64,000 nt of DNA from Syntrophus aciditrophicus SB (GTDB lineage Bacteria > Desulfobacterota > Syntrophia > Syntrophales > Syntrophaceae), in the NCBI RefSeq assembly GCF_000013405.1, contig NC_007759.1, positions 2,915,001-2,979,000 of the forward strand, read 5' to 3'. Positions 1 to 64,000 of this stretch are shown here, piece by piece. How positions within the stretch are numbered: the first letter of the stretch is position 1; each line of letters starts with the position of its first letter. Made by a program: the position numbers and the translations under genes. Below the pieces are notes generated by a model that was not told where the DNA came from, searched no databases, and was given only the letters and a program-made list of their open reading frames with translations.

Positions 1-2
1 GA

Positions 3-548
3 CTTGCCGACTTCAAACGCCGGCTGTGGACACGCGGATTTGCGTGGACGATCATACTCTGCGTTCTTTTCAATATCAGTTCGGCCGCATACCTGCTGAT
101 CCTCCAGCCACGCGTGCAATGGATCTCGGCATTCGGGCCGTGGAAGCAGTTAGCCTCTATCGTCGAGCAGTACGAAGATCAACTTGAGTCAGAGACCGGG
201 CGTGAGCCCCTGATCATCGCGGAGGGCGCGTACCGCCTGGCCAGTGTCCTGGCCTTTTACCGCAGGCCAGTAGAACACCACGTGAACACAGCCTGCTACA
301 CAACCAGCCAGTGGGTTCTCGGAGGGAACGGCCTGGGTTATCCCTACTGGAGCGACCGTAATCGCTGGCAAGGGAGTGTCGCCATCTTTATCGACGACGA
401 CGAAGGCGCTCTCGCAAGAACGCGGGATCACTTCGATGAAGTCCGGCTGGTAACAGACGCGCGTCTGCTTGAACTCGGACGGCATAAATACCAGCTCGTT
501 ATGGGCAAAAACCTGAAGTTAGGCAATGATTCGGTTTCCAGTAAATAA
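3..548 (+). CDS. C-terminal part of a family-39-type membrane glycosyltransferase (partial)
   Basis: The reading frame is open at the left edge of the window, so only the last 181 codons are seen. It begins with a charged stretch and one hydrophobic helix (about residues 13-34), followed by a soluble globular tail containing EPLIIAEGAYRLASVLAFY. This layout, a last membrane helix followed by a soluble C-terminal domain that mentions no cofactor motif, resembles the end of ArnT/PMT-like (GT39) polyprenyl-phosphate-sugar transferases, which glycosylate lipids or proteins on the outer face of the inner membrane. The catalytic N-terminal loops lie outside the window, so the family call is by resemblance only. 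No downstream partner on this strand. Confidence 0.55.
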   Translation, partial: LADFKRRLWTRGFAWTIILCVLFNISSAAYLLILQPRVQWISAFGPWKQLASIVEQYEDQLESETGREPLIIAEGAYRLASVLAFYRRPVEHHVNTACYTTSQWVLGGNGLGYPYWSDRNRWQGSVAIFIDDDEGALARTRDHFDEVRLVTDARLLELGRHKYQLVMGKNLKLGNDSVSSK

Positions 549-877
549 TGATCGAGACGATGCAGAATGCCGTTTCAAACGTTGGCTGTCCTTTTTTCAT
601 CCCCAACCTTAATCTCCTCGCAAAATCGACTCTGTATCAACGGCTGAAAGTCTCATGCCAAGCTTCTCATAAAGGCTGATCATACAGCAGAAGCGAAATT
701 GAGACACTTGGCAGGGTGGTGTTAGTCAACTCTGGGGGTTGCTTCCTGTAACAGCATATCAGCCAATTACTGAGGGAGTGCAGCCTTTCGAGTGGCAATC
801 AATAAAACCTCAGCCTCTCAATTAATGGATACAATCCCACTGATTATTTCAAGAAAAGAACCGATAGATAGATAGAA
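549..877. other. Intergenic region, no gene seen
   Basis: The 329 bases between the glycosyltransferase tail and the convergent CDF gene hold no convincing reading frame on either strand. The only structure noticed is a short GATA microsatellite (three full copies, about 863-876) just before the end of the CDF gene. Confidence 0.6.
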
Positions 878-1783
878 TTAAAGCCGTATTAAATCTTTAT
901 GTTCCCCCTCAGGTTCGTGCGGATTGACGTGAATCGTGACATCCCCGACATTGGTAAACTTTTCAAATAAGCGCTTTTTAACTAAAACCGTTGCTTCATG
1001 TGAATCCTTAACTGTCATATTGGGGTCCATCTCCAGTTTGAGGGTCATGATGAGGTACTGGCCAGAACGGCGACAGCGAACCTCGTGGACACGTTCAACC
1101 GCCGGAATTTTATCCACCTCTGCAGCTATCTCACAGATCAGTTCCTCTGGAGCCTGGCCATCCATCAGGTCATGGGCCGCGTTATGGAAGGTTTCCCAAG
1201 CAATATAAAAAATGAAGAAAGCTGTAAGGACTGCGGCGAGAGGATCCATAACTGATATACCCAAATATGCCCCTCCTACTCCAATCAGCGTTGCTATAGA
1301 GGTAAGGGCATCCTTGCGATGATCTTTTGCAATGGCATCCACGGCCGGACTCTCAAGCCGTTTCGCTACACTTCGGGTATAATGGAAGAGGGCTTCTTTA
1401 ATGATGACAGTTGACACAGCAGCAAGAATAGCGATCAGATGCGGTTCCAGATATGATCCGTTCATGATAGTCTGGACTGCTCTGAAGAGAATGCCGCCAC
1501 CGGCGGAAAAAATAACGAGAGAAACCAGGATCGCAGATATGCTTTCTGCTTTGCCATGACCAAAGGGATGCTTCTCGTCAAGTGGTTTACGGCCGATTTT
1601 GAGTGCAATCATCGTGGAAATAATTGCTACAAAATCGCAGGCGCTTTCCATGCCGTCAGCAAAAACAGCTTCCGAATTGCCAAAATGACCAGCCAGAAGT
1701 TTCATGGTCATCAGGACCGCATTGACCCAGAAGCCAATGGAGATAATGCGGTCCGCCATCCCGAATCGTTCGTCTCTATCCAT
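878..1783 (-). CDS. Cation diffusion facilitator family metal transporter
   Basis: A 301-residue inner-membrane antiporter of the CDF family (proton-driven export of Zn, Fe, Co, Cd or Mn). The first 200 residues hold about six hydrophobic helices; the family signature HPFGHGKAES follows helix 2 at about residue 72, and the paired acidic metal-binding positions are visible as FADGMESACDF (helix 2) and the matching helix-5 segment near ATLIGVGGAYLG. The last 90 residues form the cytoplasmic ferredoxin-like dimerisation domain (VERVHEVRCRRSGQYLIM). Full length for the family. The specific metal cannot be read from the sequence. It lies upstream of two small genes on the same strand coding a lipoprotein and a zinc-ribbon protein. 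Confidence 0.9.
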   Translation of the reverse strand: MDRDERFGMADRIISIGFWVNAVLMTMKLLAGHFGNSEAVFADGMESACDFVAIISTMIALKIGRKPLDEKHPFGHGKAESISAILVSLVIFSAGGGILFRAVQTIMNGSYLEPHLIAILAAVSTVIIKEALFHYTRSVAKRLESPAVDAIAKDHRKDALTSIATLIGVGGAYLGISVMDPLAAVLTAFFIFYIAWETFHNAAHDLMDGQAPEELICEIAAEVDKIPAVERVHEVRCRRSGQYLIMTLKLEMDPNMTVKDSHEATVLVKKRLFEKFTNVGDVTIHVNPHEPEGEHKDLIRL

Positions 1784-1835
1784 GGCTTTCCCAGTTACGA
1801 ACTCTCATGAATCAATCTGTGACGTTTCGCATGAA

Positions 1836-2135
1836 TCAGTCTTTTTCTTCTGATGAATCCTCATCATCGGAATCTTTCTCAGACTTTTCCTCGCCCGACT
1901 TGGCAACGCCCTTCTCATTTTCTTTCTGCTCGTTACCGGTACCTGGAATTACCTGATCAAGCTGCTTTTTTATTTCCTCTTTCGTTTTGGCAACCTCGCC
2001 CTCAACCGACTTTTTAGCTGCATTGGTAAGTTCCTTTGCCGTTTCGCTATCACCGCACCCTGTTAAAAAAAATGTCGCCATGATGAATATGGCAATCAAG
2101 GTTCCATTTAAGATTTTCTTTGCCAGGTTATTCAT
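1836..2135 (-). CDS. Small lipoprotein with acidic low-complexity tail
   Basis: A 99-residue protein with a typical lipoprotein leader: positively charged start, hydrophobic core and a lipobox FFLTGC with the lipidated Cys at about residue 27. The mature part is a predicted helical, highly charged segment (lysine/glutamate rich) that ends in a run of Ser/Asp/Glu. The start is well supported by AAGGAG five to seven bases upstream. Such charged helical lipoproteins are usually periplasmic; no enzymatic domain is visible. It sits 52 bases upstream of the CDF transporter on the same strand, so the two may be cotranscribed. Function unknown. Confidence 0.7.
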   Translation of the reverse strand: MNNLAKKILNGTLIAIFIMATFFLTGCGDSETAKELTNAAKKSVEGEVAKTKEEIKKQLDQVIPGTGNEQKENEKGVAKSGEEKSEKDSDDEDSSEEKD

Positions 2136-2199
2136 ATCATTTCTCCTTATTTATTATAGACATTAGATTATGCGCTACACGGCCTGAATCACCTTGATA

Positions 2200-2457
2200 T
2201 TAATCAAATAAATCATGGAGAAAGCCTCGTTTCTTTTTGTGATGATCTTCGTAATGATCATCGCGATGCTTATCATAATGATGATCATCCCGCCTCTCCG
2301 GATTGGGCCGGGAAGGCATTCCCGATGTTGACCGTTCGATTATCTTGTCCAGCTCGCCCCTGTCCAGCCATACACCGCGACATTTCGGACAATAGTCAAT
2401 TTCTATACCCTGACGTTCTGTGATGGCCAAGGGGATATTACAAATGGGACAATTCAT
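2200..2457 (-). CDS. TFIIB-type zinc-ribbon protein
   Basis: An 85-residue protein beginning MNCPICNIPL, with a two-CxxC zinc ribbon (CPIC at residues 3-6, CPKC at about 24-27) followed by RGVWLDRGELDKII, the hallmark of the small zf-TFIIB family found across bacteria. The C-terminal third is a histidine/aspartate/lysine-rich tail that ends in a short hydrophobic FLHDLFD, a layout common in this family. I chose the ATG at 2457 because AGGAGA lies just upstream; a longer frame exists but lacks a ribosome-binding site. The molecular role of the family is not established; zinc binding is expected from the ribbon. Confidence 0.85.
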   Translation of the reverse strand: MNCPICNIPLAITERQGIEIDYCPKCRGVWLDRGELDKIIERSTSGMPSRPNPERRDDHHYDKHRDDHYEDHHKKKRGFLHDLFD

Positions 2458-2579
2458 GGTTCTTTCTCCTATGGGTTGAAGTGTTTTTTGATAATTAAGC
2501 TGCTCGAACACCTATAAAACCAACAGACAGGGCTTCGATAACTTTCATCTTCTTGATAAAAATTCAGTGGTTTGTTGAA

Positions 2580-2897
2580 TTAAAACCTGGATGGGGGAGC
2601 TTTATTGGGATAAGTGCCTGCTATCTGAGAATGGATGAAGAGTGTTTTTTTGTCACGTAAAATTCCGGATAAAAACAGAAATATTGCAATCATCAAAAGA
2701 TGAAGACTCGCGACGGCAGGAGCGGAACTACCCTCTATTTTACTGAAGGACCCATTGAGGGAGGCCTTAAGCTTGCAGATAGAGCAAGTGGGCGAACCAA
2801 ACGAGTTGTCATGATGATGCAACGAGACGACCAGAACTGCCAGGAAAAAGCCCATAAGCGAAATAAAAACAATTTTTTTGACCATGGGATGAAGCAT
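2580..2897 (-). CDS. Small membrane protein with HHH and CxxC motifs, function unknown
   Basis: A 105-residue protein with an N-terminal hydrophobic segment (about residues 7-25), then HHHD, a CSIC pair (about 38-41), a second hydrophobic segment (about 62-82) and a basic tail. The His cluster and CxxC on the outer side of the first helix look like metal ligands, and the layout resembles small proteins found beside heavy-metal genes, but I cannot name a family. No strong ribosome-binding site precedes either of the two possible ATG starts (2897 or 2885). Neighbours are the zinc-ribbon and CDF genes on the same strand, which agrees with a metal-related role (inference). Confidence 0.55.
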   Translation of the reverse strand: MLHPMVKKIVFISLMGFFLAVLVVSLHHHDNSFGSPTCSICKLKASLNGSFSKIEGSSAPAVASLHLLMIAIFLFLSGILRDKKTLFIHSQIAGTYPNKAPPSRF

Positions 2898-3445
2898 TGT
2901 TCGATGGCGCCTTGTCGTCTTTATGAACGGTGTAAGAAATACATTATACCAGAAAGCTTGTCAATGATATTAACAAGAAGAATAGAAAAACACAGTCAAA
3001 GAGTGATTGTAGTTGTTGTGAATAAGACTTTACTTACAAACGAAATCACGCGGTCAACTGAAACCTCGGTGTGATCGACATCAATCCGGAGCGGATAAAA
3101 ATGGCTGACCGGGTCTTCGATATGGGTCGAATGGCCGCCGGGATCAAGCATTTCCTTATGCAGCAAACCGGCAATAAGTAGCTGGCCGAACCCTTGATCG
3201 GATATTTTCTCTGAAATTATGCCTGCCACTTCCCTGATCGCCTCTTTAAATTAATGTACCTGACGGCTTGGCAGCATTAATATCGTGTCGCGATATTGGA
3301 ACTGGTCGATTCAACCGCGCTGAATTAGAAAATATTCCTGACTCCCTCACCATTTAACACCAGCAAGAACGCCAGGTTTGTTTAAGTCACTGCCCATCCT
3401 TCCGTTGCATTCCGGACACCTTCCTTACTTTAGATTATGTATTTA
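2898..3445. other. Intergenic region with a possible gene remnant
   Basis: No intact gene is evident here. On the plus strand, 3062-3181 is an open stretch after a stop, with no start or ribosome-binding site, reading NLGVIDINPERIKMADRVF and ending in a helical segment; it looks like the C-terminal scrap of a lost gene but I cannot assign it. A 77-codon minus-strand frame over the same bases (2996-3229) has no ribosome-binding site and atypical composition, and I do not accept it. Confidence 0.4.
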
Positions 3446-3474
3446 TTGACATATGTTTTTGTTTGCCATATACT
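3446..3474 (+). promoter_or_regulatory. Sigma-70-type promoter upstream of modD
   Basis: TTGACA at 3446-3451 and TATACT at 3469-3474 are separated by exactly 17 bases, a near-perfect consensus. It points toward modD, whose start codon lies about 175 bases downstream, leaving a long leader that contains the palindrome at 3586-3611. Confidence 0.7.
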
Positions 3475-3585
3475 CCTTTCCCGCAAAGCAAATATAGCAA
3501 TAATTATCATATAGTTGCACGATATTTTAAATTTAAGGGAAGCATCTTCATGTTGAAAGTTCAAATACAGAAAAAAAGGCCGTCT

Positions 3586-3611
3586 CGATATGCAGATTGA
3601 TTTTCATATCG
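3586..3611. promoter_or_regulatory. Palindrome in the modD leader, possible molybdate-responsive operator
   Basis: CGATATG, a 12-base spacer and CATATCG form a perfect 7-base inverted repeat spanning 26 bases. Known ModE boxes are of similar span with CGTTAT/ATAACG-like arms, so a ModE-type site is possible, but it sits downstream of the promoter and the arms differ. Assignment is inference from position before a molybdenum gene. Confidence 0.3.
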
Positions 3612-3649
3612 AAAAGCCATGAATCACAATCCTGTAAGGAGAGATGATC

Positions 3650-4567
3650 ATGTTTTACATTCCCGACCACTATATTGAAACCCTGATTAACGAAGATCTC
3701 CAACTGATGGACGTGACCACCCTCAGTATGGGGATCGAAGACCTCCCGGGCCGGTTGACATGTTACCCCAAAAGGGAATGCGTCATCGCCGGAGTGGAGG
3801 AAGCAGCCTGCATCTTCACAAAAATCGGCGCCGAAGCTGAAATCATGATCCCCAGCGGCCGGCGCGTGGAGGAAGGGAAGATCTGTCTTGCTGTCGTCGG
3901 TACCGCCGGAATGCTCCATGCCGGCTGGAAGGTCGCCCAAAATGTGATGGAATACGCCTCCGGCATCGCAACCCGGACCGCAGAGATGGTCCGTAATGCC
4001 CGAGCGGTCAAACCGGACATCAAGATAGCGGTCACACGGAAACATTTTCCCGGCGCCAAGGCGCTTTCCCTCAAGGCGGCACTGGCGGGAGGCGCCAGCA
4101 TCCACAGGCTCGGCCTCTCGGACTCCATCCTGGCCTTCGAGCAGCACCGGGTATTTGCCGGTACCGATGATGACTTTCTCTCTCTGATTCCTGCCATGGC
4201 CCGTGAATTTCCAGAGAAAAAGATCGCCGTGGAAACGGATTCCCCGGAAGAGGGACTGTCTTTCGTCCGGGCGGGCGCCCATGTGGTGCAGTGCGAAAGG
4301 TTCACATTCGAAGAGCTTGCAGAGTTCGTTTCTGCAGCAAAGCAGCTCAATCCGTCCCTGGAAATATCCGCCGCGGGGGGAATCAACGCATCCAACGCTG
4401 CAGAATACGCGGCCACAGGGGTCGATTTCCTGGTGACTTCATGGATTTATTTTGGAAAACCGGAAGATGTAAAAGTGCGGATGACGTGCGAGAGATATGA
4501 AGGAGAGAGAGAAAAGGTTCTGAAGTTCTCTTCGGGTCATTACAATACGGTTCAGTGCAATGGATGA
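3650..4567 (+). CDS. modD: ModD-type protein (quinolinate phosphoribosyltransferase fold) linked to molybdenum uptake
   Basis: A 305-residue protein of the ModD family, paralogous to nicotinate-nucleotide pyrophosphorylase (NadC). Seen features are the N-terminal MDVTTLSMGI segment, the GTAGMLHAGWKVAQN helix region, SGIATRTAEMV (the NadC-like SGIAT motif) and the C-terminal barrel strands ending EISAAGGINASN and DFLVTSW. ModD genes are usually found in molybdate transport loci; their exact reaction is unproven. I prefer the ATG at 3650 because GGAG lies about eight bases before it; another ATG six bases earlier is too close. The next gene on this strand is moaA, 153 bases downstream, supporting a molybdenum-cofactor context. 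Confidence 0.88.
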   Translation: MFYIPDHYIETLINEDLQLMDVTTLSMGIEDLPGRLTCYPKRECVIAGVEEAACIFTKIGAEAEIMIPSGRRVEEGKICLAVVGTAGMLHAGWKVAQNVMEYASGIATRTAEMVRNARAVKPDIKIAVTRKHFPGAKALSLKAALAGGASIHRLGLSDSILAFEQHRVFAGTDDDFLSLIPAMAREFPEKKIAVETDSPEEGLSFVRAGAHVVQCERFTFEELAEFVSAAKQLNPSLEISAAGGINASNAAEYAATGVDFLVTSWIYFGKPEDVKVRMTCERYEGEREKVLKFSSGHYNTVQCNG

Positions 4568-4720
4568 TCCGAGTAGATTTCGAATAAAAATCGTGATAGT
4601 CAGCATAAGCATGGGCACTGGCGAAAGTTTCTTTGATCTGCCGGAGAACATGGTCCCGAATTTTTGAAAGGGTTATATGCTGAAAGCCATTTTTTCCCCA
4701 TTTCGGGGCAAAGGATTACT

Positions 4721-5701
4721 ATGAAAGACAGTTTTGGACGTCAGATTAATTATCTGCGGATTTCGGTCACGGATCGCTGCAACTTGAGGTGCCGCTACTG
4801 CATGCCGGAGGAAGGCATTGAAAGCAAACTGGGACATGAAGGAGTATTGAGCCTGGAAGCGTTCGCGCGCGTCGTTCGGCTTGCAGCCCAGGTCGGAATC
4901 CGCAAGGTGCGACTGACGGGGGGAGAGCCGCTGGTCCGCAGAAACATCCCGCAATTGATTCGCTACATCGCCGATGTTCCACAGATCGACGATATTGCAT
5001 TGACAACCAACGGGATTCTGTTTGCCCCTATGGCGGAAGAATTAAAAGCTGCAGGACTCAACCGCGTCAACATCAGCCTGGACAGTTTCAAGGAGGACCG
5101 GTTCCGTTTTATCACCCGGGTTGGAAATCTGGATCAGGCGAAAAAGGCGATTTTCAAGGCGTTGGAGCTGAAGATGAATCCGGTGAAAATAAATACGGTA
5201 GTCATCAGGGGATTTAACGATGATGAGATTCTGGATTTTGCCCGCCTCGCTTATGATTATCCTCTGCACGTCCGTTTCATCGAGTTTATGCCGGTTGGAG
5301 ACCTTCTTTACTGGAAAAAGGACCGTTTGATGAAAACAGATGAGATCCTGGAGATGGTGAAAAAGCAGTTTCTCCTGACCCGCTTCAAAGATATCCGAGG
5401 CAGTGGCCCGGCAAGATATTATAAAGCGGAAGGCGGCAAGGGTTCGATCGGTTTCATCAGCCCCATGAGCAACCACTTCTGCGCTCAATGCAATCGGATT
5501 CGAATGACAGCCGACGGGATGATTCGAGGTTGTCTGTACGACAAAAGGGAAGTTAATTTAAGACCTTCGCTGGAAAACGGCAGTGATGAAGAAATCCTGA
5601 ATCTCCTTATTGAAACCATTACGCAAAAACCGGCCCGGCACATGATGGACAGCGGCTGGGGAGCGAAAAATGAACGCAAGATGTTTCAAATAGGCGGTTA
5701 G
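4721..5701 (+). CDS. moaA: GTP 3',8-cyclase MoaA (molybdenum cofactor biosynthesis)
   Basis: A 326-residue radical SAM enzyme that converts GTP to 3',8-cyclo-GTP, the first step of molybdopterin synthesis, in the cytoplasm. The N-terminal cluster motif CNLRCRYCMP (about residues 20-29), the SAM-binding LTGGEPL and the C-terminal second cluster CAQCNRIR...GCLY are all present. The protein ends in Gly-Gly (MFQIGG), the tail that enters the active site in this family. Start chosen at 4721, preceded by AAGGA; an upstream in-frame ATG at 4664 would add 19 non-conserved residues. It follows modD, and Tat-exported molybdoenzymes would be likely clients. Confidence 0.95.
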   Translation: MKDSFGRQINYLRISVTDRCNLRCRYCMPEEGIESKLGHEGVLSLEAFARVVRLAAQVGIRKVRLTGGEPLVRRNIPQLIRYIADVPQIDDIALTTNGILFAPMAEELKAAGLNRVNISLDSFKEDRFRFITRVGNLDQAKKAIFKALELKMNPVKINTVVIRGFNDDEILDFARLAYDYPLHVRFIEFMPVGDLLYWKKDRLMKTDEILEMVKKQFLLTRFKDIRGSGPARYYKAEGGKGSIGFISPMSNHFCAQCNRIRMTADGMIRGCLYDKREVNLRPSLENGSDEEILNLLIETITQKPARHMMDSGWGAKNERKMFQIGG

Positions 5702-5849
5702 CATCCTGTCGGACCTGACCGGGAAATGACTTCATTATGTCGATTGCTCAATCCTTTTCCGTCATCCCCCATCAATAAGATCCTCTGAAGACATCTGAAA
5801 ATTATTCGCGGACAACTTCCACCAGGACCTGATTCCGGTCATCTCTCCT

Positions 5850-5940
5850 GATTCATGCATAACAGTTATTATCAGTCGCCAACTATTCAATATATTAATT
5901 TTACGAATTCTCATACGTTTCATATAGGTTGCCACGTTCC
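5850..5940 (+). promoter_or_regulatory. Promoter module, copy A of a duplicated regulatory sequence
   Basis: TTTACG (5900-5905), 17 bases and TATAGG (5923-5928) form a promoter-like pair. The block from GATTCATGC at 5850 to CCACGTT at about 5938 aligns with 8733-8822 with only small gaps; the longest shared core is AACTATTCAATATA just upstream of the -35 element. The rest of 5702-5849 shows no gene. Confidence 0.5.
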
Positions 5941-5996
5941 AGAAAATTCTGGACGAATTTCAAACCACACCAGGAATCAATGGAAGGAGAAACGGA

Positions 5997-6059
5997 ATGA
6001 AGGAAATAAAGAATGGTTGTCCTAACCTAAAATTGATCAGGGGCGTGGACTTGCGCTAG
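5997..6059 (+). pseudogene. Start of a gene truncated at an insertion-sequence end
   Basis: ATG at 5997 is preceded by AAGGAG at a good distance, and the frame reads MKEIKNGCPNLKLIRG before a TAG at 6057. Repeated sequences typical of an insertion-sequence end begin inside it at about 6029. With a promoter module and ribosome-binding site in place but only 20 codons, this looks like the 5' end of a gene cut off by insertion. The original product cannot be recognised. Confidence 0.45.
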
Positions 6060-6880
6060 CCCAAAATTGACCACCCCAGAGCACCAGAGACCTGCTAAGA
6101 GGATGTGGTATTCCAGATCTTTCAAAGCAGGAAGAAGCGAACCGGGCAAGGAAAAAGCAAAAACCTCCAATGGATCGCCCAAAGTCTTCGTCTCTTGCCC
6201 GATCCGGTGGTCGGCGTTATGGATAGGCCGCAAAGCAAACCGGCTGACTTCTATCGTGAATTGGGAGAACTCTTCGGAGTGGGATTGACGCCCTTGAATC
6301 GCTATGACGGCTTCAAGGCCCTGCAAACAAAATGCAAAAATCACTGCCTATCCACGCTGGGCCGTCTGGTGCTGCTCATCAACGAAGCTCAGGAAGTATC
6401 GTCATCCTGTCTGACCGAACTGCGACTGCTGCAAAGCGCCACCTTCGATTCGGAAAGTATCCTATATACCATCCTTTGCGGCGGCGAATGTCTACCGGAA
6501 CGGTTCCGCACCCCGGAACTTCTCCCCCTGGGAAGCCGTATCCGAGTCCGACTCCAACTGGCGCCCGCTAACTCCGGAACAACTCCGGGAATACATCAGC
6601 TTCTCCCTGGAGCAGGCCGGAAACCCACACCTGATGACCCGGGAGCTGATTCAATCCTTGATCGAACGTTTTCTTAAGGAACTTCCGCCCATTGATGGGG
6701 CACGTTGGCTGCTTGAGCGGAAATATGGCACCGTTTCTTGTTAAAGAACAAATAGTTAAGTACATTTAGGCTTGTGCGAAAGTTAAGCTTATATGCATAA
6801 GGCGGTTAAGTACAAATTATTGCCGCCCCCACTGCACCCATGATAGGATGGCGAAAAATTCATAAAGAGGGACGGCATAT
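6029..6880. mobile_element. Degraded insertion-sequence remnant
   Basis: The left boundary carries two copies of an AAAATTGA(T/C)CA motif (about 6031 and 6063), like the multiple terminal repeats of IS21-type elements. The right part carries GTTAAGTACA twice (about 6754 and 6808). Between them is the broken AAA-type transposition ATPase at 6105-6742. No transposase gene remains. A 13-codon frame with a ribosome-binding site at 6880-6921 may be the start of another truncated gene. Element family is inferred from the ATPase and the terminal repeats only. Confidence 0.5.
6105..6742 (+). pseudogene. Transposition-associated AAA ATPase (TniB/ExeA-like), frameshifted and truncated
   Basis: From about 6220 one frame reads a recognisable ATPase middle: DFYRELGELFGV, then LVLLINEAQE (a Walker B-like strand with Asn in place of the usual Asp) and LTELRLLQSA, as in IstB/TniB/ExeA-type helper ATPases of insertion sequences. 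At about 6550 the homology moves to another frame (LTPEQLREYISFSLEQAGNP...HLMTRELIQSLIE), which ends at 6742. No Walker A loop is found upstream, so the N-terminal part is deleted or scrambled. With a deletion, a frameshift and a changed Walker B residue the gene is dead. Confidence 0.7.
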
Positions 6881-6916
6881 GCTCAAGGTGAACCTCAATG
6901 CGGGTAATCTTCGAAT

Positions 6917-7588
6917 ATGAATATGCAGAAGATCCTCCTGTTTGTGAAGTATCCGGAACCGGGGAAAGTCAAAACGAGACTGGAATCCCTTCTGGATCAA
7001 GCCGATATAGCCCGCCTTTATTTCTGCTTCGTTATGGATTTACTGGAAACTCTGGGCGGTACGGGTTGTCTTGTGGATATCATCTATGATCCACCGGAAA
7101 AGGAAAGAGAAATGGCACGCCTGTTCGGGGAGGGTTATGTTTATCGGCCGCAGGAAGGAACCGATTTAGGGGAGCGTATGAAAAATGCCTTTCAGAGTTC
7201 TTTTGCCGGGGGGATGACTTCGGTCGTGCTGATCGGGTCCGATCTGCCGGACCTGCCACGCTCTGTCTTGCGAGAGGCTTTTTCTTCCCTGGAAACGAAG
7301 GATGGCGTTCTCGGACCATCCGTCGATGGCGGGTATTATCTGGTCGGCTTCCGGAAGGGAGGGTTCTTCCCTGCGGTTTTTGACGGTATTCCGTGGAGTA
7401 CGGATTTGGTCCTTTCAGAAACGATGAGGCGCTTCTCTGCCGCCGGACGAAGCATCTCTCTTCTTCCCTCGGGACGAGATCTGGATAATCCCGAGGATCT
7501 ACAGGACTTTCGACGGCGGAATATGGCATCTCACTTCGCCCGTTTCCGGACGATGAATTTCCTGAATCAACTCGAATTTCCTGATTGA
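6917..7588 (+). CDS. TIGR04282/DUF2064-type nucleotidyl/glycosyltransferase (arsenosugar-associated family)
   Basis: A 223-residue cytoplasmic protein with the DUF2064 pattern: LFVKYPEPGKVKTRL at the N terminus (phosphate/nucleotide loop of a GT-A-like fold), GSDLPDLP at about residue 110 and GPSVDGGYYLVGF at about 134. The family is annotated as arsenosugar-biosynthesis-associated glycosyltransferase (TIGR04282), an association made from genome context rather than biochemistry. It is followed 323 bases later by a TIGR04283-type transferase, its usual companion. The start has no obvious ribosome-binding site; ATG codons at 6917 and 6923 are equally possible. It begins just after the insertion-sequence remnant, whose arrival may have changed its promoter. 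Confidence 0.85.
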   Translation: MNMQKILLFVKYPEPGKVKTRLESLLDQADIARLYFCFVMDLLETLGGTGCLVDIIYDPPEKEREMARLFGEGYVYRPQEGTDLGERMKNAFQSSFAGGMTSVVLIGSDLPDLPRSVLREAFSSLETKDGVLGPSVDGGYYLVGFRKGGFFPAVFDGIPWSTDLVLSETMRRFSAAGRSISLLPSGRDLDNPEDLQDFRRRNMASHFARFRTMNFLNQLEFPD

Positions 7589-7651
7589 GCCCATGTGATC
7601 GATCCAGCTGAAAGATCCTGTAATTTTTCGAATCCTTTCATGGTCCATTAT

Positions 7652-7900
7652 TCATCGGGCATCCATAAGCGCTGGCTCCTGTCTTGATGATGCCGTTGTC
7701 CCGAAGACGAGGGGAAACCCCCATCTTGTCTTTATACGGCCAAGTCCTTTCTGCAATTTACCAAGGAGGGTCAGGAACGGTCCCATAATGCCGTTGTTTT
7801 CCAGGCCCATGTGGCGTACTGCCGTTTCATAATACTGACCCTTTCCAAGCGGACAAACCCCGCACCCTTGCGTATTCGTAGCAAATCTTTTATAAAGGGC
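7652..7900 (-). pseudogene. Possible C-terminal fragment of an unidentified CxxC protein
   Basis: Within the 323-base gap between the two glycosyltransferase genes, the minus strand is open for 82 codons with no start or ribosome-binding site. It contains TQGCGVCPLGKGQYYETAVR followed by LENNGIMGPFLTLLGKL, which has the composition of a real protein tail with a CxxC pair. Extending it upstream would run into the TIGR04283 gene, so if real it is a leftover 3' end. I cannot name the family. The rest of the gap holds nothing else. Confidence 0.35.
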
Positions 7901-7911
7901 TCAACATCATC

Positions 7912-8658
7912 ATGATGATGAAAGCGATATCCATGATCCTGCCATACTCAGTGATTATTCCTGTTTTCCGTGAATCGTCCTGCATAAAAGATACGATCAG
8001 ACATGTCCTTGATGTGGCGGCAGGTGCTGTCATCGAGATTATCGTGGTAGACGGGGATCTTTCTGGAGGAACGATCCGGGAAATTCGCGACATCCGGAAC
8101 GGCAGGGTGCGGAAGGTCCTGTCGGAAAAGGGGCGCGGGATGCAGCTCAACCGGGGGGCATCCCTGGCGCAGGGGGAAATTTTACTCTTTCTTCATGCCG
8201 ACACCCGCCTTCCTGAAGGGGCCTTCGATAAAATCGCCGTTTCCATGAAAGACCAGCGGATTGTGGGAGGCGCCTTCCGGCTGGCTATCGACTCCCCGCG
8301 TCTTCCCTTCCGGCTCATCGAAAAATTTGTCGCCTGTCGATCCCGTATCCTGGGAATTCCTTACGGCGATCAGGGGATCTTTGTTCGGAAGGCCGCTTTT
8401 CAGACCCTCGAAGGATTCCGGAACGTCCCTATCATGGAGGACCTGGATCTCATGCGCCGCATTCGAAGGTGCAAAGGCCGCATCGTCATCCTTGATGATC
8501 CTGTCGTCACCTCCGCCCGCCGCTGGGAACAGGAAGGGATCCTTTACTGTACCCTGCGAAACTGGTGTCTTGTCCTGTTCTTTCTGCTAGGCGTTCCTCC
8601 GGAAAAACTTCTCAAATTTTATCCCTCCTCACGCACTGCGCCTCCCCGCGCCCGGTAA
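7912..8658 (+). CDS. TIGR04283-type family 2 glycosyltransferase (arsenosugar-associated family)
   Basis: A GT-A fold family 2 glycosyltransferase of up to 248 residues. Visible are the N-terminal YSVIIPVFRE strand, EIIVVDGDLSGG, the GRGMQLNRGA motif and the DxD-like LFLHADTRLP (about residue 92) that binds the nucleotide-sugar metal; later PIMEDLDLMRR supplies the catalytic acidic region. TIGR04283 proteins occur with TIGR04282 proteins and are annotated, by context, as arsenosugar-biosynthesis glycosyltransferases. Several ATG codons cluster at 7912-7934, so the exact start is uncertain; the conserved part begins near MILPYSV. A hydrophobic segment near the C terminus may associate with the membrane. 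Confidence 0.85.
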   Translation: MMMKAISMILPYSVIIPVFRESSCIKDTIRHVLDVAAGAVIEIIVVDGDLSGGTIREIRDIRNGRVRKVLSEKGRGMQLNRGASLAQGEILLFLHADTRLPEGAFDKIAVSMKDQRIVGGAFRLAIDSPRLPFRLIEKFVACRSRILGIPYGDQGIFVRKAAFQTLEGFRNVPIMEDLDLMRRIRRCKGRIVILDDPVVTSARRWEQEGILYCTLRNWCLVLFFLLGVPPEKLLKFYPSSRTAPPRAR

Positions 8659-8732
8659 AGGTAGCTCCTTTCGCCTCTTCTATACTCATACCGTGAAGAT
8701 TTTAGCGGCATCTCTTCCAGTCATTCCCTGCG

Positions 8733-8822
8733 GATTCATGCCATACGGTTATTTTAGACCGCTAACTATTCAATATAGTGATTTGACGCATTTCCTCTAA
8801 TCTCGTATAGATTACCACGTTT
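8733..8822 (+). promoter_or_regulatory. Promoter module, copy B of a duplicated regulatory sequence
   Basis: TTGACG (8783-8788), 17 bases and TATAGA (8806-8811) form a good promoter for the MauE-like operon that starts at 8876. The sequence from GATTCATGCC to CCACGTT repeats that at 5850-5940, including the AACTATTCAATATA block immediately upstream of the -35 element, which could be a shared activator or repressor site. Confidence 0.55.
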
Positions 8823-8875
8823 CCGATCATCGGGAGCGAAAAAAGACCTCGGAAAAAGAAGGAGCAAGTTCGAAA

Positions 8876-9367
8876 TTGTGGAATAGCATCGTCAGACTGC
8901 TTTCCTCCCTTTGGATCTACCGGGGAGTCCGCCTTGCCCTTGCAGTTCTGTTCATCTATGGCGGCATCGTCAAACTCCTGGATCCCCATGCCTTTGCCCG
9001 CACCATTTCCGCCTATGATCTCGTTCCGGACGCCCTATTGCCCGTTGTGGCCATTGGATTGCCCATTGTGGAACTCCTTGCGGGGCTTGCCCTCGTCTTT
9101 GACCTTCGGGGTAGTCTCGCAACGATTGCCGGGCTTTTTTTCCTTTTTCTGGCGGTCCTGGGTTACGGCATTCTCCAGAATCTGGACGTGGACTGCGGCT
9201 GCTTCGGAGCTGAGGAGCTGGACAAGCAAGCAGGTTTGCGGCTCGCCTTCTATCGGGACCTGGCTATGGCGGGTATCGTGATCCCTTATCTCTATCTTTC
9301 CCGTTGGATGCGCCTCAAAAAAGAGAAAGCCCCGGAAATTGGGCCGACAGAAAAAAATAAATTGTAA
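8876..9367 (+). CDS. MauE/DoxX-family redox-associated membrane protein
   Basis: A 163-residue integral membrane protein with four predicted helices. The sequence LFIYGGIVKLLDPHAFA in helix 1 and the extracytoplasmic DVDCGCFG motif (about residues 103-110) match the MauE/DoxX family, members of which act in thiol-disulfide exchange for maturation of exported proteins. It appears to start with TTG at 8876; AAGGAG lies about 14 bases upstream, rather far, so the start is uncertain. It is followed after 12 bases by an exported rhodanese and then a Tat-exported protein, an operon that suggests extracytoplasmic sulfur or thiol chemistry. Confidence 0.82.
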   Translation: MWNSIVRLLSSLWIYRGVRLALAVLFIYGGIVKLLDPHAFARTISAYDLVPDALLPVVAIGLPIVELLAGLALVFDLRGSLATIAGLFFLFLAVLGYGILQNLDVDCGCFGAEELDKQAGLRLAFYRDLAMAGIVIPYLYLSRWMRLKKEKAPEIGPTEKNKL

Positions 9368-9379
9368 AGGAGAAGAAAG

Positions 9380-9892
9380 ATGTTCAAAAAGAGAAGTGTA
9401 TGGATACTGGCAACCCTCGCGGTCTTTTTGCTGGGGATTACAGGCAACGCCCTGGCGGCGTGGGGAACGAAGGAACTGCAGACGGAAAAGAGCGCCGTGG
9501 CGCTGGCCCGGGAAATGGACCGGGGAAATTACAAGCTCGTCACCACGGAAGAACTGAAAAGCTGGATGGACAAAAAGACCCCGATGCTGATCGTCGATAC
9601 CATGCCTTATGAGGCAAGTTACAAGAAACAGCATGTTCCGGGAGCGGTGCAGATGGAATTTCCCATTCCGGAGATGACCACCCTGGATGACGGCAAGAAG
9701 GCCGCCTTGGAAAAGCTCCTGGGGCCGGACAAGAATCGCCTCGTCGTTTTCTACTGCGGCTTTGTGAAATGCACCCGGAGCCACAACGGCGCCATGTGGG
9801 CCGTGAAGCTGGGCTACAAGAACGTTTATCGCCACCCCGGCGGAATCATGGCCTGGGATCAGGCGGGCTATCCTGTGGAAAAAGTCAAATAG
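9380..9892 (+). CDS. Exported rhodanese-domain protein
   Basis: A 170-residue protein with a cleavable signal peptide (hydrophobic core about residues 9-24, cleavage after ALA) and one rhodanese domain. The domain shows IVDTMPYEASYKKQHVPGA (the CH2A-type strand and His) and the active-site loop VVFYCGFVKCTRSHNGA, with Cys at the expected end of the strand and a second Cys in the loop, then HPGGIMAWDQAGYPV. Rhodanese domains carry persulfide on the active Cys; here the activity would be periplasmic. AAAGGAG precedes the ATG. It is cotranscribed with the MauE-like gene upstream and the Tat-exported protein downstream. Confidence 0.88.
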   Translation: MFKKRSVWILATLAVFLLGITGNALAAWGTKELQTEKSAVALAREMDRGNYKLVTTEELKSWMDKKTPMLIVDTMPYEASYKKQHVPGAVQMEFPIPEMTTLDDGKKAALEKLLGPDKNRLVVFYCGFVKCTRSHNGAMWAVKLGYKNVYRHPGGIMAWDQAGYPVEKVK

Positions 9893-9928
9893 GGTAATGT
9901 CCTCGAATTTTAAGGGAGTTAAAACGAT

Positions 9929-10654
9929 ATGAGAGAACGGATTTCATCTATCCCCTGTCAGGATTTCTCCCGGCGGGATTTTCTTCGTTCTCTGCTGATC
10001 GCCAGTGGGGCTGTTCTTCTCGGACCGCAGGGTCTCCTGGAGGCAGCCCCCCTCCTTGCCGGAGGAAGGGACTGGCCTGGAGACTGGCCGACGTCCGGCA
10101 ACCCCGTCATGGTGGACACGGCAAGGCGAATTGTTAAACTTTACACGAAGCTTCAGCTGCGTCACCTTACGGAGACGACTCCCCACTGGGGAATCGGTTA
10201 TTCCGGGGGAAAGTTAGCCGACAAGTTCATTCTCGTGTCTCCGGCGGGACCAGTGGCCTTGCATGACGCCCTGGTCCGGATCAGAGCCAGAGCGGGGAAC
10301 AATCTTCCCCTTGACGGTTACGGCAAATTTGTCGACGGGGATCGCCTGATCCTGTCTGCCCAATGGCCGGGCCTTCCGACACCGGTCGGCCTTAACGAGA
10401 TCTTTTATGATTCGGCGGGGAAGGGGTTCGATATCCGTTTTGGCGGAAACAGGGCCATTGCGGCGGAAAAGAAAACGGGTTGCCTCACCTGCCTGGAATC
10501 CTGCCCGATCGGCATATCGAGCAATGCCGTCTATCCCCACCTCAGCACGCTGCAGCGGATGCTGCGCCCCACTTCTTCCTTCCGTGGGAAACCGGAGAGG
10601 CTTCCGAACAAAGAGGCCGTTCCGATCGTTGTCTTTTATCAGTTGGCTCCATAA
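9929..10654 (+). CDS. Tat-exported protein with YdjY-like domain and Cys motifs
   Basis: A 241-residue protein with a classical twin-arginine leader, SRRDFLRSLLIASGAVLLG (about residues 14-32). The mature region contains FILVSPAGPVALHDALVRI and LNEIFYDSAGKGFDIRFGG, resembling YdjY-type exported domains, followed by GCLTCLESCPIGIS with three Cys (CxxCxxxC-like), which could bind a metal or cluster. Export folded through Tat suggests a cofactor is inserted in the cytoplasm. It is the third gene of the MauE-rhodanese operon. The substrate is not evident; the family call is tentative, while Tat export is well supported, and tatA/tatC homologues lie at 61.9-63.1 kb. Confidence 0.65.
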   Translation: MRERISSIPCQDFSRRDFLRSLLIASGAVLLGPQGLLEAAPLLAGGRDWPGDWPTSGNPVMVDTARRIVKLYTKLQLRHLTETTPHWGIGYSGGKLADKFILVSPAGPVALHDALVRIRARAGNNLPLDGYGKFVDGDRLILSAQWPGLPTPVGLNEIFYDSAGKGFDIRFGGNRAIAAEKKTGCLTCLESCPIGISSNAVYPHLSTLQRMLRPTSSFRGKPERLPNKEAVPIVVFYQLAP

Positions 10655-10682
10655 TCCGTCCCCCCTCGAAGTTCACGAAAAT

Positions 10683-10907
10683 CTACAGAAATACCATACT
10701 TTCCCAGTCTGCCGCCCCCTGCAGCATTCCAACCACTGTTTCCTGCTGGTCCATGGCAATCCGGAGACAGACCCCGCAATCCGCGCTGATGTGCCGGGGA
10801 ACGGGGATCAGTTTATGATCAATTTCCCAGTCCTTGAGGATCTTTTCCGCCTTCAGGACGTAGCTGACGGAAGGAAAGAGAAAAACGCAGTACTGTGGCG
10901 CATTCAT
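10683..10907 (-). CDS. DUF3343 protein (putative Se/S carrier-like)
   Basis: A 74-residue protein starting MNAPQYCVFLFPSVSYVL with the DUF3343 pattern: a first half like FPSVSYVLKAEKILKDWEI and a central PRHISADCGVCLRI with two Cys. DUF3343 is described in family databases as a putative selenium/sulfur carrier-like domain and is often found beside 2-hydroxyacyl-CoA-dehydratase-type genes; its function is not proven. The start overlaps the stop of the preceding fusion gene in an ATGA arrangement, implying translational coupling and making it the last gene of the nine-gene operon. A longer upstream frame exists but would overlap that gene by 51 more bases. Confidence 0.8.
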   Translation of the reverse strand: MNAPQYCVFLFPSVSYVLKAEKILKDWEIDHKLIPVPRHISADCGVCLRIAMDQQETVVGMLQGAADWESMVFL

Positions 10908-13831
10908 TTCGGGTCTTCCTCCCTGTGCGGCCAGAGAGGGCATCGATTCAAGATGCACTCCTTGTTTTGGGGAAACTGTTCACAGGCGAGTGCTCGATCC
11001 GCTTTCAAGAATTTCCCCAGCTTTTCTTCGAGTATGCGCGAAGCCGCCTGAATGGCCAGCCAGGAATCCCTCTGGCAGCAGCGGGGCGCATCATAGGAGG
11101 CGATCTCCCCGAGCGCCTTCCGGGTCACCTGCTGAACAGTCTGTCTCTTTTCTCCATCGTAGGGGGTCGCCGCAGTCAGGACGGAAAAGGCGATCCCGAC
11201 GCCAATCGCTGCGCCGCATGCCCCGAGGAAGGCGCAGGCCCCCCCGGCAATCGTTTGTCCCCGTTGGATTCCCGTGAGAATCTGTTCATCCGAAATATCG
11301 TCTCCGGAGTTTCGCAAGGCCGTCAAAATGACGGCGGGAACCAGTGAATGATGCTCGGGACCGTGGATCCGGAAATGAGGGTGGGACCGGATCGTCTGCA
11401 TCAGTACGACAGCATCGGCTTCCCGGCTGTTCAGACAGACCTGCCGGATAATTCCCACGGCATCGGCGCTGTGGCAGGAATCGCAGACAAAATGACCGTT
11501 GACGCATTGGGTGTTGGCCGGCAGGGAGCGTCCGCAGTAAAAGCACGACAGGCTTCGGTCCACGTCAAAATAGAGAAGTTCAGCGCCGCAAAGCAGGCAG
11601 CCGGACCTGTGGGGGGCATCGTTCAAAACCGGCTTTTGAGAGGGCTGTTCCGGCGCCGCAAAGCAGGCGCAGGTCGGTTCGGTTTCAACCTCTTTCATAA
11701 GGGATTCAAAATCGGGAAAGTCATAGAGAACCGGCCGCTGGTTTTCCGCGGGCTTGACCGCCGAATAGGTGATGGAATGGAAATCGTACCCTTTCACCGT
11801 CCGGTAGGGGTATCCCGAGACGATCCTGCTGTGCGAAAATCCGAGGTCATTGAGCAGACCGAAAAGATCCAGGTAGCGCAGCGCACCGCCGATGCATTCC
11901 CCCCGCAGTTTCTCATTGTATTTGATTTCGAGGGGGATGTCCTGATTGCAGGTGATATCGGAGATGATCAGACGGCCTCCAGGTTTCAAAACCCGGAATA
12001 TTTCCTGAAATACCCGGCGTTTGTCCGGAGAGAGGTTCAAAACGCAGTTGGAGATCACTAAATCCACGGATCGGTCGTCCAGGGGCAGGCTTTCCAGGAA
12101 AGCCTTTTTGAAGATGATGTTATCGTAGGAAAGACTTTCCGTCACCCGCACTTTGGTCTTTTCGGCAACGTCGAGCATGGCATCGCCCATATCGATGCCG
12201 ATGACCCTTCCCTGAGGCCCGGTCAATCTGCCGGCAATAAAGCATTCGATTCCCGTGCCGCTTCCCAGATCGACGACGGATTCTCCTGGCTGTATATTGG
12301 CTTCCAGCACCGGTGATCCGCAGCCGTAACTCCGATAGCGCTTCTCTTCCGGAATGTGTGCAATCAGGCTTTCCTCATAGCAGATCGGGTTGAGGATATC
12401 TTCCTGGAGAGTTTCAGCCGCTCCGGAATAGAAGCGATTGACCTGGGTGTGGATATCGTGCCCCGGCAGGGTGAGCACGCAATTGGAATGGGTGAAGAAC
12501 ACGGCGCTGCCTTCGACAGGGCATTCCCCCAGCTTTTCCCCCATTTTCAGTTTGAAGGCGGGATAGCCGACCGTTTCGTATTGCCGGGCCTCGCGCACGA
12601 TGAGCTCTTTGGCGATACTTGTGTAGAGTTCCCCATAGGGATCGTCCCCGGCAATTTGTCCGGAAGAAAGATAGCTGTGATCGATGTCGCCGCCGCCGAT
12701 AATATATCGGAAAGGATTAGCCCGATAGACCTCGCTGGTATCCAGGGAGGCGTTGCGGACTGCTTTTAGAACGGGGCTGTTTTCCCATACCTCCTTCAGT
12801 CCTTCAGAGACAGGACCGCAGCGCATACCCTCCGTATAGACGAGCGCCGGCGTCGGGTAAACCTGGCCATCCGGCCCGATGGCCAGCGATTGCCAACCCG
12901 CATTGCTCAAATCATACCGCGTTCCGGGGCAGGAAAAGACCTGTGACCGGATACTTTCGATGTTGTCGATCTTTACTCCCAACCGATCCGCCCGTTCCCA
13001 GGCGGCTTTCAGGTGAAGGAAAATCTTGTCCGGATCGACAAAAAAACCCTCGTTTGCGTTACCTTTTCTGAAAAGCCAGAGGAAATGGACGTTGGAAACG
13101 CACTGACTGGAGGCAAAATCGATGATCCCTGCCATTTCCCCGACATTGGAACGGTTCACAGTCATGGAAAGGGTGATGGGAAAACCGAGTTCCCGGAGCA
13201 TCGCAAGATTTTCGTTCAACCGCCGGAAAGACTGCGGTCCCCGTAAGGCGTCATGATTGGATTCCAGACCGTCGACGCTCACCTGAAAGTGGAGACGCTC
13301 CTGGGGAAGAGTTTGGAAAAAATCTTTTGATCCGGGCAGAAGGGACAGGTTGGTCAAGACCGCAATATGGGTATCGGGACGTTGAAGAATTTCCTGTACG
13401 CTTGAAAAAAAGGCCTCGGCCAGAAGGGGCTCGCCGCCGGTGAAGAAAAAAAGCCGGCATCCCAGCGCATAGACCTCACGAATGATCCGGTTGCAATCCT
13501 CCGGCTCAAGTTCATCCCGCTCCCGGGGGGAAGACTGAAACATGCAATGCCTGCATTCCAGATTGCAGCGGTTGGTGATATGAAGCCAGCATTCCTTGAG
13601 GCCATCCAGATTCAGGTGTCCGGAGCGGGAGAAATAGCTAGTCCCTGCCGGGCCCTCGATCCGTTTCAGCAGGTTCGAAATATCCCCGGAAATTTGCCCT
13701 TTTTCCTCAAACTCAACCAGGGCTTCATCCGCCGCCTGATTGGGTACGAACCAGTCCGGAATATCGGGACGAACATAGATCGGAATAGAGTCGTATTCAA
13801 TGCGCTGCCAGTCTGTTATCTTTGTCATCAT
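10904..13831 (-). CDS. Radical SAM-SPASM / SAM methyltransferase / DUF5714 fusion protein
   Basis: A 975-residue, three-part protein. Residues about 80-380 are a radical SAM domain with CNLECRHC (C89, C93, C96) and FFFTGGEPLL, plus a SPASM-like extension. Residues about 440-700 are a class I methyltransferase with VVDLGSGTGIECFIAG and IISDITCNQ, similar to arsenite-type and other small-molecule methyltransferases. The last 250 residues are Cys-rich (CLLCGAEL, CFYCGRSLP, CDSCH) then alpha-helical with a Gly/Ala-rich segment, as in DUF5714. Enzymes of this kind modify a peptide or small molecule; the substrate is unknown. It follows the activase gene by 59 bases and is coupled to the DUF3343 gene. 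Confidence 0.8.
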   Translation of the reverse strand: MMTKITDWQRIEYDSIPIYVRPDIPDWFVPNQAADEALVEFEEKGQISGDISNLLKRIEGPAGTSYFSRSGHLNLDGLKECWLHITNRCNLECRHCMFQSSPRERDELEPEDCNRIIREVYALGCRLFFFTGGEPLLAEAFFSSVQEILQRPDTHIAVLTNLSLLPGSKDFFQTLPQERLHFQVSVDGLESNHDALRGPQSFRRLNENLAMLRELGFPITLSMTVNRSNVGEMAGIIDFASSQCVSNVHFLWLFRKGNANEGFFVDPDKIFLHLKAAWERADRLGVKIDNIESIRSQVFSCPGTRYDLSNAGWQSLAIGPDGQVYPTPALVYTEGMRCGPVSEGLKEVWENSPVLKAVRNASLDTSEVYRANPFRYIIGGGDIDHSYLSSGQIAGDDPYGELYTSIAKELIVREARQYETVGYPAFKLKMGEKLGECPVEGSAVFFTHSNCVLTLPGHDIHTQVNRFYSGAAETLQEDILNPICYEESLIAHIPEEKRYRSYGCGSPVLEANIQPGESVVDLGSGTGIECFIAGRLTGPQGRVIGIDMGDAMLDVAEKTKVRVTESLSYDNIIFKKAFLESLPLDDRSVDLVISNCVLNLSPDKRRVFQEIFRVLKPGGRLIISDITCNQDIPLEIKYNEKLRGECIGGALRYLDLFGLLNDLGFSHSRIVSGYPYRTVKGYDFHSITYSAVKPAENQRPVLYDFPDFESLMKEVETEPTCACFAAPEQPSQKPVLNDAPHRSGCLLCGAELLYFDVDRSLSCFYCGRSLPANTQCVNGHFVCDSCHSADAVGIIRQVCLNSREADAVVLMQTIRSHPHFRIHGPEHHSLVPAVILTALRNSGDDISDEQILTGIQRGQTIAGGACAFLGACGAAIGVGIAFSVLTAATPYDGEKRQTVQQVTRKALGEIASYDAPRCCQRDSWLAIQAASRILEEKLGKFLKADRALACEQFPQNKECILNRCPLWPHREEDPK

Positions 13832-13890
13832 ATTTCTATCCGTTCACAATCGGGGGAAATCGGCAAGAAAAAAAACCGGCGCCGATGTTG

Positions 13891-14631
13891 TTATAACGCG
13901 CTCAACGCGGCCCCGACCGCCCCCACGATCTGCGGATCGGAGGGGACAAAGACGGTGCTGGCCATCTCCTCTTCGAGAAGGACCCGGACGCATTCGTTCA
14001 AGGCAACGCCTCCGGCGAAAAAGATTTTCCCCGGTACGGGCACCTTTTTCAGGAGACCCACCGAGCGGCTCACGATGGCCTTGTGAATGCCCAGGGCCAC
14101 CTCATTGCGCGGCACACCCTTGGCGGTCAGGGAAACCACCTCGGATTCGGCAAAGACGGTACAGGTGCTGTTGATTTTGACCGCCTTTTCGGCCGAAAGG
14201 GCCGCCTGGGCGAATTCTTCCAGAGAAAAGCCCAGGGCGGTCGCCATGACCTCCAGGAAACGGCCCGTGCCCGCGGCACACTTGTCGTTCATCTCGAACT
14301 TCCGCATATTCCCGTCGCTGTCCAGGGAAATGGCCTTCGTGTCCTGTCCGCCGATGTCCAGGATGGACGAACAATCCTGCGAAAAAAAGCGGGAGCCCAC
14401 GGCAAAGGCCTTGATCTCGCTGATCACCGGGCAGTCCAGATGCCCCTTGATGAGATGGCGGCCGTATCCGGTGGCGGTGAGCGCGTCGAATACGGTATCC
14501 CCGATCAGTTCCTGTGCCGTTTCCAGGGGATTGTAAGACGTGAGCGTCTTACGGGAGAGGACGAGCTTTCCCTCTTCGAGGATGGCCAGCTTGACGGTCC
14601 GTGATCCGATGTCTATTCCGGCGATTCTCAT
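13891..14631 (-). CDS. Acyl-CoA dehydratase activase (ASKHA ATPase, HgdC/YjiL-like)
   Basis: A 246-residue homodimeric Fe-S ATPase of the ASKHA fold that passes single low-potential electrons to a partner reductase at the cost of ATP. Seen are phosphate-1 DIGSRTVKLA (residue 7 on), phosphate-2 LDIGGQDTKA (91-100), the adenosine region FFAGGVALN, and the two conserved cluster-ligand Cys C118 (NDKCAAGTGRF) and C157 (STCTVF), so a [4Fe-4S] cluster shared between subunits is expected. Length is normal for HgdC/YjiL. The start overlaps the end of the third dehydratase-like gene (ATGA), consistent with fixed stoichiometry with the reductases. Confidence 0.93.
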   Translation of the reverse strand: MRIAGIDIGSRTVKLAILEEGKLVLSRKTLTSYNPLETAQELIGDTVFDALTATGYGRHLIKGHLDCPVISEIKAFAVGSRFFSQDCSSILDIGGQDTKAISLDSDGNMRKFEMNDKCAAGTGRFLEVMATALGFSLEEFAQAALSAEKAVKINSTCTVFAESEVVSLTAKGVPRNEVALGIHKAIVSRSVGLLKKVPVPGKIFFAGGVALNECVRVLLEEEMASTVFVPSDPQIVGAVGAALSAL

Positions 14632-15908
14632 TTGTTCTCCAACCGCTCGACAAAGGCTTCGATCCGCGTCTTGAGCTGTCCCGCGTCTTCCTGGCTGTAG
14701 TCGGTCTCCAGGCGCAGCGTCGGGATGCCCGACTTTTCCAGTTCCTTCTCGACGGGACCGCTTTCCACCATGTGAGGCTGGCAGAATTGGAGGCTGTAAT
14801 GGATCACGCCTTGGGCATTCAGTTTCTTCGTCATTTCCTTCACGTAGTCCACCCGGGAGGGATTCGGCGTAAAGACGGCGCAGTCGATGCTGAAATACCG
14901 CTCCGTGAGGGCGTCGAGGAGGTCCTCCTCCGTTTCGCCCCTGAATTCCGTCAGCCAGCGCGTTCCCCGCTCACCCACGCAGGATTCCTCGCCGACGATG
15001 ACCGCATTGCTCGATTCGATCAGCATGGGGAGTTTCCAGTTGGGAACGGCCATGGGACACCCGGAAACAATGACCCGCGTTGTCCCCTGCGCAAAAACGC
15101 CAATCCCTTGTTTCACGCGTTCTTCCAGCTCATCACAGAGCTGGTTGACCGAATGGGTAAAGCGAACCGGGTCGTCATAGAAAAACACCTGGTTTACCAG
15201 GAGGGCGTCCAGACCGGATATCGGCGCCGGATCGGCCGCGCGAATCGCCGCCAGCCTTTTTACCGCCATCCGCTTCGCATTGACGACTTCAATGCCCTTC
15301 TTGAGCGAGTCGGGGGTGATCTTCTTTCCGCTGACACTTTCCAGCTTCGCGGCGAACCTGCGGTATTCCTCCTTCAGTAAGGCCCGTCCCATGTCGGATT
15401 TTGTCTGGTGAAGATCGATGACGTACAGATCCGTGACCAGCGGGCCCAGGATTTCATAAGCCTTCTTCTTGCCGTCGCAGGTGTTCTCTCCCACGACCAC
15501 GTCGCAGGCTTCCAGGTAGGGGCAGACCTTGCCGAACTTGAACCCGAAGGCGGACTTGATGAGCGCGCAGGTGTTTCTCGGCAGAACCTCTTCGGCGCCC
15601 TCGAAATTGAACTCCGCCCCGGCGCACAATCCCACGGATACCCCGTCCACGGCCAGGATCAGTTCTTCCGGGACGAAGACGCAGTACGAGCCGACGACGA
15701 TCCTTCCCCGGGCTTTTGCCTCCATCAGCTCCTGGATGCGCAGTCCGTGCACCTCGCTCATGACAAAGTCGAAATACTTCATTCCTTCGGGACGGTCTTT
15801 CTGGGAAAGAAAGATGTCTCCATAGGCGCTGCCCAGAATGGACAGCAGCGCGTCGTGACTTTTCAGGTCAAGGCCGAGTTCCGACCACATTTTTGTATAA
15901 TCCGCCAT
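14628..15908 (-). CDS. 2-hydroxyacyl-CoA dehydratase-type (double-cubane-like) reductase protein, third paralogue
   Basis: A 426-residue protein of the HgdB/BcrC/FldB superfamily. Conserved Cys positions appear in GSYCVFVPEEL (about residue 75), PRNTCALIKSAFGF, GENTCDGKKKAYE, VSGCPMAVPN, EESCVGERG and LQFCQPHMVES; the C terminus has the usual LRLETDYSQEDAGQLKTRIEAF. It lacks the acyl-CoA-specific partner arrangement of a dedicated dehydratase and is closest in layout to the single-subunit double-cubane cluster proteins, which perform ATP-driven reductions of small molecules. It is more divergent than the two upstream copies (about 426 against 388-392 residues, CVGERG in place of the CSGMK motif) and is translationally coupled to the activase. 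Confidence 0.88.
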   Translation of the reverse strand: MADYTKMWSELGLDLKSHDALLSILGSAYGDIFLSQKDRPEGMKYFDFVMSEVHGLRIQELMEAKARGRIVVGSYCVFVPEELILAVDGVSVGLCAGAEFNFEGAEEVLPRNTCALIKSAFGFKFGKVCPYLEACDVVVGENTCDGKKKAYEILGPLVTDLYVIDLHQTKSDMGRALLKEEYRRFAAKLESVSGKKITPDSLKKGIEVVNAKRMAVKRLAAIRAADPAPISGLDALLVNQVFFYDDPVRFTHSVNQLCDELEERVKQGIGVFAQGTTRVIVSGCPMAVPNWKLPMLIESSNAVIVGEESCVGERGTRWLTEFRGETEEDLLDALTERYFSIDCAVFTPNPSRVDYVKEMTKKLNAQGVIHYSLQFCQPHMVESGPVEKELEKSGIPTLRLETDYSQEDAGQLKTRIEAFVERLENK

Positions 15909-15925
15909 GACATATCTCCTTATCT

Positions 15926-17104
15926 TTATTTTCTGGTTTCCAGGCTTTCAAAGAGGGCCTCCACCCTGGTCCGGATCTGTTCGATGTCGCCGTCGGAGTA
16001 GTCCGTTTCGATCTTCAGACAGGGCAAACCGTGCCGATCCTGGATATGATTGCGAATCTTGTAGGACTCCACGTTGTAGGCGTGACAGGCATGCAGAACG
16101 ACGTCGATGACGGCATCCGGTTGAAACCGGGTGATCATTTTGTCCAGCAGGTCCAGGCGGCGGCGATTCGGCGTCATGCAGGAACAGGGGATGCTCAGGG
16201 TGCTTTCCGCCACGGCCCTCAGGGGATCGCCGCTATTCTCCTCGATCCTGATGAAATAGTTCTTCATTCCGCTGCATGCCTCCAGGGCCACAATCACCCC
16301 GCCGGCTTCCTCGATGATCTGCAGGACCTTGCAGGCATCCCCTCCAACGGGACAGCCGCTGACCAGGACCCGCGGGGAAGAAAAAGTACCGAAACATTGC
16401 CCCAGGGCAATCCGCTGATCAATACTGGAGGAGATCTTTTCGATCAGGTCCTGAAATTCAACGCTGTTCGCCACATGTTCAAGGGTGATGACATTGTAGA
16501 TCTCACGCCAGGAGACCGGGATCGGGCGGCAGGTCAGATAGGCGAAAAAGCGGCCCATGAGGCGGTTCTTGCGATTGGTCTCCCGGATCTCCGCCTCCAG
16601 CCGATCTGCGGCAAGGGAAGTCTGAAGGGTCTTTTCCAGAAAGTACTGAAGCTTGAGGACACTTTCTCTCCAGCGGTCCAATACCGCCGAGTCATCGGGA
16701 AGTTGCGGGAGATCCATGATGAATGTCGGCTTGAGATGGGCGATCAACTCGAACATCTTCTTCTTGCCGTCGCAGGTCGTTTCCCCGATGACGGCATCGG
16801 AAGAAGCAAAGAAAAAGCAGGAATTGGTCTGGATGAATCCGAAGCTGGATTTGATCATTGGGCAGAGGTTGGCGGGCAGGACCGCTTCCGCCGCGGGAAC
16901 GGTCCGTTGCGAGGCGGCGCAGAGGGAGACGGGAACGGCGCCCATGGCCCTGATCATTTCAACCGGTGCATAGCCGCAATAGACGCCGACGACGGGATTC
17001 CCCTGCTCCCTTTTGTTCAAAACATATTCAAGGAAGCGGCGAACGGGGTCCGCAACCTGGGCATTCTCAACTAGAGGTGGGAATGTTGCCACTGCTGTCT
17101 GCAT
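15926..17104 (-). CDS. 2-hydroxyacyl-CoA dehydratase-type (double-cubane-like) reductase protein, second paralogue
   Basis: A 392-residue protein, start chosen at the ATG at 17104 preceded by AAGGAAAG; a longer frame to 17206 would overlap the upstream gene and adds a non-conserved extension. Conserved Cys motifs are VYCGYAPVEMIR, ANLCPMIKSSFGF, GETTCDGKKKMFE, VSGCPVGGDACKV, EACSGMKN, PCSCMTPNRRR and LHACHAYNVES, with the C-terminal KIETDYSDGDIEQIRTRVEA. It is very similar to the gene 55 bases upstream, pointing to a tandem duplication. Together they could form a heterodimer like HgdAB or BadDE, or two homodimers; the sequence does not settle this. Confidence 0.9.
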   Translation of the reverse strand: MQTAVATFPPLVENAQVADPVRRFLEYVLNKREQGNPVVGVYCGYAPVEMIRAMGAVPVSLCAASQRTVPAAEAVLPANLCPMIKSSFGFIQTNSCFFFASSDAVIGETTCDGKKKMFELIAHLKPTFIMDLPQLPDDSAVLDRWRESVLKLQYFLEKTLQTSLAADRLEAEIRETNRKNRLMGRFFAYLTCRPIPVSWREIYNVITLEHVANSVEFQDLIEKISSSIDQRIALGQCFGTFSSPRVLVSGCPVGGDACKVLQIIEEAGGVIVALEACSGMKNYFIRIEENSGDPLRAVAESTLSIPCSCMTPNRRRLDLLDKMITRFQPDAVIDVVLHACHAYNVESYKIRNHIQDRHGLPCLKIETDYSDGDIEQIRTRVEALFESLETRK

Positions 17105-17159
17105 GACTTTGACTTTCCTTTTCTCTTCACAATATTCCCTTACATCTTGGCAGCAGAAA

Positions 17160-18326
17160 TCAAATGCTTTCCAGCAGAGCCTCAACCCTTGTCCGGATCT
17201 GTTCAACGTCCCCCTCGGAATAGTCCGTTACGATTTTCAGATAGGGCAGATTGTGCTTCTCTTTCAAGTAGTTCATGATTTTGATGGCTTCGATGTTGTA
17301 GGAGTGGCAGGCATGAAGGACCACTTCGACGACCGCGTCGGGCTGAAAAGCGGCAAGGGCCTTGTCCAGCTCGGTCAGGCGTCGCGTATTGGGGGTCATG
17401 CAGGAGCAGGGGATCTCGAGATAGTGGCGTGCCACGGAGTCAATAGGATTCCCCGTTTTTTCCTCGATGTCGGCAATAAAAGGTTTCATGCCCGAGCAGG
17501 AGTCCATGGCCACGACAACGCCCCCCGCCTCTTCGATGATCCGGAACACCTTGGTCGAATCCCCTCCCACAGGACAGCCCGTGACCAGCACCCGGGGAGA
17601 GGACGGGGCTCCGTAATAAATGCCCTTTGCCTCCCGCTCTTCGAGCCTTTCGAAGACTTCCTTGAAGACGGGCAGAAGATCCTCCGTCGTTGCCACCTGG
17701 GCAAGAAAGCACAGTTCATAGAGTTCACTCCAGCTCAGAAGCGGCGGCTTCTTTTCTGCGTATCCAAAGACGCGCCGCATCAGGCGGTTCTTAATATTGG
17801 TTGCCTGAATCTCCGCCTCGATGCCCTCCGATGTTCCGAACGTGCCAAAGGTATTCTCCAGGAACCCCTTGAGTTTGGAAATCATCGTCGCCCAGTTGGC
17901 CCTCGCCTCCACCTCGTCGGGGAGCTGGGGCAGGTCCATGACGAACATGGGCCTGTGGGAAAAGATCAGCTCAAACATCTTCTTCTTGCCGTCACAGGTC
18001 GTTTCCGCCACGACCGCATCGGAAAGGGCGAAAAAGGGGCAGGTATCGGTAAGGATGAAGCCGTAGCTCGATTTGATCAGAGGGCAGAGATTGGCGGGAA
18101 GCACCGCCTCCGCCGCCGGGATCGTCTTGTTGGCAAAGGCGCACAGAACGGCCGGAACGGCCCCGACGGCACGGATCACCTCCATGGGGGCGTAGCCGCA
18201 GTAGGTCCCCGCCACGGGCATGCCCGCCGAGCGCTTGTTCGCGATATACGAGAGGGCCCGTTTGGGCGCCTCTCCGGCAAACTCGTCATTGATCAAAGGT
18301 TTTACATCCGGTACATTAAAGGTCAT
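17160..18326 (-). CDS. 2-hydroxyacyl-CoA dehydratase-type (double-cubane-like) reductase protein, first paralogue
   Basis: A 388-residue protein with the same Cys pattern as its neighbour: GTYCGYAPMEVIR, ANLCPLIKSSYGF, AETTCDGKKKMFE, VTGCPVGGDSTKV, DSCSGMKPF, PCSCMTPNTRR and LHACHSYNIEA. Proteins of this family receive ATP-activated electrons from the ASKHA activase and use Fe-S clusters to reduce very inert substrates. It lies 14 bases after the ABC ATPase gene, linking reduction chemistry to an import system. The high similarity with the second paralogue and the GGD in the central SGCPVGGD motif suggest shared substrate chemistry. Confidence 0.9.
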   Translation of the reverse strand: MTFNVPDVKPLINDEFAGEAPKRALSYIANKRSAGMPVAGTYCGYAPMEVIRAVGAVPAVLCAFANKTIPAAEAVLPANLCPLIKSSYGFILTDTCPFFALSDAVVAETTCDGKKKMFELIFSHRPMFVMDLPQLPDEVEARANWATMISKLKGFLENTFGTFGTSEGIEAEIQATNIKNRLMRRVFGYAEKKPPLLSWSELYELCFLAQVATTEDLLPVFKEVFERLEEREAKGIYYGAPSSPRVLVTGCPVGGDSTKVFRIIEEAGGVVVAMDSCSGMKPFIADIEEKTGNPIDSVARHYLEIPCSCMTPNTRRLTELDKALAAFQPDAVVEVVLHACHSYNIEAIKIMNYLKEKHNLPYLKIVTDYSEGDVEQIRTRVEALLESI

Positions 18327-18340
18327 TCTTCTTCCCTCCC

Positions 18341-19129
18341 TTATCCGTTCTTTCCAGTCGCGGAAAAAGCAGCCTCCCGTTCCAGGATCGAGAGGATGTG
18401 CTCTGCCAGTTGTCCATAGGTCGGATGGGCCCGGTCCCGCGGGCGTTCCATCCCTACATTGAAAATTTCCAGGATGCGACCAGGGCGGGCGGACATGACC
18501 AGAATGCGATCCGCCAGATAGATGGCTTCGTCGACGCCGTGGGTCACAAACAGGATGGTTTTGCGGAAATTTTCCCAGACGCGCAGCAGTTCCTTCTGCA
18601 GCAGGATCCTCGTATGGGCGTCAAGGGCCCCGAAGGGTTCGTCCATGAGCAGGACATCCGGGTCGTTGGCAAGGGCCCGGACAATGGCCACCCGCTGTCT
18701 CATCCCCCCGGAAAGCTCATGGGGAAAGGCCCCGGAGAAATCCTCCATCCCCACGAGACGCAGGTACTCTTTTGCCTTTGCTTCACGTTCTTCCCGGGGC
18801 GCTCCGCCGAACTCCGGACCAAGGGCCACATTGTCCAGCACCGTTCTCCAGGGGAGCAGGGAATATTCCTGGAAAACCATACCGATCTCTTTCTGCGGCC
18901 GAGAGACCGGCTCTCCCCGGTAGCCGATCCGGCCGGCAGAGATCGTTTCGAGGCCCGCTATCATCCGCAGCAGGGTCGATTTGCCGCATCCCGAAGGACC
19001 CACAATGCACACAAAGTCGTTTTCGGAAACATTGAAGCTGGTCTCCGCCAGGGCTTCCAAGGTCCCGCCGTTGTTTGTCCGAAAGGTTTTGCGCAGTCCT
19101 TCGATGCGGAGAATGGGCCCAGGTGTCAT
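18341..19129 (-). CDS. ABC transporter ATP-binding protein (nitrate/sulfonate/taurine type)
   Basis: A 262-residue cytoplasmic ATPase of the SsuB/TauB/NrtD class. It has Walker A GPSGCGKSTLL (about residues 43-53), Q-loop EYSLLPW, signature LSGGMRQRV, Walker B DVLLMDEPFGALD and the H-loop FVTHGVDEAIYLAD. It energises import by the permease encoded just upstream, with which it overlaps by four bases (ATGA). Importers of this class bring in nitrate, sulfonates, thiamine precursors, phthalate or other small oxyanions and aromatics; sequence alone does not give the ligand here. Confidence 0.92.
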   Translation of the reverse strand: MTPGPILRIEGLRKTFRTNNGGTLEALAETSFNVSENDFVCIVGPSGCGKSTLLRMIAGLETISAGRIGYRGEPVSRPQKEIGMVFQEYSLLPWRTVLDNVALGPEFGGAPREEREAKAKEYLRLVGMEDFSGAFPHELSGGMRQRVAIVRALANDPDVLLMDEPFGALDAHTRILLQKELLRVWENFRKTILFVTHGVDEAIYLADRILVMSARPGRILEIFNVGMERPRDRAHPTYGQLAEHILSILEREAAFSATGKNG

Positions 19130-19968
19130 CGGGTCAATCTCGTCCAGACGAATTTACGATCTTCAATCAGGCGAAAGAAGAGATCCAGAACGGCGCCGAC
19201 GATGCCGATGCTGATCATTCCGGCAATGACGATGTCCGTCCGGGCCAGCGTATAGGCATGGGTGATCAGGTAGCCCACGCCGGAGATGCTCCCCGGCAGC
19301 ATTTCGGCGGACACGAGGCACATCCAGGCGACCCCAAGCCCGATCCGCATGCCGTTGACGATGGAGGGTGCGGCGGCAGGCAGCAGGATCTTCCGGAAGA
19401 TATCCCACTCGCCGGCCCCCAGAACACGGGCCGAATCCAGCAGGGTGCTCCGCACGCCCATCACTCCGTGGATGGCGCTGGTCAAAACCGGGTAGAAGGC
19501 CCCGATGAAGATGATAAAGATCATCGACAACTTGAGGTTGTTGAGATACAGGTATGCCTTACCCTCTTCCACCCCGAACATCGAGGCGAGACTGGCCACC
19601 CCGAACCACGCCAGCACCAGCGGCACCCAGGCAAGGGGGGGAATGGGCCGGAACAGGGCGAGGAAGCCGTTTAGGAGCCTGTAGACCGTTCCGTAATAAC
19701 CCATCAGGATTCCCAGGGGGATGGCGAGGCAGACGGCAAGCAGATAGCCCGCCAGGACCCGGACGAGACTGATGACCACGTTGGTGACGAGAGACCCCAT
19801 GGCGATCAGGCTCTCCGTCGGCTGGAGGAAGAGGGCGGCAACCTGTCCGACGCCGGGCAGGATCACCTCATTGTCCAATTGCCGGTCGATTGCGCCCCAG
19901 AGGACGAGAAAAAGAACAGGAATCAGCAGATAAGCACCGATCCGGACGAGGATGCTTTGAAACCCCAT
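19126..19968 (-). CDS. ABC transporter permease (nitrate/sulfonate/taurine type)
   Basis: A 280-residue inner-membrane permease with about six hydrophobic helices and the binding-protein-dependent transport signature around GAGEWDIFRKILLPAAAPSI (the EAA loop that contacts the ATPase). The family is SsuC/TauC/NrtB. A slightly unusual insert, FGVEEGKAYLYLNN, lies in the loop before helix 4. It follows the substrate-binding protein gene after a single base and overlaps the ATPase gene, so the three importer genes form a translationally tight unit. Confidence 0.9.
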   Translation of the reverse strand: MGFQSILVRIGAYLLIPVLFLVLWGAIDRQLDNEVILPGVGQVAALFLQPTESLIAMGSLVTNVVISLVRVLAGYLLAVCLAIPLGILMGYYGTVYRLLNGFLALFRPIPPLAWVPLVLAWFGVASLASMFGVEEGKAYLYLNNLKLSMIFIIFIGAFYPVLTSAIHGVMGVRSTLLDSARVLGAGEWDIFRKILLPAAAPSIVNGMRIGLGVAWMCLVSAEMLPGSISGVGYLITHAYTLARTDIVIAGMISIGIVGAVLDLFFRLIEDRKFVWTRLTR

Positions 19969-19969
19969 G

Positions 19970-21076
19970 CTACAATTTCACTTTGTCGATAAAGCGCAGA
20001 TCGAAAAGGACCGGTTTGACTTCATTGATCGTTTTTCCTTTCAGACGGCTCGTGAAGTTGCCCATCGAATTCAGTATGGTCATGTACTTGTCGGCGCCGT
20101 GCATCCAGCTTTTGGTGAACTTCGGCAGGAAAACGAGCTTCGAGGCCTTTGCGGTATCGGCCGGCAGACCAATCCACTCGGCGGTCAGGGTCCCCGCTTC
20201 GATCCTGTGCTTGTTGCACCAGGCGTTTGTTTTGGCGATAAGCTCCACAAATTTCTGCACAACGTCGGGATGTTTGGCAATGGTCTGCTCGCTCGCCACC
20301 GTGACGCAGCAGGGGAAGTCGTGCCAGTAGCCCTTTGGCGGAAGATCCCGAAGATCGACAATGATCTTGCCCACCCCCCGGCTGACGGCCACTTCGGGAA
20401 AGGGCGAGGGACCGACGATGGCCTCAACCTGTTTGCTTGCCAGGGCGGGGATCATGTTCGTCGTTTCCTTCAGATCGACGAGGAGAACCTGTGCCGACAT
20501 GTTGGTCGGATCTTCCGTGACCCTGATCCCGGAGGACTTCAGGGCGCCCTCCAGGACGATCTTCGGTGCACTCGTGGGTGAGTGATAGCCCACTTTGACG
20601 GGCTTCTTCGCCTTTTTCGCATGGGCCAGGAAAGCATTCCAATCCTTGAGCTGGGAGTCCTTGGGAACCACAAGGCCCATGCCTTCCGTCTGGAGGGGAG
20701 AGAGAATCTTCATCGGCGTACCCTTATCGACCCCGGCCATGATGGCGGTCACCGAGGCCATGGCGAGATCGAGCTGATTCCGTGCGAAGAGCGACGCTGT
20801 TTCCGCACCGCTTTTTGCCACGATCAACTGGAGCGTGGCGATCGGCTTTCCGTTGCTCACCAGTTCATACTTGTCCTTGGCAACAACCGGTCGCAGGTAA
20901 ACGCCCATGGATTTGAAGGCCTCTCCCTTCTGCAATGCGACCATAAAGGGGGTATGATGGGTCGTGAAGATATAGCCCACTTTCAGATTGGGAATCTCCG
21001 CCGCCCAAGCGGTGTGAACCAGGAACAAGGCTGCAAAGAATAAAATGAGAAGAGCCCATTTCGAATTTTTCATCAT
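19970..21076 (-). CDS. ABC transporter periplasmic substrate-binding protein (SsuA/NMT1-like)
   Basis: A 368-residue exported protein with a signal peptide (hydrophobic core about residues 7-22, cleavage near AWA/AE) and a periplasmic-binding-protein type II fold. Typical features are KVGYIFTTHHTPFMVALQKG near the start of the mature chain, LDLAMASVTAIMAG, VGYHSPTSAPKIVLEGAL and VEAIVGPSPFPEVAV. It would select the small molecule delivered to the importer. First gene of the nine-gene minus-strand operon; GGAGG lies about 11 bases before the ATG. Confidence 0.9.
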   Translation of the reverse strand: MMKNSKWALLILFFAALFLVHTAWAAEIPNLKVGYIFTTHHTPFMVALQKGEAFKSMGVYLRPVVAKDKYELVSNGKPIATLQLIVAKSGAETASLFARNQLDLAMASVTAIMAGVDKGTPMKILSPLQTEGMGLVVPKDSQLKDWNAFLAHAKKAKKPVKVGYHSPTSAPKIVLEGALKSSGIRVTEDPTNMSAQVLLVDLKETTNMIPALASKQVEAIVGPSPFPEVAVSRGVGKIIVDLRDLPPKGYWHDFPCCVTVASEQTIAKHPDVVQKFVELIAKTNAWCNKHRIEAGTLTAEWIGLPADTAKASKLVFLPKFTKSWMHGADKYMTILNSMGNFTSRLKGKTINEVKPVLFDLRFIDKVKL

Positions 21077-21126
21077 GAATTTCTACGCCTCCTTAATGTC
21101 TGTCTCCGGTCTGATTTTTCCGATTC

Positions 21127-21153
21127 CTTATATACCAAGTGGTTATATGTCAA
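21127..21153 (-). promoter_or_regulatory. Candidate promoter and dyad upstream of the ABC/reductase operon
   Basis: On the minus strand TTGACA (21148-21153) is followed by TATAAG (21127-21132) at a short 15-base spacing. The spacer carries an imperfect dyad, ATAACCA / TGGTATAT, about 50-70 bases before the first gene, which could be an operator. The shortened spacing would suit a regulated promoter; this is inference. Confidence 0.4.
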
Positions 21154-21338
21154 ATTAATAATAGTTATAGATATCCGGGTTGTATCAACTTCTCGAATTC
21201 AACCTGTGATGGGTGACTGATGATCCCCGATTCTGCCTGTAAAGAATAATCCCAGCTGTTTTATTCTTTTTATCAATTGGACTTATTCGAGGGAAAAAAT
21301 ATATTGGCAGGCTAACTCACAAAAAGAAGGAAAAGACC

Positions 21339-21500
21339 GTGGTCGAAGACAACGGATCCTATGCGATTCCTGGCGCCAATGTAATGACCGGCCCCCAGGG
21401 CAAGTTCTCCGACGGCAGTACATTTACCTTCGAACATGCCATAAGGATGGCAGGTAAAACTGAGATGACGGTTTACGGATTTCATCGAGATTTGGGTTGA
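21339..21500 (+). CDS. Small open frame of unknown function (possible remnant)
   Basis: A 53-codon frame starting with GTG at 21339, preceded by AAGGA. It contains YAIPGANVMTGPQGKFSDGS followed by TFTFEHAIRMAGKTEMTVYG. Composition is protein-like but there is no recognised motif, and the region may be either a small gene or a remnant between the ABC operon promoter and the Fe-S protein gene downstream. No transmembrane segment or signal peptide. Confidence 0.3.
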   Translation: MVEDNGSYAIPGANVMTGPQGKFSDGSTFTFEHAIRMAGKTEMTVYGFHRDLG

Positions 21501-21522
21501 GAGTTGGCCTTAAGAGGATGGG

Positions 21523-22692
21523 ATGAATTCGGGAAAAACGGGAGCAGATCCTTTCGCCGCACGAGAAGTCGGGGCTGCGCTATCGGAGAAAATAAGGGAA
21601 ATTTCCGAAGGCTGCGCTCGATGCGGGGCCTGCCGGAAGGAATGCGCCTTCTTGAGAAAGTACGGCACACCAGGAGAGATTGCCGACGCCTACGATCCGG
21701 TGGATGATCTTTCTTTGTCCATGGTCTTCGAGTGCAGTCTCTGCCGTCTGTGTGCAGCCGTGTGTCCCGCGAAGCTCAATCCGGCGGAGATGTTTCTGGA
21801 GATGCGCCGGGAGAGAATGCGGCGAGATCCCCGGCCCTTCCCGGAGCACAGAGGTCTTCTGGCCTACGAAAAAACGGGGAACTCGAAACTCTTTGCTTGT
21901 TATGCCCTGCCCACCGGCTGCGATACGGTTTTTTTCACCGGTTGTGCCCTGCCGGGAACGAGACCAGAGCAGACCTTCCAGCTTTACCGGAAAATGCAAC
22001 GGGCAATCCCTGGATTAGGCGTCGTTATGGAATGCTGCAACAAGATTTCCCATGACCTCGGGAGGCAGGTGCATTTTCAGGCCGTGTTCGAGAAGATGAG
22101 AACTTGCCTGGTCAGCCGGGGCGTGAAAAAAATTATCGCAGCCTGTCCCAATTGTTACCGCATGTTTGATGAGTATGGGAGGGGACTTTCCGTGATCACC
22201 GCCTATGAAGTCCTGGCGGAACATGCGGGTTCGGAAACTCTTCCCGGAAATCAAATCATTGCCGTCCACGATCCCTGCGGACTTCGATTCAAAGAGCAGG
22301 CTCAGGCGGCGGTCCGGCGTCTGGTGACTCGGCAGGGCGCGCAGATCGAAGAATTGCGTCACTCCGGCCGAAGAACGAGCTGCTGCGGCGAAGGGGGAGG
22401 CGTCAGATGCCTTTCGCCGGAATTAGCCGGCCATTGGGGGAAAGAAATCAGGGAAGAAGCAAAAGGAAGAAGAATCCTGACCTATTGCGCCGGTTGCGCC
22501 AATTCTCTGAACGGGTTGACCCCGACCAGCCATATCGTCGATTTTGTCTGTGATCCCGAAGCAACCCTGGCCGGGCGGGCCAAGGTCTCCAAGCCCCCCG
22601 TAACGTATCTGAACCGGCTGATCCTGAAGTGGCGCTTCAGGAAGGCAATGGATGCACACGTAATCCGTAATCGAGGGCGTGTGACCGTCTAA
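21523..22692 (+). CDS. Fe-S oxidoreductase with two 4Fe-4S motifs and CCG domains (GlcF/HdrD-like)
   Basis: A 389-residue cytoplasmic or peripheral protein with an N-terminal two-cluster ferredoxin domain (CARCGACRKEC at about 31-41 and CSLCRLCAAVC at about 71-81) and two CCG-type domains seen in ECCNKIS, CPNCYRMF, DPCGLRF, CCGEGGG and CAGCAN. Such proteins are electron-transfer subunits of glycolate or lactate oxidases and of heterodisulfide reductases. A GlcD-like flavoprotein is encoded far away at 52.7 kb, so pairing cannot be assumed. GAGG precedes the ATG. The next genes encode unrelated membrane proteins. Confidence 0.85.
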   Translation: MNSGKTGADPFAAREVGAALSEKIREISEGCARCGACRKECAFLRKYGTPGEIADAYDPVDDLSLSMVFECSLCRLCAAVCPAKLNPAEMFLEMRRERMRRDPRPFPEHRGLLAYEKTGNSKLFACYALPTGCDTVFFTGCALPGTRPEQTFQLYRKMQRAIPGLGVVMECCNKISHDLGRQVHFQAVFEKMRTCLVSRGVKKIIAACPNCYRMFDEYGRGLSVITAYEVLAEHAGSETLPGNQIIAVHDPCGLRFKEQAQAAVRRLVTRQGAQIEELRHSGRRTSCCGEGGGVRCLSPELAGHWGKEIREEAKGRRILTYCAGCANSLNGLTPTSHIVDFVCDPEATLAGRAKVSKPPVTYLNRLILKWRFRKAMDAHVIRNRGRVTV

Positions 22693-22768
22693 TTGGACTT
22701 TGATTCCCCAGTCTTCTCAGTTAAGCAATAATTGCCAACGGAATTGAACTCAAAAAGGTTTACAGCCG

Positions 22769-23467
22769 ATGGACAGACATCAGAAAAAATTACTGGTAAG
22801 GAGTGTTGCGGTTCTAGCGGGTTTGGTCCTGCTTTATTTTCTTGTACCGGCCATCAATTCCTTCATCAATAACGCCTTCGAGATTCTTTCCAAAGCGGAT
22901 GTCCCAGCCCTTAAGGCTTACTTTTTATCCTTCGGCCCCTGGGCGCCTGTTACCTCGGCCCTTCTGATGATCTTCCAGTCAGTAATCGCTCCCCTGCCGG
23001 CCTTTGTGATTACCTTCACCAACGGACTTGTATTCGGTGCGTGGTGGGGCTCGCTCCTGTCATGGAGCAGCGCGATGGCAGGCGCTGTGTTGTGCTTCTA
23101 TCTCTCCCGGGTTTTTGGGCGGCCGTTGGTGGAGAAGCTGGCAGGTGCGCACAGTCTTGAGCTGGCTGACAAGTTCTTTGAGAAGTATGGCAAGCATGCG
23201 ATTGTCGTCGCGCGCCTCCTTCCCTTCGTGCCTTTTGATCCGATAAGTTACGGGGCCGGACTGACAAGCATGTCCTTCCGGGGATTCTTTTTGGCCACGG
23301 GGATCGGCCAGTTGCCGGCAACCATTATTTACTCCTACCTTGGCCAAAGCGCGACCGGTACGGTCAAGGTTCTTTTCTTTGTCTTTGCGGTGGTGACTTC
23401 GCTGGTCATTATCAGCGCGGCATTGAAGAAGCGCTTCGAACGACGCCTGATGGAAGACAAGCAGTGA
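22769..23467 (+). CDS. TVP38/TMEM64 family membrane protein
   Basis: A 232-residue inner-membrane protein of the DedA/VTT superfamily. The core signature is present: PAFVITFTNGLVFGAWWGSL, followed by GAVLCFYLSRVFGRPLVEKL and the arginine-containing ARLLPFVPFDPISYGAGLTS. Members are implicated in lipid scrambling and envelope homeostasis. It overlaps the next gene by four bases (GTGA), so both are probably one transcription unit affecting membrane lipids. Confidence 0.88.
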   Translation: MDRHQKKLLVRSVAVLAGLVLLYFLVPAINSFINNAFEILSKADVPALKAYFLSFGPWAPVTSALLMIFQSVIAPLPAFVITFTNGLVFGAWWGSLLSWSSAMAGAVLCFYLSRVFGRPLVEKLAGAHSLELADKFFEKYGKHAIVVARLLPFVPFDPISYGAGLTSMSFRGFFLATGIGQLPATIIYSYLGQSATGTVKVLFFVFAVVTSLVIISAALKKRFERRLMEDKQ

Positions 23468-24417
23468 AGAGAAGATTCTCCACCATCATCCTGAAGGTTC
23501 TCATAAGTCTAACTTTATTGACGGTCATTTTTTTCAAGCTGGACTGGTCGAAGGCGGCTGAACTGTTCCGTTTTTCCGATCCTGCCTGGTGGGCCGTGGC
23601 GTTACTGACTACATTTTGCGCTGTTGTGATCAGTGCATACAAATGGCAACTGATTTTGAAATCACAGAGGGTCAGGATCACGGTTTCAAGACTCACTTCA
23701 TCTTACCTGATCGGCCTGTTTCTGAATAATTTCCTGCCGACCAGTATGGGCGGCGATGTGTTTCGAGCCTATGACGTAGCCCGTATTTCCGGCGAGACGC
23801 CGAAAGCAATAGCCTCCGTCATCGCCGAACGGGTTCTGGCGATGGCAACTCTTGCTGTCTCTGCCATTGCCGGATTGCTGTTCGGATATGGCCTGACCGG
23901 CAGGTTTGCCTGGATGGTCGTATTTTTTTGTTTTGGATGCGGATTGCTTGTCTGGGCGTCCTTGGACATCCGCTGGGTCGGTTATCTAACCCGCCGAATT
24001 TCCTTTATCGATACGGACAAAATAAGATGGAAGGTGGAAGAGGCAAGATCGGCGCTGCAGGCGCCCGTCCGCGACAGACAAACACTGGTCAGCGTTCTGC
24101 TGCTGTCTGTGGTCTTCCAGGCAGTGGTTGTGGCGGTGCATTTGGCCGTCTTTAAAGCTCTGGGGATTGACGTGGATCTGCTTCTCCTGATGATCTTCGT
24201 CCCAATTGTCAGCGCAGCGGCCATGCTGCCGATCTCCATCAATGGCATCGGGGTGCATCAGGGGACGTCCATCCTATTGTACGGAGCGGTTGGGATCTCG
24301 GTGACTCAGGCGACGGCGCAATCGCTGGGATTTCTGTTCATTGTTATGCTGGCCAGCCTGCCGGGAAGCCTGCTGCTCATTTTAAGAAAATCGTACAAAG
24401 AGAGACCCATTTCATGA
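23464..24417 (+). CDS. Lysylphosphatidylglycerol-synthase-type transmembrane protein (UPF0104)
   Basis: A 317-residue integral membrane protein with about eight helices. The pattern SSYLIGLFLNNFLPTSMGGD followed by VFRAYDVAR and, near the C terminus, MLPISINGIGVHQGT is characteristic of the flippase-like transmembrane domain shared with MprF. There is no aminoacyltransferase domain, so it is a stand-alone transport or flippase-like unit. It starts with GTG overlapping the stop of the TVP38 gene. A Tat-leader fragment begins in its stop codon. Confidence 0.87.
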   Translation: MKRRFSTIILKVLISLTLLTVIFFKLDWSKAAELFRFSDPAWWAVALLTTFCAVVISAYKWQLILKSQRVRITVSRLTSSYLIGLFLNNFLPTSMGGDVFRAYDVARISGETPKAIASVIAERVLAMATLAVSAIAGLLFGYGLTGRFAWMVVFFCFGCGLLVWASLDIRWVGYLTRRISFIDTDKIRWKVEEARSALQAPVRDRQTLVSVLLLSVVFQAVVVAVHLAVFKALGIDVDLLLLMIFVPIVSAAAMLPISINGIGVHQGTSILLYGAVGISVTQATAQSLGFLFIVMLASLPGSLLLILRKSYKERPIS

Positions 24418-24506
24418 AGAAGGAGAGAAAGGTGGAAAAGAAAGAGAGCGGAATTGAGAGAAGGGCGTTTCTGAAGACGGCCATGGCCGGAACAACATCA
24501 AAATGA
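24414..24506 (+). pseudogene. Orphan twin-arginine signal peptide, remnant of an exported enzyme gene
   Basis: An ATG overlapping the stop of the upstream gene (ATGA) opens a 30-codon frame that contains GIERRAFLKTAMAGTTSK, a clear twin-arginine leader start (RRAFLK), and then stops at TGA (24504-24506). A mature protein is missing; the following bases code a different gene on the other strand. The best reading is a deletion that removed a Tat-exported, probably cofactor-containing enzyme and left its leader. Confidence 0.6.
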
Positions 24507-24725
24507 CCGCGCCAGGGAAAGAAAGAACACGACGGTCAGCAGGATCACCACGGATAAAAAGACCCTGTCCAAACGGGCAACACAGCGGCTGAGCCGCGCA
24601 TCCCAATCGGAGCTCTCAATGTAGCGCTGAAAGCCTCGGATCGGTCTTTCAAAGTCAAAAGCGTCACCGGCTGTGGCTTCTTTTGCATTTAAATACTCGA
24701 CGTTTCGAGCTGTCATCGTTTGCAT
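24498..24725 (-). CDS. Small tail-anchored membrane protein, function unknown
   Basis: A 75-residue protein with a soluble N-terminal part (MQTMTARNVEYLNAKEA) and a single C-terminal hydrophobic helix, FLSVVILLTVVFFLSLA, ending in a short basic tail. I chose the ATG at 24725, preceded by AGAGGA; a TTG two codons upstream is less likely. The 3' end overlaps the Tat-leader remnant by nine bases, so it defines the right border of the deletion there. It is expressed toward the remnant and lies 69 bases upstream of lexA on the same strand. Confidence 0.5.
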   Translation of the reverse strand: MQTMTARNVEYLNAKEATAGDAFDFERPIRGFQRYIESSDWDARLSRCVARLDRVFLSVVILLTVVFFLSLARSF

Positions 24726-24794
24726 CTTCAAATCCTCTCTTCCTGAAAAATAGGCTCCCGCCTTGTTTCCTTGTTTATAGAACCTTCCCGCCGC

Positions 24795-25382
24795 CTAGAG
24801 GTGATATTTCCGGACAACGCCCGTGACCACCCCCGCCAGTTTCAATTCCTGCCGAGGCCGAATGATCGGATATTTCGGATTGGCCGCTTCCAGATAAACT
24901 TCCCCTTTTTCTTTCCGGAAGGTTTTCATGGTCCACTCTCCATCCACTTCGGCAATCACCACATCGCCGTTTTTCGGTTCCCGACCCTTTTCCACAATCA
25001 CCAGATCCCCCGGCAGAATCCCCGCCCCGGTCATGGAATCACCGGACACCTGAAGGAGAAAGGACGCATCCGGTCTGGCCACCAGGTATTCGTCAAGGGA
25101 AAGAATATCCCGAAGCTCCTCTTCCTCCGGAGACGGAAAACCCGCGGCGACCTCCCCGACCATGGGGATGGAGAAAGGCCGCTCCTTCCAGGCCAGATGT
25201 CCGCCCCGATCCTTCTCCAGGATTTTCGCCTCAACGAGTTTGTTTATCCAGAAATGCACGACGCTCTTGGACCTCACCCCAAGAAGCGCCACCATTTCCT
25301 CATAAGTCGGCATCCGCTTTCTCTCGCGGAAGAAGCCCGCAATCTGTTTCTTTACACTCGGGATCGTTCGTTTTTCTTTCAT
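24795..25382 (-). CDS. lexA: LexA-type SOS repressor
   Basis: A 195-residue repressor with an N-terminal winged helix-turn-helix (about residues 1-65) and a C-terminal S24 autoprotease domain. The self-cleavage site is the Ala-Gly bond A80-G81 in GEVAAGFPSP; the catalytic Ser is S116 (VSGDSM) and the Lys is K153 (WTMKTF). RecA-stimulated self-cleavage would lift repression after DNA damage. AAGGAG lies six bases before the ATG and overlaps the flank of a perfect GAAC-N4-GTTC box, so the gene is probably autoregulated. The DNA-binding part is somewhat divergent from proteobacterial LexA, matching the different operator. Confidence 0.88.
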   Translation of the reverse strand: MKEKRTIPSVKKQIAGFFRERKRMPTYEEMVALLGVRSKSVVHFWINKLVEAKILEKDRGGHLAWKERPFSIPMVGEVAAGFPSPEEEELRDILSLDEYLVARPDASFLLQVSGDSMTGAGILPGDLVIVEKGREPKNGDVVIAEVDGEWTMKTFRKEKGEVYLEAANPKYPIIRPRQELKLAGVVTGVVRKYHL

Positions 25383-25394
25383 GGCTTCTCCTTA

Positions 25395-25410
25395 TAGAAC
25401 AATCGTTCTA
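25395..25410. promoter_or_regulatory. LexA operator (SOS box) of the GAAC-N4-GTTC type
   Basis: TAGAAC, AATC and GTTCTA form a perfect 6-base inverted repeat 13 bases upstream of lexA. The GAAC-N4-GTTC core is the Bacillus-type SOS box. TTGACA on the minus strand abuts it (25412-25417), so bound LexA would block RNA polymerase. Confidence 0.8.
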
Positions 25411-25693
25411 TTGTCAAGAAATTTTTCTCTGTCGAAGGAAGCACAGGATAAAGGGGAACGAGGGGACTCATAAAGTAAGGATTGGCTTCCTGAGGACGGG
25501 ATATGCAGGAAAAATTTTCCATGGTCGGCTGCTTGGTCGGTATCGGCAAGTTTCTTCAGTATTACGGGAATTAGAGACAAGCTCCGCCTTTATCCTGAAA
25601 CTGCGAGAGATGGACGTTGGCAATATGCACTTGATAAAAACTCTCTCAATGGATATTGTTCGGGTTGTTTTTTCCCAAACAAGGAGCCCCCTC
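25411..25693. other. Divergent intergenic region between lexA and the ThyX-like gene
   Basis: Apart from the -35-like TTGACA for lexA (minus strand, 25412-25417) and AAGGAG at 25681-25686 for the ThyX-like gene, no gene or second SOS box was found. Confidence 0.5.
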
Positions 25694-27205
25694 ATGATGA
25701 AAATCCTTCTTGCCGGCTATAATCTGGATTATGAAACGATCCGGGAGTTGCAGGCAGCCCGGCCTGAATTGCGCAACCTGACCCCGGAAACGATCTCTGC
25801 CGCCTATGCCCGCATCAGCCGCGATCCCCGGCCTGTCCATGAGCTGCGGGCCGTTGCCCGGGAGGAAGTAGAAAAGGCGCGGCAGTCCAACCGGACTATC
25901 GTTTTCGGTCTGGGGCACAGCTCCGTCGCCGAACATGCCGTTTTCAATATCGATATTCTGGGAATTTCCCGACTGCTCGTGGAGGAAATCCAGCGGTTCC
26001 GCCTCTGCTCCTACACGGAGAAATCCCAACGATACATCCTGCTGACCGATGATTTCGTGATTCCGGAAGAGATCCGGGATACGGGGCTGGAAGAAATCTT
26101 TCGAGAGACCGTCCGGGAGCAGAATTCCCTTTATCATACCTTATATGCCCGGCTCCTGCCTCACGTTCTGGAAAAAAATCCGGAAATGGCCGCTGTCCCG
26201 GAAAAGCGGTCCACCCTGGAAGGCTGGGCCAAGGAGGATGCCCGCTACATCGTTTCCCTGGCGACGGAGGCCCAGTTGGGGATGACCCTCAACGCTCGCG
26301 GTCTGGAACTCCTGCTGAGGCGGTTCGCCGCTCATCCCCTGGAGGAGTGCCGGGCTTTCAGTCAACATCTTTATGAAAAGACGTTTGAGATTGCGCCGTC
26401 ACTGATCCGCTATACCGAACCCACCCCCTTCGATCGGGACACCCCGACGGCGCTGCGCCGGATGACAGACGAGCTGATCGCCCGCCATGCCGCCGGGCCG
26501 GAAGAGGAGGAAAGGAACAGTGAAAACCGGAAAGACTGGCAACGAGGTGACGTCCGTCTGATCGACGCCTCGCCCGATGCCGATGACCGCATCCTGGCGG
26601 CACTGCTCCATACCTCTTCCAGGGCGCCTCTTGACCGCTGTCGGAATCTTCTGCACCGGATGGATACCGTCGAGAAGATCGCTCTTCTCAAGGAGGCCTT
26701 CCGGTTTCTTTCGGAACATGACGCAGTTCAACGGGAATTTGAATACGCTGACCTCACCTTTGAGCTGACCCTCTCCGCGAGCTGCTTCGCCCAGCTCAAA
26801 CGGCACCGGATGGCCACCCTCACCGTCCAGGATTACAACCCCGATCTCAGTGTCACAATCCCCCCCGCCATTATCGAAGTCGGCATGGAATCTGCCTTCC
26901 GCGAAGTCATCGACCGGACGGAAGCCATCTACCGGCAAATCGCGCAAACCGTTCCTCAGGCCGCTCCCTACATTCTTACCAACGCTCACCGCCGCCGGGC
27001 TATCCTCAAGGTCAACGCCCGGGAGCTCTACCACATGGCCCGCCTGCGTCTCGACGCTCACGCCCAGTGGGATATCCGCCGGCTCACCGGCAACATGCTG
27101 ACACTGGCCCGGAAGGTCATGCCCCTGACCCTTCTGCTGGCCACGGGAAAGGATGGCTTCGCAGCGGCATACGGGACCCTTTTTTCGGACCGGCAGCAAG
27201 AATAG
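25694..27205 (+). CDS. Tandem ThyX-like protein (flavin-dependent thymidylate synthase superfamily)
   Basis: A 503-residue protein made of two ThyX-like halves. The first has FGLGHSSVAEHAVF (about 71-84) and QRFRLCSYTEKSQRY (about 100-114), which aligns with the ThyX signature RHR-x7-S-R but has Phe for the His and Cys-Ser spacing changed. The second half has FELTLSASCFAQLKRHRM (about 370-380) with RHR kept but a diverged continuation, TLTVQDYNPDL. True ThyX is a single-domain homotetramer that makes dTMP from dUMP using FAD. The duplicated, altered motifs suggest a fused two-domain variant, possibly with one catalytic and one structural half. Start at 25694 is set by AAGGAG; the frame extends upstream without support. 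Confidence 0.78.
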   Translation: MMKILLAGYNLDYETIRELQAARPELRNLTPETISAAYARISRDPRPVHELRAVAREEVEKARQSNRTIVFGLGHSSVAEHAVFNIDILGISRLLVEEIQRFRLCSYTEKSQRYILLTDDFVIPEEIRDTGLEEIFRETVREQNSLYHTLYARLLPHVLEKNPEMAAVPEKRSTLEGWAKEDARYIVSLATEAQLGMTLNARGLELLLRRFAAHPLEECRAFSQHLYEKTFEIAPSLIRYTEPTPFDRDTPTALRRMTDELIARHAAGPEEEERNSENRKDWQRGDVRLIDASPDADDRILAALLHTSSRAPLDRCRNLLHRMDTVEKIALLKEAFRFLSEHDAVQREFEYADLTFELTLSASCFAQLKRHRMATLTVQDYNPDLSVTIPPAIIEVGMESAFREVIDRTEAIYRQIAQTVPQAAPYILTNAHRRRAILKVNARELYHMARLRLDAHAQWDIRRLTGNMLTLARKVMPLTLLLATGKDGFAAAYGTLFSDRQQE

Positions 27206-27222
27206 ATTTTCGGTGCAACCCC

Positions 27223-27807
27223 CTATTTCTCATATTCCTTCCGGAGACGCTCCAGTCCCTTTCGATAGCTTTCGCCATCGCCGTACTCAAAAAATTTTGG
27301 ATAGCGGTCATGGGCGGCAAGAATGCGGCGGGCGTGCTTGATGGGGCACCAGTACTGTTCCGTGCGGGCCGCGATTTCCCGGAAATAGGCAGCCAGACCA
27401 TTGGCATAGGAACAGTAGAAGCAGTTGAACTTCTCAATGGCATTGAGATAAGGGAGGTCCCCGCGGTCAAAGACGAGATAATCGGACCGCCGTGCTTTCG
27501 GGATTCCGTAGACGGGAAAGCAGATCCCCTGGTAGAGGAACAGAAACAGGTCCAGCAGCATGAATATCGGGAAACCGGAATAGATCAACGGCGCTGTCAG
27601 GATGTTGAGCAGTCGCGCCTCGATCAGGTAGCGAACCACCCCCTTCTTGAAGCGACGCTGCTGGGCGGCCACCTCTTCACTGAGGCGGAGCCGCTTCTTA
27701 TCGATGACAGAAAGGAAATCTTCCCGCTTTTTCTGAAATTCGACCTCCATTTCCTCTTCCAGTTCCTTGATCCGGGCAATCAATTCGTCGATCTGATGTG
27801 TCGTCAT
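27223..27807 (-). CDS. Conserved protein with coiled coil, membrane hairpin and Cys/His motif
   Basis: A 194-residue protein of unknown function. Residues about 1-50 form a charged coiled coil (IDELIARIKELEEEMEVEF); residues about 68-100 are hydrophobic (two short membrane or monotopic helices); the rest is soluble with FNCFYCSYANG and QYWCPIKHARR, giving Cys and His positions that could bind zinc or iron. I recognise it only as a widespread uncharacterised type. It is separated from the YedE gene by 74 bases on the same strand, so it may be the last gene of the sulfur-transport unit. Confidence 0.65.
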   Translation of the reverse strand: MTTHQIDELIARIKELEEEMEVEFQKKREDFLSVIDKKRLRLSEEVAAQQRRFKKGVVRYLIEARLLNILTAPLIYSGFPIFMLLDLFLFLYQGICFPVYGIPKARRSDYLVFDRGDLPYLNAIEKFNCFYCSYANGLAAYFREIAARTEQYWCPIKHARRILAAHDRYPKFFEYGDGESYRKGLERLRKEYEK

Positions 27808-27881
27808 GGCGGTCTCCTCGATATCCCAGTAGTTGGCGCTTTGTTTTTAATGCGGAAAGACCTCCTTTTTGGCTGGCCGAA

Positions 27882-28412
27882 TTACAGCCCTTTCTTTTCG
27901 AACCAGATGAACAGGGAAATCGTCCCCGCCCAGAAGATAGCAATCAGTATCCACGGGGAGAGGCCGGTCACTTCCGCCAGCCCGATCTTGCCGAAGTTTT
28001 TCCACGCCAGAACCGTGGATTTGAAAAAGGGATAGAGTTCCGCATACAGAGCGGCACCCGTTATCATTCCCAGGACGGCGAAAAGGGCATGCCAGCGCCC
28101 TTCCCCCAGCGCGCCGACGGACGTTCCGGGGCAGAATCCCATGATCGCCCATCCGGCACCGAACAGGGCGCCACCCAGCACCACAGCGCCGACATTCATA
28201 GGTTTGTGGCTCAAGGTGATGATCCCCGCATTCGACAGCAGCGTGATCCCCACCATGCCGACAAGAATCGAGGAAAGCATGAATTTGAAGATCGTCATGT
28301 CCTTCAGCAAAAGGGCGCCGAGCTGTTTGTCGAAACGCAGAACGCGGCCTTTCTGCAGAAGGAAACCGAACACCGCCCCGGTAATCAGTCCCAGCAATTG
28401 TTCCGTACTCAT
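27882..28412 (-). CDS. YeeE/YedE family transporter subunit (second half)
   Basis: A 176-residue membrane protein with about five helices and the family motif GFCPGTSVGALGEGRWHALF. YeeE/YedE proteins move sulfur compounds such as thiosulfate across the inner membrane; the motif Cys relays the substrate. It represents half of a YeeE-type protein and overlaps the gene for the other half (ATGA at 28409-28412), as in PmpAB-like two-gene systems. The start is the ATG at 28412, from the overlap and length. Confidence 0.85.
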   Translation of the reverse strand: MSTEQLLGLITGAVFGFLLQKGRVLRFDKQLGALLLKDMTIFKFMLSSILVGMVGITLLSNAGIITLSHKPMNVGAVVLGGALFGAGWAIMGFCPGTSVGALGEGRWHALFAVLGMITGAALYAELYPFFKSTVLAWKNFGKIGLAEVTGLSPWILIAIFWAGTISLFIWFEKKGL

Positions 28413-28951
28413 GACGCCCTCCTTCCATACACGATCGCGGCAACGATAACGCCAACGCAGAAGAACATCGCCAGCGCCACGAATGAACTGACCGACAGCT
28501 GCATCATCCCGCTGAGACCATGGCCGCTGGGACAGCCGTCCGCCATCCGGGCGCCGACCATGGCGACAATGCCTCCCAGGAACGCCCCGACGGCCCGCTT
28601 CCCGATCGATGGTCCGAATCGCTTTTCCCAAGTGGGCGGAACGCTCTCCAGTTTGAAGCTCTTATCCGAGAGAGAAGAAATCAACGCCCCCAGGAAAATG
28701 CCGCAAACCAGCATGAACTGCCAATCGACGCGGACCTTTTCCTTTGTGAAGTACTCGTTTAACGACACATGCTCTCCGGCAACAGTTCGCTCCAGAAGGC
28801 CGGCAGCGCGGACGAAAGTCGTCGATGCGCCCAGGTAGGTCGATTTGCCCAGCAACTGGGTTGTTGCGCATACGGAGACGATGGCCAGGATTCCTAAAAG
28901 GGCGCCGGCAAGGTAAGGGTTCCATCCACCATCCGCTGTTTTCCATTTCAT
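28409..28951 (-). CDS. YeeE/YedE family transporter subunit (first half)
   Basis: A 180-residue membrane protein with about four helices and the motif ARMADGCPSGHGLSGMMQLS, the counterpart of the second subunit's CPGTSVGALGEGR. The Cys in GCPSGHG is the likely substrate-relay residue. The periplasmic or cytoplasmic loop between helices 2 and 3 is long and charged (TKEKVRVDW). Together with the following gene it likely makes a complete sulfur-compound channel. AGGAGG-like sequence precedes the ATG. hgcB and hgcA lie upstream on the same strand, with a DUF3147 gene between. Confidence 0.85.
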   Translation of the reverse strand: MKWKTADGGWNPYLAGALLGILAIVSVCATTQLLGKSTYLGASTTFVRAAGLLERTVAGEHVSLNEYFTKEKVRVDWQFMLVCGIFLGALISSLSDKSFKLESVPPTWEKRFGPSIGKRAVGAFLGGIVAMVGARMADGCPSGHGLSGMMQLSVSSFVALAMFFCVGVIVAAIVYGRRAS

Positions 28952-29034
28952 CGTTATTTCCTCCTTTCTCCATGAAATTTATTTCAGACTCATTTCCCAG
29001 GAAGAACTTTATGGAATCCGCCTCATCTTTTTCC

Positions 29035-29367
29035 TCATTTCACCAGCCACTGGTGAACGCAGGCGGCACAGGACCAGGCAGAAAAGCTCGCGATCAGGAC
29101 CCAGGGCAAAGAACACTCTTTTTTTAGACACAGGAAAGCAACAAAGAAGAACAGGAGGGTCGGGAAAATCCCCCAGAAGGCGCCGCTGGCAAAGCTCTGC
29201 ATGATCCGTGGATCGCCCTTGTTTTCAAGATAGACCCAGACCAGAATGAGGGCGCCGGTCAGCGGCATGACGCCGATGAGCCCGGCCAGAGAAGGAAACC
29301 TTCGGGCGAGAGCGGTTGCGAAAAGAATAACGCCGGCAGTGAGTGCCAGTTTGATCAGCGTCTGCAT
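29035..29367 (-). CDS. DUF3147 family membrane protein
   Basis: A 110-residue integral membrane protein with four short hydrophobic segments, including LAGLIGVMPLTGALILVWVY and SFASGAFWGIFPTLLFFFVA. This matches DUF3147, whose function is unknown. A C-terminal CAACVHQWL adds two Cys near the membrane. It lies 89 bases after hgcB on the same strand and could be part of that operon. Confidence 0.75.
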   Translation of the reverse strand: MQTLIKLALTAGVILFATALARRFPSLAGLIGVMPLTGALILVWVYLENKGDPRIMQSFASGAFWGIFPTLLFFFVAFLCLKKECSLPWVLIASFSAWSCAACVHQWLVK

Positions 29368-29456
29368 GAATTGCCCTCCCAGGATGGCCTCCTGTGATCT
29401 GGTGATCCGGCAGCCCGCGCGGTTTCAGAACTCTTTATACTTTTGAGGCGGTTGCC

Positions 29457-29780
29457 TCAACAGCAGCAGGATGAAGAGCCGCCGCCCTTTTCATCGCCGT
29501 CATCCAGGGAGCAGCAGCATTCCCCCCTGCGTCCCAGCATGGAATTGATCACCGCTGTGGCGCAGCCCGGCCCTGTCCCGACGGCAAAGGCGTCCACGGG
29601 ACAATTCCGGCTGCAGGCGCCGCATTCGATGCAGGCATCGCGGTTTGAAATCCTGGCCCTCCCCTTCTCCAGGCTCAGAACAGTGCGAGGGCAAACTTCC
29701 AGACACATGCCGCAACCGATACACTTTTCTTCATCGAGTCGCAAGGTGACGACATTATCCAGATACATTAACGTTTCCAT
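29457..29780 (-). CDS. hgcB: HgcB, ferredoxin-like electron donor of mercury methylation
   Basis: A 107-residue protein with two [4Fe-4S] motifs, CIGCGMCLEVCP (C20-C30) and CIECGACSRNCP (C50-C60), a further Cys at 73 and C-terminal Cys clusters (CCC at 88-90 and again at 105-107). The two-cluster ferredoxin with vicinal C-terminal Cys is diagnostic for HgcB, which reduces the corrinoid of HgcA and may deliver Hg(II) through the Cys pairs. Two CCC groups, separated by an acidic Gly/Ser linker, are more than the usual terminal pair. The start at 29780 has AGAGG upstream. It follows hgcA by 38 bases. Confidence 0.92.
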   Translation of the reverse strand: METLMYLDNVVTLRLDEEKCIGCGMCLEVCPRTVLSLEKGRARISNRDACIECGACSRNCPVDAFAVGTGPGCATAVINSMLGRRGECCCSLDDGDEKGGGSSSCCC

Positions 29781-29818
29781 AATGAACCTCTTCTCTCTCC
29801 CGTGAGGAATTTCGATTT

Positions 29819-31009
29819 TTATAATACTCTCAGCAGTTTCGCGGCAGCCCAGCACCCCAGGCCGATCAGCGCGCCGGCAATCTGCAGCGGTAACGCCCGG
29901 CGCATTTCTTTCCGGACCCCCGAAAGGGAAGTGATCGGCGTGGAACCGGTGAATTTCATGGCCCAGTAAGAAGCCGCGGCAGGGACCAGGAAGAGAACGG
30001 AGAACGACTCCAGCACGCGTGGCAGTGATAAGGGAAAAGTGAGACGGGATTCCAGCAGGATCAGGACCACGATCCAGGCAGGGCAAAGTCCCTTGGCGGA
30101 AAACGCCCGGCCGGGCAGCCAGGGCAGAAAGGCCGGCGTAAATATCGTCCCGGCAAAAAACGCCCCCAGCAGGGCAAAGGTCATAAAAATTCCTGAATTC
30201 AAGGTCGGCTCCACCGTCCAACGGGGTCCCTGGACTATGCCTCCAGCAATGAGAAAGAAAAGCGTCAACAGAAACAGGGGCTTCAAGGCGGGAAGGCATT
30301 CCATGGGAATAAGTACAAGCCGGTCCCGAAAGGGGAAGTTTTTCCGGCGCATGGCCTCCGTGGCCTTCATCCCGGCATCCAGATAAGCGGGGAGGTCCCG
30401 TGCCTCCACCGGCCCGTAGGATACAGCAAAACCGGTTTGTTTCCTGACCTCATGGGCGGCGACTCCGGAAGCTCCAAGCTGAGGCAGGATCAGCCGGCGA
30501 TGTTTCACCAGCTTTTCCAGCCCGCTGGAACGCAGGCGCCGGACCACTTCCTCCGTTCCGAAGGCGCCTTTGCCGGCGGCACACCAGACATTGATCCCGT
30601 TCGTATCCAGGACAAGAATCCAGGCGGTTCTGCCGGGAAGGGCCTCCCGAAGGCAGTCAAAGCTCAGTTTATAGTTGGCGGACACCAGAACAGGGGCGGA
30701 TTCATCGGGTCTGCCCAAGGCATACAGGCCGGGATCGACACGATAATTCATCCGGCCGATGCCGAAACGGGCCTTCAGGGATCCGACATGATCCTGGCGT
30801 GTCAGCCGGGAATCCACAACAGGAACCATACCGACAGCCGTGGACAGGGTATCGACGACAAAGGATTGCGTGATCGCTGGAAGGTTCAAAGGAACCTCTC
30901 TTCCCATTCTTCCTGCGGTAAAGCCGGGCTGGATCATGGGAAAAATCATCACAGGCTTCCGTTGTTCCGACATGTCGGATTTTCCAGGTTTTTCCGAATC
31001 CTTCATCAT
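29819..31009 (-). CDS. hgcA: HgcA, corrinoid methyltransferase of mercury methylation
   Basis: A 396-residue inner-membrane protein that transfers a methyl group from its cobalamin to Hg(II), making methylmercury. The cytoplasmic corrinoid domain (about residues 40-230) carries the signature cap helix N-V-W-C-A-A-G-K-G at about 140-148, with C143 expected as the unusual Cys-on ligand of cobalt. The C-terminal half (from about residue 237) has about five hydrophobic helices. Adjacent hgcB confirms the assignment. The start region has two successive ATG codons with a weak ribosome-binding site. Arsenic-resistance genes lie a few kilobases upstream, a frequent neighbourhood for hgcAB. Confidence 0.95.
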   Translation of the reverse strand: MMKDSEKPGKSDMSEQRKPVMIFPMIQPGFTAGRMGREVPLNLPAITQSFVVDTLSTAVGMVPVVDSRLTRQDHVGSLKARFGIGRMNYRVDPGLYALGRPDESAPVLVSANYKLSFDCLREALPGRTAWILVLDTNGINVWCAAGKGAFGTEEVVRRLRSSGLEKLVKHRRLILPQLGASGVAAHEVRKQTGFAVSYGPVEARDLPAYLDAGMKATEAMRRKNFPFRDRLVLIPMECLPALKPLFLLTLFFLIAGGIVQGPRWTVEPTLNSGIFMTFALLGAFFAGTIFTPAFLPWLPGRAFSAKGLCPAWIVVLILLESRLTFPLSLPRVLESFSVLFLVPAAASYWAMKFTGSTPITSLSGVRKEMRRALPLQIAGALIGLGCWAAAKLLRVL

Positions 31010-31281
31010 TCTTCCCTGACATTCAGACCAATTTTCAATTTATTATGAGGAAATTCTTTTTTGAATAAAAGCAAAAATTTACCGATCAAAGTTTTTCCAG
31101 AATCTGTTCGCTTCCAAATTGAGCATGCCGGAGGAAGGGTCGTTCGCCTTGGATCTCCATCAGCGTTTACCAACTCAAGCCCGGACGTTCTGTTGAACAA
31201 CCCGGCGGGTGGGAGAAGAGACGATCGCCATGCCGCTTCATGGTGATACATGGAGTGTGAATAATGAAAAAATTTCCCTCC

Positions 31282-32202
31282 TCAGGACTTGCTCCCCCGG
31301 AGATCCGCTTCACTGAGATCCACCCCGGTGAAATCCGCGTCACTGAGGTCTGTCTCGTTCAGCTTAGCGCCCTGGAGCCGCGCCCCGCGGAGACAGGTTT
31401 TGCCGAGATTCGCCTCTCTGAGATCCGCACCAGCTAAATTTGCATTCCCGAGATCCGCACCGCGGAGATCAGTTCCCCTGAGATTTGCTCTGTTGAGATT
31501 TGCGTCGACCAGATTCGCCCTGCTGAGATTCGCTTTTCTGAGATCCGCCCTTTTAAGGTATGCCTCGGAGAGGTCGGCTCCGCTAAGATTTGCCTCCCTG
31601 AGGCGTGTCCAGTTGAGATTTGCCTTGCTGAGGTTTGACTTTTGGAGATCCGCCCCGGTAAGATTCGCGTCGCTGAGATCCGCACCATGAAGATCAGCCT
31701 CTCTGAGATCCGTATTGCTGAGGTTGGCCTCGCTGAGATTCGCACCAATGAGTTTTGTCCGCCTCAGATTCTGTCCGCGGAGCTCAACCTCGTCGAGGTC
31801 CGTGTTGCTGAGATTGGCCTCTATGAGTTTCGTACCCCGAAGGTTCACTTTACTGAGGCATGTCCTTCGCAGATCCGCTTTGCCGAGATCCGCCTCACTG
31901 AGATCCGCTCCGTTGAGACATGCTTCCGAGAGGTCCGCTCCGACTAAATTCACACCTTTGAGATTAGCCCCGTTCAGATCCGCCTTGTGAAGGTTTGCCC
32001 CACTGAGGTCCGTCTCCTGGAGGTTCGCTTCACTCAGGTCGGCTTTCCCAAGGTCGGCATTGCAAAGGTCCATTCCGCCGAGGTCGGCCCGCCTGAGGTC
32101 AGGTACCTGCTCTGGATTCTGGAACCGCCATTGATTCCAAACCTTTCCCCCTTCTTTCAGAATTTCAGAATGATTCTTTTTCTTCACGGGACGCATTGCC
32201 AA
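31282..32202 (-). CDS. Pentapeptide-repeat protein
   Basis: A 306-residue protein that from about residue 35 to the end is an almost unbroken series of A(D/N)Lxx pentapeptides (LRRADLGGMDLCNADLGKAD and onward). Such proteins fold into a right-handed quadrilateral beta-helix. Functions in the family range from DNA mimicry to unknown; no catalytic motif is visible. The first 34 residues are basic (MRPVKKKNHSEILKEGGK). The repetitive DNA also creates spurious reading frames on the opposite strand. It lies 272 bases upstream of hgcA on the same strand, with no clear link in function. Confidence 0.9.
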   Translation of the reverse strand: MAMRPVKKKNHSEILKEGGKVWNQWRFQNPEQVPDLRRADLGGMDLCNADLGKADLSEANLQETDLSGANLHKADLNGANLKGVNLVGADLSEACLNGADLSEADLGKADLRRTCLSKVNLRGTKLIEANLSNTDLDEVELRGQNLRRTKLIGANLSEANLSNTDLREADLHGADLSDANLTGADLQKSNLSKANLNWTRLREANLSGADLSEAYLKRADLRKANLSRANLVDANLNRANLRGTDLRGADLGNANLAGADLREANLGKTCLRGARLQGAKLNETDLSDADFTGVDLSEADLRGSKS

Positions 32203-32269
32203 AAGTGAGATATCGGATACTTCTCGTTTCCCATTCTTACCATCAAATCATCAAAACCCATGTGCATCC

Positions 32270-32810
32270 TCAATTACGCTGCGGAAGAAGGACTGGCATG
32301 GATTGTTGGAACTGCCACAGCCAGTTTTCAAACCAGCTAATTCCCTTTAATGCTGCAGAACCTTCGGACCAACCGGTTAACACAAATGCCTCCAGCATTT
32401 CATCCACGGCCTGCGGCAAGCCCACATCAACTGCTCTTGAAAAGATCGAACGTCCTATGTGCACTTCTTCCAGACACCTGGCAAATAAAACAGGGATAAC
32501 ATTCTTGTAGTTCAGACCGTGGCGGGCACTGAGCTTTATGCCAGTTTTCATGGCACGAAACGCTGCATCGTATATCCTTTGAATTTCACGATCAATTTCA
32601 TCTTTTTCGGTTGCATTGCAATATGTTCCGGTTTGGAGTTCCATTAAATCAGCCCCCACAGTCTTTCACGATGGCAACGGTCTCTGCATCAGGTTCAACC
32701 AGGATAGATAGCCCTATGTTCTGGTCATGAAATAATTTAACGGCATCCTTGATTTCAGACGCATGTTGTCCGATATCAAATCGGCCTCCGAAAGAACTAC
32801 CCGCAGATAT
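32270..32810 (-). pseudogene. Broken pdxJ-like gene (N-terminal half lost, one frameshift)
   Basis: The frame reading FGGRFDIGQHASEIKDAVKL, then LSILVEPDAETVAIVKDCG and, after a shift, ADLMELQTGTYCNAT and VHIGRSIFSRAVDVG matches the C-terminal half of PdxJ (pyridoxine 5'-phosphate synthase): EGG-x, LFIDPDPEQ, ELHTG and IGHA-type motifs are recognisable in diverged form. The shift lies in a run of five G residues at 32653-32657; four would restore the frame. Upstream, the reading frame meets a stop and the end of the arsR gene, so the N-terminal half is missing. The ELQTG (in place of ELHTG) change also suggests decay. A single-base sequencing error could explain the frameshift but not the truncation. 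Confidence 0.7.
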
Positions 32811-33135
32811 TCAGTTTCTTTATATCATCGAGCTTTTTTACATCCTCCCGGAATACGGGAAATTCGGTGAACTGTTGCTTCATAAAAATAAGCTGCGCAT
32901 TCATCGCACTGCCCAGCGGCTCTCGAAGAGAATAATGCATCCACGTTCCCACGCGTCTGCTTTGGACCATGCCGGAATTCTTAAGATAAGCCAGATGCCT
33001 TGATACTTTCGACTGACTTTCATCAAAGATTGACATCAATTCACACACACAGAGCTCACCATGAGTAAGAAGCATCACGATTCTCAGTCTCATCTCTTCG
33101 GAAAGGGCTTTATACATGCGGGTAAATTGTTCCAT
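32797..33135 (-). CDS. ArsR-family metalloregulator
   Basis: A 112-residue winged-helix repressor. The metal-binding ELCVCEL motif (two Cys in the recognition region, about residues 28-34) is that of ArsR-type As(III)/Sb(III) sensors; the DNA-recognition helix follows as SQSKVSRHLAYLKNSGMV. In the absence of metal it would bind its operator, and metal binding to the Cys pair releases it. A dyad (33156-33176) lies just upstream of its start and is a candidate autoregulatory operator. It may also control the adjacent Sec/permease unit. Confidence 0.9.
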   Translation of the reverse strand: MEQFTRMYKALSEEMRLRIVMLLTHGELCVCELMSIFDESQSKVSRHLAYLKNSGMVQSRRVGTWMHYSLREPLGSAMNAQLIFMKQQFTEFPVFREDVKKLDDIKKLNICG

Positions 33136-33155
33136 AATTTCATCCTTTTTATTTG

Positions 33156-33176
33156 TATATCCGCCTATGCGTATAT
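33156..33176. promoter_or_regulatory. Dyad upstream of arsR, candidate ArsR operator
   Basis: TATAT-CCGC-CTAT-GCG-TATATA, an imperfect inverted repeat of about 21 bases located 21 bases upstream of the arsR start codon. Position and AT-rich arms fit an ArsR-type site; no experimental support. Confidence 0.4.
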
Positions 33177-33258
33177 AAATAGACCTGAATCGGATACAAT
33201 GTCAAGATCGACTCAATTTGCCTGCAATTCGATGTATCAATTCTGCTTATGCTTTCCT

Positions 33259-33309
33259 AAAAAAAATCGGCCGAAACGATTTGCATATCCGCAAACGAAA
33301 CCGGCCGAT
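33259..33309 (-). terminator. Rho-independent terminator after the double-UGA gene
   Basis: Arms TCGGCCG (33267-33273) and CGGCCGA (33302-33308) with a nested TTTGC/GCAAA pair are followed on the minus strand by a run of eight T (33259-33266). It closes the MarR-permease-DUF2703-selenoprotein transcription unit. Confidence 0.7.
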
Positions 33310-33381
33310 CATCATCTTTTCCGTCCCTGGAGCCATGCCCCTGTCGACAGGAAGCATAAACTATCGATATTCCCTAAGCTA

Positions 33382-33696
33382 TTACTTTTCCTCCGAGGAC
33401 TCTCTTTCTTTTTTACGCTTCTCCATTAATTCGTAATACTCTTGATACATTTTCAGAACGGCATATTCGTAATCTCTGACACTGTTCGGAGGAATGTAAT
33501 TGACTTCTCCTAATTGGCTTATCAGATATTTTCCCGTTTCCGAATCAGGGATTTTACCTTCCTTGTAGGCATGTTCGAAAATGTTGTTCAAGCCTGTTAC
33601 ACTGACCTTGGAACCATCAGGAAAGAATACGGCACGGTATTCTTGAGGTTCTCCCGGTCATCAGAAACAGGAGCCTAAATTTATTTGTGGCGACAT
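33382..33696 (-). CDS. Candidate selenoprotein with two adjacent Sec (UGA UGA) codons
   Basis: From an ATG at 33696, with a perfect AGGAGGT six bases upstream, the frame reads M-S-P-Q-I-N-L-G-S-C-F, then TGA TGA (33661-33663 and 33658-33660), then PGEPQEYRAVFFPDGSKVS and on to a TAA at 33382. Reading both UGA as selenocysteine gives 104 residues, C-F-U-U-P-G at residues 10-15. A perfect 8-bp hairpin (33623-33644) begins 13 bases after the second UGA, with a six-base loop, where a bacterial SECIS should be. The C-terminal NYIPPNSVRDYEYAVLKMYQ resembles small proteins of anaerobes in which I recall Cys-rich motifs at this point (not verified). It is the last gene of a MarR/permease/DUF2703 unit. 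Confidence 0.72.
33623..33644 (-). promoter_or_regulatory. SECIS-like hairpin in the double-UGA gene
   Basis: On the minus strand AAGAATAC, a loop of CGTGCC and GTATTCTT form a perfect 8-bp stem, starting 13 bases downstream of the second UGA. Bacterial SECIS elements are short stem-loops immediately after the UGA with a G/U-containing apical loop, which this has. Confidence 0.55.
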
Positions 33697-33751
33697 GGCT
33701 CAACCTCCTAAAATTCAATTTGTTTTATTTTTTACTGCTTTCTCCCGGCTG

Positions 33752-34144
33752 TCAACCTGAAAAAAGTTCAGCCGCAGCCCGAAGGCCCGCCTGAATAACC
33801 AGGTTTTCCGGTATTTCCTCGTACGTATTATTCCCGATGGAAAGGGTTCTGCACTCGGAATCCGCACAGGCACCGCAGCATGGACTTTGACCGACCGTTG
33901 CCCCAATCCATTCTTCCAAAGGTTTTTCTCCAATCCAGATGCGATTGGATTCAAGAGGCTCCCGGCTGAACATGGGAAAGTCGAGAGCTTCTGTTTTCAC
34001 CGTGACTTCAATGCCAAGTTCCACCAGGGCTTTTTTGAGCTTGTTGACGGCGCTCTGAATCGTTTCACCGGTCAAACCGCAACGCTCGCAGGTCCGCCCC
34101 TGCTCGTTGACAAGCCTTTTCCAGCGAACCGTCAGTGTTTTCAT
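33752..34144 (-). CDS. DUF2703 protein, Cys-rich, likely metal or arsenic related
   Basis: A 130-residue protein matching DUF2703. It contains CERCGLTGETI at about 20-30 and the later segment SPCCGACADSECRTL with four Cys, typical of the family. Its function is unproven, but it sits between a Cys-rich permease and a candidate selenoprotein in a MarR-regulated unit next to arsR and ACR3 genes, so a role in handling a soft metal(loid) is inferred. A GGGGGTGA element precedes the ATG. Confidence 0.75.
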   Translation of the reverse strand: MKTLTVRWKRLVNEQGRTCERCGLTGETIQSAVNKLKKALVELGIEVTVKTEALDFPMFSREPLESNRIWIGEKPLEEWIGATVGQSPCCGACADSECRTLSIGNNTYEEIPENLVIQAGLRAAAELFSG

Positions 34145-34239
34145 TAAATCACCCCCTGCCTTGAATTACAAAACTATTTTACCACATCATGCTGCAAATT
34201 CCGACAGGCTCTCGGGATTCAACAAGTGAATTGCCATGG

Positions 34240-35358
34240 CTAATAGATAAAAATATCAACAAGATAGCCTGCAACGACGGCGATCAGAAAAACGTTCAGG
34301 GCAAAAGCGATAATCAGTTTCTTCCTGAACATGGCGGAGAGAATGATCAACTCCGGAATGCTTGCCCCGGCTCCTCCGATGACGAGCGCCAGGACCGTAC
34401 CCACCCCCATGCCTTTGCCGACAAGGGCCGCGCTGATGGGGATCACCGTCTCGGCACGGATGTACATGGGAACGCCAATGAACGCCGCAATGGGAATGGA
34501 CCAGGGATTTCCCGGTCCGGCCAGGCGGACGACGAGGTCCTGCGGGAAAAAGCCGTAGATGAAAGCGCCGATGCCCGCGCCGAGCAAGAGATACCAGAAC
34601 ACGCCCTTGAATGTGTCCACGGCAGAGGCAGCAGCTCTTTTGATTTTTTCCTTTAACGGCGCTTTCGCCGACTCGCCGGCCTCGAAGCTGACGGAACAGC
34701 AGGACGACGAAGACGAATTCTGCACGGTCGCAACAGTCTCCCCGCAGCAGCAGCTTCCCTGAGACTGAAAAGAAGGCAGCGTAACGAGAGGCAAAGGCTG
34801 AACAGAGGGTTGAGTGCCTTCGGAAGAACAGCAGCCGGACGCCATGGGAAGGATTTTCAGGGGTGTCGCTTCAGATTTTTTTTCTTCCGGACAGCATGAG
34901 GACTGAAAATTCACAAGGGGCTTGACCTCTCCCTCCAACCCCAACTTCGACAACAGGGCTGCCGTAGCCATGGAACCCAGGTAGGTGACCACGACATAGA
35001 TTCCTGTTACCTGATAGCCAAAGAGCGAGAGCAGCAGTGCGATGATGATCGGGTTGAGAACCGGCGAAGCGAACAGGAATGCCATGGTGGGACCGAAGGG
35101 AACACCGCCGCGGAGCAAACCCGCCGTAATGGGCACGGTGGAACAGGAGCAGAACGGCGTGACCGCACCCAACCCGGAACCCAGGAGATATTGCACCCAG
35201 GAGAGCCGATTGGAGAGGAAATCCCTGATTCGGGATGGAGGAAGATATTCCATCAGCAGCCCTATGATAAAGGAAACCGCGATAAAGATCAGGATCAGCT
35301 CGCCGGCGATCACCAGAAAAAATTTCCCCGCCACGACAAAATTATTCAGTCCCAACAT
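34240..35358 (-). CDS. Permease (ArsP/SO_0444-type) with Cys-rich cytoplasmic loop
   Basis: A 372-residue integral membrane protein of the DUF318-type permease superfamily with about eight helices. The TPFCSCSTVPITAGLL motif (about residue 66) supplies the conserved Cys pair of ArsP-like organoarsenical or metal efflux proteins. Between helix 4 and helix 5 there is a long loop, about residues 135-245, with CC or CCC groups (SSCCPEE, SGCCSSEG, GSCCCGE, SSCCSV), reminiscent of SO_0444-type Cu/Zn efflux proteins. The gene is 95 bases upstream of DUF2703 and follows MarR, so it is probably induced by its substrate. Confidence 0.82.
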   Translation of the reverse strand: MLGLNNFVVAGKFFLVIAGELILIFIAVSFIIGLLMEYLPPSRIRDFLSNRLSWVQYLLGSGLGAVTPFCSCSTVPITAGLLRGGVPFGPTMAFLFASPVLNPIIIALLLSLFGYQVTGIYVVVTYLGSMATAALLSKLGLEGEVKPLVNFQSSCCPEEKKSEATPLKILPMASGCCSSEGTQPSVQPLPLVTLPSFQSQGSCCCGETVATVQNSSSSSCCSVSFEAGESAKAPLKEKIKRAAASAVDTFKGVFWYLLLGAGIGAFIYGFFPQDLVVRLAGPGNPWSIPIAAFIGVPMYIRAETVIPISAALVGKGMGVGTVLALVIGGAGASIPELIILSAMFRKKLIIAFALNVFLIAVVAGYLVDIFIY

Positions 35359-35412
35359 GTTTGAATCCTCCTCACAGCCTTGACTTTCTTATTCCCTTTA
35401 TGGTTGCGCGTA

Positions 35413-35925
35413 TCAACCATTTCCCGGCAGATTTTTCTTTTCCATCAAACAGCAACGCACTTCTCCTTTCTGACCTTCATCAACTCCTTGCCGTTCTGCG
35501 GACTGAACAAAGGAACTCAGACTGAGTATCAGGATTTCACGAACAGTCGTATCCATATTGACAAGGATCTTCCGCATTTTATTTAAAAGTCGGTCTTCGA
35601 TCCGCTTCAGAAGCGTCCGGCCCTCTTCCGTCAAGGTAACACAGCAAATCCGTCCATCTTTCCGATCCTGTTGACGCTTCGCCAGTCCTTTGCCTTCAAG
35701 GCGTTTCGCAATGCGGGTCGCACCGCTCTTCGTAACGCCCGCGCTCTTTGCAATGTCCTGCATGGAGCAGATATCGCAATCCAATGCGGCCTGCAGGGCG
35801 CGGTACTCTGCATGGGAAATGTTTTCGCTGCAGCATTGTTCCTCCATGCTTTGCATCCCGAAAGTGTACGTTATTTTTTCTATTAATCCGATAAGTTGTC
35901 CCGCATGCGCATCCATCGGCGACAT
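35413..35925 (-). CDS. MarR-family regulator
   Basis: A 170-residue winged-helix regulator. The helix-turn-helix reads DIAKSAGVTKSGATRIAKRL and the wing is QQDRKDGRICCVTLTEEG, with the Asp-Arg-Lys-Asp-Gly-Arg signature. Cys residues at EEQCCSEN and near the C terminus (VRCCLME) could sense thiol-reactive metal(loid)s or electrophiles. A perfect dyad, AGTTGAC-CAT-GTCAACT, 74 bases upstream of the start, is a typical MarR site. The permease gene follows 54 bases downstream. Confidence 0.88.
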   Translation of the reverse strand: MSPMDAHAGQLIGLIEKITYTFGMQSMEEQCCSENISHAEYRALQAALDCDICSMQDIAKSAGVTKSGATRIAKRLEGKGLAKRQQDRKDGRICCVTLTEEGRTLLKRIEDRLLNKMRKILVNMDTTVREILILSLSSFVQSAERQGVDEGQKGEVRCCLMEKKNLPGNG

Positions 35926-35998
35926 ATCTTCCCCCTGAATTCAAAACTCTGAGATGAAACGATTTTGTTGCAGTCTGCAATTTTCTTCTTCCATATTT

Positions 35999-36015
35999 AG
36001 TTGACCATGTCAACT
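35999..36015. promoter_or_regulatory. MarR-type operator in the divergent intergenic region
   Basis: AGTTGAC, CAT and GTCAACT make a perfect 7-base dyad. It lies between the divergent marR and arsR/acr3 units, 36 bases before the -35 element of the rightward promoter, so bound MarR could affect either direction. Confidence 0.65.
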
Positions 36016-36050
36016 TTTTTTAAAGATCAGCGAAAATGGAAGATTTTGCC

Positions 36051-36079
36051 TTGACATAGGAATTACAGCTCAATATATT
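36051..36079 (+). promoter_or_regulatory. Sigma-70-type promoter for the arsR-acr3 unit
   Basis: TTGACA (36051-36056), 17 bases and TATATT (36074-36079), 28 bases before the arsR ATG. An AT-rich partial dyad (ATATT/AGAATAT) overlaps the -10 region and may be the ArsR operator. Confidence 0.75.
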
Positions 36080-36106
36080 TCCAGAAAAGAATATGGAGCT
36101 TCCATC

Positions 36107-36481
36107 ATGAACGACTTTCTGAAAGTGACCAAGGCTCTCTCCGACCCGAACCGGGTCAAAATTCTGAAGATGCTGCAGCACAAGGTCATGTGCGTCTGTG
36201 AAATCGAGGCCGCCCTGGGCATTGCCCAGCCGACGGCTTCCAAGCACTTGAAAAGACTGGAAGAGGCCGGATTGATCGATTCCCGGCGTGAAGGCAAATG
36301 GATCAACCACTATCCAGCCGACGGCAAGGACAGCCCCTATGCCGCGACTCTGTTGGGCAATCTCCGACACTGGCTGGAAGACGACGCCGAGATACGTCAA
36401 CTCATCGAAAAGATCCCTTGTATCAGACGGGAGGAAATCTCATGCCACAAGGAAGAGGTCTGCGAAGAATCAGGATACTGA
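36107..36481 (+). CDS. arsR: ArsR-family arsenic-responsive repressor
   Basis: A 124-residue winged-helix repressor with the As(III)-binding motif MCVCEIEAALG (about residues 28-38) and the recognition helix QPTASKHLKRLEEAGL. The C-terminal extra Cys residues (IPCIRREE, SCHKEEVCEE) may add a metal site. It is the first gene of a rightward unit that continues with ACR3, an ArsP-like permease and thiol proteins, so it should repress that unit until As(III) or a similar metalloid binds. Confidence 0.92.
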   Translation: MNDFLKVTKALSDPNRVKILKMLQHKVMCVCEIEAALGIAQPTASKHLKRLEEAGLIDSRREGKWINHYPADGKDSPYAATLLGNLRHWLEDDAEIRQLIEKIPCIRREEISCHKEEVCEESGY

Positions 36482-36595
36482 ACACATTTCCAAGCGGAAA
36501 TATGATTTGACGCAGATTTCAGCATGAAGATGATTTTTGCTTCAATGTGGTGCGAGACGGTCATATGCTCAGGCAGAAGGAGGAGCGGAAAAAAA

Positions 36596-37687
<1,092 letters not shown>

Positions 37688-37710
37688 TAATATATGAAAG
37701 GAGAAAGGGA

Positions 37711-38886
37711 TTGAAAGAGCGTTATAAACTTTTAATTATTGCGCTGACCTTTCTGGGGGCCTACTTCATCCCCTGGACTCATCCCGTTATCCGCCAATCC
37801 GGCCTGGAGGCCTTCCTGATGCTCCAGGAATACGCGCAACAGCACGTCCTGACCTGCCTGATCCCTGCGTTTTTTATCGCTGGGGCCATCGCTGTCTTTG
37901 TCTCCCAGGCTTCGGTGCTGAAGTACTTCGGGTCCACAGCAAACAAGATCCTGTCCTACTCCGTGGCCTCGGTGTCCGGAACGGTGCTTGCCGTGTGTTC
38001 CTGCACCGTGCTTCCTCTTTTTGCCGGGATTTACGTCCGGGGAGCCGGCATCGGTCCCGCGACGGCCTTTCTCTATTCCGGCCCGGCCATCAACGTCATG
38101 GCGATCGTGCTGACGGCGAGGGTGCTCGGATGGCAACTGGGATTGGCCAGGGCGATAGGCGCGATTGTTTTCGCTGTTATCGCCGGCCTCCTGATGGCCC
38201 TGATTTTTCGGCGGGATGACGCCAACCGGGTCCAGGGAGCCGTCTATATCCCGGACATGCATTCCAACTCCCGCACCCTTGCCCAGGATGGCATTTATCT
38301 GTTTACCCTGGTGTTCATCCTGATCTTCGCCGCCTTTGCCCGGCCGGCACCCGGTATTACCGGCATATGGGCGGTCCTGTTTGCCGCAAAATGGTTCATC
38401 ACAGCGGGTCTTCTGATCCTGCTCGGGTTCATGCTGAAGTCCTGGTTCACCCGGGAAGAACTGACCAGCTGGGTGGACGCGACCTGGGGGTTCGCAAAGC
38501 AGATCTTTCCGCTCCTGCTGGGCGGCGTTCTGGTAGCGGGCTTTCTACTGGGGCGTCCCGGTCATCCGGCGCTGATTCCGGAACAGTACATTCAGGCCCT
38601 GGTGGGCGGAAATTCCTTCTGGGCGAACTTCTTCGCCTCGATCGTCGGCGCTTTCATGTATTTCGCCACCCTGACGGAAGTGCCCATCCTTCAGGGACTG
38701 ATCGGCTCGGGTATGGGACAGGGCCCTGCTCTTGCCCTCCTTCTTGCCGGACCGGCGCTCTCCCTGCCCAGCATGATCGTGATTTCTCAAGTGATGGGGG
38801 TGAAAAAGACGGTCGTTTATTGCGCTATCGTTGTTCTGCTTTCCACCCTGGCGGGATACGGCTACGGATGGTTGGTTTCCTGCTGA
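37711..38886 (+). CDS. ArsP-like permease (DUF318 family)
   Basis: A 391-residue membrane protein with about eight to ten helices. The conserved motif VLAVCSCTVLPLFAGIYVRG (about residue 95) holds the Cys pair of ArsP-type organoarsenical efflux permeases, and the second half repeats it with TLTEVPILQGLIGSGMGQGP. It starts with TTG at 37711, preceded by AGGAG at the right distance, 23 bases after acr3. ArsP exports trivalent methylated or aromatic arsenicals; in this cluster it could export methylated products, for example from methyltransferases. The exact substrate is inferred. Confidence 0.87.
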   Translation: MKERYKLLIIALTFLGAYFIPWTHPVIRQSGLEAFLMLQEYAQQHVLTCLIPAFFIAGAIAVFVSQASVLKYFGSTANKILSYSVASVSGTVLAVCSCTVLPLFAGIYVRGAGIGPATAFLYSGPAINVMAIVLTARVLGWQLGLARAIGAIVFAVIAGLLMALIFRRDDANRVQGAVYIPDMHSNSRTLAQDGIYLFTLVFILIFAAFARPAPGITGIWAVLFAAKWFITAGLLILLGFMLKSWFTREELTSWVDATWGFAKQIFPLLLGGVLVAGFLLGRPGHPALIPEQYIQALVGGNSFWANFFASIVGAFMYFATLTEVPILQGLIGSGMGQGPALALLLAGPALSLPSMIVISQVMGVKKTVVYCAIVVLLSTLAGYGYGWLVSC

Positions 38887-38950
38887 GAAATGAATCTTCA
38901 TCAGGTCGAACATGTAAGATGTAATCAGTTTTAAAAGGAGGTTAATTGCC

Positions 38951-39196
38951 ATGAAAATCAAAGTGTTGGGCCCGGGATGCGCCCGTTGCAATCAAACGGA
39001 ACAGCTCATCCGGGAAACCGTCGCCGAGGCCGGTGTGGATGCGGAAATCGAAAAGGTGACCGAGGTCATGAAGATCGCTCAATACGGCGTCTTCGGCACA
39101 CCGGCGGTGGTGATCGACGAGGAAGTGAAGTCCGTGGGGAAAATCCCCAGGAAGGAAGAAATCCTGGCCTGGATCAAGGAAAAATCAGCAGCATGA
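38951..39196 (+). CDS. Small thioredoxin-like protein (TM0996/MTH895 type)
   Basis: An 81-residue thioredoxin-fold protein with the redox motif GPGCARCNQTE (CARC at about 10-13) and a cis-Pro GTPAVVIDEE. Proteins of this type reduce disulfides or bind thiol-reactive metalloids and often sit next to ArsP-like permeases. AGGAGG precedes the ATG at good spacing. It is the fourth gene of the arsR unit. Confidence 0.9.
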   Translation: MKIKVLGPGCARCNQTEQLIRETVAEAGVDAEIEKVTEVMKIAQYGVFGTPAVVIDEEVKSVGKIPRKEEILAWIKEKSAA

Positions 39197-39268
39197 CGTC
39201 ACGGGTATCCGATATCTCCTGGCGCAAACAGCCTCATAAGACTTAAAAAGCCGGAAAAGGGGAAACTC

Positions 39269-39346
39269 ATGAAGAACAACCTGTCAGAAGAGGCGCCTTG
39301 TTGCTGCGTCTCCGATCCGGAAAAGGCTGCAAGGGTGAGACCATGA
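39269..39346 (+). CDS. 25-residue peptide with CCC motif, translationally coupled to the HesB-like gene
   Basis: A tiny frame from an ATG at 39269 (AGGGGAAA upstream) reading EEAPCCCVSDPEKAARVRP and ending in TGA that overlaps the ATG of the next gene (ATGA at 39343-39346). The overlap and the ribosome-binding site suggest it is translated, perhaps only to couple ribosome entry into the selenoprotein gene; the three Cys fit the Cys-rich theme of the cluster. No family known. Confidence 0.4.
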   Translation: MKNNLSEEAPCCCVSDPEKAARVRP

Positions 39347-39654
39347 TCGAAGTCACAGAAAAGGCGGCGCAGGCGCTCAAGGAGCTTCTGAAAAACCGGA
39401 AAGCTCCCGGCACAATCAGAATCCGTTCGCAGAGGGGATGCTGAGGGGCTTCTCTGGTCATGGCCCTGGATGAGCCGAAGGAAAACGATACAGTATTTAC
39501 GGAACGGGGCATCACCTTCGCGATAGACAAGGATCTTCTGGAAGCTATCAAGCCTGTTTGGATCGATTTCGTTGACTTGGGAGGGCAGTCAGGATTTCTA
39601 TTGACCCCTAAGGATGAGCTGCCTTCTCTGACCGGTCTTCAGGATTTCAAGTAA
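39343..39654 (+). CDS. HesB/IscA-like selenoprotein, first copy (UGA read as Sec)
   Basis: From the ATG at 39343 the frame is open to TAA at 39652-39654 apart from one TGA at 39442-39444 (codon 34). It starts MIEVTEKAAQALKELLKN and continues after the UGA as GASLVMALDEPKENDTVFTE, giving 103 residues with Cys-Sec-Gly at 33-35. HesB-like selenoproteins of deltaproteobacteria are a described family with Sec in exactly this CUG position. A hairpin GGGC/GCCC (39446-39466) with GGTC in its loop follows the UGA at SECIS distance. Iron-sulfur or metal(loid) binding is inferred from the A-type carrier fold; the usual C-terminal Cys pair of IscA is absent. Confidence 0.85.
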
Positions 39655-39720
39655 TCAGCCATGTGAGCGGATTTGCGTTTTGCAAGTTCACATCCCGATG
39701 CAGAGGTAATGAATCAAATT

Positions 39721-39750
39721 ATCTCCTCAGAATTATAGGAGATTCTTTTT
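39721..39750 (+). terminator. Rho-independent terminator after the first HesB-like gene
   Basis: ATCTCCT (39721-39727) and AGGAGAT (39737-39743) form a 7-bp stem with a 9-base loop, followed by TCTTTTT. It separates the first HesB-like gene from the UXX-star gene, though read-through is possible. Confidence 0.65.
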
Positions 39751-39772
39751 CGTGAGCGAAAGGAGGACCATT

Positions 39773-40018
39773 ATGGGAGAAAAGATCAGGATCTACGGAA
39801 CGGAAATGTGTCCCTTCTGCAGAAAGGCACGTGAGGCCTACGGGGAGAAGGCCGTTTTCATCAATGTCGGAGGCGATCCGGAAAAGCTTGCAGAGATGCT
39901 CGCCTATTCCGGCGGCAACAGGACCGTGCCTGTCATCGTGGACGGCGATAAGGTGACGGTCGGCTTTCTCGGGGATTCCTCTTCACAGGGGAACGTCCCG
40001 CTTTTCGGGGGCGGATGA
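39773..40018 (+). CDS. UXX-star family glutaredoxin-like protein, cysteine form
   Basis: An 81-residue glutaredoxin-fold protein with TEMCPFCRKAREAYGEKA (redox CPFC at about 11-14), FINVGGDPEKLAEML and the late motif TVPVIVDGDKVTVGFLG. This matches the UXX-star family, in which many members carry selenocysteine at the first position of the motif; here it is a true Cys (TGT). AGGAGG lies six bases before the ATG at 39773. It lies between two UGA-containing HesB-like genes, so all three probably work together in selenium- or metalloid-related thiol chemistry. Confidence 0.85.
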   Translation: MGEKIRIYGTEMCPFCRKAREAYGEKAVFINVGGDPEKLAEMLAYSGGNRTVPVIVDGDKVTVGFLGDSSSQGNVPLFGGG

Positions 40019-40078
40019 GCGGTCTGAACAGGGCTCTCGGTGAGAGACCCACTATTTTTTATTACGGAGGAAGAAATC

Positions 40079-40387
40079 ATGATAGAAGTCACGGAAAAAG
40101 CGGCGCAGATGATCAAGGAGTTTATGGAAAACCAGCAGGGACCAGGCACGGTGAGAATCCTTCTCCAATCCTGTTGAGGCCCGCCTTCTCTGGCAATGGC
40201 TCTGGATGAGCCTAAAGAAAACGATACGGTCTTCACGGAAAAGGATATCAACTTCGCGATAGACAGAGATCTCCTGGAAAAGGCCAAACCGATCCGGTTG
40301 GATTTTGTCGAAGCGTGTGGGCAATCAGGATTTCAATTGACCTCGAATCTTCCGGAGGAAGGCGGCGGAGGCGGCTGCTGTTCCTGA
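40079..40387 (+). CDS. HesB/IscA-like selenoprotein, second copy (UGA read as Sec)
   Basis: ATG at 40079, with GGAGGAAG nearby upstream, opens a frame with a single in-frame TGA at 40175-40177 (codon 33) and a true TGA stop at 40385. It is a paralogue of the first copy: MIEVTEKAAQMIKEFMEN before the UGA, GPPSLAMALDEPKENDTVF after it, Cys-Sec-Gly at 32-34. Length 102 residues. The C terminus adds EEGGGGGCCS, two vicinal Cys not present in the first copy. A weaker SECIS-like hairpin (GCC at 40183-40185 pairing with GGC at 40198-40200, TGGCA in the loop) follows. The two copies differ enough to be an old duplication. Confidence 0.85.
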
Positions 40388-40415
40388 GGAGACGGCAAAC
40401 CGCAAGAAACAATGG

Positions 40416-40451
40416 AAATAATACCCCGCCATTCGCAGCGGGGTATTATTT
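40416..40451. terminator. Strong rho-independent terminator, 14-bp stem
   Basis: AAATAATACCCCGC (40416-40429) and GCGGGGTATTATTT (40438-40451) are perfect complements around an 8-base loop. The A/T outer ends give T-tracts in both directions. It closes the arsR-to-HesB unit. Confidence 0.85.
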
Positions 40452-40613
40452 CAGGGATGCGTGATATGAAAGATTGCGGCGTATAAACGAACTGCGAAAA
40501 TGCGGTGACAAATTGCACCCCGTGAATCTCCTTGGAAAAAGGATAGAGCAACCCCTTTAATCGATCGGAAATAATTTCCAGAAATCATATGGAAAATCAA
40601 AGGGTTAAATTAC

Positions 40614-41192
40614 ATGAAATTTAATTCCATTGCCACAAAAGCCTTGCTTTTCATTGTGCTGTCGTTGTTTGTTTTTCTCAGAAGCAACGCGCCGGGACAG
40701 GAACAAATCTTCCCGGCTTACGGAGTCGGGAAGATTGAGGTGCGTCTTTACACGGACTATTTCTGCCCGCCCTGCCGGAATATGGAACCGGCGGTGGAGC
40801 CGATCCTGAAAGATCTGATCAAAAATAACGTTATCCGGCTGACTCTGGTGGATGTTCCCTTAAGCCGCCAGAGCATTCTGTACACCCGGTATTTTCTCTA
40901 TGCCCTGAAGAGTAAAAATGATCCGGAACATGCCATCAAGATCAGGAAGATACTGTTCGAGACCGCCGAAGCCGGCAGCGTCACAACACAGGAGCAGATT
41001 GAAAAGCATTTGAAAAGCAAGGAGATACCATTTCATCCCTTTGACCTGAAATCCGCCTTCGACCGCTTCAACGTCCTGATCCGGGAAGATCACATCAATG
41101 CAACACCGACCTGCGTCATCATAAAAAGCGGTAAGAAGGAAGTTTTCAGCGGAGGGGAAGACATCGTCAACGCCCTCAGACACTTGCGATGA
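40614..41192 (+). CDS. Exported DsbA-like thioredoxin-fold protein
   Basis: A 192-residue protein with an N-terminal signal or anchor segment (hydrophobic core about residues 8-23) and a DsbA/DsbG-type thioredoxin domain: RLYTDYFCPPCRNMEPAVEP holds the CPPC redox site at about residues 51-54, and INATPTCVIIKSGK has the cis-Pro loop. The alpha-helical insert DPEHAIKIRKILFETAEA is as in DsbA. It would introduce or exchange disulfides outside the cytoplasm. A VKOR-like gene follows by 46 bases, the natural partner for reoxidising it. Confidence 0.87.
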   Translation: MKFNSIATKALLFIVLSLFVFLRSNAPGQEQIFPAYGVGKIEVRLYTDYFCPPCRNMEPAVEPILKDLIKNNVIRLTLVDVPLSRQSILYTRYFLYALKSKNDPEHAIKIRKILFETAEAGSVTTQEQIEKHLKSKEIPFHPFDLKSAFDRFNVLIREDHINATPTCVIIKSGKKEVFSGGEDIVNALRHLR

Positions 41193-41238
41193 ATGAGAAA
41201 GGAAATAAAAAAACGGCTCATAACCAAGGAATAAGGCA

Positions 41239-41688
41239 ATGACATGGGATAAAGTTTTAAAAGCCATCAATATTATTTTTCCTTTGATCGGAATGGGACT
41301 GATGATCTTCTATGATGCCTGCGACACGTCCTGCTCCTATCTTCAGGGCACATTACTGGGTATCGATCTGAAAATTGTAGGGATCCTCTTTATGGCCGGT
41401 CTTCTGGCAGCGGCTTTGCCTCCCTTTTCCCGCTACCCGATCCCCATCGACCATCTGCGCACCATGATGCTTTCCGCCGCCATTGGAGGGGAAATTCTAC
41501 TGGTTCGTTTTCAGATCGCGGAGGGCACCTACTGCCCCTTCTGTCTGGCCTTCGGGATGTGCCTTCTGGTCCTGTTTGCAGCAAATTTCATCATGATGAA
41601 CAAGTATCTGGCGCTGGGCTCCTTCCTGGCTGGAATCGGCGCCTTTGTCCTTTTTTTTGAAGGTTCTGTTCTGCCTCTTTACGGGTAG
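41239..41688 (+). CDS. VKOR/DsbB-like membrane thiol oxidoreductase
   Basis: A 149-residue membrane protein with four predicted helices. Two Cys pairs are visible: CDTSC (about residues 27-31) and the in-membrane GTYCPFCLAFG (about 96-106), as in bacterial vitamin K epoxide reductase homologues that reoxidise DsbA-like proteins with quinone. AAGGAAT precedes the ATG. It lies directly after the DsbA-like gene, so the two likely form a disulfide-bond formation unit of this anaerobe. Confidence 0.88.
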   Translation: MTWDKVLKAINIIFPLIGMGLMIFYDACDTSCSYLQGTLLGIDLKIVGILFMAGLLAAALPPFSRYPIPIDHLRTMMLSAAIGGEILLVRFQIAEGTYCPFCLAFGMCLLVLFAANFIMMNKYLALGSFLAGIGAFVLFFEGSVLPLYG

Positions 41689-41828
41689 GGCAGGTTCATC
41701 CCTGACGCACGTGTCGAAAAAAAAACAAAAATACAGTCCGTCTTCTCAAAACGACGCACGAGAACTGCTCAGGGAACAGGTTAAGGGGTGAGAATTGGAA
41801 TCAGTCACGCAAGGATGAATTAAGCAGA

Positions 41829-42425
41829 ATGGGCTTGAATACTAAAAACAGATGCGAATGGTGCGGTACGAATCCGCTGTATGTGGAATACCACGACAAC
41901 GAATGGGGAGTGCCTCTGCACGATGATCGTGGCCTTTTCGAGCTGCTGACTCTGGAGGGCGCGCAGGCAGGTCTGAGCTGGCTGACCATCCTCAGGAAAC
42001 GAGAGCACTATCGCAATGCATTCCACGGGTTCGATCCGCAGAAGATTGCCGGCTATTCGGAAAATGACGTTCAGCTCCTGCTTGGTGACTCCGGCATCGT
42101 GCGGAACCGCCGGAAGATCGAATCGACTGTCGGCAATGCGCGGTGTGTGCTCGCCATTCAAGAAGAGTTCGGTTCCTTCGATGCTTTCCTCTGGAGTTAT
42201 GTCCATCATCAGCCTGTTCAGAATGCCTGGCGATCGCTGACCGAGCTGCCTGCAAGAACGGCGCTATCGGACACGATAAGCAAAGATCTGAAGAAACGGG
42301 GTTTCAACTTTGTGGGATCAACCATTTGTTATGCCTTCATGCAGGCGGTCGGCATGGTGAATGACCACGTCGTTACGTGCTTCCGCCACGAACAGGTAAA
42401 GAAGATCGCCCGGCCAGGGGATTGA
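41829..42425 (+). CDS. tag: DNA-3-methyladenine glycosylase I
   Basis: A 198-residue base-excision-repair enzyme that removes 3-methyladenine from DNA. The Tag family signature is clear: CEWCGTNPLYVEYHDNEWG at the start (zinc Cys and the active-site Glu/Trp), FELLTLEGAQAGLSWLTIL, and the C-terminal zinc ligands in DHVVTCFRH. Full length. No operon partner; the preceding VKOR gene ends 140 bases upstream. Confidence 0.96.
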   Translation: MGLNTKNRCEWCGTNPLYVEYHDNEWGVPLHDDRGLFELLTLEGAQAGLSWLTILRKREHYRNAFHGFDPQKIAGYSENDVQLLLGDSGIVRNRRKIESTVGNARCVLAIQEEFGSFDAFLWSYVHHQPVQNAWRSLTELPARTALSDTISKDLKKRGFNFVGSTICYAFMQAVGMVNDHVVTCFRHEQVKKIARPGD

Positions 42426-42606
42426 AAACAGAATCCATGCGATTCGTCGCAATCATCCGTTCAGTTCCTCCTCTTAAGTTAAGCGTACAGGTCGAAATAC
42501 TGCATGTCTGATTCGCTTCCATCAAGTCTCTCCCGATCATCACCCCGATAACCCGCCCGGCCGCTGAACATGATCTTTAAAAAACAAACGAAATCATGGA
42601 AATGAA

Positions 42607-42628
42607 GTCATTTTTGTGTGAAAATGAC
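42607..42628. promoter_or_regulatory. Perfect 8-bp inverted repeat upstream of the MoxR gene
   Basis: GTCATTTT, TGTGTG and AAAATGAC form a perfect stem-loop 54 bases before the MoxR start. It could be an operator, or a weak terminator for upstream transcription; the sequence does not decide. Confidence 0.35.
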
Positions 42629-42682
42629 ACATAAGAAGTTGTCTATCCAATCCCACCCTATTTGATTAAGAGGAGGCACGAA

Positions 42683-43609
42683 ATGCTGTTTAAAAACGTG
42701 GCGGATGCCGACAAAAAGCTGAGGGACGTCGGGTACATTTCCTCGCAGGAAATCGCCACCGTGGTTTATCTGGCGGGGGTGACAAAAAAACCGGTCCTCG
42801 TGGAAGGACCGGCGGGCGTGGGAAAAACCGAACTGGCCAAGGCCGTGGCGAAGGCACTGAAGCGGGAGCTGATCCGTCTCCAGTGTTACGAAGGGCTCGA
42901 CGAAAGCAAGGCCCTCTATGACTGGGAGTATTCGAAGCAGCTCCTCTACACCCAGATGCTGAAAGAAAAGATCCAGGACATCATCGCCGATACAAAAACA
43001 CTCCCGGAGGCGATGGACCGGATCGCCCTTCAGGAAAACGCTTTTTTCTCCGAGCGGTTCGTTCATCCCCGTCCGCTCCTTCAGGCCATCTCCTCGGAAA
43101 AGCCCGTTGTTCTCCTCATTGACGAAATCGACAAATCCGATCCGGAGTTCGAGGCCTTTCTTCTGGAAATCCTCAGCGACTACCAGGTGACGATCCCTGA
43201 AATCGGGACGCAGAGCGCCCGGCACATCCCCTTCGTGTTCCTCACGTCCAACAACTTCCGTGAACTGAGCGACACCCTCAAGCGCCGCTGCCTCCATCTC
43301 CACATCGACTATCCCGATATGAACCGGGAACTGGGAATCCTCCTGGTCAAGTTCCCCGGCATCGACCGGGTCTTCGCCGAGAAGATCGTGGAGGCGGTCC
43401 GGACGATCCGGGATCTCGATCTGAAGAAAAAGCCCTGCGTTTCAGAAACGGTGGACTGGACGCGGTCGCTCATCGCCCTGCAGATGTTCGAGATCAAGCC
43501 CGAGGTGATCATGGGAACCCTGAATGTCCTGTGCAAGAGCGAAGCGGACGCGCAGAAAGTCCGGGAACATTATTCCCGGCCGCCGAAAGGCGGTTTCTCC
43601 TGCGCCTGA
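42683..43609 (+). CDS. MoxR-family AAA+ ATPase
   Basis: A 308-residue AAA+ chaperone-like ATPase. Walker A GPAGVGKTELAKA (about residues 50-62), Walker B VVLLIDEIDKSDPEFEAFL, sensor 1 VFLTSNNFRELSD and the arginine finger LKRRC are present. MoxR ATPases work with a von Willebrand-domain partner to assemble or activate metalloenzymes; that partner, a CoxE-like protein, is encoded 13 bases downstream. AGGAGG precedes the ATG at 42683. Confidence 0.93.
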   Translation: MLFKNVADADKKLRDVGYISSQEIATVVYLAGVTKKPVLVEGPAGVGKTELAKAVAKALKRELIRLQCYEGLDESKALYDWEYSKQLLYTQMLKEKIQDIIADTKTLPEAMDRIALQENAFFSERFVHPRPLLQAISSEKPVVLLIDEIDKSDPEFEAFLLEILSDYQVTIPEIGTQSARHIPFVFLTSNNFRELSDTLKRRCLHLHIDYPDMNRELGILLVKFPGIDRVFAEKIVEAVRTIRDLDLKKKPCVSETVDWTRSLIALQMFEIKPEVIMGTLNVLCKSEADAQKVREHYSRPPKGGFSCA

Positions 43610-43622
43610 AAGGGAAATTATC

Positions 43623-45038
43623 ATGATTCAAGCCCTTCTGCAGTTTGCCGCCCTGTGCCGGGCCGGAGGGTTGAGGATCTCCACGTCGGAGGTCCTGGAC
43701 GCCGTCCGCTGTCTGGAGCTCATCGATCTGGCCCCCGAAGAGCCCTTTCGTGCGGCCCTGCGGGCCAACTTCGTCAAAGAGATGAAGGATGAGGAGCTTT
43801 TTGACAGAATCTACGATCTGTATTTCCATGCCCTGCAGATTGGCGCCGACGACATGCGCTCCAGGGCCCTTTCCGGCCGCCTAGTCGATCTGGTCGAGAC
43901 CTTTGGCCGGGAAGCTCAAGACTCTGAGTCAGCCCTGGCCTTCTTCGATTTTCTGGCCGGCAACCGAGCCGCTTTTTTACAGGAGCTTCAGAAGATTCTG
44001 GAGCTGGAGGCTGACATGCCGGAGCTTCCCTTTTCCGACATCCTCTCCCCATTACAGCAGAAAATTCTGCGGAAAGGGATGGATAAACTCCTGCCGGAAA
44101 GCGCTCTTGAAGGCGCCGATATCGAGCGGCGCAGTCTTGACGATCTCCTGCTTGAACGCCTGGGACTTGCCGGTCACATGCAGGACGAGCTGCCCCCCGG
44201 CTTGAATCTGCCGGGCCCGGATGCCGAACAGGCCCCCGGACAGCCGCGCGATCTCGGGGAACTTCCCTTTTCCCAGCTCAGCCGCCAGGAGGCCCGGGAG
44301 GTGCACCTGGCCATTGAACGTCTGGCCCGACAACTGCGCGATCTCGTGGCGAGGCAGTATCGCAGAAAACGAAGCGGCGTTGTCGATATCAAAAAAACGC
44401 TCCGCCGCGCCGCCTGTTACCAGGGGATTCCCCTGGAGCTCTACTTTCGCCGGAGGCAGAAAAGGAAGTCGAAGGTCGTGGCCCTCTGCGACGTCTCCTA
44501 TTCCGTCTGGACGGCGGTCCCCTTCATGCTCAATATCCTCTACTCCGTCCAGGACTGCCTGAGCCGTGTCCGGAGTTTCGTCTTCATCGCCAGGGTGACG
44601 GACGTCAGCGAAACGATGAAAGATCACGAAATCATGGACGCCATCGATCGGATCATGACCCGGTTCAAACTTGAATCGCCACAATACGCCGTTTATGGCG
44701 GAGAAGAGGAACGGGACCACGTCGATGCCGACCTGGAGATTTCCGACTACGGCGCAGCCTTTTCCCAGTTCAAGGAAGAGTTTATCAGTGTGCTCGACAA
44801 GAAAACGACCCTGATTATCCTGGGCGACGGCCGGACGAATTTTCTCGACCCCGGGGTGCAGTTTCTGGAGACGATGCGGGATCACTGCCGCCGGGTGATA
44901 TGGCTCAATCCGGAGCCGGAACGCCTCTGGGGCGTCGGAGACAGCGCCATCGGAACCTACCGCCCCTTCTGCGACGACGTCCGCCCCTGCCGGAATCTCA
45001 ACGAACTGAGGGCTTTCATAACCGGCCTGGTTCTTTGA
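43623..45038 (+). CDS. CoxE-like VWA-domain protein
   Basis: A 471-residue protein whose C-terminal half is a von Willebrand type A domain with the MIDAS motif VALCDVSYSVW (DxSxS, about residue 288) and TLIILGDGRTNFLDPG. The N-terminal half is alpha-helical and acidic as in CoxE/YeaD-like proteins. Partner of the MoxR ATPase upstream, with which it forms a two-protein remodelling system of unknown target. The ATG at 43623 is chosen because GGGAAATTATC-ATG follows the MoxR stop; a longer frame overlaps moxR. Confidence 0.9.
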   Translation: MIQALLQFAALCRAGGLRISTSEVLDAVRCLELIDLAPEEPFRAALRANFVKEMKDEELFDRIYDLYFHALQIGADDMRSRALSGRLVDLVETFGREAQDSESALAFFDFLAGNRAAFLQELQKILELEADMPELPFSDILSPLQQKILRKGMDKLLPESALEGADIERRSLDDLLLERLGLAGHMQDELPPGLNLPGPDAEQAPGQPRDLGELPFSQLSRQEAREVHLAIERLARQLRDLVARQYRRKRSGVVDIKKTLRRAACYQGIPLELYFRRRQKRKSKVVALCDVSYSVWTAVPFMLNILYSVQDCLSRVRSFVFIARVTDVSETMKDHEIMDAIDRIMTRFKLESPQYAVYGGEEERDHVDADLEISDYGAAFSQFKEEFISVLDKKTTLIILGDGRTNFLDPGVQFLETMRDHCRRVIWLNPEPERLWGVGDSAIGTYRPFCDDVRPCRNLNELRAFITGLVL

Positions 45039-45101
45039 ACTTCAAAAGGCACAACCAATGGATATAATTCCCGGCCCTCGAAATCACAAAAAGGTTATTG
45101 C

Positions 45102-45614
45102 ATGGAAAGAGTATCGGAATTTGAAGACGAAAAGCTGCGCATCCGGGAATTGATGATCGATGATTTTCCCGATGTTTTCCACATCGGCGAAGAGATTTTT
45201 ACCGCCGAGTTTTCCCAGAGCCTCTACCGCACGTGGGATGAATTTGAAATCACAACCCTTTTCAATTCAGACAACGAACTTTGCCTGGTGGCGGAGGTCG
45301 GCGGAAAGATCCAGGGCTTTGCCCTGGGAACCACCGTGGAGAAACGCAACTCCCCTTGGAAGTACGGGTATCTGATCTGGCTGGGGGTGCGGGAGGAAGC
45401 TCAGAAAGGAGAGGTGGGCACCCGGCTGTTCAATGAAATAAAGCGCCGGATGAAAGACCAGGGGGCGAGGATGATCATCATCGATACTTCCGCCGACAAC
45501 GAAGCGGCTCTCTCCTTCTTTCAGAAGATGGGATTCAAGGACAGGCAGGAACACGTATTCCTGTCCCTCAACCTCACCCGCAGAACCAAAAAGCCCAGGA
45601 AAAAGAAGCCATGA
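45102..45614 (+). CDS. GNAT-family N-acetyltransferase
   Basis: A 170-residue acetyltransferase. The acetyl-CoA-binding region is WLGVREEAQKGEVGTRLFNE (motif A, about 98-117, R/Q-x-x-G-x-G/A-type loop in modified form), followed by IIIDTSADNEAALSFFQKMG and the beta-4 to beta-5 strands. The substrate is unknown. It overlaps the next gene (ATGA), an M20 peptidase, so one possibility is that the two act on the same N-acyl amino acid or peptide. Confidence 0.85.
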   Translation: MERVSEFEDEKLRIRELMIDDFPDVFHIGEEIFTAEFSQSLYRTWDEFEITTLFNSDNELCLVAEVGGKIQGFALGTTVEKRNSPWKYGYLIWLGVREEAQKGEVGTRLFNEIKRRMKDQGARMIIIDTSADNEAALSFFQKMGFKDRQEHVFLSLNLTRRTKKPRKKKP

Positions 45615-46744
45615 CCAGCGACCTGAAACGCGTCGAGAGGGCGATCTATCCAGCCAGACTGCGGAAAACGCTTCTGGATCTCCTCGATATCTATTCCCCG
45701 TCCGGAAAGGAAGAGGATATGCAGCTCTACCTGACCGAGATCCTCGAAAGAGGGGGGGCGGTCGTGAAACGTCAGGAGGTGGAGGAGGAACGCTACAACC
45801 TCCTTGTCACCATGGGAAAGGGCGAGCCCCTGCTCTATCTCGTCGGCCACGTGGATACCATCCCCGCCTGGGATCTGGAGTCCTCCGGACCAAACGAAGA
45901 AAACGGCATCTTTTACGGTCTGGGAAGCGCGGACATGAAAGGAGGCTGCGCGGCGATGGTGGAAACCTGGCTGGCCCTTTCCGAGGCCCTTCCTTCCGCT
46001 GAACGGCCGCCGGTCGGTCTGCTGCTGGTCGTCGGCGAGGAAGAAAATGGAGACGGCAGCGCCGCTTTTCTTGAATCCCGCCGCCCTCCCTGGGTCATCA
46101 TCGGTGAACCGACCGGCCTGGCGCCCTGTTTTGCCCATTACGGTTATCTGGAAGCCAGCTTTATCACGAGCGGCCTCAGGAGCCACTCGTCCCTTCCCGA
46201 ACTGGGACACAACGCCGTGGAATCCATGCTGCGGCTCCTGCTGCATCTGGGGAAAAACGCCCTGTTCAACCGGGAGGAGTCGGATATCGTCTATTCGATC
46301 CGTGAAATGAGCTCTTCTCCCGCAGGGTTTGTCGTTCCTGACCGCTGCGAAACCTGGATCGATCTCCACCTTCCGCCCGGCAGGGAACCGGAAATCGTCC
46401 AGGAGGCGATCCGCCGGATCGTCGCGGAGGCGCACCGGTACATTCCTGATCTGGTCGTGGAGGTGAACTTTGATTTCACTTTCGGCGGTTATGATCTCGG
46501 CTCCGAAAACCGGATGGCAAGCTGCTTAAAAGAGATCTACGCCGAATTGAATTTGCCCTTTCGCCTTGATTCCTTCCGCTCCCATTCCGACGGCAACCTT
46601 TTCTTCGCGGCGGGAACGAACCCCTTGATTCTCGGTCCCGGCTCCCTGGAAACAGCCCATACGCCGGACGAGCAGGTTCTTTTCGAGGACGTATTGACGG
46701 CGGCCCGAATTTATGCCGCCCTCTGCCTGAAGTTTTCTGCGTGA
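45611..46744 (+). CDS. M20-family zinc deacylase/peptidase
   Basis: A 377-residue di-zinc amidohydrolase of the ArgE/DapE/carboxypeptidase family. The metal ligands appear as YLVGHVDTIPAWD (H82/D84), GLGSADMKGG (the bridging Asp), VVGEEENGDG (Glu catalytic and ligand), GEPTGL and, near the C terminus, FAAGTNPLILGPG with H in ETAHTPDEQV. The lid/dimer domain lies between. Closest in layout to acetyl-lysine or succinyl-diaminopimelate deacylases; the exact acyl substrate is not readable. Translationally coupled to a GNAT acetyltransferase. Confidence 0.88.
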   Translation: MTSDLKRVERAIYPARLRKTLLDLLDIYSPSGKEEDMQLYLTEILERGGAVVKRQEVEEERYNLLVTMGKGEPLLYLVGHVDTIPAWDLESSGPNEENGIFYGLGSADMKGGCAAMVETWLALSEALPSAERPPVGLLLVVGEEENGDGSAAFLESRRPPWVIIGEPTGLAPCFAHYGYLEASFITSGLRSHSSLPELGHNAVESMLRLLLHLGKNALFNREESDIVYSIREMSSSPAGFVVPDRCETWIDLHLPPGREPEIVQEAIRRIVAEAHRYIPDLVVEVNFDFTFGGYDLGSENRMASCLKEIYAELNLPFRLDSFRSHSDGNLFFAAGTNPLILGPGSLETAHTPDEQVLFEDVLTAARIYAALCLKFSA

Positions 46745-47015
46745 ACCACCCGCCTCCGGGGAAATGATCCTTTACCAAATTATTGCCCGGAAAGAAGGGC
46801 GTTTTGTAATTATCGGGCAGGGAAGAGAAAAACGATACGATTTCTGCAGCAGATAAAACAGCGCGGGGTTCCGCCGGGATTTTCAGCCAATCAGCGTAAC
46901 CTCCGCGCTCCGTGTTTCTTCAGTTCATTCCATGATTTCTCTTTTCAAGATTTCAGGGGCTCCCGATGCCCAATTCAACGGAGGCCGGCTTCGTTATAAA
47001 GGGAGAAGACAGGCC

Positions 47016-47867
47016 CTACTTCAGCCAGTCTTTCATTTCTTCAGCCTGCCAGGATTCCTGTTGAACCGCGAGGTCCATCTTGATGACCAGGCCGGAGTGT
47101 TTTTTAAATTCCGCGTCGTCCTGCAGTCTGGTGTGACGCCCCAGCGATTCCAGAACATCCCCCAGGGCTTTGTGAAGAACCTGTACCATCCCCTGACCGG
47201 CGCCCACGTCCCCCGGTTTCATCCGCGGCGCCGCGCCATCCTCGGCAACAGCCTCGGCGAAAAGAGCCAGTTGCTTCATCTTTTCCATGGACTGGTCCAT
47301 CAGGGCCCAGCCCCTGTTTGCCTCTTTCTGGGAAAGCCAGGACAGACGAAGATGCTGGAGCATTTCATTGTATTTGCTGTTCAGCTCCGCCTGGAGCGTT
47401 TCCAGGAAGGTGGGAGGCAGTTCAAATCCTCCTTTGGGAAGCCCCCTTGCATCTTCCGGGCTGAGCTTGTCGAGCAGGCGCTGAAAACGCCGGGCATGGA
47501 TCTCCGATTCCCAGGCTTCCCGATGAAGAACCCTGCGTATATGGGGATCGTCCACTTTTTCCGCTTCGTCGTGGTAATGGGGGATCAGCTTTTTTTCATA
47601 TTCAATGTAGGATTTCAGCAGGGTTGCGCGGCTGGTGGGATCAAAGGGATAAGGTCCCGGCACGAAAGTCGGTTCGCCGCCCAGCCGGCCGATAATCATG
47701 CCCAGCCAGTGCATATGCCACATCTCCTCGCGGGAACGGGAGAGGAGGCTGGCGCCCATGGGCGTATCCTCTCCCTCCTGATAGGCGTGAACCAGATAGC
47801 GGATGATGGCGGCGTGTTCGTCTGCGAAATCACGATTCAACATGTCGATCAATTCCTTGCTGTCCAT
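47016..47867 (-). CDS. Ferritin-like (bacterioferritin-type) protein with long C-terminal extension
   Basis: A 283-residue protein; the first ~155 residues are a ferritin-like four-helix domain with iron ligands in DEHAAIIRYLVH, EEMWHMHWLGM (ExxH) and ESEIHARRFQ (ExxH). The remaining ~125 residues form a second helical region (NEMLQHLRLSWLSQKEANRG) rich in Met and Gln that may be an additional bundle. The start at 47867 has AGGAGG upstream. Ferritin-like proteins of this type store iron or act in oxidative-stress defence. Confidence 0.8.
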   Translation of the reverse strand: MDSKELIDMLNRDFADEHAAIIRYLVHAYQEGEDTPMGASLLSRSREEMWHMHWLGMIIGRLGGEPTFVPGPYPFDPTSRATLLKSYIEYEKKLIPHYHDEAEKVDDPHIRRVLHREAWESEIHARRFQRLLDKLSPEDARGLPKGGFELPPTFLETLQAELNSKYNEMLQHLRLSWLSQKEANRGWALMDQSMEKMKQLALFAEAVAEDGAAPRMKPGDVGAGQGMVQVLHKALGDVLESLGRHTRLQDDAEFKKHSGLVIKMDLAVQQESWQAEEMKDWLK

Positions 47868-47975
47868 GGCAATCCTCCTGATAAATTCGCTGAATGGCGT
47901 CTCCCGCAACCTGCTGTTCCGGATTGACGCTTCATGATGTGATGTTTGAGATGAACACCATAACACACCGTTCCG

Positions 47976-49109
47976 TTATGGCTTCATGTCCCGCAGTTCC
48001 AGTTTCAGGGACAGAAAACGCAGCATATCCTTGAGGGTGACAATGCCCACCAGTCGATCGCCTTCAACCACGAGCAGACGACTGTTTGTCGTCCGGCTCA
48101 TTTTTGCCAGAGCGCGGACGGCATCTTCATCCGGTCCGACCGTGATATCCGGAGTGCACGCTCCGGCAATTTCTCCCACCGTGTGCTCTCTCCACTCCTC
48201 CCGGGGGACCTCCGCCGCCTGACGGACGGTGATGCAGCCCACGAGACGGTCAAAGGAAACCACAGGAAACATCTTGAAATGGTACCGATAGACGTAATCA
48301 TTGACAAATTCTTCCAGGGTAAGGGCGCGGGATACCGTGATCGGGTCCGGCACCATGAAACGGCGGACCTTTTCCCCTTCCAGAACTTTCCGCGCCAGAA
48401 CCTGGGTGTAAGACATCTGTGCCGCGTTGCGCAGGAAGAGACCGATCATCAGCCACCACAACCCGCCGATGAAATTGCCCCGGAACAGGCCGAAAATGCC
48501 CATCACGATCAGCAGGATGCCGAAAGTGGAACCTATCGAAGAAGAAATGCGCGTCGCCCAGCGGAGATTGCCCTTCCAGCCCCATAACATCGATCGCAGG
48601 ACGCGCCCGCCGTCCAAGGGGAAGGCCGGCAGCAGATTGAAGCCGGCAAGGACAAAATTGATCAGCCCCAGATAGGATGTCACCGTCGAAATCGATCCCG
48701 GCCAACCCAGGTTCCTTCCCGCATACGTGACTCCATGGAACGTCAGACCCAGGGCGAGACTGGAGAGGGGGCCGGCGATGGCCATGAGAAATTCCGCCTT
48801 GGCGCTGGGCGGCTCATCGTCCATTTCCGCAACACCACCAAAGATGAACAGCGTGATCCCTTTCATGGGAATTCCATAGCGGGTGGCAACCAGGGAATGA
48901 CAGAGTTCATGAAAAATAATGGAGAGAAAGAGCCCCAGCGCCCCGAAAACCCCCATTGCCCAGTATGTACTTTCGGCAGCCTTATAGGAGCCCGGGAAAA
49001 CGCCCTTAGCCAATGACCAGGTTACCAGAAGCGCCAGCAGCAGCCAACTGGCATCGATGCGCACTTCAAAACCCAGCAGTTTGAAAAGGGTGATGCGGTT
49101 TCCGAACAT
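47976..49109 (-). CDS. Site-2-protease family membrane metalloprotease with two CBS domains
   Basis: A 377-residue membrane zinc protease. Helix 2 contains the HExxH motif in IIFHELCHSLV (about residues 60-70), and the second metal-ligand motif is GFNLLPAFPLDGGRVLRS (about 158-175). From about residue 250 the soluble tail has two CBS domains, which usually bind adenine nucleotides and couple protease activity to energy state. Such proteins cleave membrane-anchored regulators. It lies upstream of the ferritin-like gene on the same strand with 108 bases between. Confidence 0.9.
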   Translation of the reverse strand: MFGNRITLFKLLGFEVRIDASWLLLALLVTWSLAKGVFPGSYKAAESTYWAMGVFGALGLFLSIIFHELCHSLVATRYGIPMKGITLFIFGGVAEMDDEPPSAKAEFLMAIAGPLSSLALGLTFHGVTYAGRNLGWPGSISTVTSYLGLINFVLAGFNLLPAFPLDGGRVLRSMLWGWKGNLRWATRISSSIGSTFGILLIVMGIFGLFRGNFIGGLWWLMIGLFLRNAAQMSYTQVLARKVLEGEKVRRFMVPDPITVSRALTLEEFVNDYVYRYHFKMFPVVSFDRLVGCITVRQAAEVPREEWREHTVGEIAGACTPDITVGPDEDAVRALAKMSRTTNSRLLVVEGDRLVGIVTLKDMLRFLSLKLELRDMKP

Positions 49110-49400
49110 ACCGTTTCCTTCAGATCCTGTTCAAATTTTCTACGGCCATTGCGGTTTTCCTCCGGAAGGGGCGCCGCCGACCTGTGTGGACGGCGACCCC
49201 GGGAAATATCCCCCTCTGCACCAACTCTATGAAATTTTAGAAAATAATGCCCTGATTCCCATGGAAAATCAAGAGAAATAAGCCGATCATGGCAGCAGGG
49301 GCAGTCAAAAATCTGTTGCCTATTTTCCCGATCCTCATTATAGGACAACAAAGAAATAACGGATTCCGTCATTTTTCCCGCGGAGGAGGTTTGCCGGCCC

Positions 49401-50369
49401 TTGATCGAAGAAATTGCCGGAAACTTTTACAGAATTACGCTTCCCATGCCTTTTCGGCTGAATCATATTCAGTCTTTCGCCCTGGTTCAAGACAGGCATG
49501 TGACACTCTTTGACACGGACCTGGATATTCCGGAAGGAATTTCAACTCTCGAGGACTGTCTTCAGCGTATTGGTCGCTCCATCGCCGACATCGACAGGAT
49601 CTTCCTCACCCATTATCATGTCGATCATTGCGGTATGGCCGGACGTTTAAAGGAAATAAGCGGCGCCCGGATCTATCTTTCCGAAGTCGACTATGAAGCC
49701 CTCCGGAATCAGAACCGTGAAAAAGAGTTATTCCAGCACATACGGCACTTCTGTCAGGAGCATGATGTATCTGATTCCCTGATCGACACGCTGCAGGAAA
49801 TTCACTTCTATTTCAGCCGAGCCACCTATCCCTTCGAAGTCGATGAACTTCTCCCTCCTTACGCGTGGTACACATCGGGCAATCGCGCCTTTCAGGCGAT
49901 CCCCGCCCCCGGTCATACGCGGGGACAGGTCTGCTTTTATTTTCCCGGAGAGGCCATCCTCCTAGCCGGTGACCATGTTCTGCCGGAGATAACCCCCAAT
50001 CTCAGCATCGATCTGTTTCATCCCGAATGGCATCCCCTGGGAGATTTCCTCGAATCTCTGAAACGGGTCAATACCTTGAAGGTCGATCGCGCGTTTCCAT
50101 CTCACGGCAGCACCATGGACAATTTTCCCTCCCGGATTCATGAGATCGAAGTGCATCATGGAGAACGAAAGGAACTGATTTTGCAGGCAGTGCGCGGAGG
50201 TTACGACACCGTTCGGGAAGTATCCCTGAAAATCTTCGGGGAAGACCTGCCCGAATTCGATCAATATCTGGCACTCCATGAAACCTGCGTGCACCTGCTT
50301 GAACTGAAAAGTGAAGGTTTGATCAGGGAAATGCGGTCGGGCATGAAAAAGCGTTATCTTCCCCAGTGA
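49401..50369 (+). CDS. Metallo-beta-lactamase-fold hydrolase
   Basis: A 322-residue binuclear-metal hydrolase with the signature THYHVDHCGMAG (HxHxDH, about residues 70-80), the second metal His in PAPGHTRGQV and the Asp in LLAGDHVLPE. The C-terminal ~100 residues (EIEVHHGERKELILQAVRGG) form a helical and winged domain seen in MBL proteins of the glyoxalase/LACTB2 type. It starts with TTG at 49401; GGAGGAGG lies upstream. The 291 bases before it show no gene. Confidence 0.88.
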   Translation: MIEEIAGNFYRITLPMPFRLNHIQSFALVQDRHVTLFDTDLDIPEGISTLEDCLQRIGRSIADIDRIFLTHYHVDHCGMAGRLKEISGARIYLSEVDYEALRNQNREKELFQHIRHFCQEHDVSDSLIDTLQEIHFYFSRATYPFEVDELLPPYAWYTSGNRAFQAIPAPGHTRGQVCFYFPGEAILLAGDHVLPEITPNLSIDLFHPEWHPLGDFLESLKRVNTLKVDRAFPSHGSTMDNFPSRIHEIEVHHGERKELILQAVRGGYDTVREVSLKIFGEDLPEFDQYLALHETCVHLLELKSEGLIREMRSGMKKRYLPQ

Positions 50370-50444
50370 GATCGGCACAGTCTATCCGTAATTTCCATGC
50401 CGCAAACCGATATTATTTCTGATTAATCTTTTAAAGAGGTTGCA

Positions 50445-51236
50445 ATGAATGTTGAAGAAGTCCGAGAAACTTTAGGAGACTACCTGATCAGGGAAAGGGA
50501 ATCTCGAAATATCACGACGGAAGATCTGGCCAGAGCTACTCATCTGAGTGTTCATTTCATTGAGGCCCTTGAACATAACGATTTTTCCCGATTTTCTCAA
50601 AAAGAATCGATCCCTGGTTTTTTAAAGCTTTATGCGAGGCATCTGCCTCTCAATTACGAGGGCGTACTGAAACGGTATCAGTTAGAAAATGAACGCATTC
50701 TGAAACAGCTGGTCCAAAAGGAATTGCCTTTATCACGAGACTATGGCTCTCCTGTCACACAGGCCCGGGGAAGCCGGTGGCCTGCCGGTCAGCTCGGCAG
50801 ATGGATAATTCCGTCAGCCTGTGCCGTCATGGCCGTGGCCATCTCCCTGTCCATCTATCTGGCGCCGGAAAAAGCTCAGCCGCCGGTCGTTCCCAGCTCA
50901 GCGAAGTTTTACTCGACGGCACAGGATTTACAAAAGCCGCAGCCGGCGCCGATTCAGCCGAATCCTGTCGACGCAGATTATCCAGCCTCATCAACGCCGC
51001 TCCCTGAGAAACCAGCAGTCCCCGCATCCGCGGAACCTTTGATGCCTTTAGAGAAACCGCCCGCCCCGGCGACGGTTTCTGAAACGGAAAAGGTTGTGGT
51101 TGTCGGCAATCGGGACAGTAAGCGATACCATCTTCCCGGCATGAAATATTACAACGAGGTCAAGGCCTACCACCGGGTCCTGTTCGACTCGGAAGAAGAA
51201 GCACTGAAAGCCGGTTATTATCGAGCGAGAGAGTAG
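50445..51236 (+). CDS. RodZ-like protein with C-terminal YHxPG (sunset-like) motif
   Basis: A 263-residue membrane-anchored protein. The first ~90 residues are a Xre-type helix-turn-helix (LGDYLIRERESRNITTEDL, then LARATHLSVHFIEALE), typical of RodZ, which binds MreB and supports cell elongation. One transmembrane helix follows (about 125-145), then a Pro-rich linker and a C-terminal segment GNRDSKRYHLPGMKYYNEV with FDSEEEALKAGYYRA, resembling the Ada-type/sunset Zn-binding module but with its Cys replaced (PGM, YRA). AAAGAGG precedes the ATG. The C-terminal fusion is unusual for RodZ. Confidence 0.75.
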   Translation: MNVEEVRETLGDYLIRERESRNITTEDLARATHLSVHFIEALEHNDFSRFSQKESIPGFLKLYARHLPLNYEGVLKRYQLENERILKQLVQKELPLSRDYGSPVTQARGSRWPAGQLGRWIIPSACAVMAVAISLSIYLAPEKAQPPVVPSSAKFYSTAQDLQKPQPAPIQPNPVDADYPASSTPLPEKPAVPASAEPLMPLEKPPAPATVSETEKVVVVGNRDSKRYHLPGMKYYNEVKAYHRVLFDSEEEALKAGYYRARE

Positions 51237-51403
51237 GAACAGACAGTTTTATCCCTGTCGCGTTTCTTCATCTGCCGGGGCCGATTTTGTCGACGGCTCC
51301 TTGACAGACTGTCTATGCCGTCGCGCCGGCTCCTCAACGCCACTTTCTTATCCTGATGAATTCAACAGGACTTCAAGCGTGTCTCCCATGGGATTTCCGA
51401 AGG

Positions 51404-52072
51404 CTAAATATAAGGGAATACGTGTTGGACAACCATCTCGAAGTTTCTTTTCACCTGTTCCCGACCGAGAACCATGCCCATGTGACCGGGAAAAAGGAAC
51501 TCCGCACCCAGTTGCGACAGCCGGACAATACTCTGCTTCAATAAATTCCCGTCGCCGCCGGGAAAATCGGTCCTGCCCACATTCTGATCGAAGATGACAT
51601 CTCCGGAAAAAAGCGCGCCGGTGCGAGGCCAGTACAGACCTATGGAACCGGGGGAATGGCCGGGAGCATGGACGATCTGGAAGGTTTCATCCCCCAGAGA
51701 CAGTTCGCCTTCATGCAGGATCAGGTTGATGTCGATCCGGGGAACATCCTGGCCGAACATGCGGCAGAGCCGCGCATTCGCTTCACTGTTGTAAAAGGCT
51801 ACATCCGCTTCGTGAAGGGCGATTTTAACGTCGGAACCATTGAACAGCAAGCTTCCTTCGATATGATCGGAATGGGCATGGGTATTGATGATGGTGCGGA
51901 TGTCCTCGCGCCTGACGCCGTCCTTAGCCATATCATCGAGGAGGAGCGGCAGGTATCTGGCATGTCCCGGATCGATCAGGACCTGTGCCGTGCCGCCGAT
52001 ATAATAGCTGTTGCAGTTGTTGTCGTAATACTCCGTCCATTCATAAACGAAGATGTCGTCATTAAACTTCAT
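51404..52072 (-). CDS. Metallo-beta-lactamase-fold protein (glyoxalase II/persulfide dioxygenase-like)
   Basis: A 222-residue compact MBL protein with NTHAHSDHIEGSLLF (HxHxDH, about residues 60-74), HAPGHSPGSIGLYW and LFSGDVIFDQNVGRTDFP. The C-terminal KRNFEMVVQHVFPY segment is short, so it is a minimal hydrolase without the extra domain of the other MBL gene at 49.4 kb. The family includes glyoxalase II-like and sulfur-metabolising enzymes; substrate unknown. AAAGGAG precedes the ATG. Confidence 0.87.
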   Translation of the reverse strand: MKFNDDIFVYEWTEYYDNNCNSYYIGGTAQVLIDPGHARYLPLLLDDMAKDGVRREDIRTIINTHAHSDHIEGSLLFNGSDVKIALHEADVAFYNSEANARLCRMFGQDVPRIDINLILHEGELSLGDETFQIVHAPGHSPGSIGLYWPRTGALFSGDVIFDQNVGRTDFPGGDGNLLKQSIVRLSQLGAEFLFPGHMGMVLGREQVKRNFEMVVQHVFPYI

Positions 52073-52242
52073 TTTGTTGTTCTCCTTTAAATAAAATCCC
52101 CAAATGCGCCATCACGATCCCTTTTCCGATAAACAGCGCTTTTCATCGTTCCGAAAGGAGCAGCCGACGGATTTGCGGGGAAAAAACAAACAGCGGGATT
52201 GCCGTTAATGATTTGACTGCTGCCGATCCGCAACGGAAAATA

Positions 52243-52689
52243 TCATTCCGGTTGCAGCAGTTTGAAGCCGAGAACCGGATCCGCCTCCCGATGAGCCGAT
52301 GTATCGAGCAATTCAAAGACAATGACCTCAAGAATATGCCAGACCTTGACTCCTTTGCGGATGCAGCCCGTCACGGTCTGATTCTTCCGGCCCAGGGCGA
52401 AATGCATGTGAACCAGAGGGTGCCCCTCTTCATCGGGGAAGAGGGTGCCCGTGCCGGCCACTTCATGGGCATTGTCCAGCAGGAGTTCCATTGGAGAAAT
52501 CGGCGTTGAACGGCCTTCTTCAGGACCGACGACAAGGCGGCTGCCTGCATCCGCACCGCCCACCGCGATCAGGGCGGCCGCGCGGATTGACTGTTCCTCC
52601 GCAAAGCGCTCAATCATTTCGTGTACAATTTCTCCGTCTTCAAGACGGAGGATAAAGATACGCCCTTGCCGGGCCCGGGAAAATTTCAT
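52243..52689 (-). CDS. PPC-domain (DUF296) protein
   Basis: A 148-residue protein of the plant/prokaryote conserved domain family. Recognisable features are FILRLEDGEIVHEMIERF, AAALIAVGGADAGSRL, and the trimer metal-site strand HPLVHMHFALGRKNQTVTGC with the family His residues. PPC proteins are trimeric and of uncertain function in bacteria. It lies upstream of the second MBL gene and downstream of the GlcD-like oxidase on the same strand. Confidence 0.88.
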   Translation of the reverse strand: MKFSRARQGRIFILRLEDGEIVHEMIERFAEEQSIRAAALIAVGGADAGSRLVVGPEEGRSTPISPMELLLDNAHEVAGTGTLFPDEEGHPLVHMHFALGRKNQTVTGCIRKGVKVWHILEVIVFELLDTSAHREADPVLGFKLLQPE

Positions 52690-52726
52690 GGGGATTCTGC
52701 TGATGCCTCCTTTTTTTCCGGCGCAG

Positions 52727-54109
52727 TCAGGGAAACATTTTGCCTGGGTTCATGATTCCCCGGGGATCTAAAAGCGCCTTGATCTTTTTCATCGTTTCCA
52801 GGCTCTCGCCGTGTTCCATGGCCATGAAGCCCCTCTTTCCCAGCCCGACCCCGTGCTCCCCGGTGCAGGTTCCTTCCAAGGCCAGGGCCTGGCGGACAAT
52901 TCGGCGATGAGCCTCCTCCACGTGCGCCCACCGCGTTTCGTCGTCGGGATTGTCCATCACCACCACATGAATATTGCCGTCCCCCGCGTGTCCGAAAACA
53001 TAGGCCGTCAGATCCACCACCGTCTTCTTGATGAAGGCCACCAGCCCCGAATAGCGGGACAGGGGAACGGCGACATCCATGCTCAGCGAAAGAAGTCCCG
53101 GATGGGCGCGCCGGATGGATTCATGGGTCAGATGGCGGATTTCCCAGAGCCGCTTCCGCTCTTCGGGGCCGATTCCCCGATCCAGAAGAAGACAGGCGTT
53201 GGCCTGGCAGATTTCGGTAACAAAGTGCATTTCATCTTCCAGTCCCCTTTCGCTGTAACCGCTGAATTCCATGAGGAGAGTGGGACATTCTTCAAGCTGG
53301 AGACCTCGATCCCGGTTGAGGACCCTTACGATATCCGCATCGAGGAATTCCATCGCCCCGGGGGCCAGTCCAGAGCGCATGATTTCAAAGACCGTCCGGG
53401 TGGCATCGCCGACGGAGGGAAAGGTTGCGCGGACCGCCATGAACGCGGCCGGAAGTCCCATAAGTTTCACTGTAGCTTCGGTGATGATGCCCAGAGTACC
53501 CTCGGCGCCTGTGAACAGGCGGCAGAGGTCATAGCCGGAGGAAGACTTGCGGGAGCGGCTGCCCGTCCTGATCACCTGCCCATCAGGCAGAACCACGGTA
53601 AGCCGCATCACGTAATCCCGGGTTGCACCGTATCTCACACTCCGGATGCCGCTGGCGTTGTTTCCGATCATCCCGCCGATGGTCGCCGCCGCGCCGGGAT
53701 CCGGGGGGAAAAAAAGCCCTTCCTTTTCCAGGATGCGGTTCAGTTCTTTATAAATCACCCCGGCTTCCACATCTGCCTGAAAATCCTCCGAACGAACGGC
53801 GAGGAGCCGGTTCATCCGCTGAAGGTCCAGCACAATCCCCCCTCTTACAGGAATCGGATTGCCTTCCAGCGAGCTGCCCGCGCCCCAGGGGGTCACCGGA
53901 ATCCCACGCTCGCAGGCATAAGCGACGATCCTGCTGACCTCGCCAGTATTTTCAGGCCAGAGAACGGCCTCCGGCAGACTGGGTCTGTGGAAGGATTCGT
54001 CATGGGAATGATGAGAGCGGATCGACTCCCCGCGGGAAAATCTTTCCGTACCCACAAGTCCGGTCAGATAAACGATATCCGCCTCTTCAAGATAAGGTTT
54101 TGTGGTCAT
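52727..54109 (-). CDS. GlcD-like FAD-linked oxidase (2-hydroxy acid dehydrogenase)
   Basis: A 460-residue flavoprotein of the vanillyl-alcohol-oxidase fold, oxidising D-lactate, glycolate or similar 2-hydroxy acids. The FAD-binding part shows VTPWGAGSSLEGNPIPVRGG, PPDPGAAATIGGMIGNNASG and FTGAEGTLGIITEATVKL; the substrate domain ends GTCTGEHGVGLGKRGFMAME, with the His/Glu metal or substrate site. The start at 54109 is supported by AGAGAG and by family length; the open frame extends further. It lacks its own Fe-S domain, so a separate electron acceptor is needed. Confidence 0.9.
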   Translation of the reverse strand: MTTKPYLEEADIVYLTGLVGTERFSRGESIRSHHSHDESFHRPSLPEAVLWPENTGEVSRIVAYACERGIPVTPWGAGSSLEGNPIPVRGGIVLDLQRMNRLLAVRSEDFQADVEAGVIYKELNRILEKEGLFFPPDPGAAATIGGMIGNNASGIRSVRYGATRDYVMRLTVVLPDGQVIRTGSRSRKSSSGYDLCRLFTGAEGTLGIITEATVKLMGLPAAFMAVRATFPSVGDATRTVFEIMRSGLAPGAMEFLDADIVRVLNRDRGLQLEECPTLLMEFSGYSERGLEDEMHFVTEICQANACLLLDRGIGPEERKRLWEIRHLTHESIRRAHPGLLSLSMDVAVPLSRYSGLVAFIKKTVVDLTAYVFGHAGDGNIHVVVMDNPDDETRWAHVEEAHRRIVRQALALEGTCTGEHGVGLGKRGFMAMEHGESLETMKKIKALLDPRGIMNPGKMFP

Positions 54110-54429
54110 ATGCTCTCTCTTTCGACAGTCCTGCAGCGGTATCCTTTTCCGGGTCAACAGAAGCGGAATTCCTGTCTTTTTCTGCAGGCCTGTTTCGCTG
54201 CATATCACAAAAGCCGGGAAGAAAAAAGCACCATCCTGGATGAGACAGAGGAGCACAGCGGAGGAAGTTCACCCGTTTCCGGGAAAGAGGCTGTCGCAAT
54301 TTCCTGTCCGGCAGGCCGATGTCATCATACGCATTGGCACAGCTTTCTGATCCTCTTGACAACACGCCCCGGAATTGTAATTCTGTGTAAAAATTCCCCA
54401 TGGCACAGTAAAGGAGGAATCAAGGTCTC

Positions 54430-54984
54430 ATGGATCGTTCATCTGCTGTCGAACTGCTTCATTCATACATTCAAAATGAAAGGATGCTTCAGCATTCCTA
54501 CGCGGCGGAAGCCGTCATGCGGGCGCTGGCCAGGCGGCTGGGGCGGGACGAAGATCAATGGGGGCTGGCCGGCCTGCTTCATGACCTGGATGTGGAAAAG
54601 GTTCAGGCCGACCTGACCGTCCATGGTCTGGAAGCCGCGAAAATCCTTGAGGAGAAGGGTGTGGACCCGGAGATCATCGAGGCGATTGTCATGCACAACG
54701 AAATGGCGAGCGGCAAGCCTCGACAGCAGGAATTCCATTTCGCCCTGGCCGCAGGCGAAACATTGACCGGACTGATCATGGCGACCGCTCTTGTCTATCC
54801 GGATCGGAAACTGGCCAGCGTCAAACCCAAGTCCGTCGTCAAACGCATGAAAGAGAAAAATTTTGCAGCCTCGGTCAGTCGGGACTGTATCCTGGAATGT
54901 GAAAAGCTGGGGATTCCCCTTTCGGAATTCGTTGATCTTTCTTTAAAGGCCATGCAGGAGATCAGCGGGCACCTGGGGTTGTGA
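54430..54984 (+). CDS. HD-domain (HDIG) phosphohydrolase-like protein
   Basis: A 184-residue protein with an HD superfamily core: QHSYAAEAVMRALARRLG, LAGLLHDLDVEKVQ (HD pair about residues 51-52), EAIVMHNEMASGKP. HDIG proteins are metal-dependent phosphohydrolases acting on nucleotides or signalling molecules. AGGAGGAATC precedes the ATG. No membrane segment. The universal stress protein gene follows 40 bases downstream. Confidence 0.88.
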   Translation: MDRSSAVELLHSYIQNERMLQHSYAAEAVMRALARRLGRDEDQWGLAGLLHDLDVEKVQADLTVHGLEAAKILEEKGVDPEIIEAIVMHNEMASGKPRQQEFHFALAAGETLTGLIMATALVYPDRKLASVKPKSVVKRMKEKNFAASVSRDCILECEKLGIPLSEFVDLSLKAMQEISGHLGL

Positions 54985-55024
54985 TTCCCGGAAATCTATA
55001 ATCTATATCTCGGAGGTGACGGTC

Positions 55025-55444
55025 ATGTTCAAGCATATTCTTGTCCCTGTCGACTTTTCACCTAAAAACAGGCACGCACTGGACATTGCCCTGAAAATTG
55101 CCGAGTCGGACAAGTCCCGCATCAGTCTGCTCCACGTTGTGGAGATCATCGCTGACACGACCTTTGAAGAATATCGGGAATTTTATGCCGGCCTCGAAAA
55201 GAGGGCGCAAAAAAAAATGGCCAGCCTGACCGCCTTCTGCGAAGCTCAGGGCGTTCCGGCGGCAGACCGGATCGCCTTCGGCAACAGGGTGCAGGAAATC
55301 CTGAGTCACGCCGCTGAAACAGGGGTGGATCTGATTGTCATGAGCTCTCACAAGCTGCAGATTGAAGAACCGCCTCAGGATTGGGGAACCATCAGCTATA
55401 AAGTGGGCATCCTCTCTCAGTGTCCGGTCCTGCTGGTGAAATAA
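55025..55444 (+). CDS. Universal stress protein (UspA family)
   Basis: A 139-residue cytoplasmic protein with the UspA fold: HILVPVDFSPKNRHALDIAL at the start and the ATP-binding GxxG region VDLIVMSSHKLQIEEPPQD, in which the usual G-2x-G-9x-G-(S/T) glycines are not all kept, so ATP binding is doubtful. Start at 55025, preceded by GGAGGTGAC; an upstream GTG is closer to that site and less likely. Confidence 0.87.
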   Translation: MFKHILVPVDFSPKNRHALDIALKIAESDKSRISLLHVVEIIADTTFEEYREFYAGLEKRAQKKMASLTAFCEAQGVPAADRIAFGNRVQEILSHAAETGVDLIVMSSHKLQIEEPPQDWGTISYKVGILSQCPVLLVK

Positions 55445-55638
55445 GCATTTCCGTCAATGCTCCCCGCCAGTCCCCGGCGATCAGATCCGCATGACGCCGC
55501 TGCGGCAGCTCCGTCGTCAAGGGCGCCTTTTCGAATCAGCTGGAAAGAACAGTTTCCATACCGGGGGGAAGCCTGAAGGACTGACAGGGGGAATCTGCTG
55601 CAGGAATGCTTGAAGGGACCTTCCGGGTGCGGAAAGAA

Positions 55639-56523
55639 TCAGCAATTTTGGTGATTCTTTTTGATGACGGGGCTATCCAGGTCATCAATGGATAATTTCG
55701 ACAGGATTTCCAGGGCGGTCAGGTCCAGCTTCAATTGCCGGATCTTCCTGTCATAGCGGGCAATTTTCCCATTCAACTTTTTCCTCTCCTCCCTGGACAT
55801 AAAGGGCTGGGCTGATAATACCTTCTGAGTGTTGCGACGGTCCTCGATCATTGCGTCCAGCGTCTCCTTGAGCCTTTCCCGACGGTTCTTTGCATCCTGC
55901 TCCTGCTCTCCCTTTTCCGATCCAGAATTCAGAGCCGCGGCTTCTGTCACAATGGGACCGGGCGCCGGTTCCGCCGCAGTCTTTGGCAACAGCGGCGCAA
56001 ACAGATCTGCTGTCCGGCGATTGACGACCTGATAAGTTTCCCGGGATCTGGCCCTGGCATCGGTGGTCCGGATGCAGACATCGACGAAAAAATTCCCCTT
56101 GTCGGTGGAAAAGGGAATCACGATGCTGGGGCTGTTCAGAATGTGCCGGAGGGTATGATTTTTCCCAAAAACGACGGACGGGATGGCTGCATAGACCTGC
56201 AGGCCCATCTTTTCAAGGTTTGTCCGGGCTACGCCGGAAATCATGTTGGTAAGTTCCCCTGCAGCATCCAGCACCTCCTTTGTCGTTTCGCTGCAGGTTT
56301 CCCCCAGCATGGACCCGACAATCCCGCAGATGCAGTCTTCACTGAAGCTGATGGCCAGCGATCCGGTGGCGTCCCCAGTGATGCCGATGATTCCGGATAC
56401 GTCCCCCCGGGCCGTATCATCCTTCTTCAGATAGGGCTTCGCCGCAACGGCCTCCATGAAGGCCATCGTTCGGATAACCTCCAAAGCCCCGTTCAGAAAG
56501 GGATTGATAAATTTAACATCCAT
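55639..56523 (-). CDS. CheX-like protein with C-terminal coiled-coil extension
   Basis: A 294-residue protein. Residues about 1-155 are a CheC/CheX phosphatase domain: FINPFLNGALEVIRTMAF, VSGIIGITGDATGSLAISF and the catalytic AAGELTNMISGVARTNLEK (ExxN). It would dephosphorylate a response regulator. Residues about 190-294 are a charged, helical coiled coil (RRERLKETLDAMIEDRRNTQ), not part of ordinary CheX. It overlaps the HAD gene by 11 bases and lies last in the gatCAB-mtnA-HAD gene run, far from any visible chemotaxis gene. Confidence 0.8.
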   Translation of the reverse strand: MDVKFINPFLNGALEVIRTMAFMEAVAAKPYLKKDDTARGDVSGIIGITGDATGSLAISFSEDCICGIVGSMLGETCSETTKEVLDAAGELTNMISGVARTNLEKMGLQVYAAIPSVVFGKNHTLRHILNSPSIVIPFSTDKGNFFVDVCIRTTDARARSRETYQVVNRRTADLFAPLLPKTAAEPAPGPIVTEAAALNSGSEKGEQEQDAKNRRERLKETLDAMIEDRRNTQKVLSAQPFMSREERKKLNGKIARYDRKIRQLKLDLTALEILSKLSIDDLDSPVIKKNHQNC

Positions 56524-57169
56524 GAAATGAAGGTTCCCTCGTAAAAAGCTCCAGAAGGGCGGGGGCCGTATCGATCAGGAAATCCGGAGAAACGGACTCG
56601 AGGATTTCCCGGCTGTGCCATCCCCATGTGACGGCAATGGTTTTTATGCCGGCTCGGCGCGCTTCCCGGATGTCACCGGCCGTGTCGCCGATATAATAGA
56701 CCGAATCTCTGGACATGCCGCTTTCGCTTTGAGCGCGAAGTATCTTTTCCGTTTTGTTCAGGAGGGCATCCGAACCCACAACAGCTTCAAAACACTCCTG
56801 AACGTTCATCCGGTTCAGCAGAACCGAGATGGTTTTTTCGGTATTGGAAGAGATGAGCATCAACCGGTGTCGTTTCGCCAGTTCAAGCAATACGGATGCC
56901 ATCATGTCATAAGGTTGGATCAAAGAGATGTCGATATGCGGACGGATCTCAGCCAGAACGGCAATGAAGGCCTCAAGATCAATCCCCCGCTTCTCCACCT
57001 CCCGGTAGAAATTATCATGGTACAGGGCGAGGAAATCCTCCCGATTTCTGATAATCGGCCTGCCGAGTCTTTCCAGACACTGACGGACCACATCCTCATA
57101 GACCTCAAGGGAATCGACGAGAACGCCGTCAAAATCAAAGAGAAGCAGTTTCTGGTCGAAGGATTTCAT
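56513..57169 (-). CDS. HAD-superfamily phosphatase (Gph-like)
   Basis: A 218-residue hydrolase with the HAD motifs [19 protein letters not shown] (motif I, DxD), [14 protein letters not shown] (motif II, Ser/Thr), the motif-III Lys in KTEKILRAQ and [15 protein letters not shown] (motif IV DxxxD). The helical cap between motif I and II is of phosphoglycolate-phosphatase type. Its substrate may be phosphoglycolate or a related small phosphate. The ATG at 57169 overlaps the mtnA stop, so the two are coupled. Confidence 0.9.
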
Positions 57170-58269
57170 GGGAAGGAAAGAAAAAGCCGCTCCAGGGAGG
57201 ACTCGTAGGGGAACTCTGCAATGCCGGCTTCCGTGATAATGGCTGAAATGTAATGGCCGGGGGTCACATCGAAAGCCGGATTATACACTTCCACGCCGGC
57301 CGGGGCAATCGGCACCCCCCGGATGGTCAGAATTTCCTCCGCCGGCCGCTCTTCAATAGGAATCTCATTGCCGCTGGAAAGCTTTCTGTCAATCGTGGAA
57401 AGAGGCGCGGCGACATAAAGAGGGACCGAATGCGCCGCCGCTAAAACGGCCAGAGTGTACGTCCCGATTTTATTGGCGGTATCGCCGTTGGTGGCAATCC
57501 GGTCCGCCCCGACGAGGATGCAGTCAATGCGCCCCTGTTTCATGAGGAATCCGGCCATGCTGTCGGTGATCAGCGTGACCGGGATGTTTTCCTTCTGCAG
57601 CTCCCAGGCGGTCAAACGGGCTCCCTGCAGGACGGGCCGCGTTTCATCGGCGAAAACCTGCACCTGCTTCCCCGCTTCCCTGGCCGCCCTGATGACGCCC
57701 AGCGCCGTTCCGTAGCCGGCCGTGGCCAGGGCTCCGGCATTGCAGTGGGTGAGAATCCGATAGCCGTCGCGGATCAGAACCTGCCCATAATGCCCGATGC
57801 GCCTGTTGATCGCCACGTCCTCTTCCGCCATCCGCCGGGCCTCCGCCACCAGGGCCTTCCGGACAGCAGCCAGTGTTCGGGCGATTTCCTTCCCAGGTGC
57901 TGCTGAAGAGCATTCCGAAGATGTATCTGGGTGGAAATGCTCTCCAAAACAGCGTTTCATCCGTTCCACGGCCCAGAAAAGATTTCTCGCCGTGGGTCGT
58001 GCCTGGGCAAACCGGTCGCAGAGGGCCTCAAAGCCATTGCAAAAGGCCTCCGGAGAGTCGTCCGGCAGGGAAAGCGCCCCCAGGGCAATGCCCATGGCCG
58101 AGGCCACACCGATAGCTGGGGCGCCGCGTACGGTCAGATCCCTGATGGCCGTCAGCACCTCTTCGAAACGGGTGCAGGTCAGATAGCGCTCTTCTCCCGG
58201 CAGGGCCTGCTGATCCAGAAGAAGAACAGCATCATTCCGCCAGGCTATTGTAGTAAAACTCGCTGACAT
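57166..58269 (-). CDS. mtnA: Methylthioribose-1-phosphate isomerase
   Basis: A 367-residue enzyme of the eIF2B-alpha-like family that isomerises 5-methylthioribose 1-phosphate to the ribulose form in methionine salvage. The active-site Cys is in [19 protein letters not shown] (about residue 178) and the Asp in [20 protein letters not shown] (about 259). [17 protein letters not shown] is the typical N-terminal motif. Length is normal. It overlaps the HAD phosphatase gene (ATGA) and follows gatB by 26 bases; other mtn genes are not in the window. Confidence 0.94.
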
Positions 58270-58295
58270 CCTGTATTCTCCAGTTCTTCCGACAC

Positions 58296-59726
58296 TTATC
58301 CCGCCAGCATCTTCTTCAGGAGGTCATTGATGACCTGAGGATTGGCCTTGCCTCTGGTCGCCTTCATGACCTGGCCGACGAAATAGCCGAAGAGCTTGTC
58401 CCTGCCGGAGCGATACTGGGCCAGCTGGTTCGGATTCGCCTCCAGAATTCCGGTGATTACACCGGAAAGCGCGGCCTCGTCGGTGATCTGAACCATTCCC
58501 TTTTCTTCCACAACAGCCGGAGCCGTTTTGCCCGTCCGATACATCTCTTCGATGATTTCTTTGGCCATCTTGCCGCTGATCGTACCCTGATCGATGAGAC
58601 GGATCAGTTCTCCCAGGGAAGCGGCGGAGATGGGACAATCCCGGATTTCCCGCTTCTCCTCGTTCAGGAAGCGCAGGAGATCTCCCATCACCCAGTTGCT
58701 GGCCGCCTTGGGATTTCCGGACTGCCGGGCGACTTCTTCATAGTAATCGGCCAGGGGACGGCTCGAAGACAGAACGCCGGCATCGTAAGGCGGGATGCCG
58801 TAATCCCGCACGAAGCGTTCGCGCTTTTCCAGGGGCAGTTCGGGCTGTTCCCGTAGCACGGCCTCCACCCAGTCCGCGGAAATCTTCACCGCCACGAGAT
58901 CCGGATCGGGGAAGTAGCGGTAATCATGGGCCTCTTCCTTGCTGCGCATGGGGTGCGTCACCCCCTGGCTGTCGTCCCAGAGGCGGGTTTCCTGCACCAC
59001 GCTCCCGCCCCCTTCCAGGATGTACTGCTGCCTCTTGATTTCATACTCCAGGGCGCGCTGGACATTGCGGAAGGAGTTCATATTTTTCAGTTCCGTCCGG
59101 GTCCCGAACTCGCTTTCTCCCCGGGGCCGGAGGGACACATTGGCGTCACAGCGGAAGCTGCCCTCCTCCATGTTGCCGTCGCAGATCTCGAGATAAACGA
59201 GAATTTCATGGAGCCGCCGCAGATAGGCCGCGGCCTCCTCGGCGCTGCGCATATCCGGTTCACTGACGATCTCGATCAGCGGCACGCCGGTCCGATTGAG
59301 ATCCACGTAACTCGACGGATTATGGGGATCATGGATCAGCTTGCCCGCGTCCTCCTCCATGTGGATGCGGGTCAAACCGATCCGTTTCTTCCCGTCTTCC
59401 ACTTCAATGTCCACATAGCCGAATTCCGCCAGGGGATAGGCATACTGGGAAATCTGGTATCCCTTGGGCAGGTCGGGGTAGAAGTAATTCTTCCGGGCGA
59501 AGCTGCATTCCTCGTTGATCCGGCAATGGGTCGCCAGGGCCATCTTCATCCCGAATTCCACCACTTTTTTGTTCAGAACAGGCAGCACGCCGGGCATTCC
59601 CAGGCATACCGGGCAGGTATGAGAATTGGGGGCTGCTCCGAATTTAGTGGAACAGCCGCAGAAGATCTTGGATTCCGTAAGCAGTTGGGCATGAACTTCC
59701 AGCCCGATTACAGGTTCGTATTCCAT
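58296..59726 (-). CDS. gatB: Aspartyl/glutamyl-tRNA amidotransferase subunit B
   Basis: A 476-residue protein of the GatB family, which supplies the kinase and tRNA-binding functions of the GatCAB complex that turns Glu-tRNA(Gln) and Asp-tRNA(Asn) into Gln- and Asn-tRNA. The N terminus is [20 protein letters not shown] with the zinc ligands FCGCS...CPVCLGMPG, and the C terminus has the YqeY-like domain ending [14 protein letters not shown]. The start overlaps the gatA stop (TGATG). Confidence 0.97.
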
Positions 59727-61183
59727 CAGAGGATTGGCCTCCTTTTTTCGATATGGGCATTCCTCTCATAGGCGGACGCGATCTGCAGGAGTTTGCCCTC
59801 TTCAAAATGTCCCGCCAGAAACTGGATGCCGACAGGCAGTCCGCTCTGCGTATACCCGCAGGGAACAGAAATCCCGGGAATGCCAGCAAGGTTTGCGGAA
59901 ATGGTAAAGATGTCGGAGAGATACATCTGCATCGGATCGTCGGTTTTTTCACCGATCGTGAAGGCCGGCGTCGGCGTCGTGGGGGTCAGGATGACATTGC
60001 AGTCCTTCAGGGCTTCTTCAAAATCCCTCTTGATGAGCCCCCGGACCTGGGAGGCCTTCTTGTAATAGGCGTCATAATAACCGGAAGAAAGGGAGTAGGT
60101 TCCGAGCATGACGCGTCGCTTCACCTCGGTGCCGAAGCCGGCCGACCGCGTCTTTTTGTACATGTCGAGAAGATCCCGGCAGTCGGCGGCGCGGAACCCG
60201 TACTTGACGCCGTCGTACCGAGCCAGGTTGGAACTGGCCTCCGCCGGGGCGATGATGTAATAAACCGCCACGCAGTAGTCGGTATGCGGCAGGGAGATTT
60301 CCCGGCACCGGGCTCCCAGGCCTTCCACGGTCCTGATGGCCTGTTCGATGGCGCCCCGCACCTCGGGATCGATTCCTTCGATGAAGTATTCCTTCGGGAT
60401 GCCCACCGTCCAGCCTTCGATCCCCCGATTCAGATAATCCCGGTAGTCCGGAACGTCCACCGGAACCGACGTGGAGTCCCGAAGGTCATAGCCTGCAATG
60501 ACGTTCAATAAAATGGCGCAGTCCTCCACGTCCTTCGTGAAAGGACCGATCTGATCCAGGGATGAGGCAAAGGCGATGAGGCCGAAGCGGGAAACCCGGC
60601 CATAGGTGGGTTTCATTCCAACCACACCGCACAGGGCTGCGGGCTGGCGGATGGAACCGCCCGTATCCGATCCGAGAGCAGCGATGCACTCGTCCGCTGC
60701 GACCGCGGCGGCCGAGCCTCCGCTGGAACCGCCCGGTATCCGTTCCAGATCCCAGGGATTCCGTGTGAAGCCGTAATAGGACGTTTCCGTCGACGATCCC
60801 ATGGCGAATTCATCCATATTCGTTTTTCCCGTGAAGACCGCTCCGGCTTCCCGCAGTTTGACAACAACCGTAGCGTCGTAAGGCGGAATGAAATTGTCAA
60901 GGATGAGAGAGCCGCAGGTTGTCCGGACGCCCCGGGTGCAGTAAATGTCCTTCAGAGCAACGGGAATGCCCGTCAACGCATTGATTTCTCCCGTCCGGAT
61001 CTGTTCGTCGGCTTTCTGCGCCTCTTCAAGGGCCGATTCCCGCATCAGGGTGATGTAGGAATGAACGTTCTCCTCCACGGCGTCGATACGGCCGAAAACG
61101 GAATTAACAATGGCCGTCGAGGTGACTCCGCCCTGCCGGATTTTATTCTGTAACTCGTGAATGGTCAGTTGATAGAGTTCCAT
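59726..61183 (-). CDS. gatA: Aspartyl/glutamyl-tRNA amidotransferase subunit A
   Basis: A 485-residue amidase with the amidase-signature serine loop [20 protein letters not shown] (Ser-cisSer-Lys triad: the conserved Lys in [11 protein letters not shown] about residue 77), [14 protein letters not shown] and the Gly-rich [13 protein letters not shown]. It hydrolyses Gln to supply ammonia to the GatB active site. Family length. It follows gatC by about 86 bases and overlaps gatB. Confidence 0.97.
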
Positions 61184-61269
61184 ATTCTCCTCTTTGCGGA
61201 ACAGCGGCCGGCTCAGGAAGCATCAAACGCTCCTGCCGCCGCCTTCCGTCCCGGAAACATCCTGTAAGG

Positions 61270-61557
61270 TTAATCGATCACCTTGGGCACCCGGAAAAAT
61301 TCACCCCGGGGATCCGGTGCATTGGCCAGGGAGAGGTCCTGAGAGAGGGACTCCTGGACCTTGTCTTCCCGGAAGGCGTTGTGCAGGGCGATGGCATGGC
61401 TCAGGGGTTCCACCCCCGACGTGTCGACTTCATTGAGTTTATCCATGTACAGCAGAATTTCATTCATCTGAAACGTAAAGGTTTCCATTTCCGACTCGCT
61501 GAATTCCAACCGTGCCAGATGAGCGACATAGGCTACTTCTTCTTTTGAGATCTTCAA
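61270..61557 (-). CDS. gatC: Aspartyl/glutamyl-tRNA amidotransferase subunit C
   Basis: A 95-residue protein that wraps around and stabilises GatA-GatB. Family pattern: ISKEEVAYVAHLARLEFSES at the start, MNEILLYMDKLNEVDT in the middle and FREDKVQESLSQDLSLANAP near the end. It starts with TTG at 61557 (GAGG about nine bases upstream), since no ATG fits. First gene of the gatC-A-B-mtnA-HAD-cheX run. Confidence 0.95.
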   Translation of the reverse strand: MKISKEEVAYVAHLARLEFSESEMETFTFQMNEILLYMDKLNEVDTSGVEPLSHAIALHNAFREDKVQESLSQDLSLANAPDPRGEFFRVPKVID

Positions 61558-61587
61558 TACGAATTACCTCGAATTTCTGAGTGAAGC

Positions 61588-61619
61588 CCGACGGACTGCT
61601 TCGACCGCGTCGGTTTTTT
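61588..61619 (+). terminator. Stand-alone rho-independent terminator in the gatC-tatA intergenic region
   Basis: CCGACG (61588-61593) and CGTCGG (61608-61613) are perfect complements followed by TTTTTT (61614-61619) on the plus strand. No plus-strand gene ends here, so it may belong to a short leader or antisense transcript. Confidence 0.45.
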
Positions 61620-61908
61620 CACGCACCATAGCGATTTCTATAAGGAATGCCACCTACCATAAATATCCATGAAACGCAAAAATATTTCTCCTGACAAGGA
61701 TCAGAGGAATTATAGGAACGCATCAGTAAAAGTTCCTGTTATTCCAGTTCGCTTTCCGGCGCCCTTCGCGTGTCTCGACAGGACATGCCCCCGAATTCTG
61801 CCGTTTCAGCCGCTTATTCCGAGGGTTTCCATATCACGATAAATCCATTGACAATCTTCCATCTCCATATATATAAACGGCCATGAATTAACAGGAGTGA
61901 ATGAAATC
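61620..61908. other. Intergenic region upstream of tatA
   Basis: No gene seen. An AT-rich TATATATAAA lies at about 61868-61877 and could hold the -10 element of the tatA promoter; AGGAG is at 61893-61897. Confidence 0.45.
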
Positions 61909-62244
61909 ATGTTTAATATCGGCATGCCGGAACTCATCTTGATCGTCGTGATCGCGCTTCTCGTTGTCGGACCGAAGCGACTTCCCGACGTGGCAAAGTC
62001 TCTGGGGAAAGGCCTTTCTGAATTCCGCAAAACCGCGGAGGACGTAACCGACAGCCTGAAAGGCACCCTGCAGGAAGATGAGCCACAACCGGCGCAGAAA
62101 GAAGGGAAAAACGGGAAGAATCTGCTTCTCGATGAAAATAAGAATGCAGAAAGAAACTCCAGCGAACCCTTTCAATCATCCCGAAACGAGTCCCGGGAAA
62201 TCAAACAGCCCCCTCCTTCCTCTTCCCCCGGACAAGATGCGTAA
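61909..62244 (+). CDS. tatA: Twin-arginine translocase subunit TatA/TatB
   Basis: A 111-residue single-span protein. The N-terminal helix MFNIGMPELILIVVIALLVV is followed by GPKRLPDVAKSLGKGLSEFR, the conserved hinge and amphipathic helix of TatA/TatB. The C-terminal half is charged and disordered. With Pro-Glu in the first helix it could be called TatB; in deltaproteobacteria a single TatA often serves both roles. Start at the ATG 61909; a GTG four codons earlier is closer to AGGAG but not in family alignment. tatC follows after 75 bases. Confidence 0.9.
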   Translation: MFNIGMPELILIVVIALLVVGPKRLPDVAKSLGKGLSEFRKTAEDVTDSLKGTLQEDEPQPAQKEGKNGKNLLLDENKNAERNSSEPFQSSRNESREIKQPPPSSSPGQDA

Positions 62245-62319
62245 TCTGAAACCTTCAGGATTCGAGAGCGAGGCTCTTCCCTCTCGTCAATCCAGGAAAT
62301 GCCCATTCAGGAATTGCCC

Positions 62320-63132
62320 ATGACTCTACCTGCTGATGAAAAACTGCCCTTGACGTCCCATCTGGAGGAATTGCGAAAACGTCTCATTCATGTTTTCATT
62401 GCCCTCGGAATCGGCTTCACTCTCTGCTACATGTTCAAAGACTGGCTTTTTTTTGTGGTGACCCGTCCCCTGATCGCAGTCATGCCCAAAAACAGTTTCA
62501 TGATCTTCACCTCCCTGCCGGAGGCCTTTTTTACCTATATGAAGATCTCTTTCTTTTCATCGCTGATCCTGACGAGTCCTTACATTCTTTATGAGATCTG
62601 GAAATTTGTTTCACCCGGCCTCTATCCGAAAGAAAAGAGATACGTTCTTCCCTTTGTCTTTTTTTCGACCCTGCTGTTTGCCGGTGGCGTCCTTTTCGGA
62701 TACTTTATCGCGTTGCCGCCAGCTTTTAAATTCTTCGTCTCCTTTTCCTCCGATTTCCTCAAACCCATGGTCTCCATGCGGGAATATCTCAGTCTTGCCC
62801 TGAAATTTCTGCTGGCCTTCGGACTCTGCTTTGAGTTGCCGGTCTTTGTTTTTTTCCTGACCAAGGTCGGCGTCATCAACGCCCGGATGCTTTCCTCACA
62901 GCGACGCTATGCCATCCTGATCATCTTCATTGTCGCGGCCGTGCTGACGCCGTCACCGGACGCGGTCAGCCAGATCCTCATGGCCCTTCCCCTCATGGTT
63001 CTCTATGAAGTCAGCATCCTGGTCTCCCGGTTAGCGGGGCGCAAGCGTCGCGGCACTCTGGAGGAAACCGGCAACGAGATCGACCGAAAAGAAGAAGAGG
63101 AAGACATCCCGGAAACGCCCAAGGCTGAATAA
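62320..63132 (+). CDS. tatC: Twin-arginine translocase subunit TatC
   Basis: A 270-residue membrane protein with six helices that recognises RR signal peptides and docks TatA. The signature LTSHLEELRKRLIHVFIALG and SPYILYEIWKFVSPGLYPKE are clear, as is VLTPSPDAVSQILMALPLMV toward the end. I prefer the ATG at 62320, preceded by AGGAA at good distance; one at 62299 is seven codons earlier. The C-terminal tail is acidic. Tat clients in this window include the YdjY-like protein at 9.9 kb. Confidence 0.95.
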   Translation: MTLPADEKLPLTSHLEELRKRLIHVFIALGIGFTLCYMFKDWLFFVVTRPLIAVMPKNSFMIFTSLPEAFFTYMKISFFSSLILTSPYILYEIWKFVSPGLYPKEKRYVLPFVFFSTLLFAGGVLFGYFIALPPAFKFFVSFSSDFLKPMVSMREYLSLALKFLLAFGLCFELPVFVFFLTKVGVINARMLSSQRRYAILIIFIVAAVLTPSPDAVSQILMALPLMVLYEVSILVSRLAGRKRRGTLEETGNEIDRKEEEEDIPETPKAE

Positions 63133-63133
63133 G

Positions 63134-64000
63134 ATGGTCAAAACTTCTCAACATCCAGTGACAAGAAACCGGTGTTCTGCCGGCAGTATTCTGATCGTGC
63201 TTGTTTTCTTTCTCCTGCTGGCCCTGCTGGTGGGCAGCAGCATCCTCTATTATGTCGTTCTTCGGGATCTGCCCAGCATTGCCGCATTGAAGGAATACCG
63301 GCCAAGCATCACCACCCGGGTTTACGCGGACAATAATGAACTGATCGACGAATTCTACATGGAAAATCGTAAGCTGGTCAGATTCGAGGAAATCCCATCC
63401 CTGGTCATCAAAGCCTTTCTGGCCGCTGAGGATGCCCGGTTTTTTGAACACCGCGGTTTTGACGTGCAGAGCATTTCCCGGGCCTTTTTCAGAAATCTCA
63501 GGGCCGGAAGGATTGTCCAGGGGGGCAGCACCATTACGCAACAGGTCGCCAAGGCCCTCTATCTGTCCTCGGAAAAAAGTTACAGCCGCAAAATCAAGGA
63601 AGCCGTCCTGGCCTATAAGATCGACCGTTCCCTTTCGAAAAAGGAAATTCTGAATCTCTATCTCAATCATATTTATCTTGGCCACGGCGCTTATGGGATT
63701 GAAGCGGCCTCTCAGGTTTATTTCGGAAAAAGAACGCGGGATCTTAAACTTTCCGAAGCCTCTCTCCTGGCCGGACTGCCCAAGGCGCCCTCCAGTTATG
63801 ATCCTTATACCAGTTATCAGCGGGCCCGGCAGCGTCAAACCTACGTCCTGAGCCGGATGGTGGAGGATGGCCACATCACCGAGGAAGAGAAGAACCATGT
63901 GCTGCAGACGCCTCTGCCCCTAAGATCGATCCGGCCCAGAGACCGGGTTGCCGCCTACTTTATCGAAAATATCCGCCGTTACATCCAGGGAAAGTACGGC
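63134..64000 (+). CDS. mrcA: Class A penicillin-binding protein, N-terminal part (partial at window edge)
   Basis: ATG at 63134, one base after the tatC stop. The visible 289 residues begin with a short cytoplasmic tail and one membrane anchor (about residues 18-40), then the GT51 transglycosylase domain with EDARFFEHRGFD (catalytic Glu) and VQGGSTITQQVAKALYLS and later SLLAGLPKAPSSYDPY. It polymerises lipid II outside the inner membrane; the transpeptidase domain lies beyond the window. The assignment to PBP1a rather than another class A enzyme is by layout only. Confidence 0.9.
   Translation, partial: MVKTSQHPVTRNRCSAGSILIVLVFFLLLALLVGSSILYYVVLRDLPSIAALKEYRPSITTRVYADNNELIDEFYMENRKLVRFEEIPSLVIKAFLAAEDARFFEHRGFDVQSISRAFFRNLRAGRIVQGGSTITQQVAKALYLSSEKSYSRKIKEAVLAYKIDRSLSKKEILNLYLNHIYLGHGAYGIEAASQVYFGKRTRDLKLSEASLLAGLPKAPSSYDPYTSYQRARQRQTYVLSRMVEDGHITEEEKNHVLQTPLPLRSIRPRDRVAAYFIENIRRYIQGKYG

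Follow-up and report, generated by a model that had tools for sequence, protein, structure and literature searches.

A small gene in the genome of Syntrophus aciditrophicus, interrupted in frame by two consecutive UGA codons, very likely encodes a selenoprotein with adjacent selenocysteines, Sec12 and Sec13, both UGAs being read by SelB and tRNA-Sec by way of a single SECIS hairpin. The identity of both residues as Sec is inferred, without a selenium or protein measurement. The gene, referred to here as the UU gene, lies within the window, which is the whole 64,000-nucleotide stretch of DNA that was analyzed (C1:2915001-2979000 of genome G000, a single contig of 3,179,300 bases). Translation through UGA UGA, constraint on the hairpin at the RNA level, the existence of Cys-Cys relatives and an arsenic neighborhood are all shown by the sequence evidence. 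The reading as a whole, that of an arsenic-resistance double-Sec selenoprotein whose selenol pair acts as an arsenic ligand, is favored by a modest margin, its chemistry being inferred.

The gene resides on the minus strand (Table 1), and its translation runs MSPQINLGSCF-UGA-UGA-PGEPQEYRAVFFPDG... up to TAA, with 91 sense codons between the second UGA and the TAA. The protein thus read, MSPQINLGSCFUUPGEPQEYRAVFFPDG..., consists of an N-terminal tail carrying Cys10 and Sec12-Sec13, followed in the structural model by a predicted beta-hairpin and helices. An earlier note, made from the sequence alone, had described the TGA TGA, an AGGAGGT six bases before the ATG, a perfect 8-bp stem with a six-base loop at a 13-nt offset, and a terminator after the gene. 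Each of these held, the terminator as a hairpin with a U run, although a terminator scan confined to loops of 3-8 did not list it. The note did not give the strand; a plus-strand reading of the gene was rejected. TGATGA occurs at 77 sites on the two strands of the window and is followed by at least 60 open codons at 13 of them; an in-frame start with a Shine-Dalgarno-like site precedes two of these 13, one being the UU gene. At the other, on the plus strand at 1851, the start lies 43 codons upstream, as against 11 in the UU gene.

Table 1. Features of the UU gene and of the surrounding arsenic neighborhood, in positions of the window.
Feature	Position	Strand	Remarks
UU gene	33382..33696	-	104 codons (both UGAs counted) plus TAA; ATG at 33696-33694, TAA at 33384-33382
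Ribosome-binding site AGGAGGT	33703..33709	-	ends six bases 5' of the UU gene ATG
First in-frame UGA (putative Sec12)	33661..33663	-	24 nt ahead of the hairpin loop; TGA in 5/5 UU genes
Second in-frame UGA (putative Sec13)	33658..33660	-	21 nt ahead of the hairpin loop; TGA in 5/5 UU genes
SECIS hairpin	33623..33644	-	stem AAGAATAC/GTATTCTT, loop CGTGCC (second loop base G, followed by U)
Terminator-like hairpin with a U run, 3' of the UU gene	33259..33310	-	-23.5 kcal/mol, z -3.4
ArsR-type regulator, downstream of the UU gene	32797..33135	-	NF033788, E 1.3e-25, 89 bits vs 55
DUF2703 protein, immediately 5' of the UU gene	33752..34144	-	PF10865, E 6.4e-40
ArsP_1 permease	34240..35358	-	PF03773, E 8.4e-56
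MarR regulator, head of the unit	35413..35925	-	PF01047, E 3.9e-10
Second ArsR-like regulator, divergent arsenic unit	36107..36481	+	open frame
ACR3 arsenite efflux transporter	36524..37687	+	TIGR00832, E 3.2e-136
Second ArsP_1 permease	37711..38886	+	PF03773, E 2e-74
MTH895/ArsE-type thioredoxin	38951..39196	+	TIGR00412, 99.7 bits vs 62

Orthologues were sought in 155 genomes of the order, with 119 relatives in one of the searches, and TGATGA copies of the gene were recovered in four genomes, giving five genes in all (G000, G395, two in G397, and G398). The five proteins share the consensus MSPQI.LG.CFUUPG.PQEYR.VFFPD, in which both UGAs are invariant. Across codons 26-95, pN is 0.06-0.19 and pS 0.52-0.73 in all ten pairs of UU genes. 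Within codons 14-25, which contain the hairpin, pS is 0 in six of the ten pairs and 0.25 in the other four, all of which involve L086, while pN is 0 except in four pairs with L087 (0.07). When only codons with a conserved amino acid are considered, two of nine vary in codons 14-24, compared with five of eight upstream of the UGAs and 26 of 44 beyond codon 24. It follows from this pattern that the frame past the UGAs is translated and under strong purifying selection, and that the hairpin is constrained as RNA.

These data bear directly on the possibility that UGA UGA is a genuine stop, in which case the gene would specify a short peptide or be decayed, its remainder untranslated or reinitiated. 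In support of this view, UGA is a stop in the standard bacterial code, and a TTG at codon 36 in all five UU genes could in principle permit reinitiation. However, strong purifying selection is seen past the UGAs in ten of ten comparisons, none of the five genes has an ATG, GTG or TTG within codons 14-32, conservation extends to the tail that precedes the UGAs, and the Cys-Cys relatives read through the same columns. A pseudogene or true stop was rejected on the basis of dN/dS and the orthologues, and this alternative can be regarded as all but excluded.

The hairpin that follows the two UGAs conforms to the published geometry of bacterial SECIS elements, which specifies a loop of 3-9 nt, a stem of 4-16 bp, a G in the first two loop positions and a distance of 16-37 nt from the UGA (PMC13188914). 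In the UU gene, the perfect 8-bp stem begins 13 nt past the second UGA and bears a 6-nt loop starting CGU..., and both UGAs fall within the loop range of the model at 24 and 21 nt. The published energy threshold is -7.5 kcal/mol or below, although the stretch that is meant is unstated in the passage (PMC13188914); the isolated UU stem, at -6.1 kcal/mol, lies above it, and the 67-nt fold that includes the UGAs reaches -23.2 kcal/mol. Hairpins at least as good as -6.1 kcal/mol accompany 6.3% of the window's TGAs, taken as background. A Watson-Crick stem of this length arose in 74 of 10,000 synonymous-codon randomizations, such that the hairpin by itself is moderately unusual, and two of 200 dinucleotide shuffles folded as well as the hairpin region. 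With G-U pairs allowed, a stem as long is ordinary (4740 of 10,000 randomizations), and the 60 nt past the UGAs likewise fold with an ordinary energy (1274 of 3000); both the whole-stretch folding energy and the G-U-allowed stem length were accordingly dropped as evidence. The significance of the hairpin rests on its conservation across orthologues rather than on randomization alone. All five UU genes fail strict hairpin criteria (stems of -6.1 or -5.8 kcal/mol) because their stems are A-U rich.

Relatives with cysteine at the UU positions provide a further line of evidence. The closest non-UU relative by tree path, L129, displays Cys-Cys at these columns, and its N-terminal sequence, MSAQINQGSGPCCAPVTEGYRLLTFPDG, aligns with that of the UU protein over the span given above. 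Both positions are Cys in seven such CC relatives, among them L129 and L023. A 66-row tree places the UU clade (support 100/100) inside a nine-row adjacent-pair set (95/84) comprising five UU, two CC (L023 and L129) and two Cys-Met (L022 and L025) members. This tree is built on 79 columns only, and its bootstrap is unsettled. Other CC-like rows are placed elsewhere in it, some on long branches, and the tree therefore leaves it unproven that adjacent pairs arose only once; nor does it fix whether Cys gave way to Sec or Sec to Cys. Two of these loci also harbor family members in which Sec is separated from a second Sec by four residues, the last of them Cys: L022:7602-8048 (GUVGGCU) and L023:958-1290 on the minus strand (GUAGGCU), the latter adjoining a CC paralogue.

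What the earlier note had not seen is that the UU gene is part of a far wider double-Sec family, made up of proteins of about 100 amino acids. A total of 81 distinct members were read out (63 and 18 from two collections, with further matching rows left out and tail-less fragments such as L061 and L084 excluded by filters), and 69 of them carry two in-frame UGAs in the N-terminal tail. By spacing, these are 44 U-x2-U, 15 U-x3-U plus L054 (so counted after correction of its start), four U-x4-U and five UU members; the remaining types are seven CC, two CPCMM, one TCAP, one SCVPP and one Leu-x2-U, the last being L034, whose tail reads GLITU and has Leu as the first residue of the pair. No instance of C-x2-C replacing U-x2-U was found among the 81 members read. 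Family matches at E <= 0.01 occur in 54 of 395 genomes of the phylum, fusion proteins included, and in the class containing G224 a member at E <= 1e-10 is present in 38 of 46 genomes. A scan of genome contigs returned 18 loci, some already known, and extends the family to one MAG each of Nitrospiraceae and Spirochaetes and to Desulfonema magnum.

Members of the spaced class possess a common hairpin of their own, unrelated in sequence to that of the UU gene, in which CCGAC-AGTTA-GTCGG, or a variant of it, arises from the codons that specify P-T/A-V-S/G-R/W (49 members). Over 42 distinct rows, 90.1% of cells are paired (shuffled mean 84.0), 19 cells are changed on both sides (shuffled mean 7.5) and covariation is 0.227 (shuffled 0.136); for none of these three measures was any of 500 shuffles as high, and 42 of 500 were as high when pairs changed on both sides were counted. 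Sliding the pairing partner lowers every measure, and one pair appears as A-U in 19 rows, G-C in 13, C-G in one and G-U in one, with eight unpaired. These statistics constitute support rather than proof, because related sequences can exceed shuffles without structure. Strict SECIS criteria are satisfied by 27 of 52 two-UGA members, compared with 88 of 2281 background TGAs, and a SECIS-type hairpin meeting them is also present in one of six CC members. The loop begins 21 nt after the second UGA in the window gene, and 17-21 nt after it in the spaced members that pass the scan.

The earlier note had proposed aligning homologues at the UGA positions and searching the genome for Sec machinery. The homologues carry Cys-Cys or Sec-Sec there, and the genome contains SelA (E 1.2e-151), SelB (E 9.7e-112), SelD (379.6 bits, its own gene having one in-frame TGA) and tRNA-Sec (77.4 bits; gathering score 47). 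The presence of SelB discriminates little, because SelB exceeds its cut-off in 353 of the phylum's 395 genomes; the SelB match is weak in two genomes that bear U-containing members, G286 (1.3e-26) and G266 (5.7e-36). It could be that only one UGA is decoded as Sec, the other being misread or suppressed, so that no true Sec-Sec pair exists. To our knowledge, double Sec insertion at adjacent codons by one bacterial SECIS has not been measured, and the Leu of L034 and the Cys-Met pairs of L022 and L025 also speak for a single Sec. Against this view, both positions are Cys in the seven CC relatives, both UGAs are retained in all five UU genes and two tail UGAs in most of the wider family, and both UGAs of the gene are suitably distant from the loop. 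A single Sec is consequently very unlikely, and the paired reading, which the note had put forward as a selenoprotein reading C-F-U-U-P-G with two vicinal Sec residues, is supported on sequence grounds, in the absence of selenium data.

Within the window, the UU gene is the last of a minus-strand row consisting of MarR, ArsP_1 permease, DUF2703 and the UU gene, with an ArsR gene further on. A divergent plus-strand row contains an ArsR-like gene, ACR3, a second ArsP_1 permease and an MTH895/ArsE thioredoxin; when used as a tblastn query, the ArsR-like gene matches largely the same neighbor genes as the first ArsR. Family matches bear out the note's MarR/permease/DUF2703 unit beside arsenic genes. 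Its two HesB-like selenoprotein genes in the window also held: HesB/IscA-type genes with an in-frame TGA lie at 39343-39651 and 40079-40384 on the plus strand (RGCU-GAS and QSCU-GPP), and both exceed the cut-off of NF038090 but not that of TIGR01911. The same strand encodes a member of UXX-star selenoprotein family 1 at 39773-40024, which ends GGGU-A-V-stop (NF041114, 80.9 bits; cut-off 72). On the minus strand are a C-terminal fragment of PdxJ near the UU gene (32270-32659; positions 143-233 of 234) and, at 31282-32202, what we take to be a long pentapeptide-repeat-like protein of ADLxxA units. PdxJ is also close to family members in L022 and L025.

Similar surroundings are found elsewhere in the family. 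Neighbor genes were counted by tblastn at 1e-4 within 8 kb of family members (loci L022-L079 without L061, plus L100-L109, with duplicates merged by hand), yielding a set of 52 genomes that excludes the window itself and later loci. ACR3 is present in 30 of these, ArsR in 22, an ArsE-type thioredoxin (fusions included) in 18, CcdA in 17, an iron-sulfur protein in 16, ArsP_1 in 14, ArsC in 13, ArsM in six and DUF2703 in five. At least one of ACR3, ArsP, ArsM and ArsC accompanies the family in 36 genomes. All four are absent within 8 kb in the other 16, some of which are on short contigs, and 13 genomes, again including short contigs, also lack ArsR, DUF2703 and ArsE within that distance. In many loci the nearest same-strand query gene is ACR3, ArsC or ArsE, often the very next gene. 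The frequency of ACR3 appears to be far above chance for a gene with one or two copies per genome, an inference drawn without a matched control of random loci. Among the other UU copies, L100 and L102 reside in arsenic loci and L101 near MarR, ArsR and DUF2703 genes; the 12-kb L103 locus has no match to any arsenic query gene. Moreover, nine loci encode the family domain as a fusion with an ArsE-type thioredoxin, and the three that were tested pass the TIGR00412 cut-off; by eye, the nine fused copies lack the N-terminal Sec/Cys pair. An association of the family with anaerobic arsenic-resistance loci that carry ACR3, ArsP and ArsE-type thioredoxins is therefore very likely.

Other small genes adjoin family members at some loci. 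On an approximate tblastn map, the U-x2-U genes L035:7623-7922, L043:7592-7972 and L049:6750-7049 are followed 17-70 bases on by a HesB-like gene, and no ACR3 was mapped at the L035 and L049 loci. Straight after the UU gene of L100 is a gene for a MoaD/SAMP1-like small modifier (6586-6891, plus strand; TIGR01687, 40.5 bits, below the cut-off of 49.5).

AlphaFold2 was applied to 19 sequences, with a mean pLDDT of 82.6; residues 1-15, including the UU pair, score below 50. Beyond residue 15 the UU protein is predicted to adopt two strands and three helices, and the pair lies in a tail predicted to be disordered. Foldseek returned no match at E <= 0.001 (top row TbiB1, E 0.5), and the best Z from VIA, for a homeodomain, was 6.2; a value of this size may reflect merely a common arrangement. 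A sequence match to the solved structure of human TPRKB (best E 0.005) was taken as chance.

Conceivably, the flexible vicinal selenol pair would act as a soft bidentate ligand that captures organoarsenicals or trivalent arsenic, the captured arsenical would be handed to an efflux permease (ACR3 or ArsP), and thioredoxin-type partners (ArsE, CcdA-fed) would hold the pair reduced. Metalloid ligation may fit better than a fixed redox motif, because the spacing of the pair ranges from 0 to 4 residues and the tail is flexible. In the absence of arsenic binding data, this capture-and-handover action is inferred, and the balance tips slightly against it. A redox relay is the principal competing function: the Sec pair would cycle between diselenol and diselenide, passing electrons from ArsE/CcdA-type thioredoxins to arsenate reductase or another oxidized partner encoded in the ars locus. 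Fusion of the domain to an ArsE-type thioredoxin favors the relay, as do the occurrence of CcdA in 17 and ArsC in 13 of the 52 genomes and the resemblance of U-x2-U to the CxxC redox motif. On the other hand, the pair spacing varies (0, 2, 3 or 4 residues), the tail is predicted to be disordered, and 39 of the 52 genomes showed no ArsC within 8 kb, leaving the relay, too, a little short of probable. The CcdA and thioredoxin neighbors fit an electron-transfer role as well as they fit a ligand role, and it is possible that both roles apply, if thioredoxin keeps the ligand reduced. A bolder version of the ligand reading, that a single in-frame SECIS yields Sec-Sec and that the pair is a dedicated selenium ligand for trivalent arsenic, remains a tentative proposal that we would not yet favor. 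If it were true, paired selenols (UU, U-x2-U, U-x3-U and U-x4-U) would serve arsenic handling in strict anaerobes as paired thiols do elsewhere.

If the decoding is as proposed, a single bacterial SECIS has to serve SelB at both of two neighboring codons, and the processivity of bacterial Sec insertion becomes testable: does a second SelB act on the same hairpin after a three-base step of the ribosome? The family supplies natural variants, with 0, 2, 3 or 4 residues within the Sec pair as well as Cys versions, and, through a protein whose gene is often found beside ACR3, it connects the chemistry of selenium with that of arsenic.

The UU protein is likely a member of a new, undescribed family, within the scope of the models and literature searched, because no model reaches its cut-off, a recent census lacks UU and no bacterial case was encountered in that literature. 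The protein has no match at E up to 1 in Pfam or in NCBIfam (June 2026), a library that includes UXX-star and Sao models, and the note's statement that it recognized no described family held for the Pfam and NCBIfam cut-offs. Four relatives gave four weak matches to unrelated Pfam/NCBIfam models, all far below cut-off. In PHROGs nothing exceeded the cut-off, the one match being phrog_3573 (E 0.094, function unknown); Rfam had no match in the window at the gathering cut-off, and a plasmid search found none for the window's UU protein or L066. The 2026 census lists 119 selenoprotein families, including three U-x2-U entries, with no UU motif in its table (PMC13188914), and the UU family is not among the names of the 19 selenoproteins listed for Syntrophus aciditrophicus (PMC1794560). 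A bacterial adjacent-Sec case was not seen in the part of the open-license literature covered, in which consecutive Sec residues are the subject of the algal PDI_e paper alone and tandem UGAs in a viral gene that of another. It may be that annotation pipelines truncate or skip the family, because no Pfam or NCBIfam model matches it.

Comparisons can nonetheless be drawn with several known systems. ArsD, a small metallochaperone of ars operons, likewise has a vicinal pair, of thiols, around residues 12-13. The UU protein differs from ArsD, for which there is a Pfam model, in having no Pfam or NCBIfam match at E up to 1. ArsA (PF02374) exceeds the cut-off in G000, but over only 36 positions in the best match or 128 of 305 in the longest, and all 14 control genomes match; long ArsA matches (E 5e-53 or better) occur in seven of ten genomes, not including G000, G395 and G397. 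An ArsD-like hand-over to ArsA is therefore unlikely in those three genomes, whose ArsA matches are merely partial and of the sort that control genomes also give, and an ArsD-ArsA chaperone model was rejected. The MTH895/ArsE thioredoxin (TIGR00412, PF13192) is fused to the family domain in several genomes and shares some of its loci, but the stand-alone UU-family proteins, unlike it, lack the thioredoxin domain at the level of sequence (TIGR00412 absent). The catalogued bacterial selenoproteins with two Sec or U-x2-U, namely the Prx-like U-x2-U, NF041115 metal-binding, FmdB (TIGR02605), MbdU (NF045648) and UXX-star families, resemble the UU family in having these features, and some are linked to metals; the UU protein is unlike them in matching no model and in carrying a motif that the census table lacks. 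Adjacent Sec-Sec itself is shared with algal PDI_e, which has a GUGUU motif and is called in its paper the first selenoprotein with two consecutive Sec (PMC7539508). That protein, however, is a eukaryotic protein disulfide isomerase served by its own SECIS elements, which in algal PDI_e lie in the 3' untranslated region, whereas the UU gene would rely on one hairpin within its reading frame.
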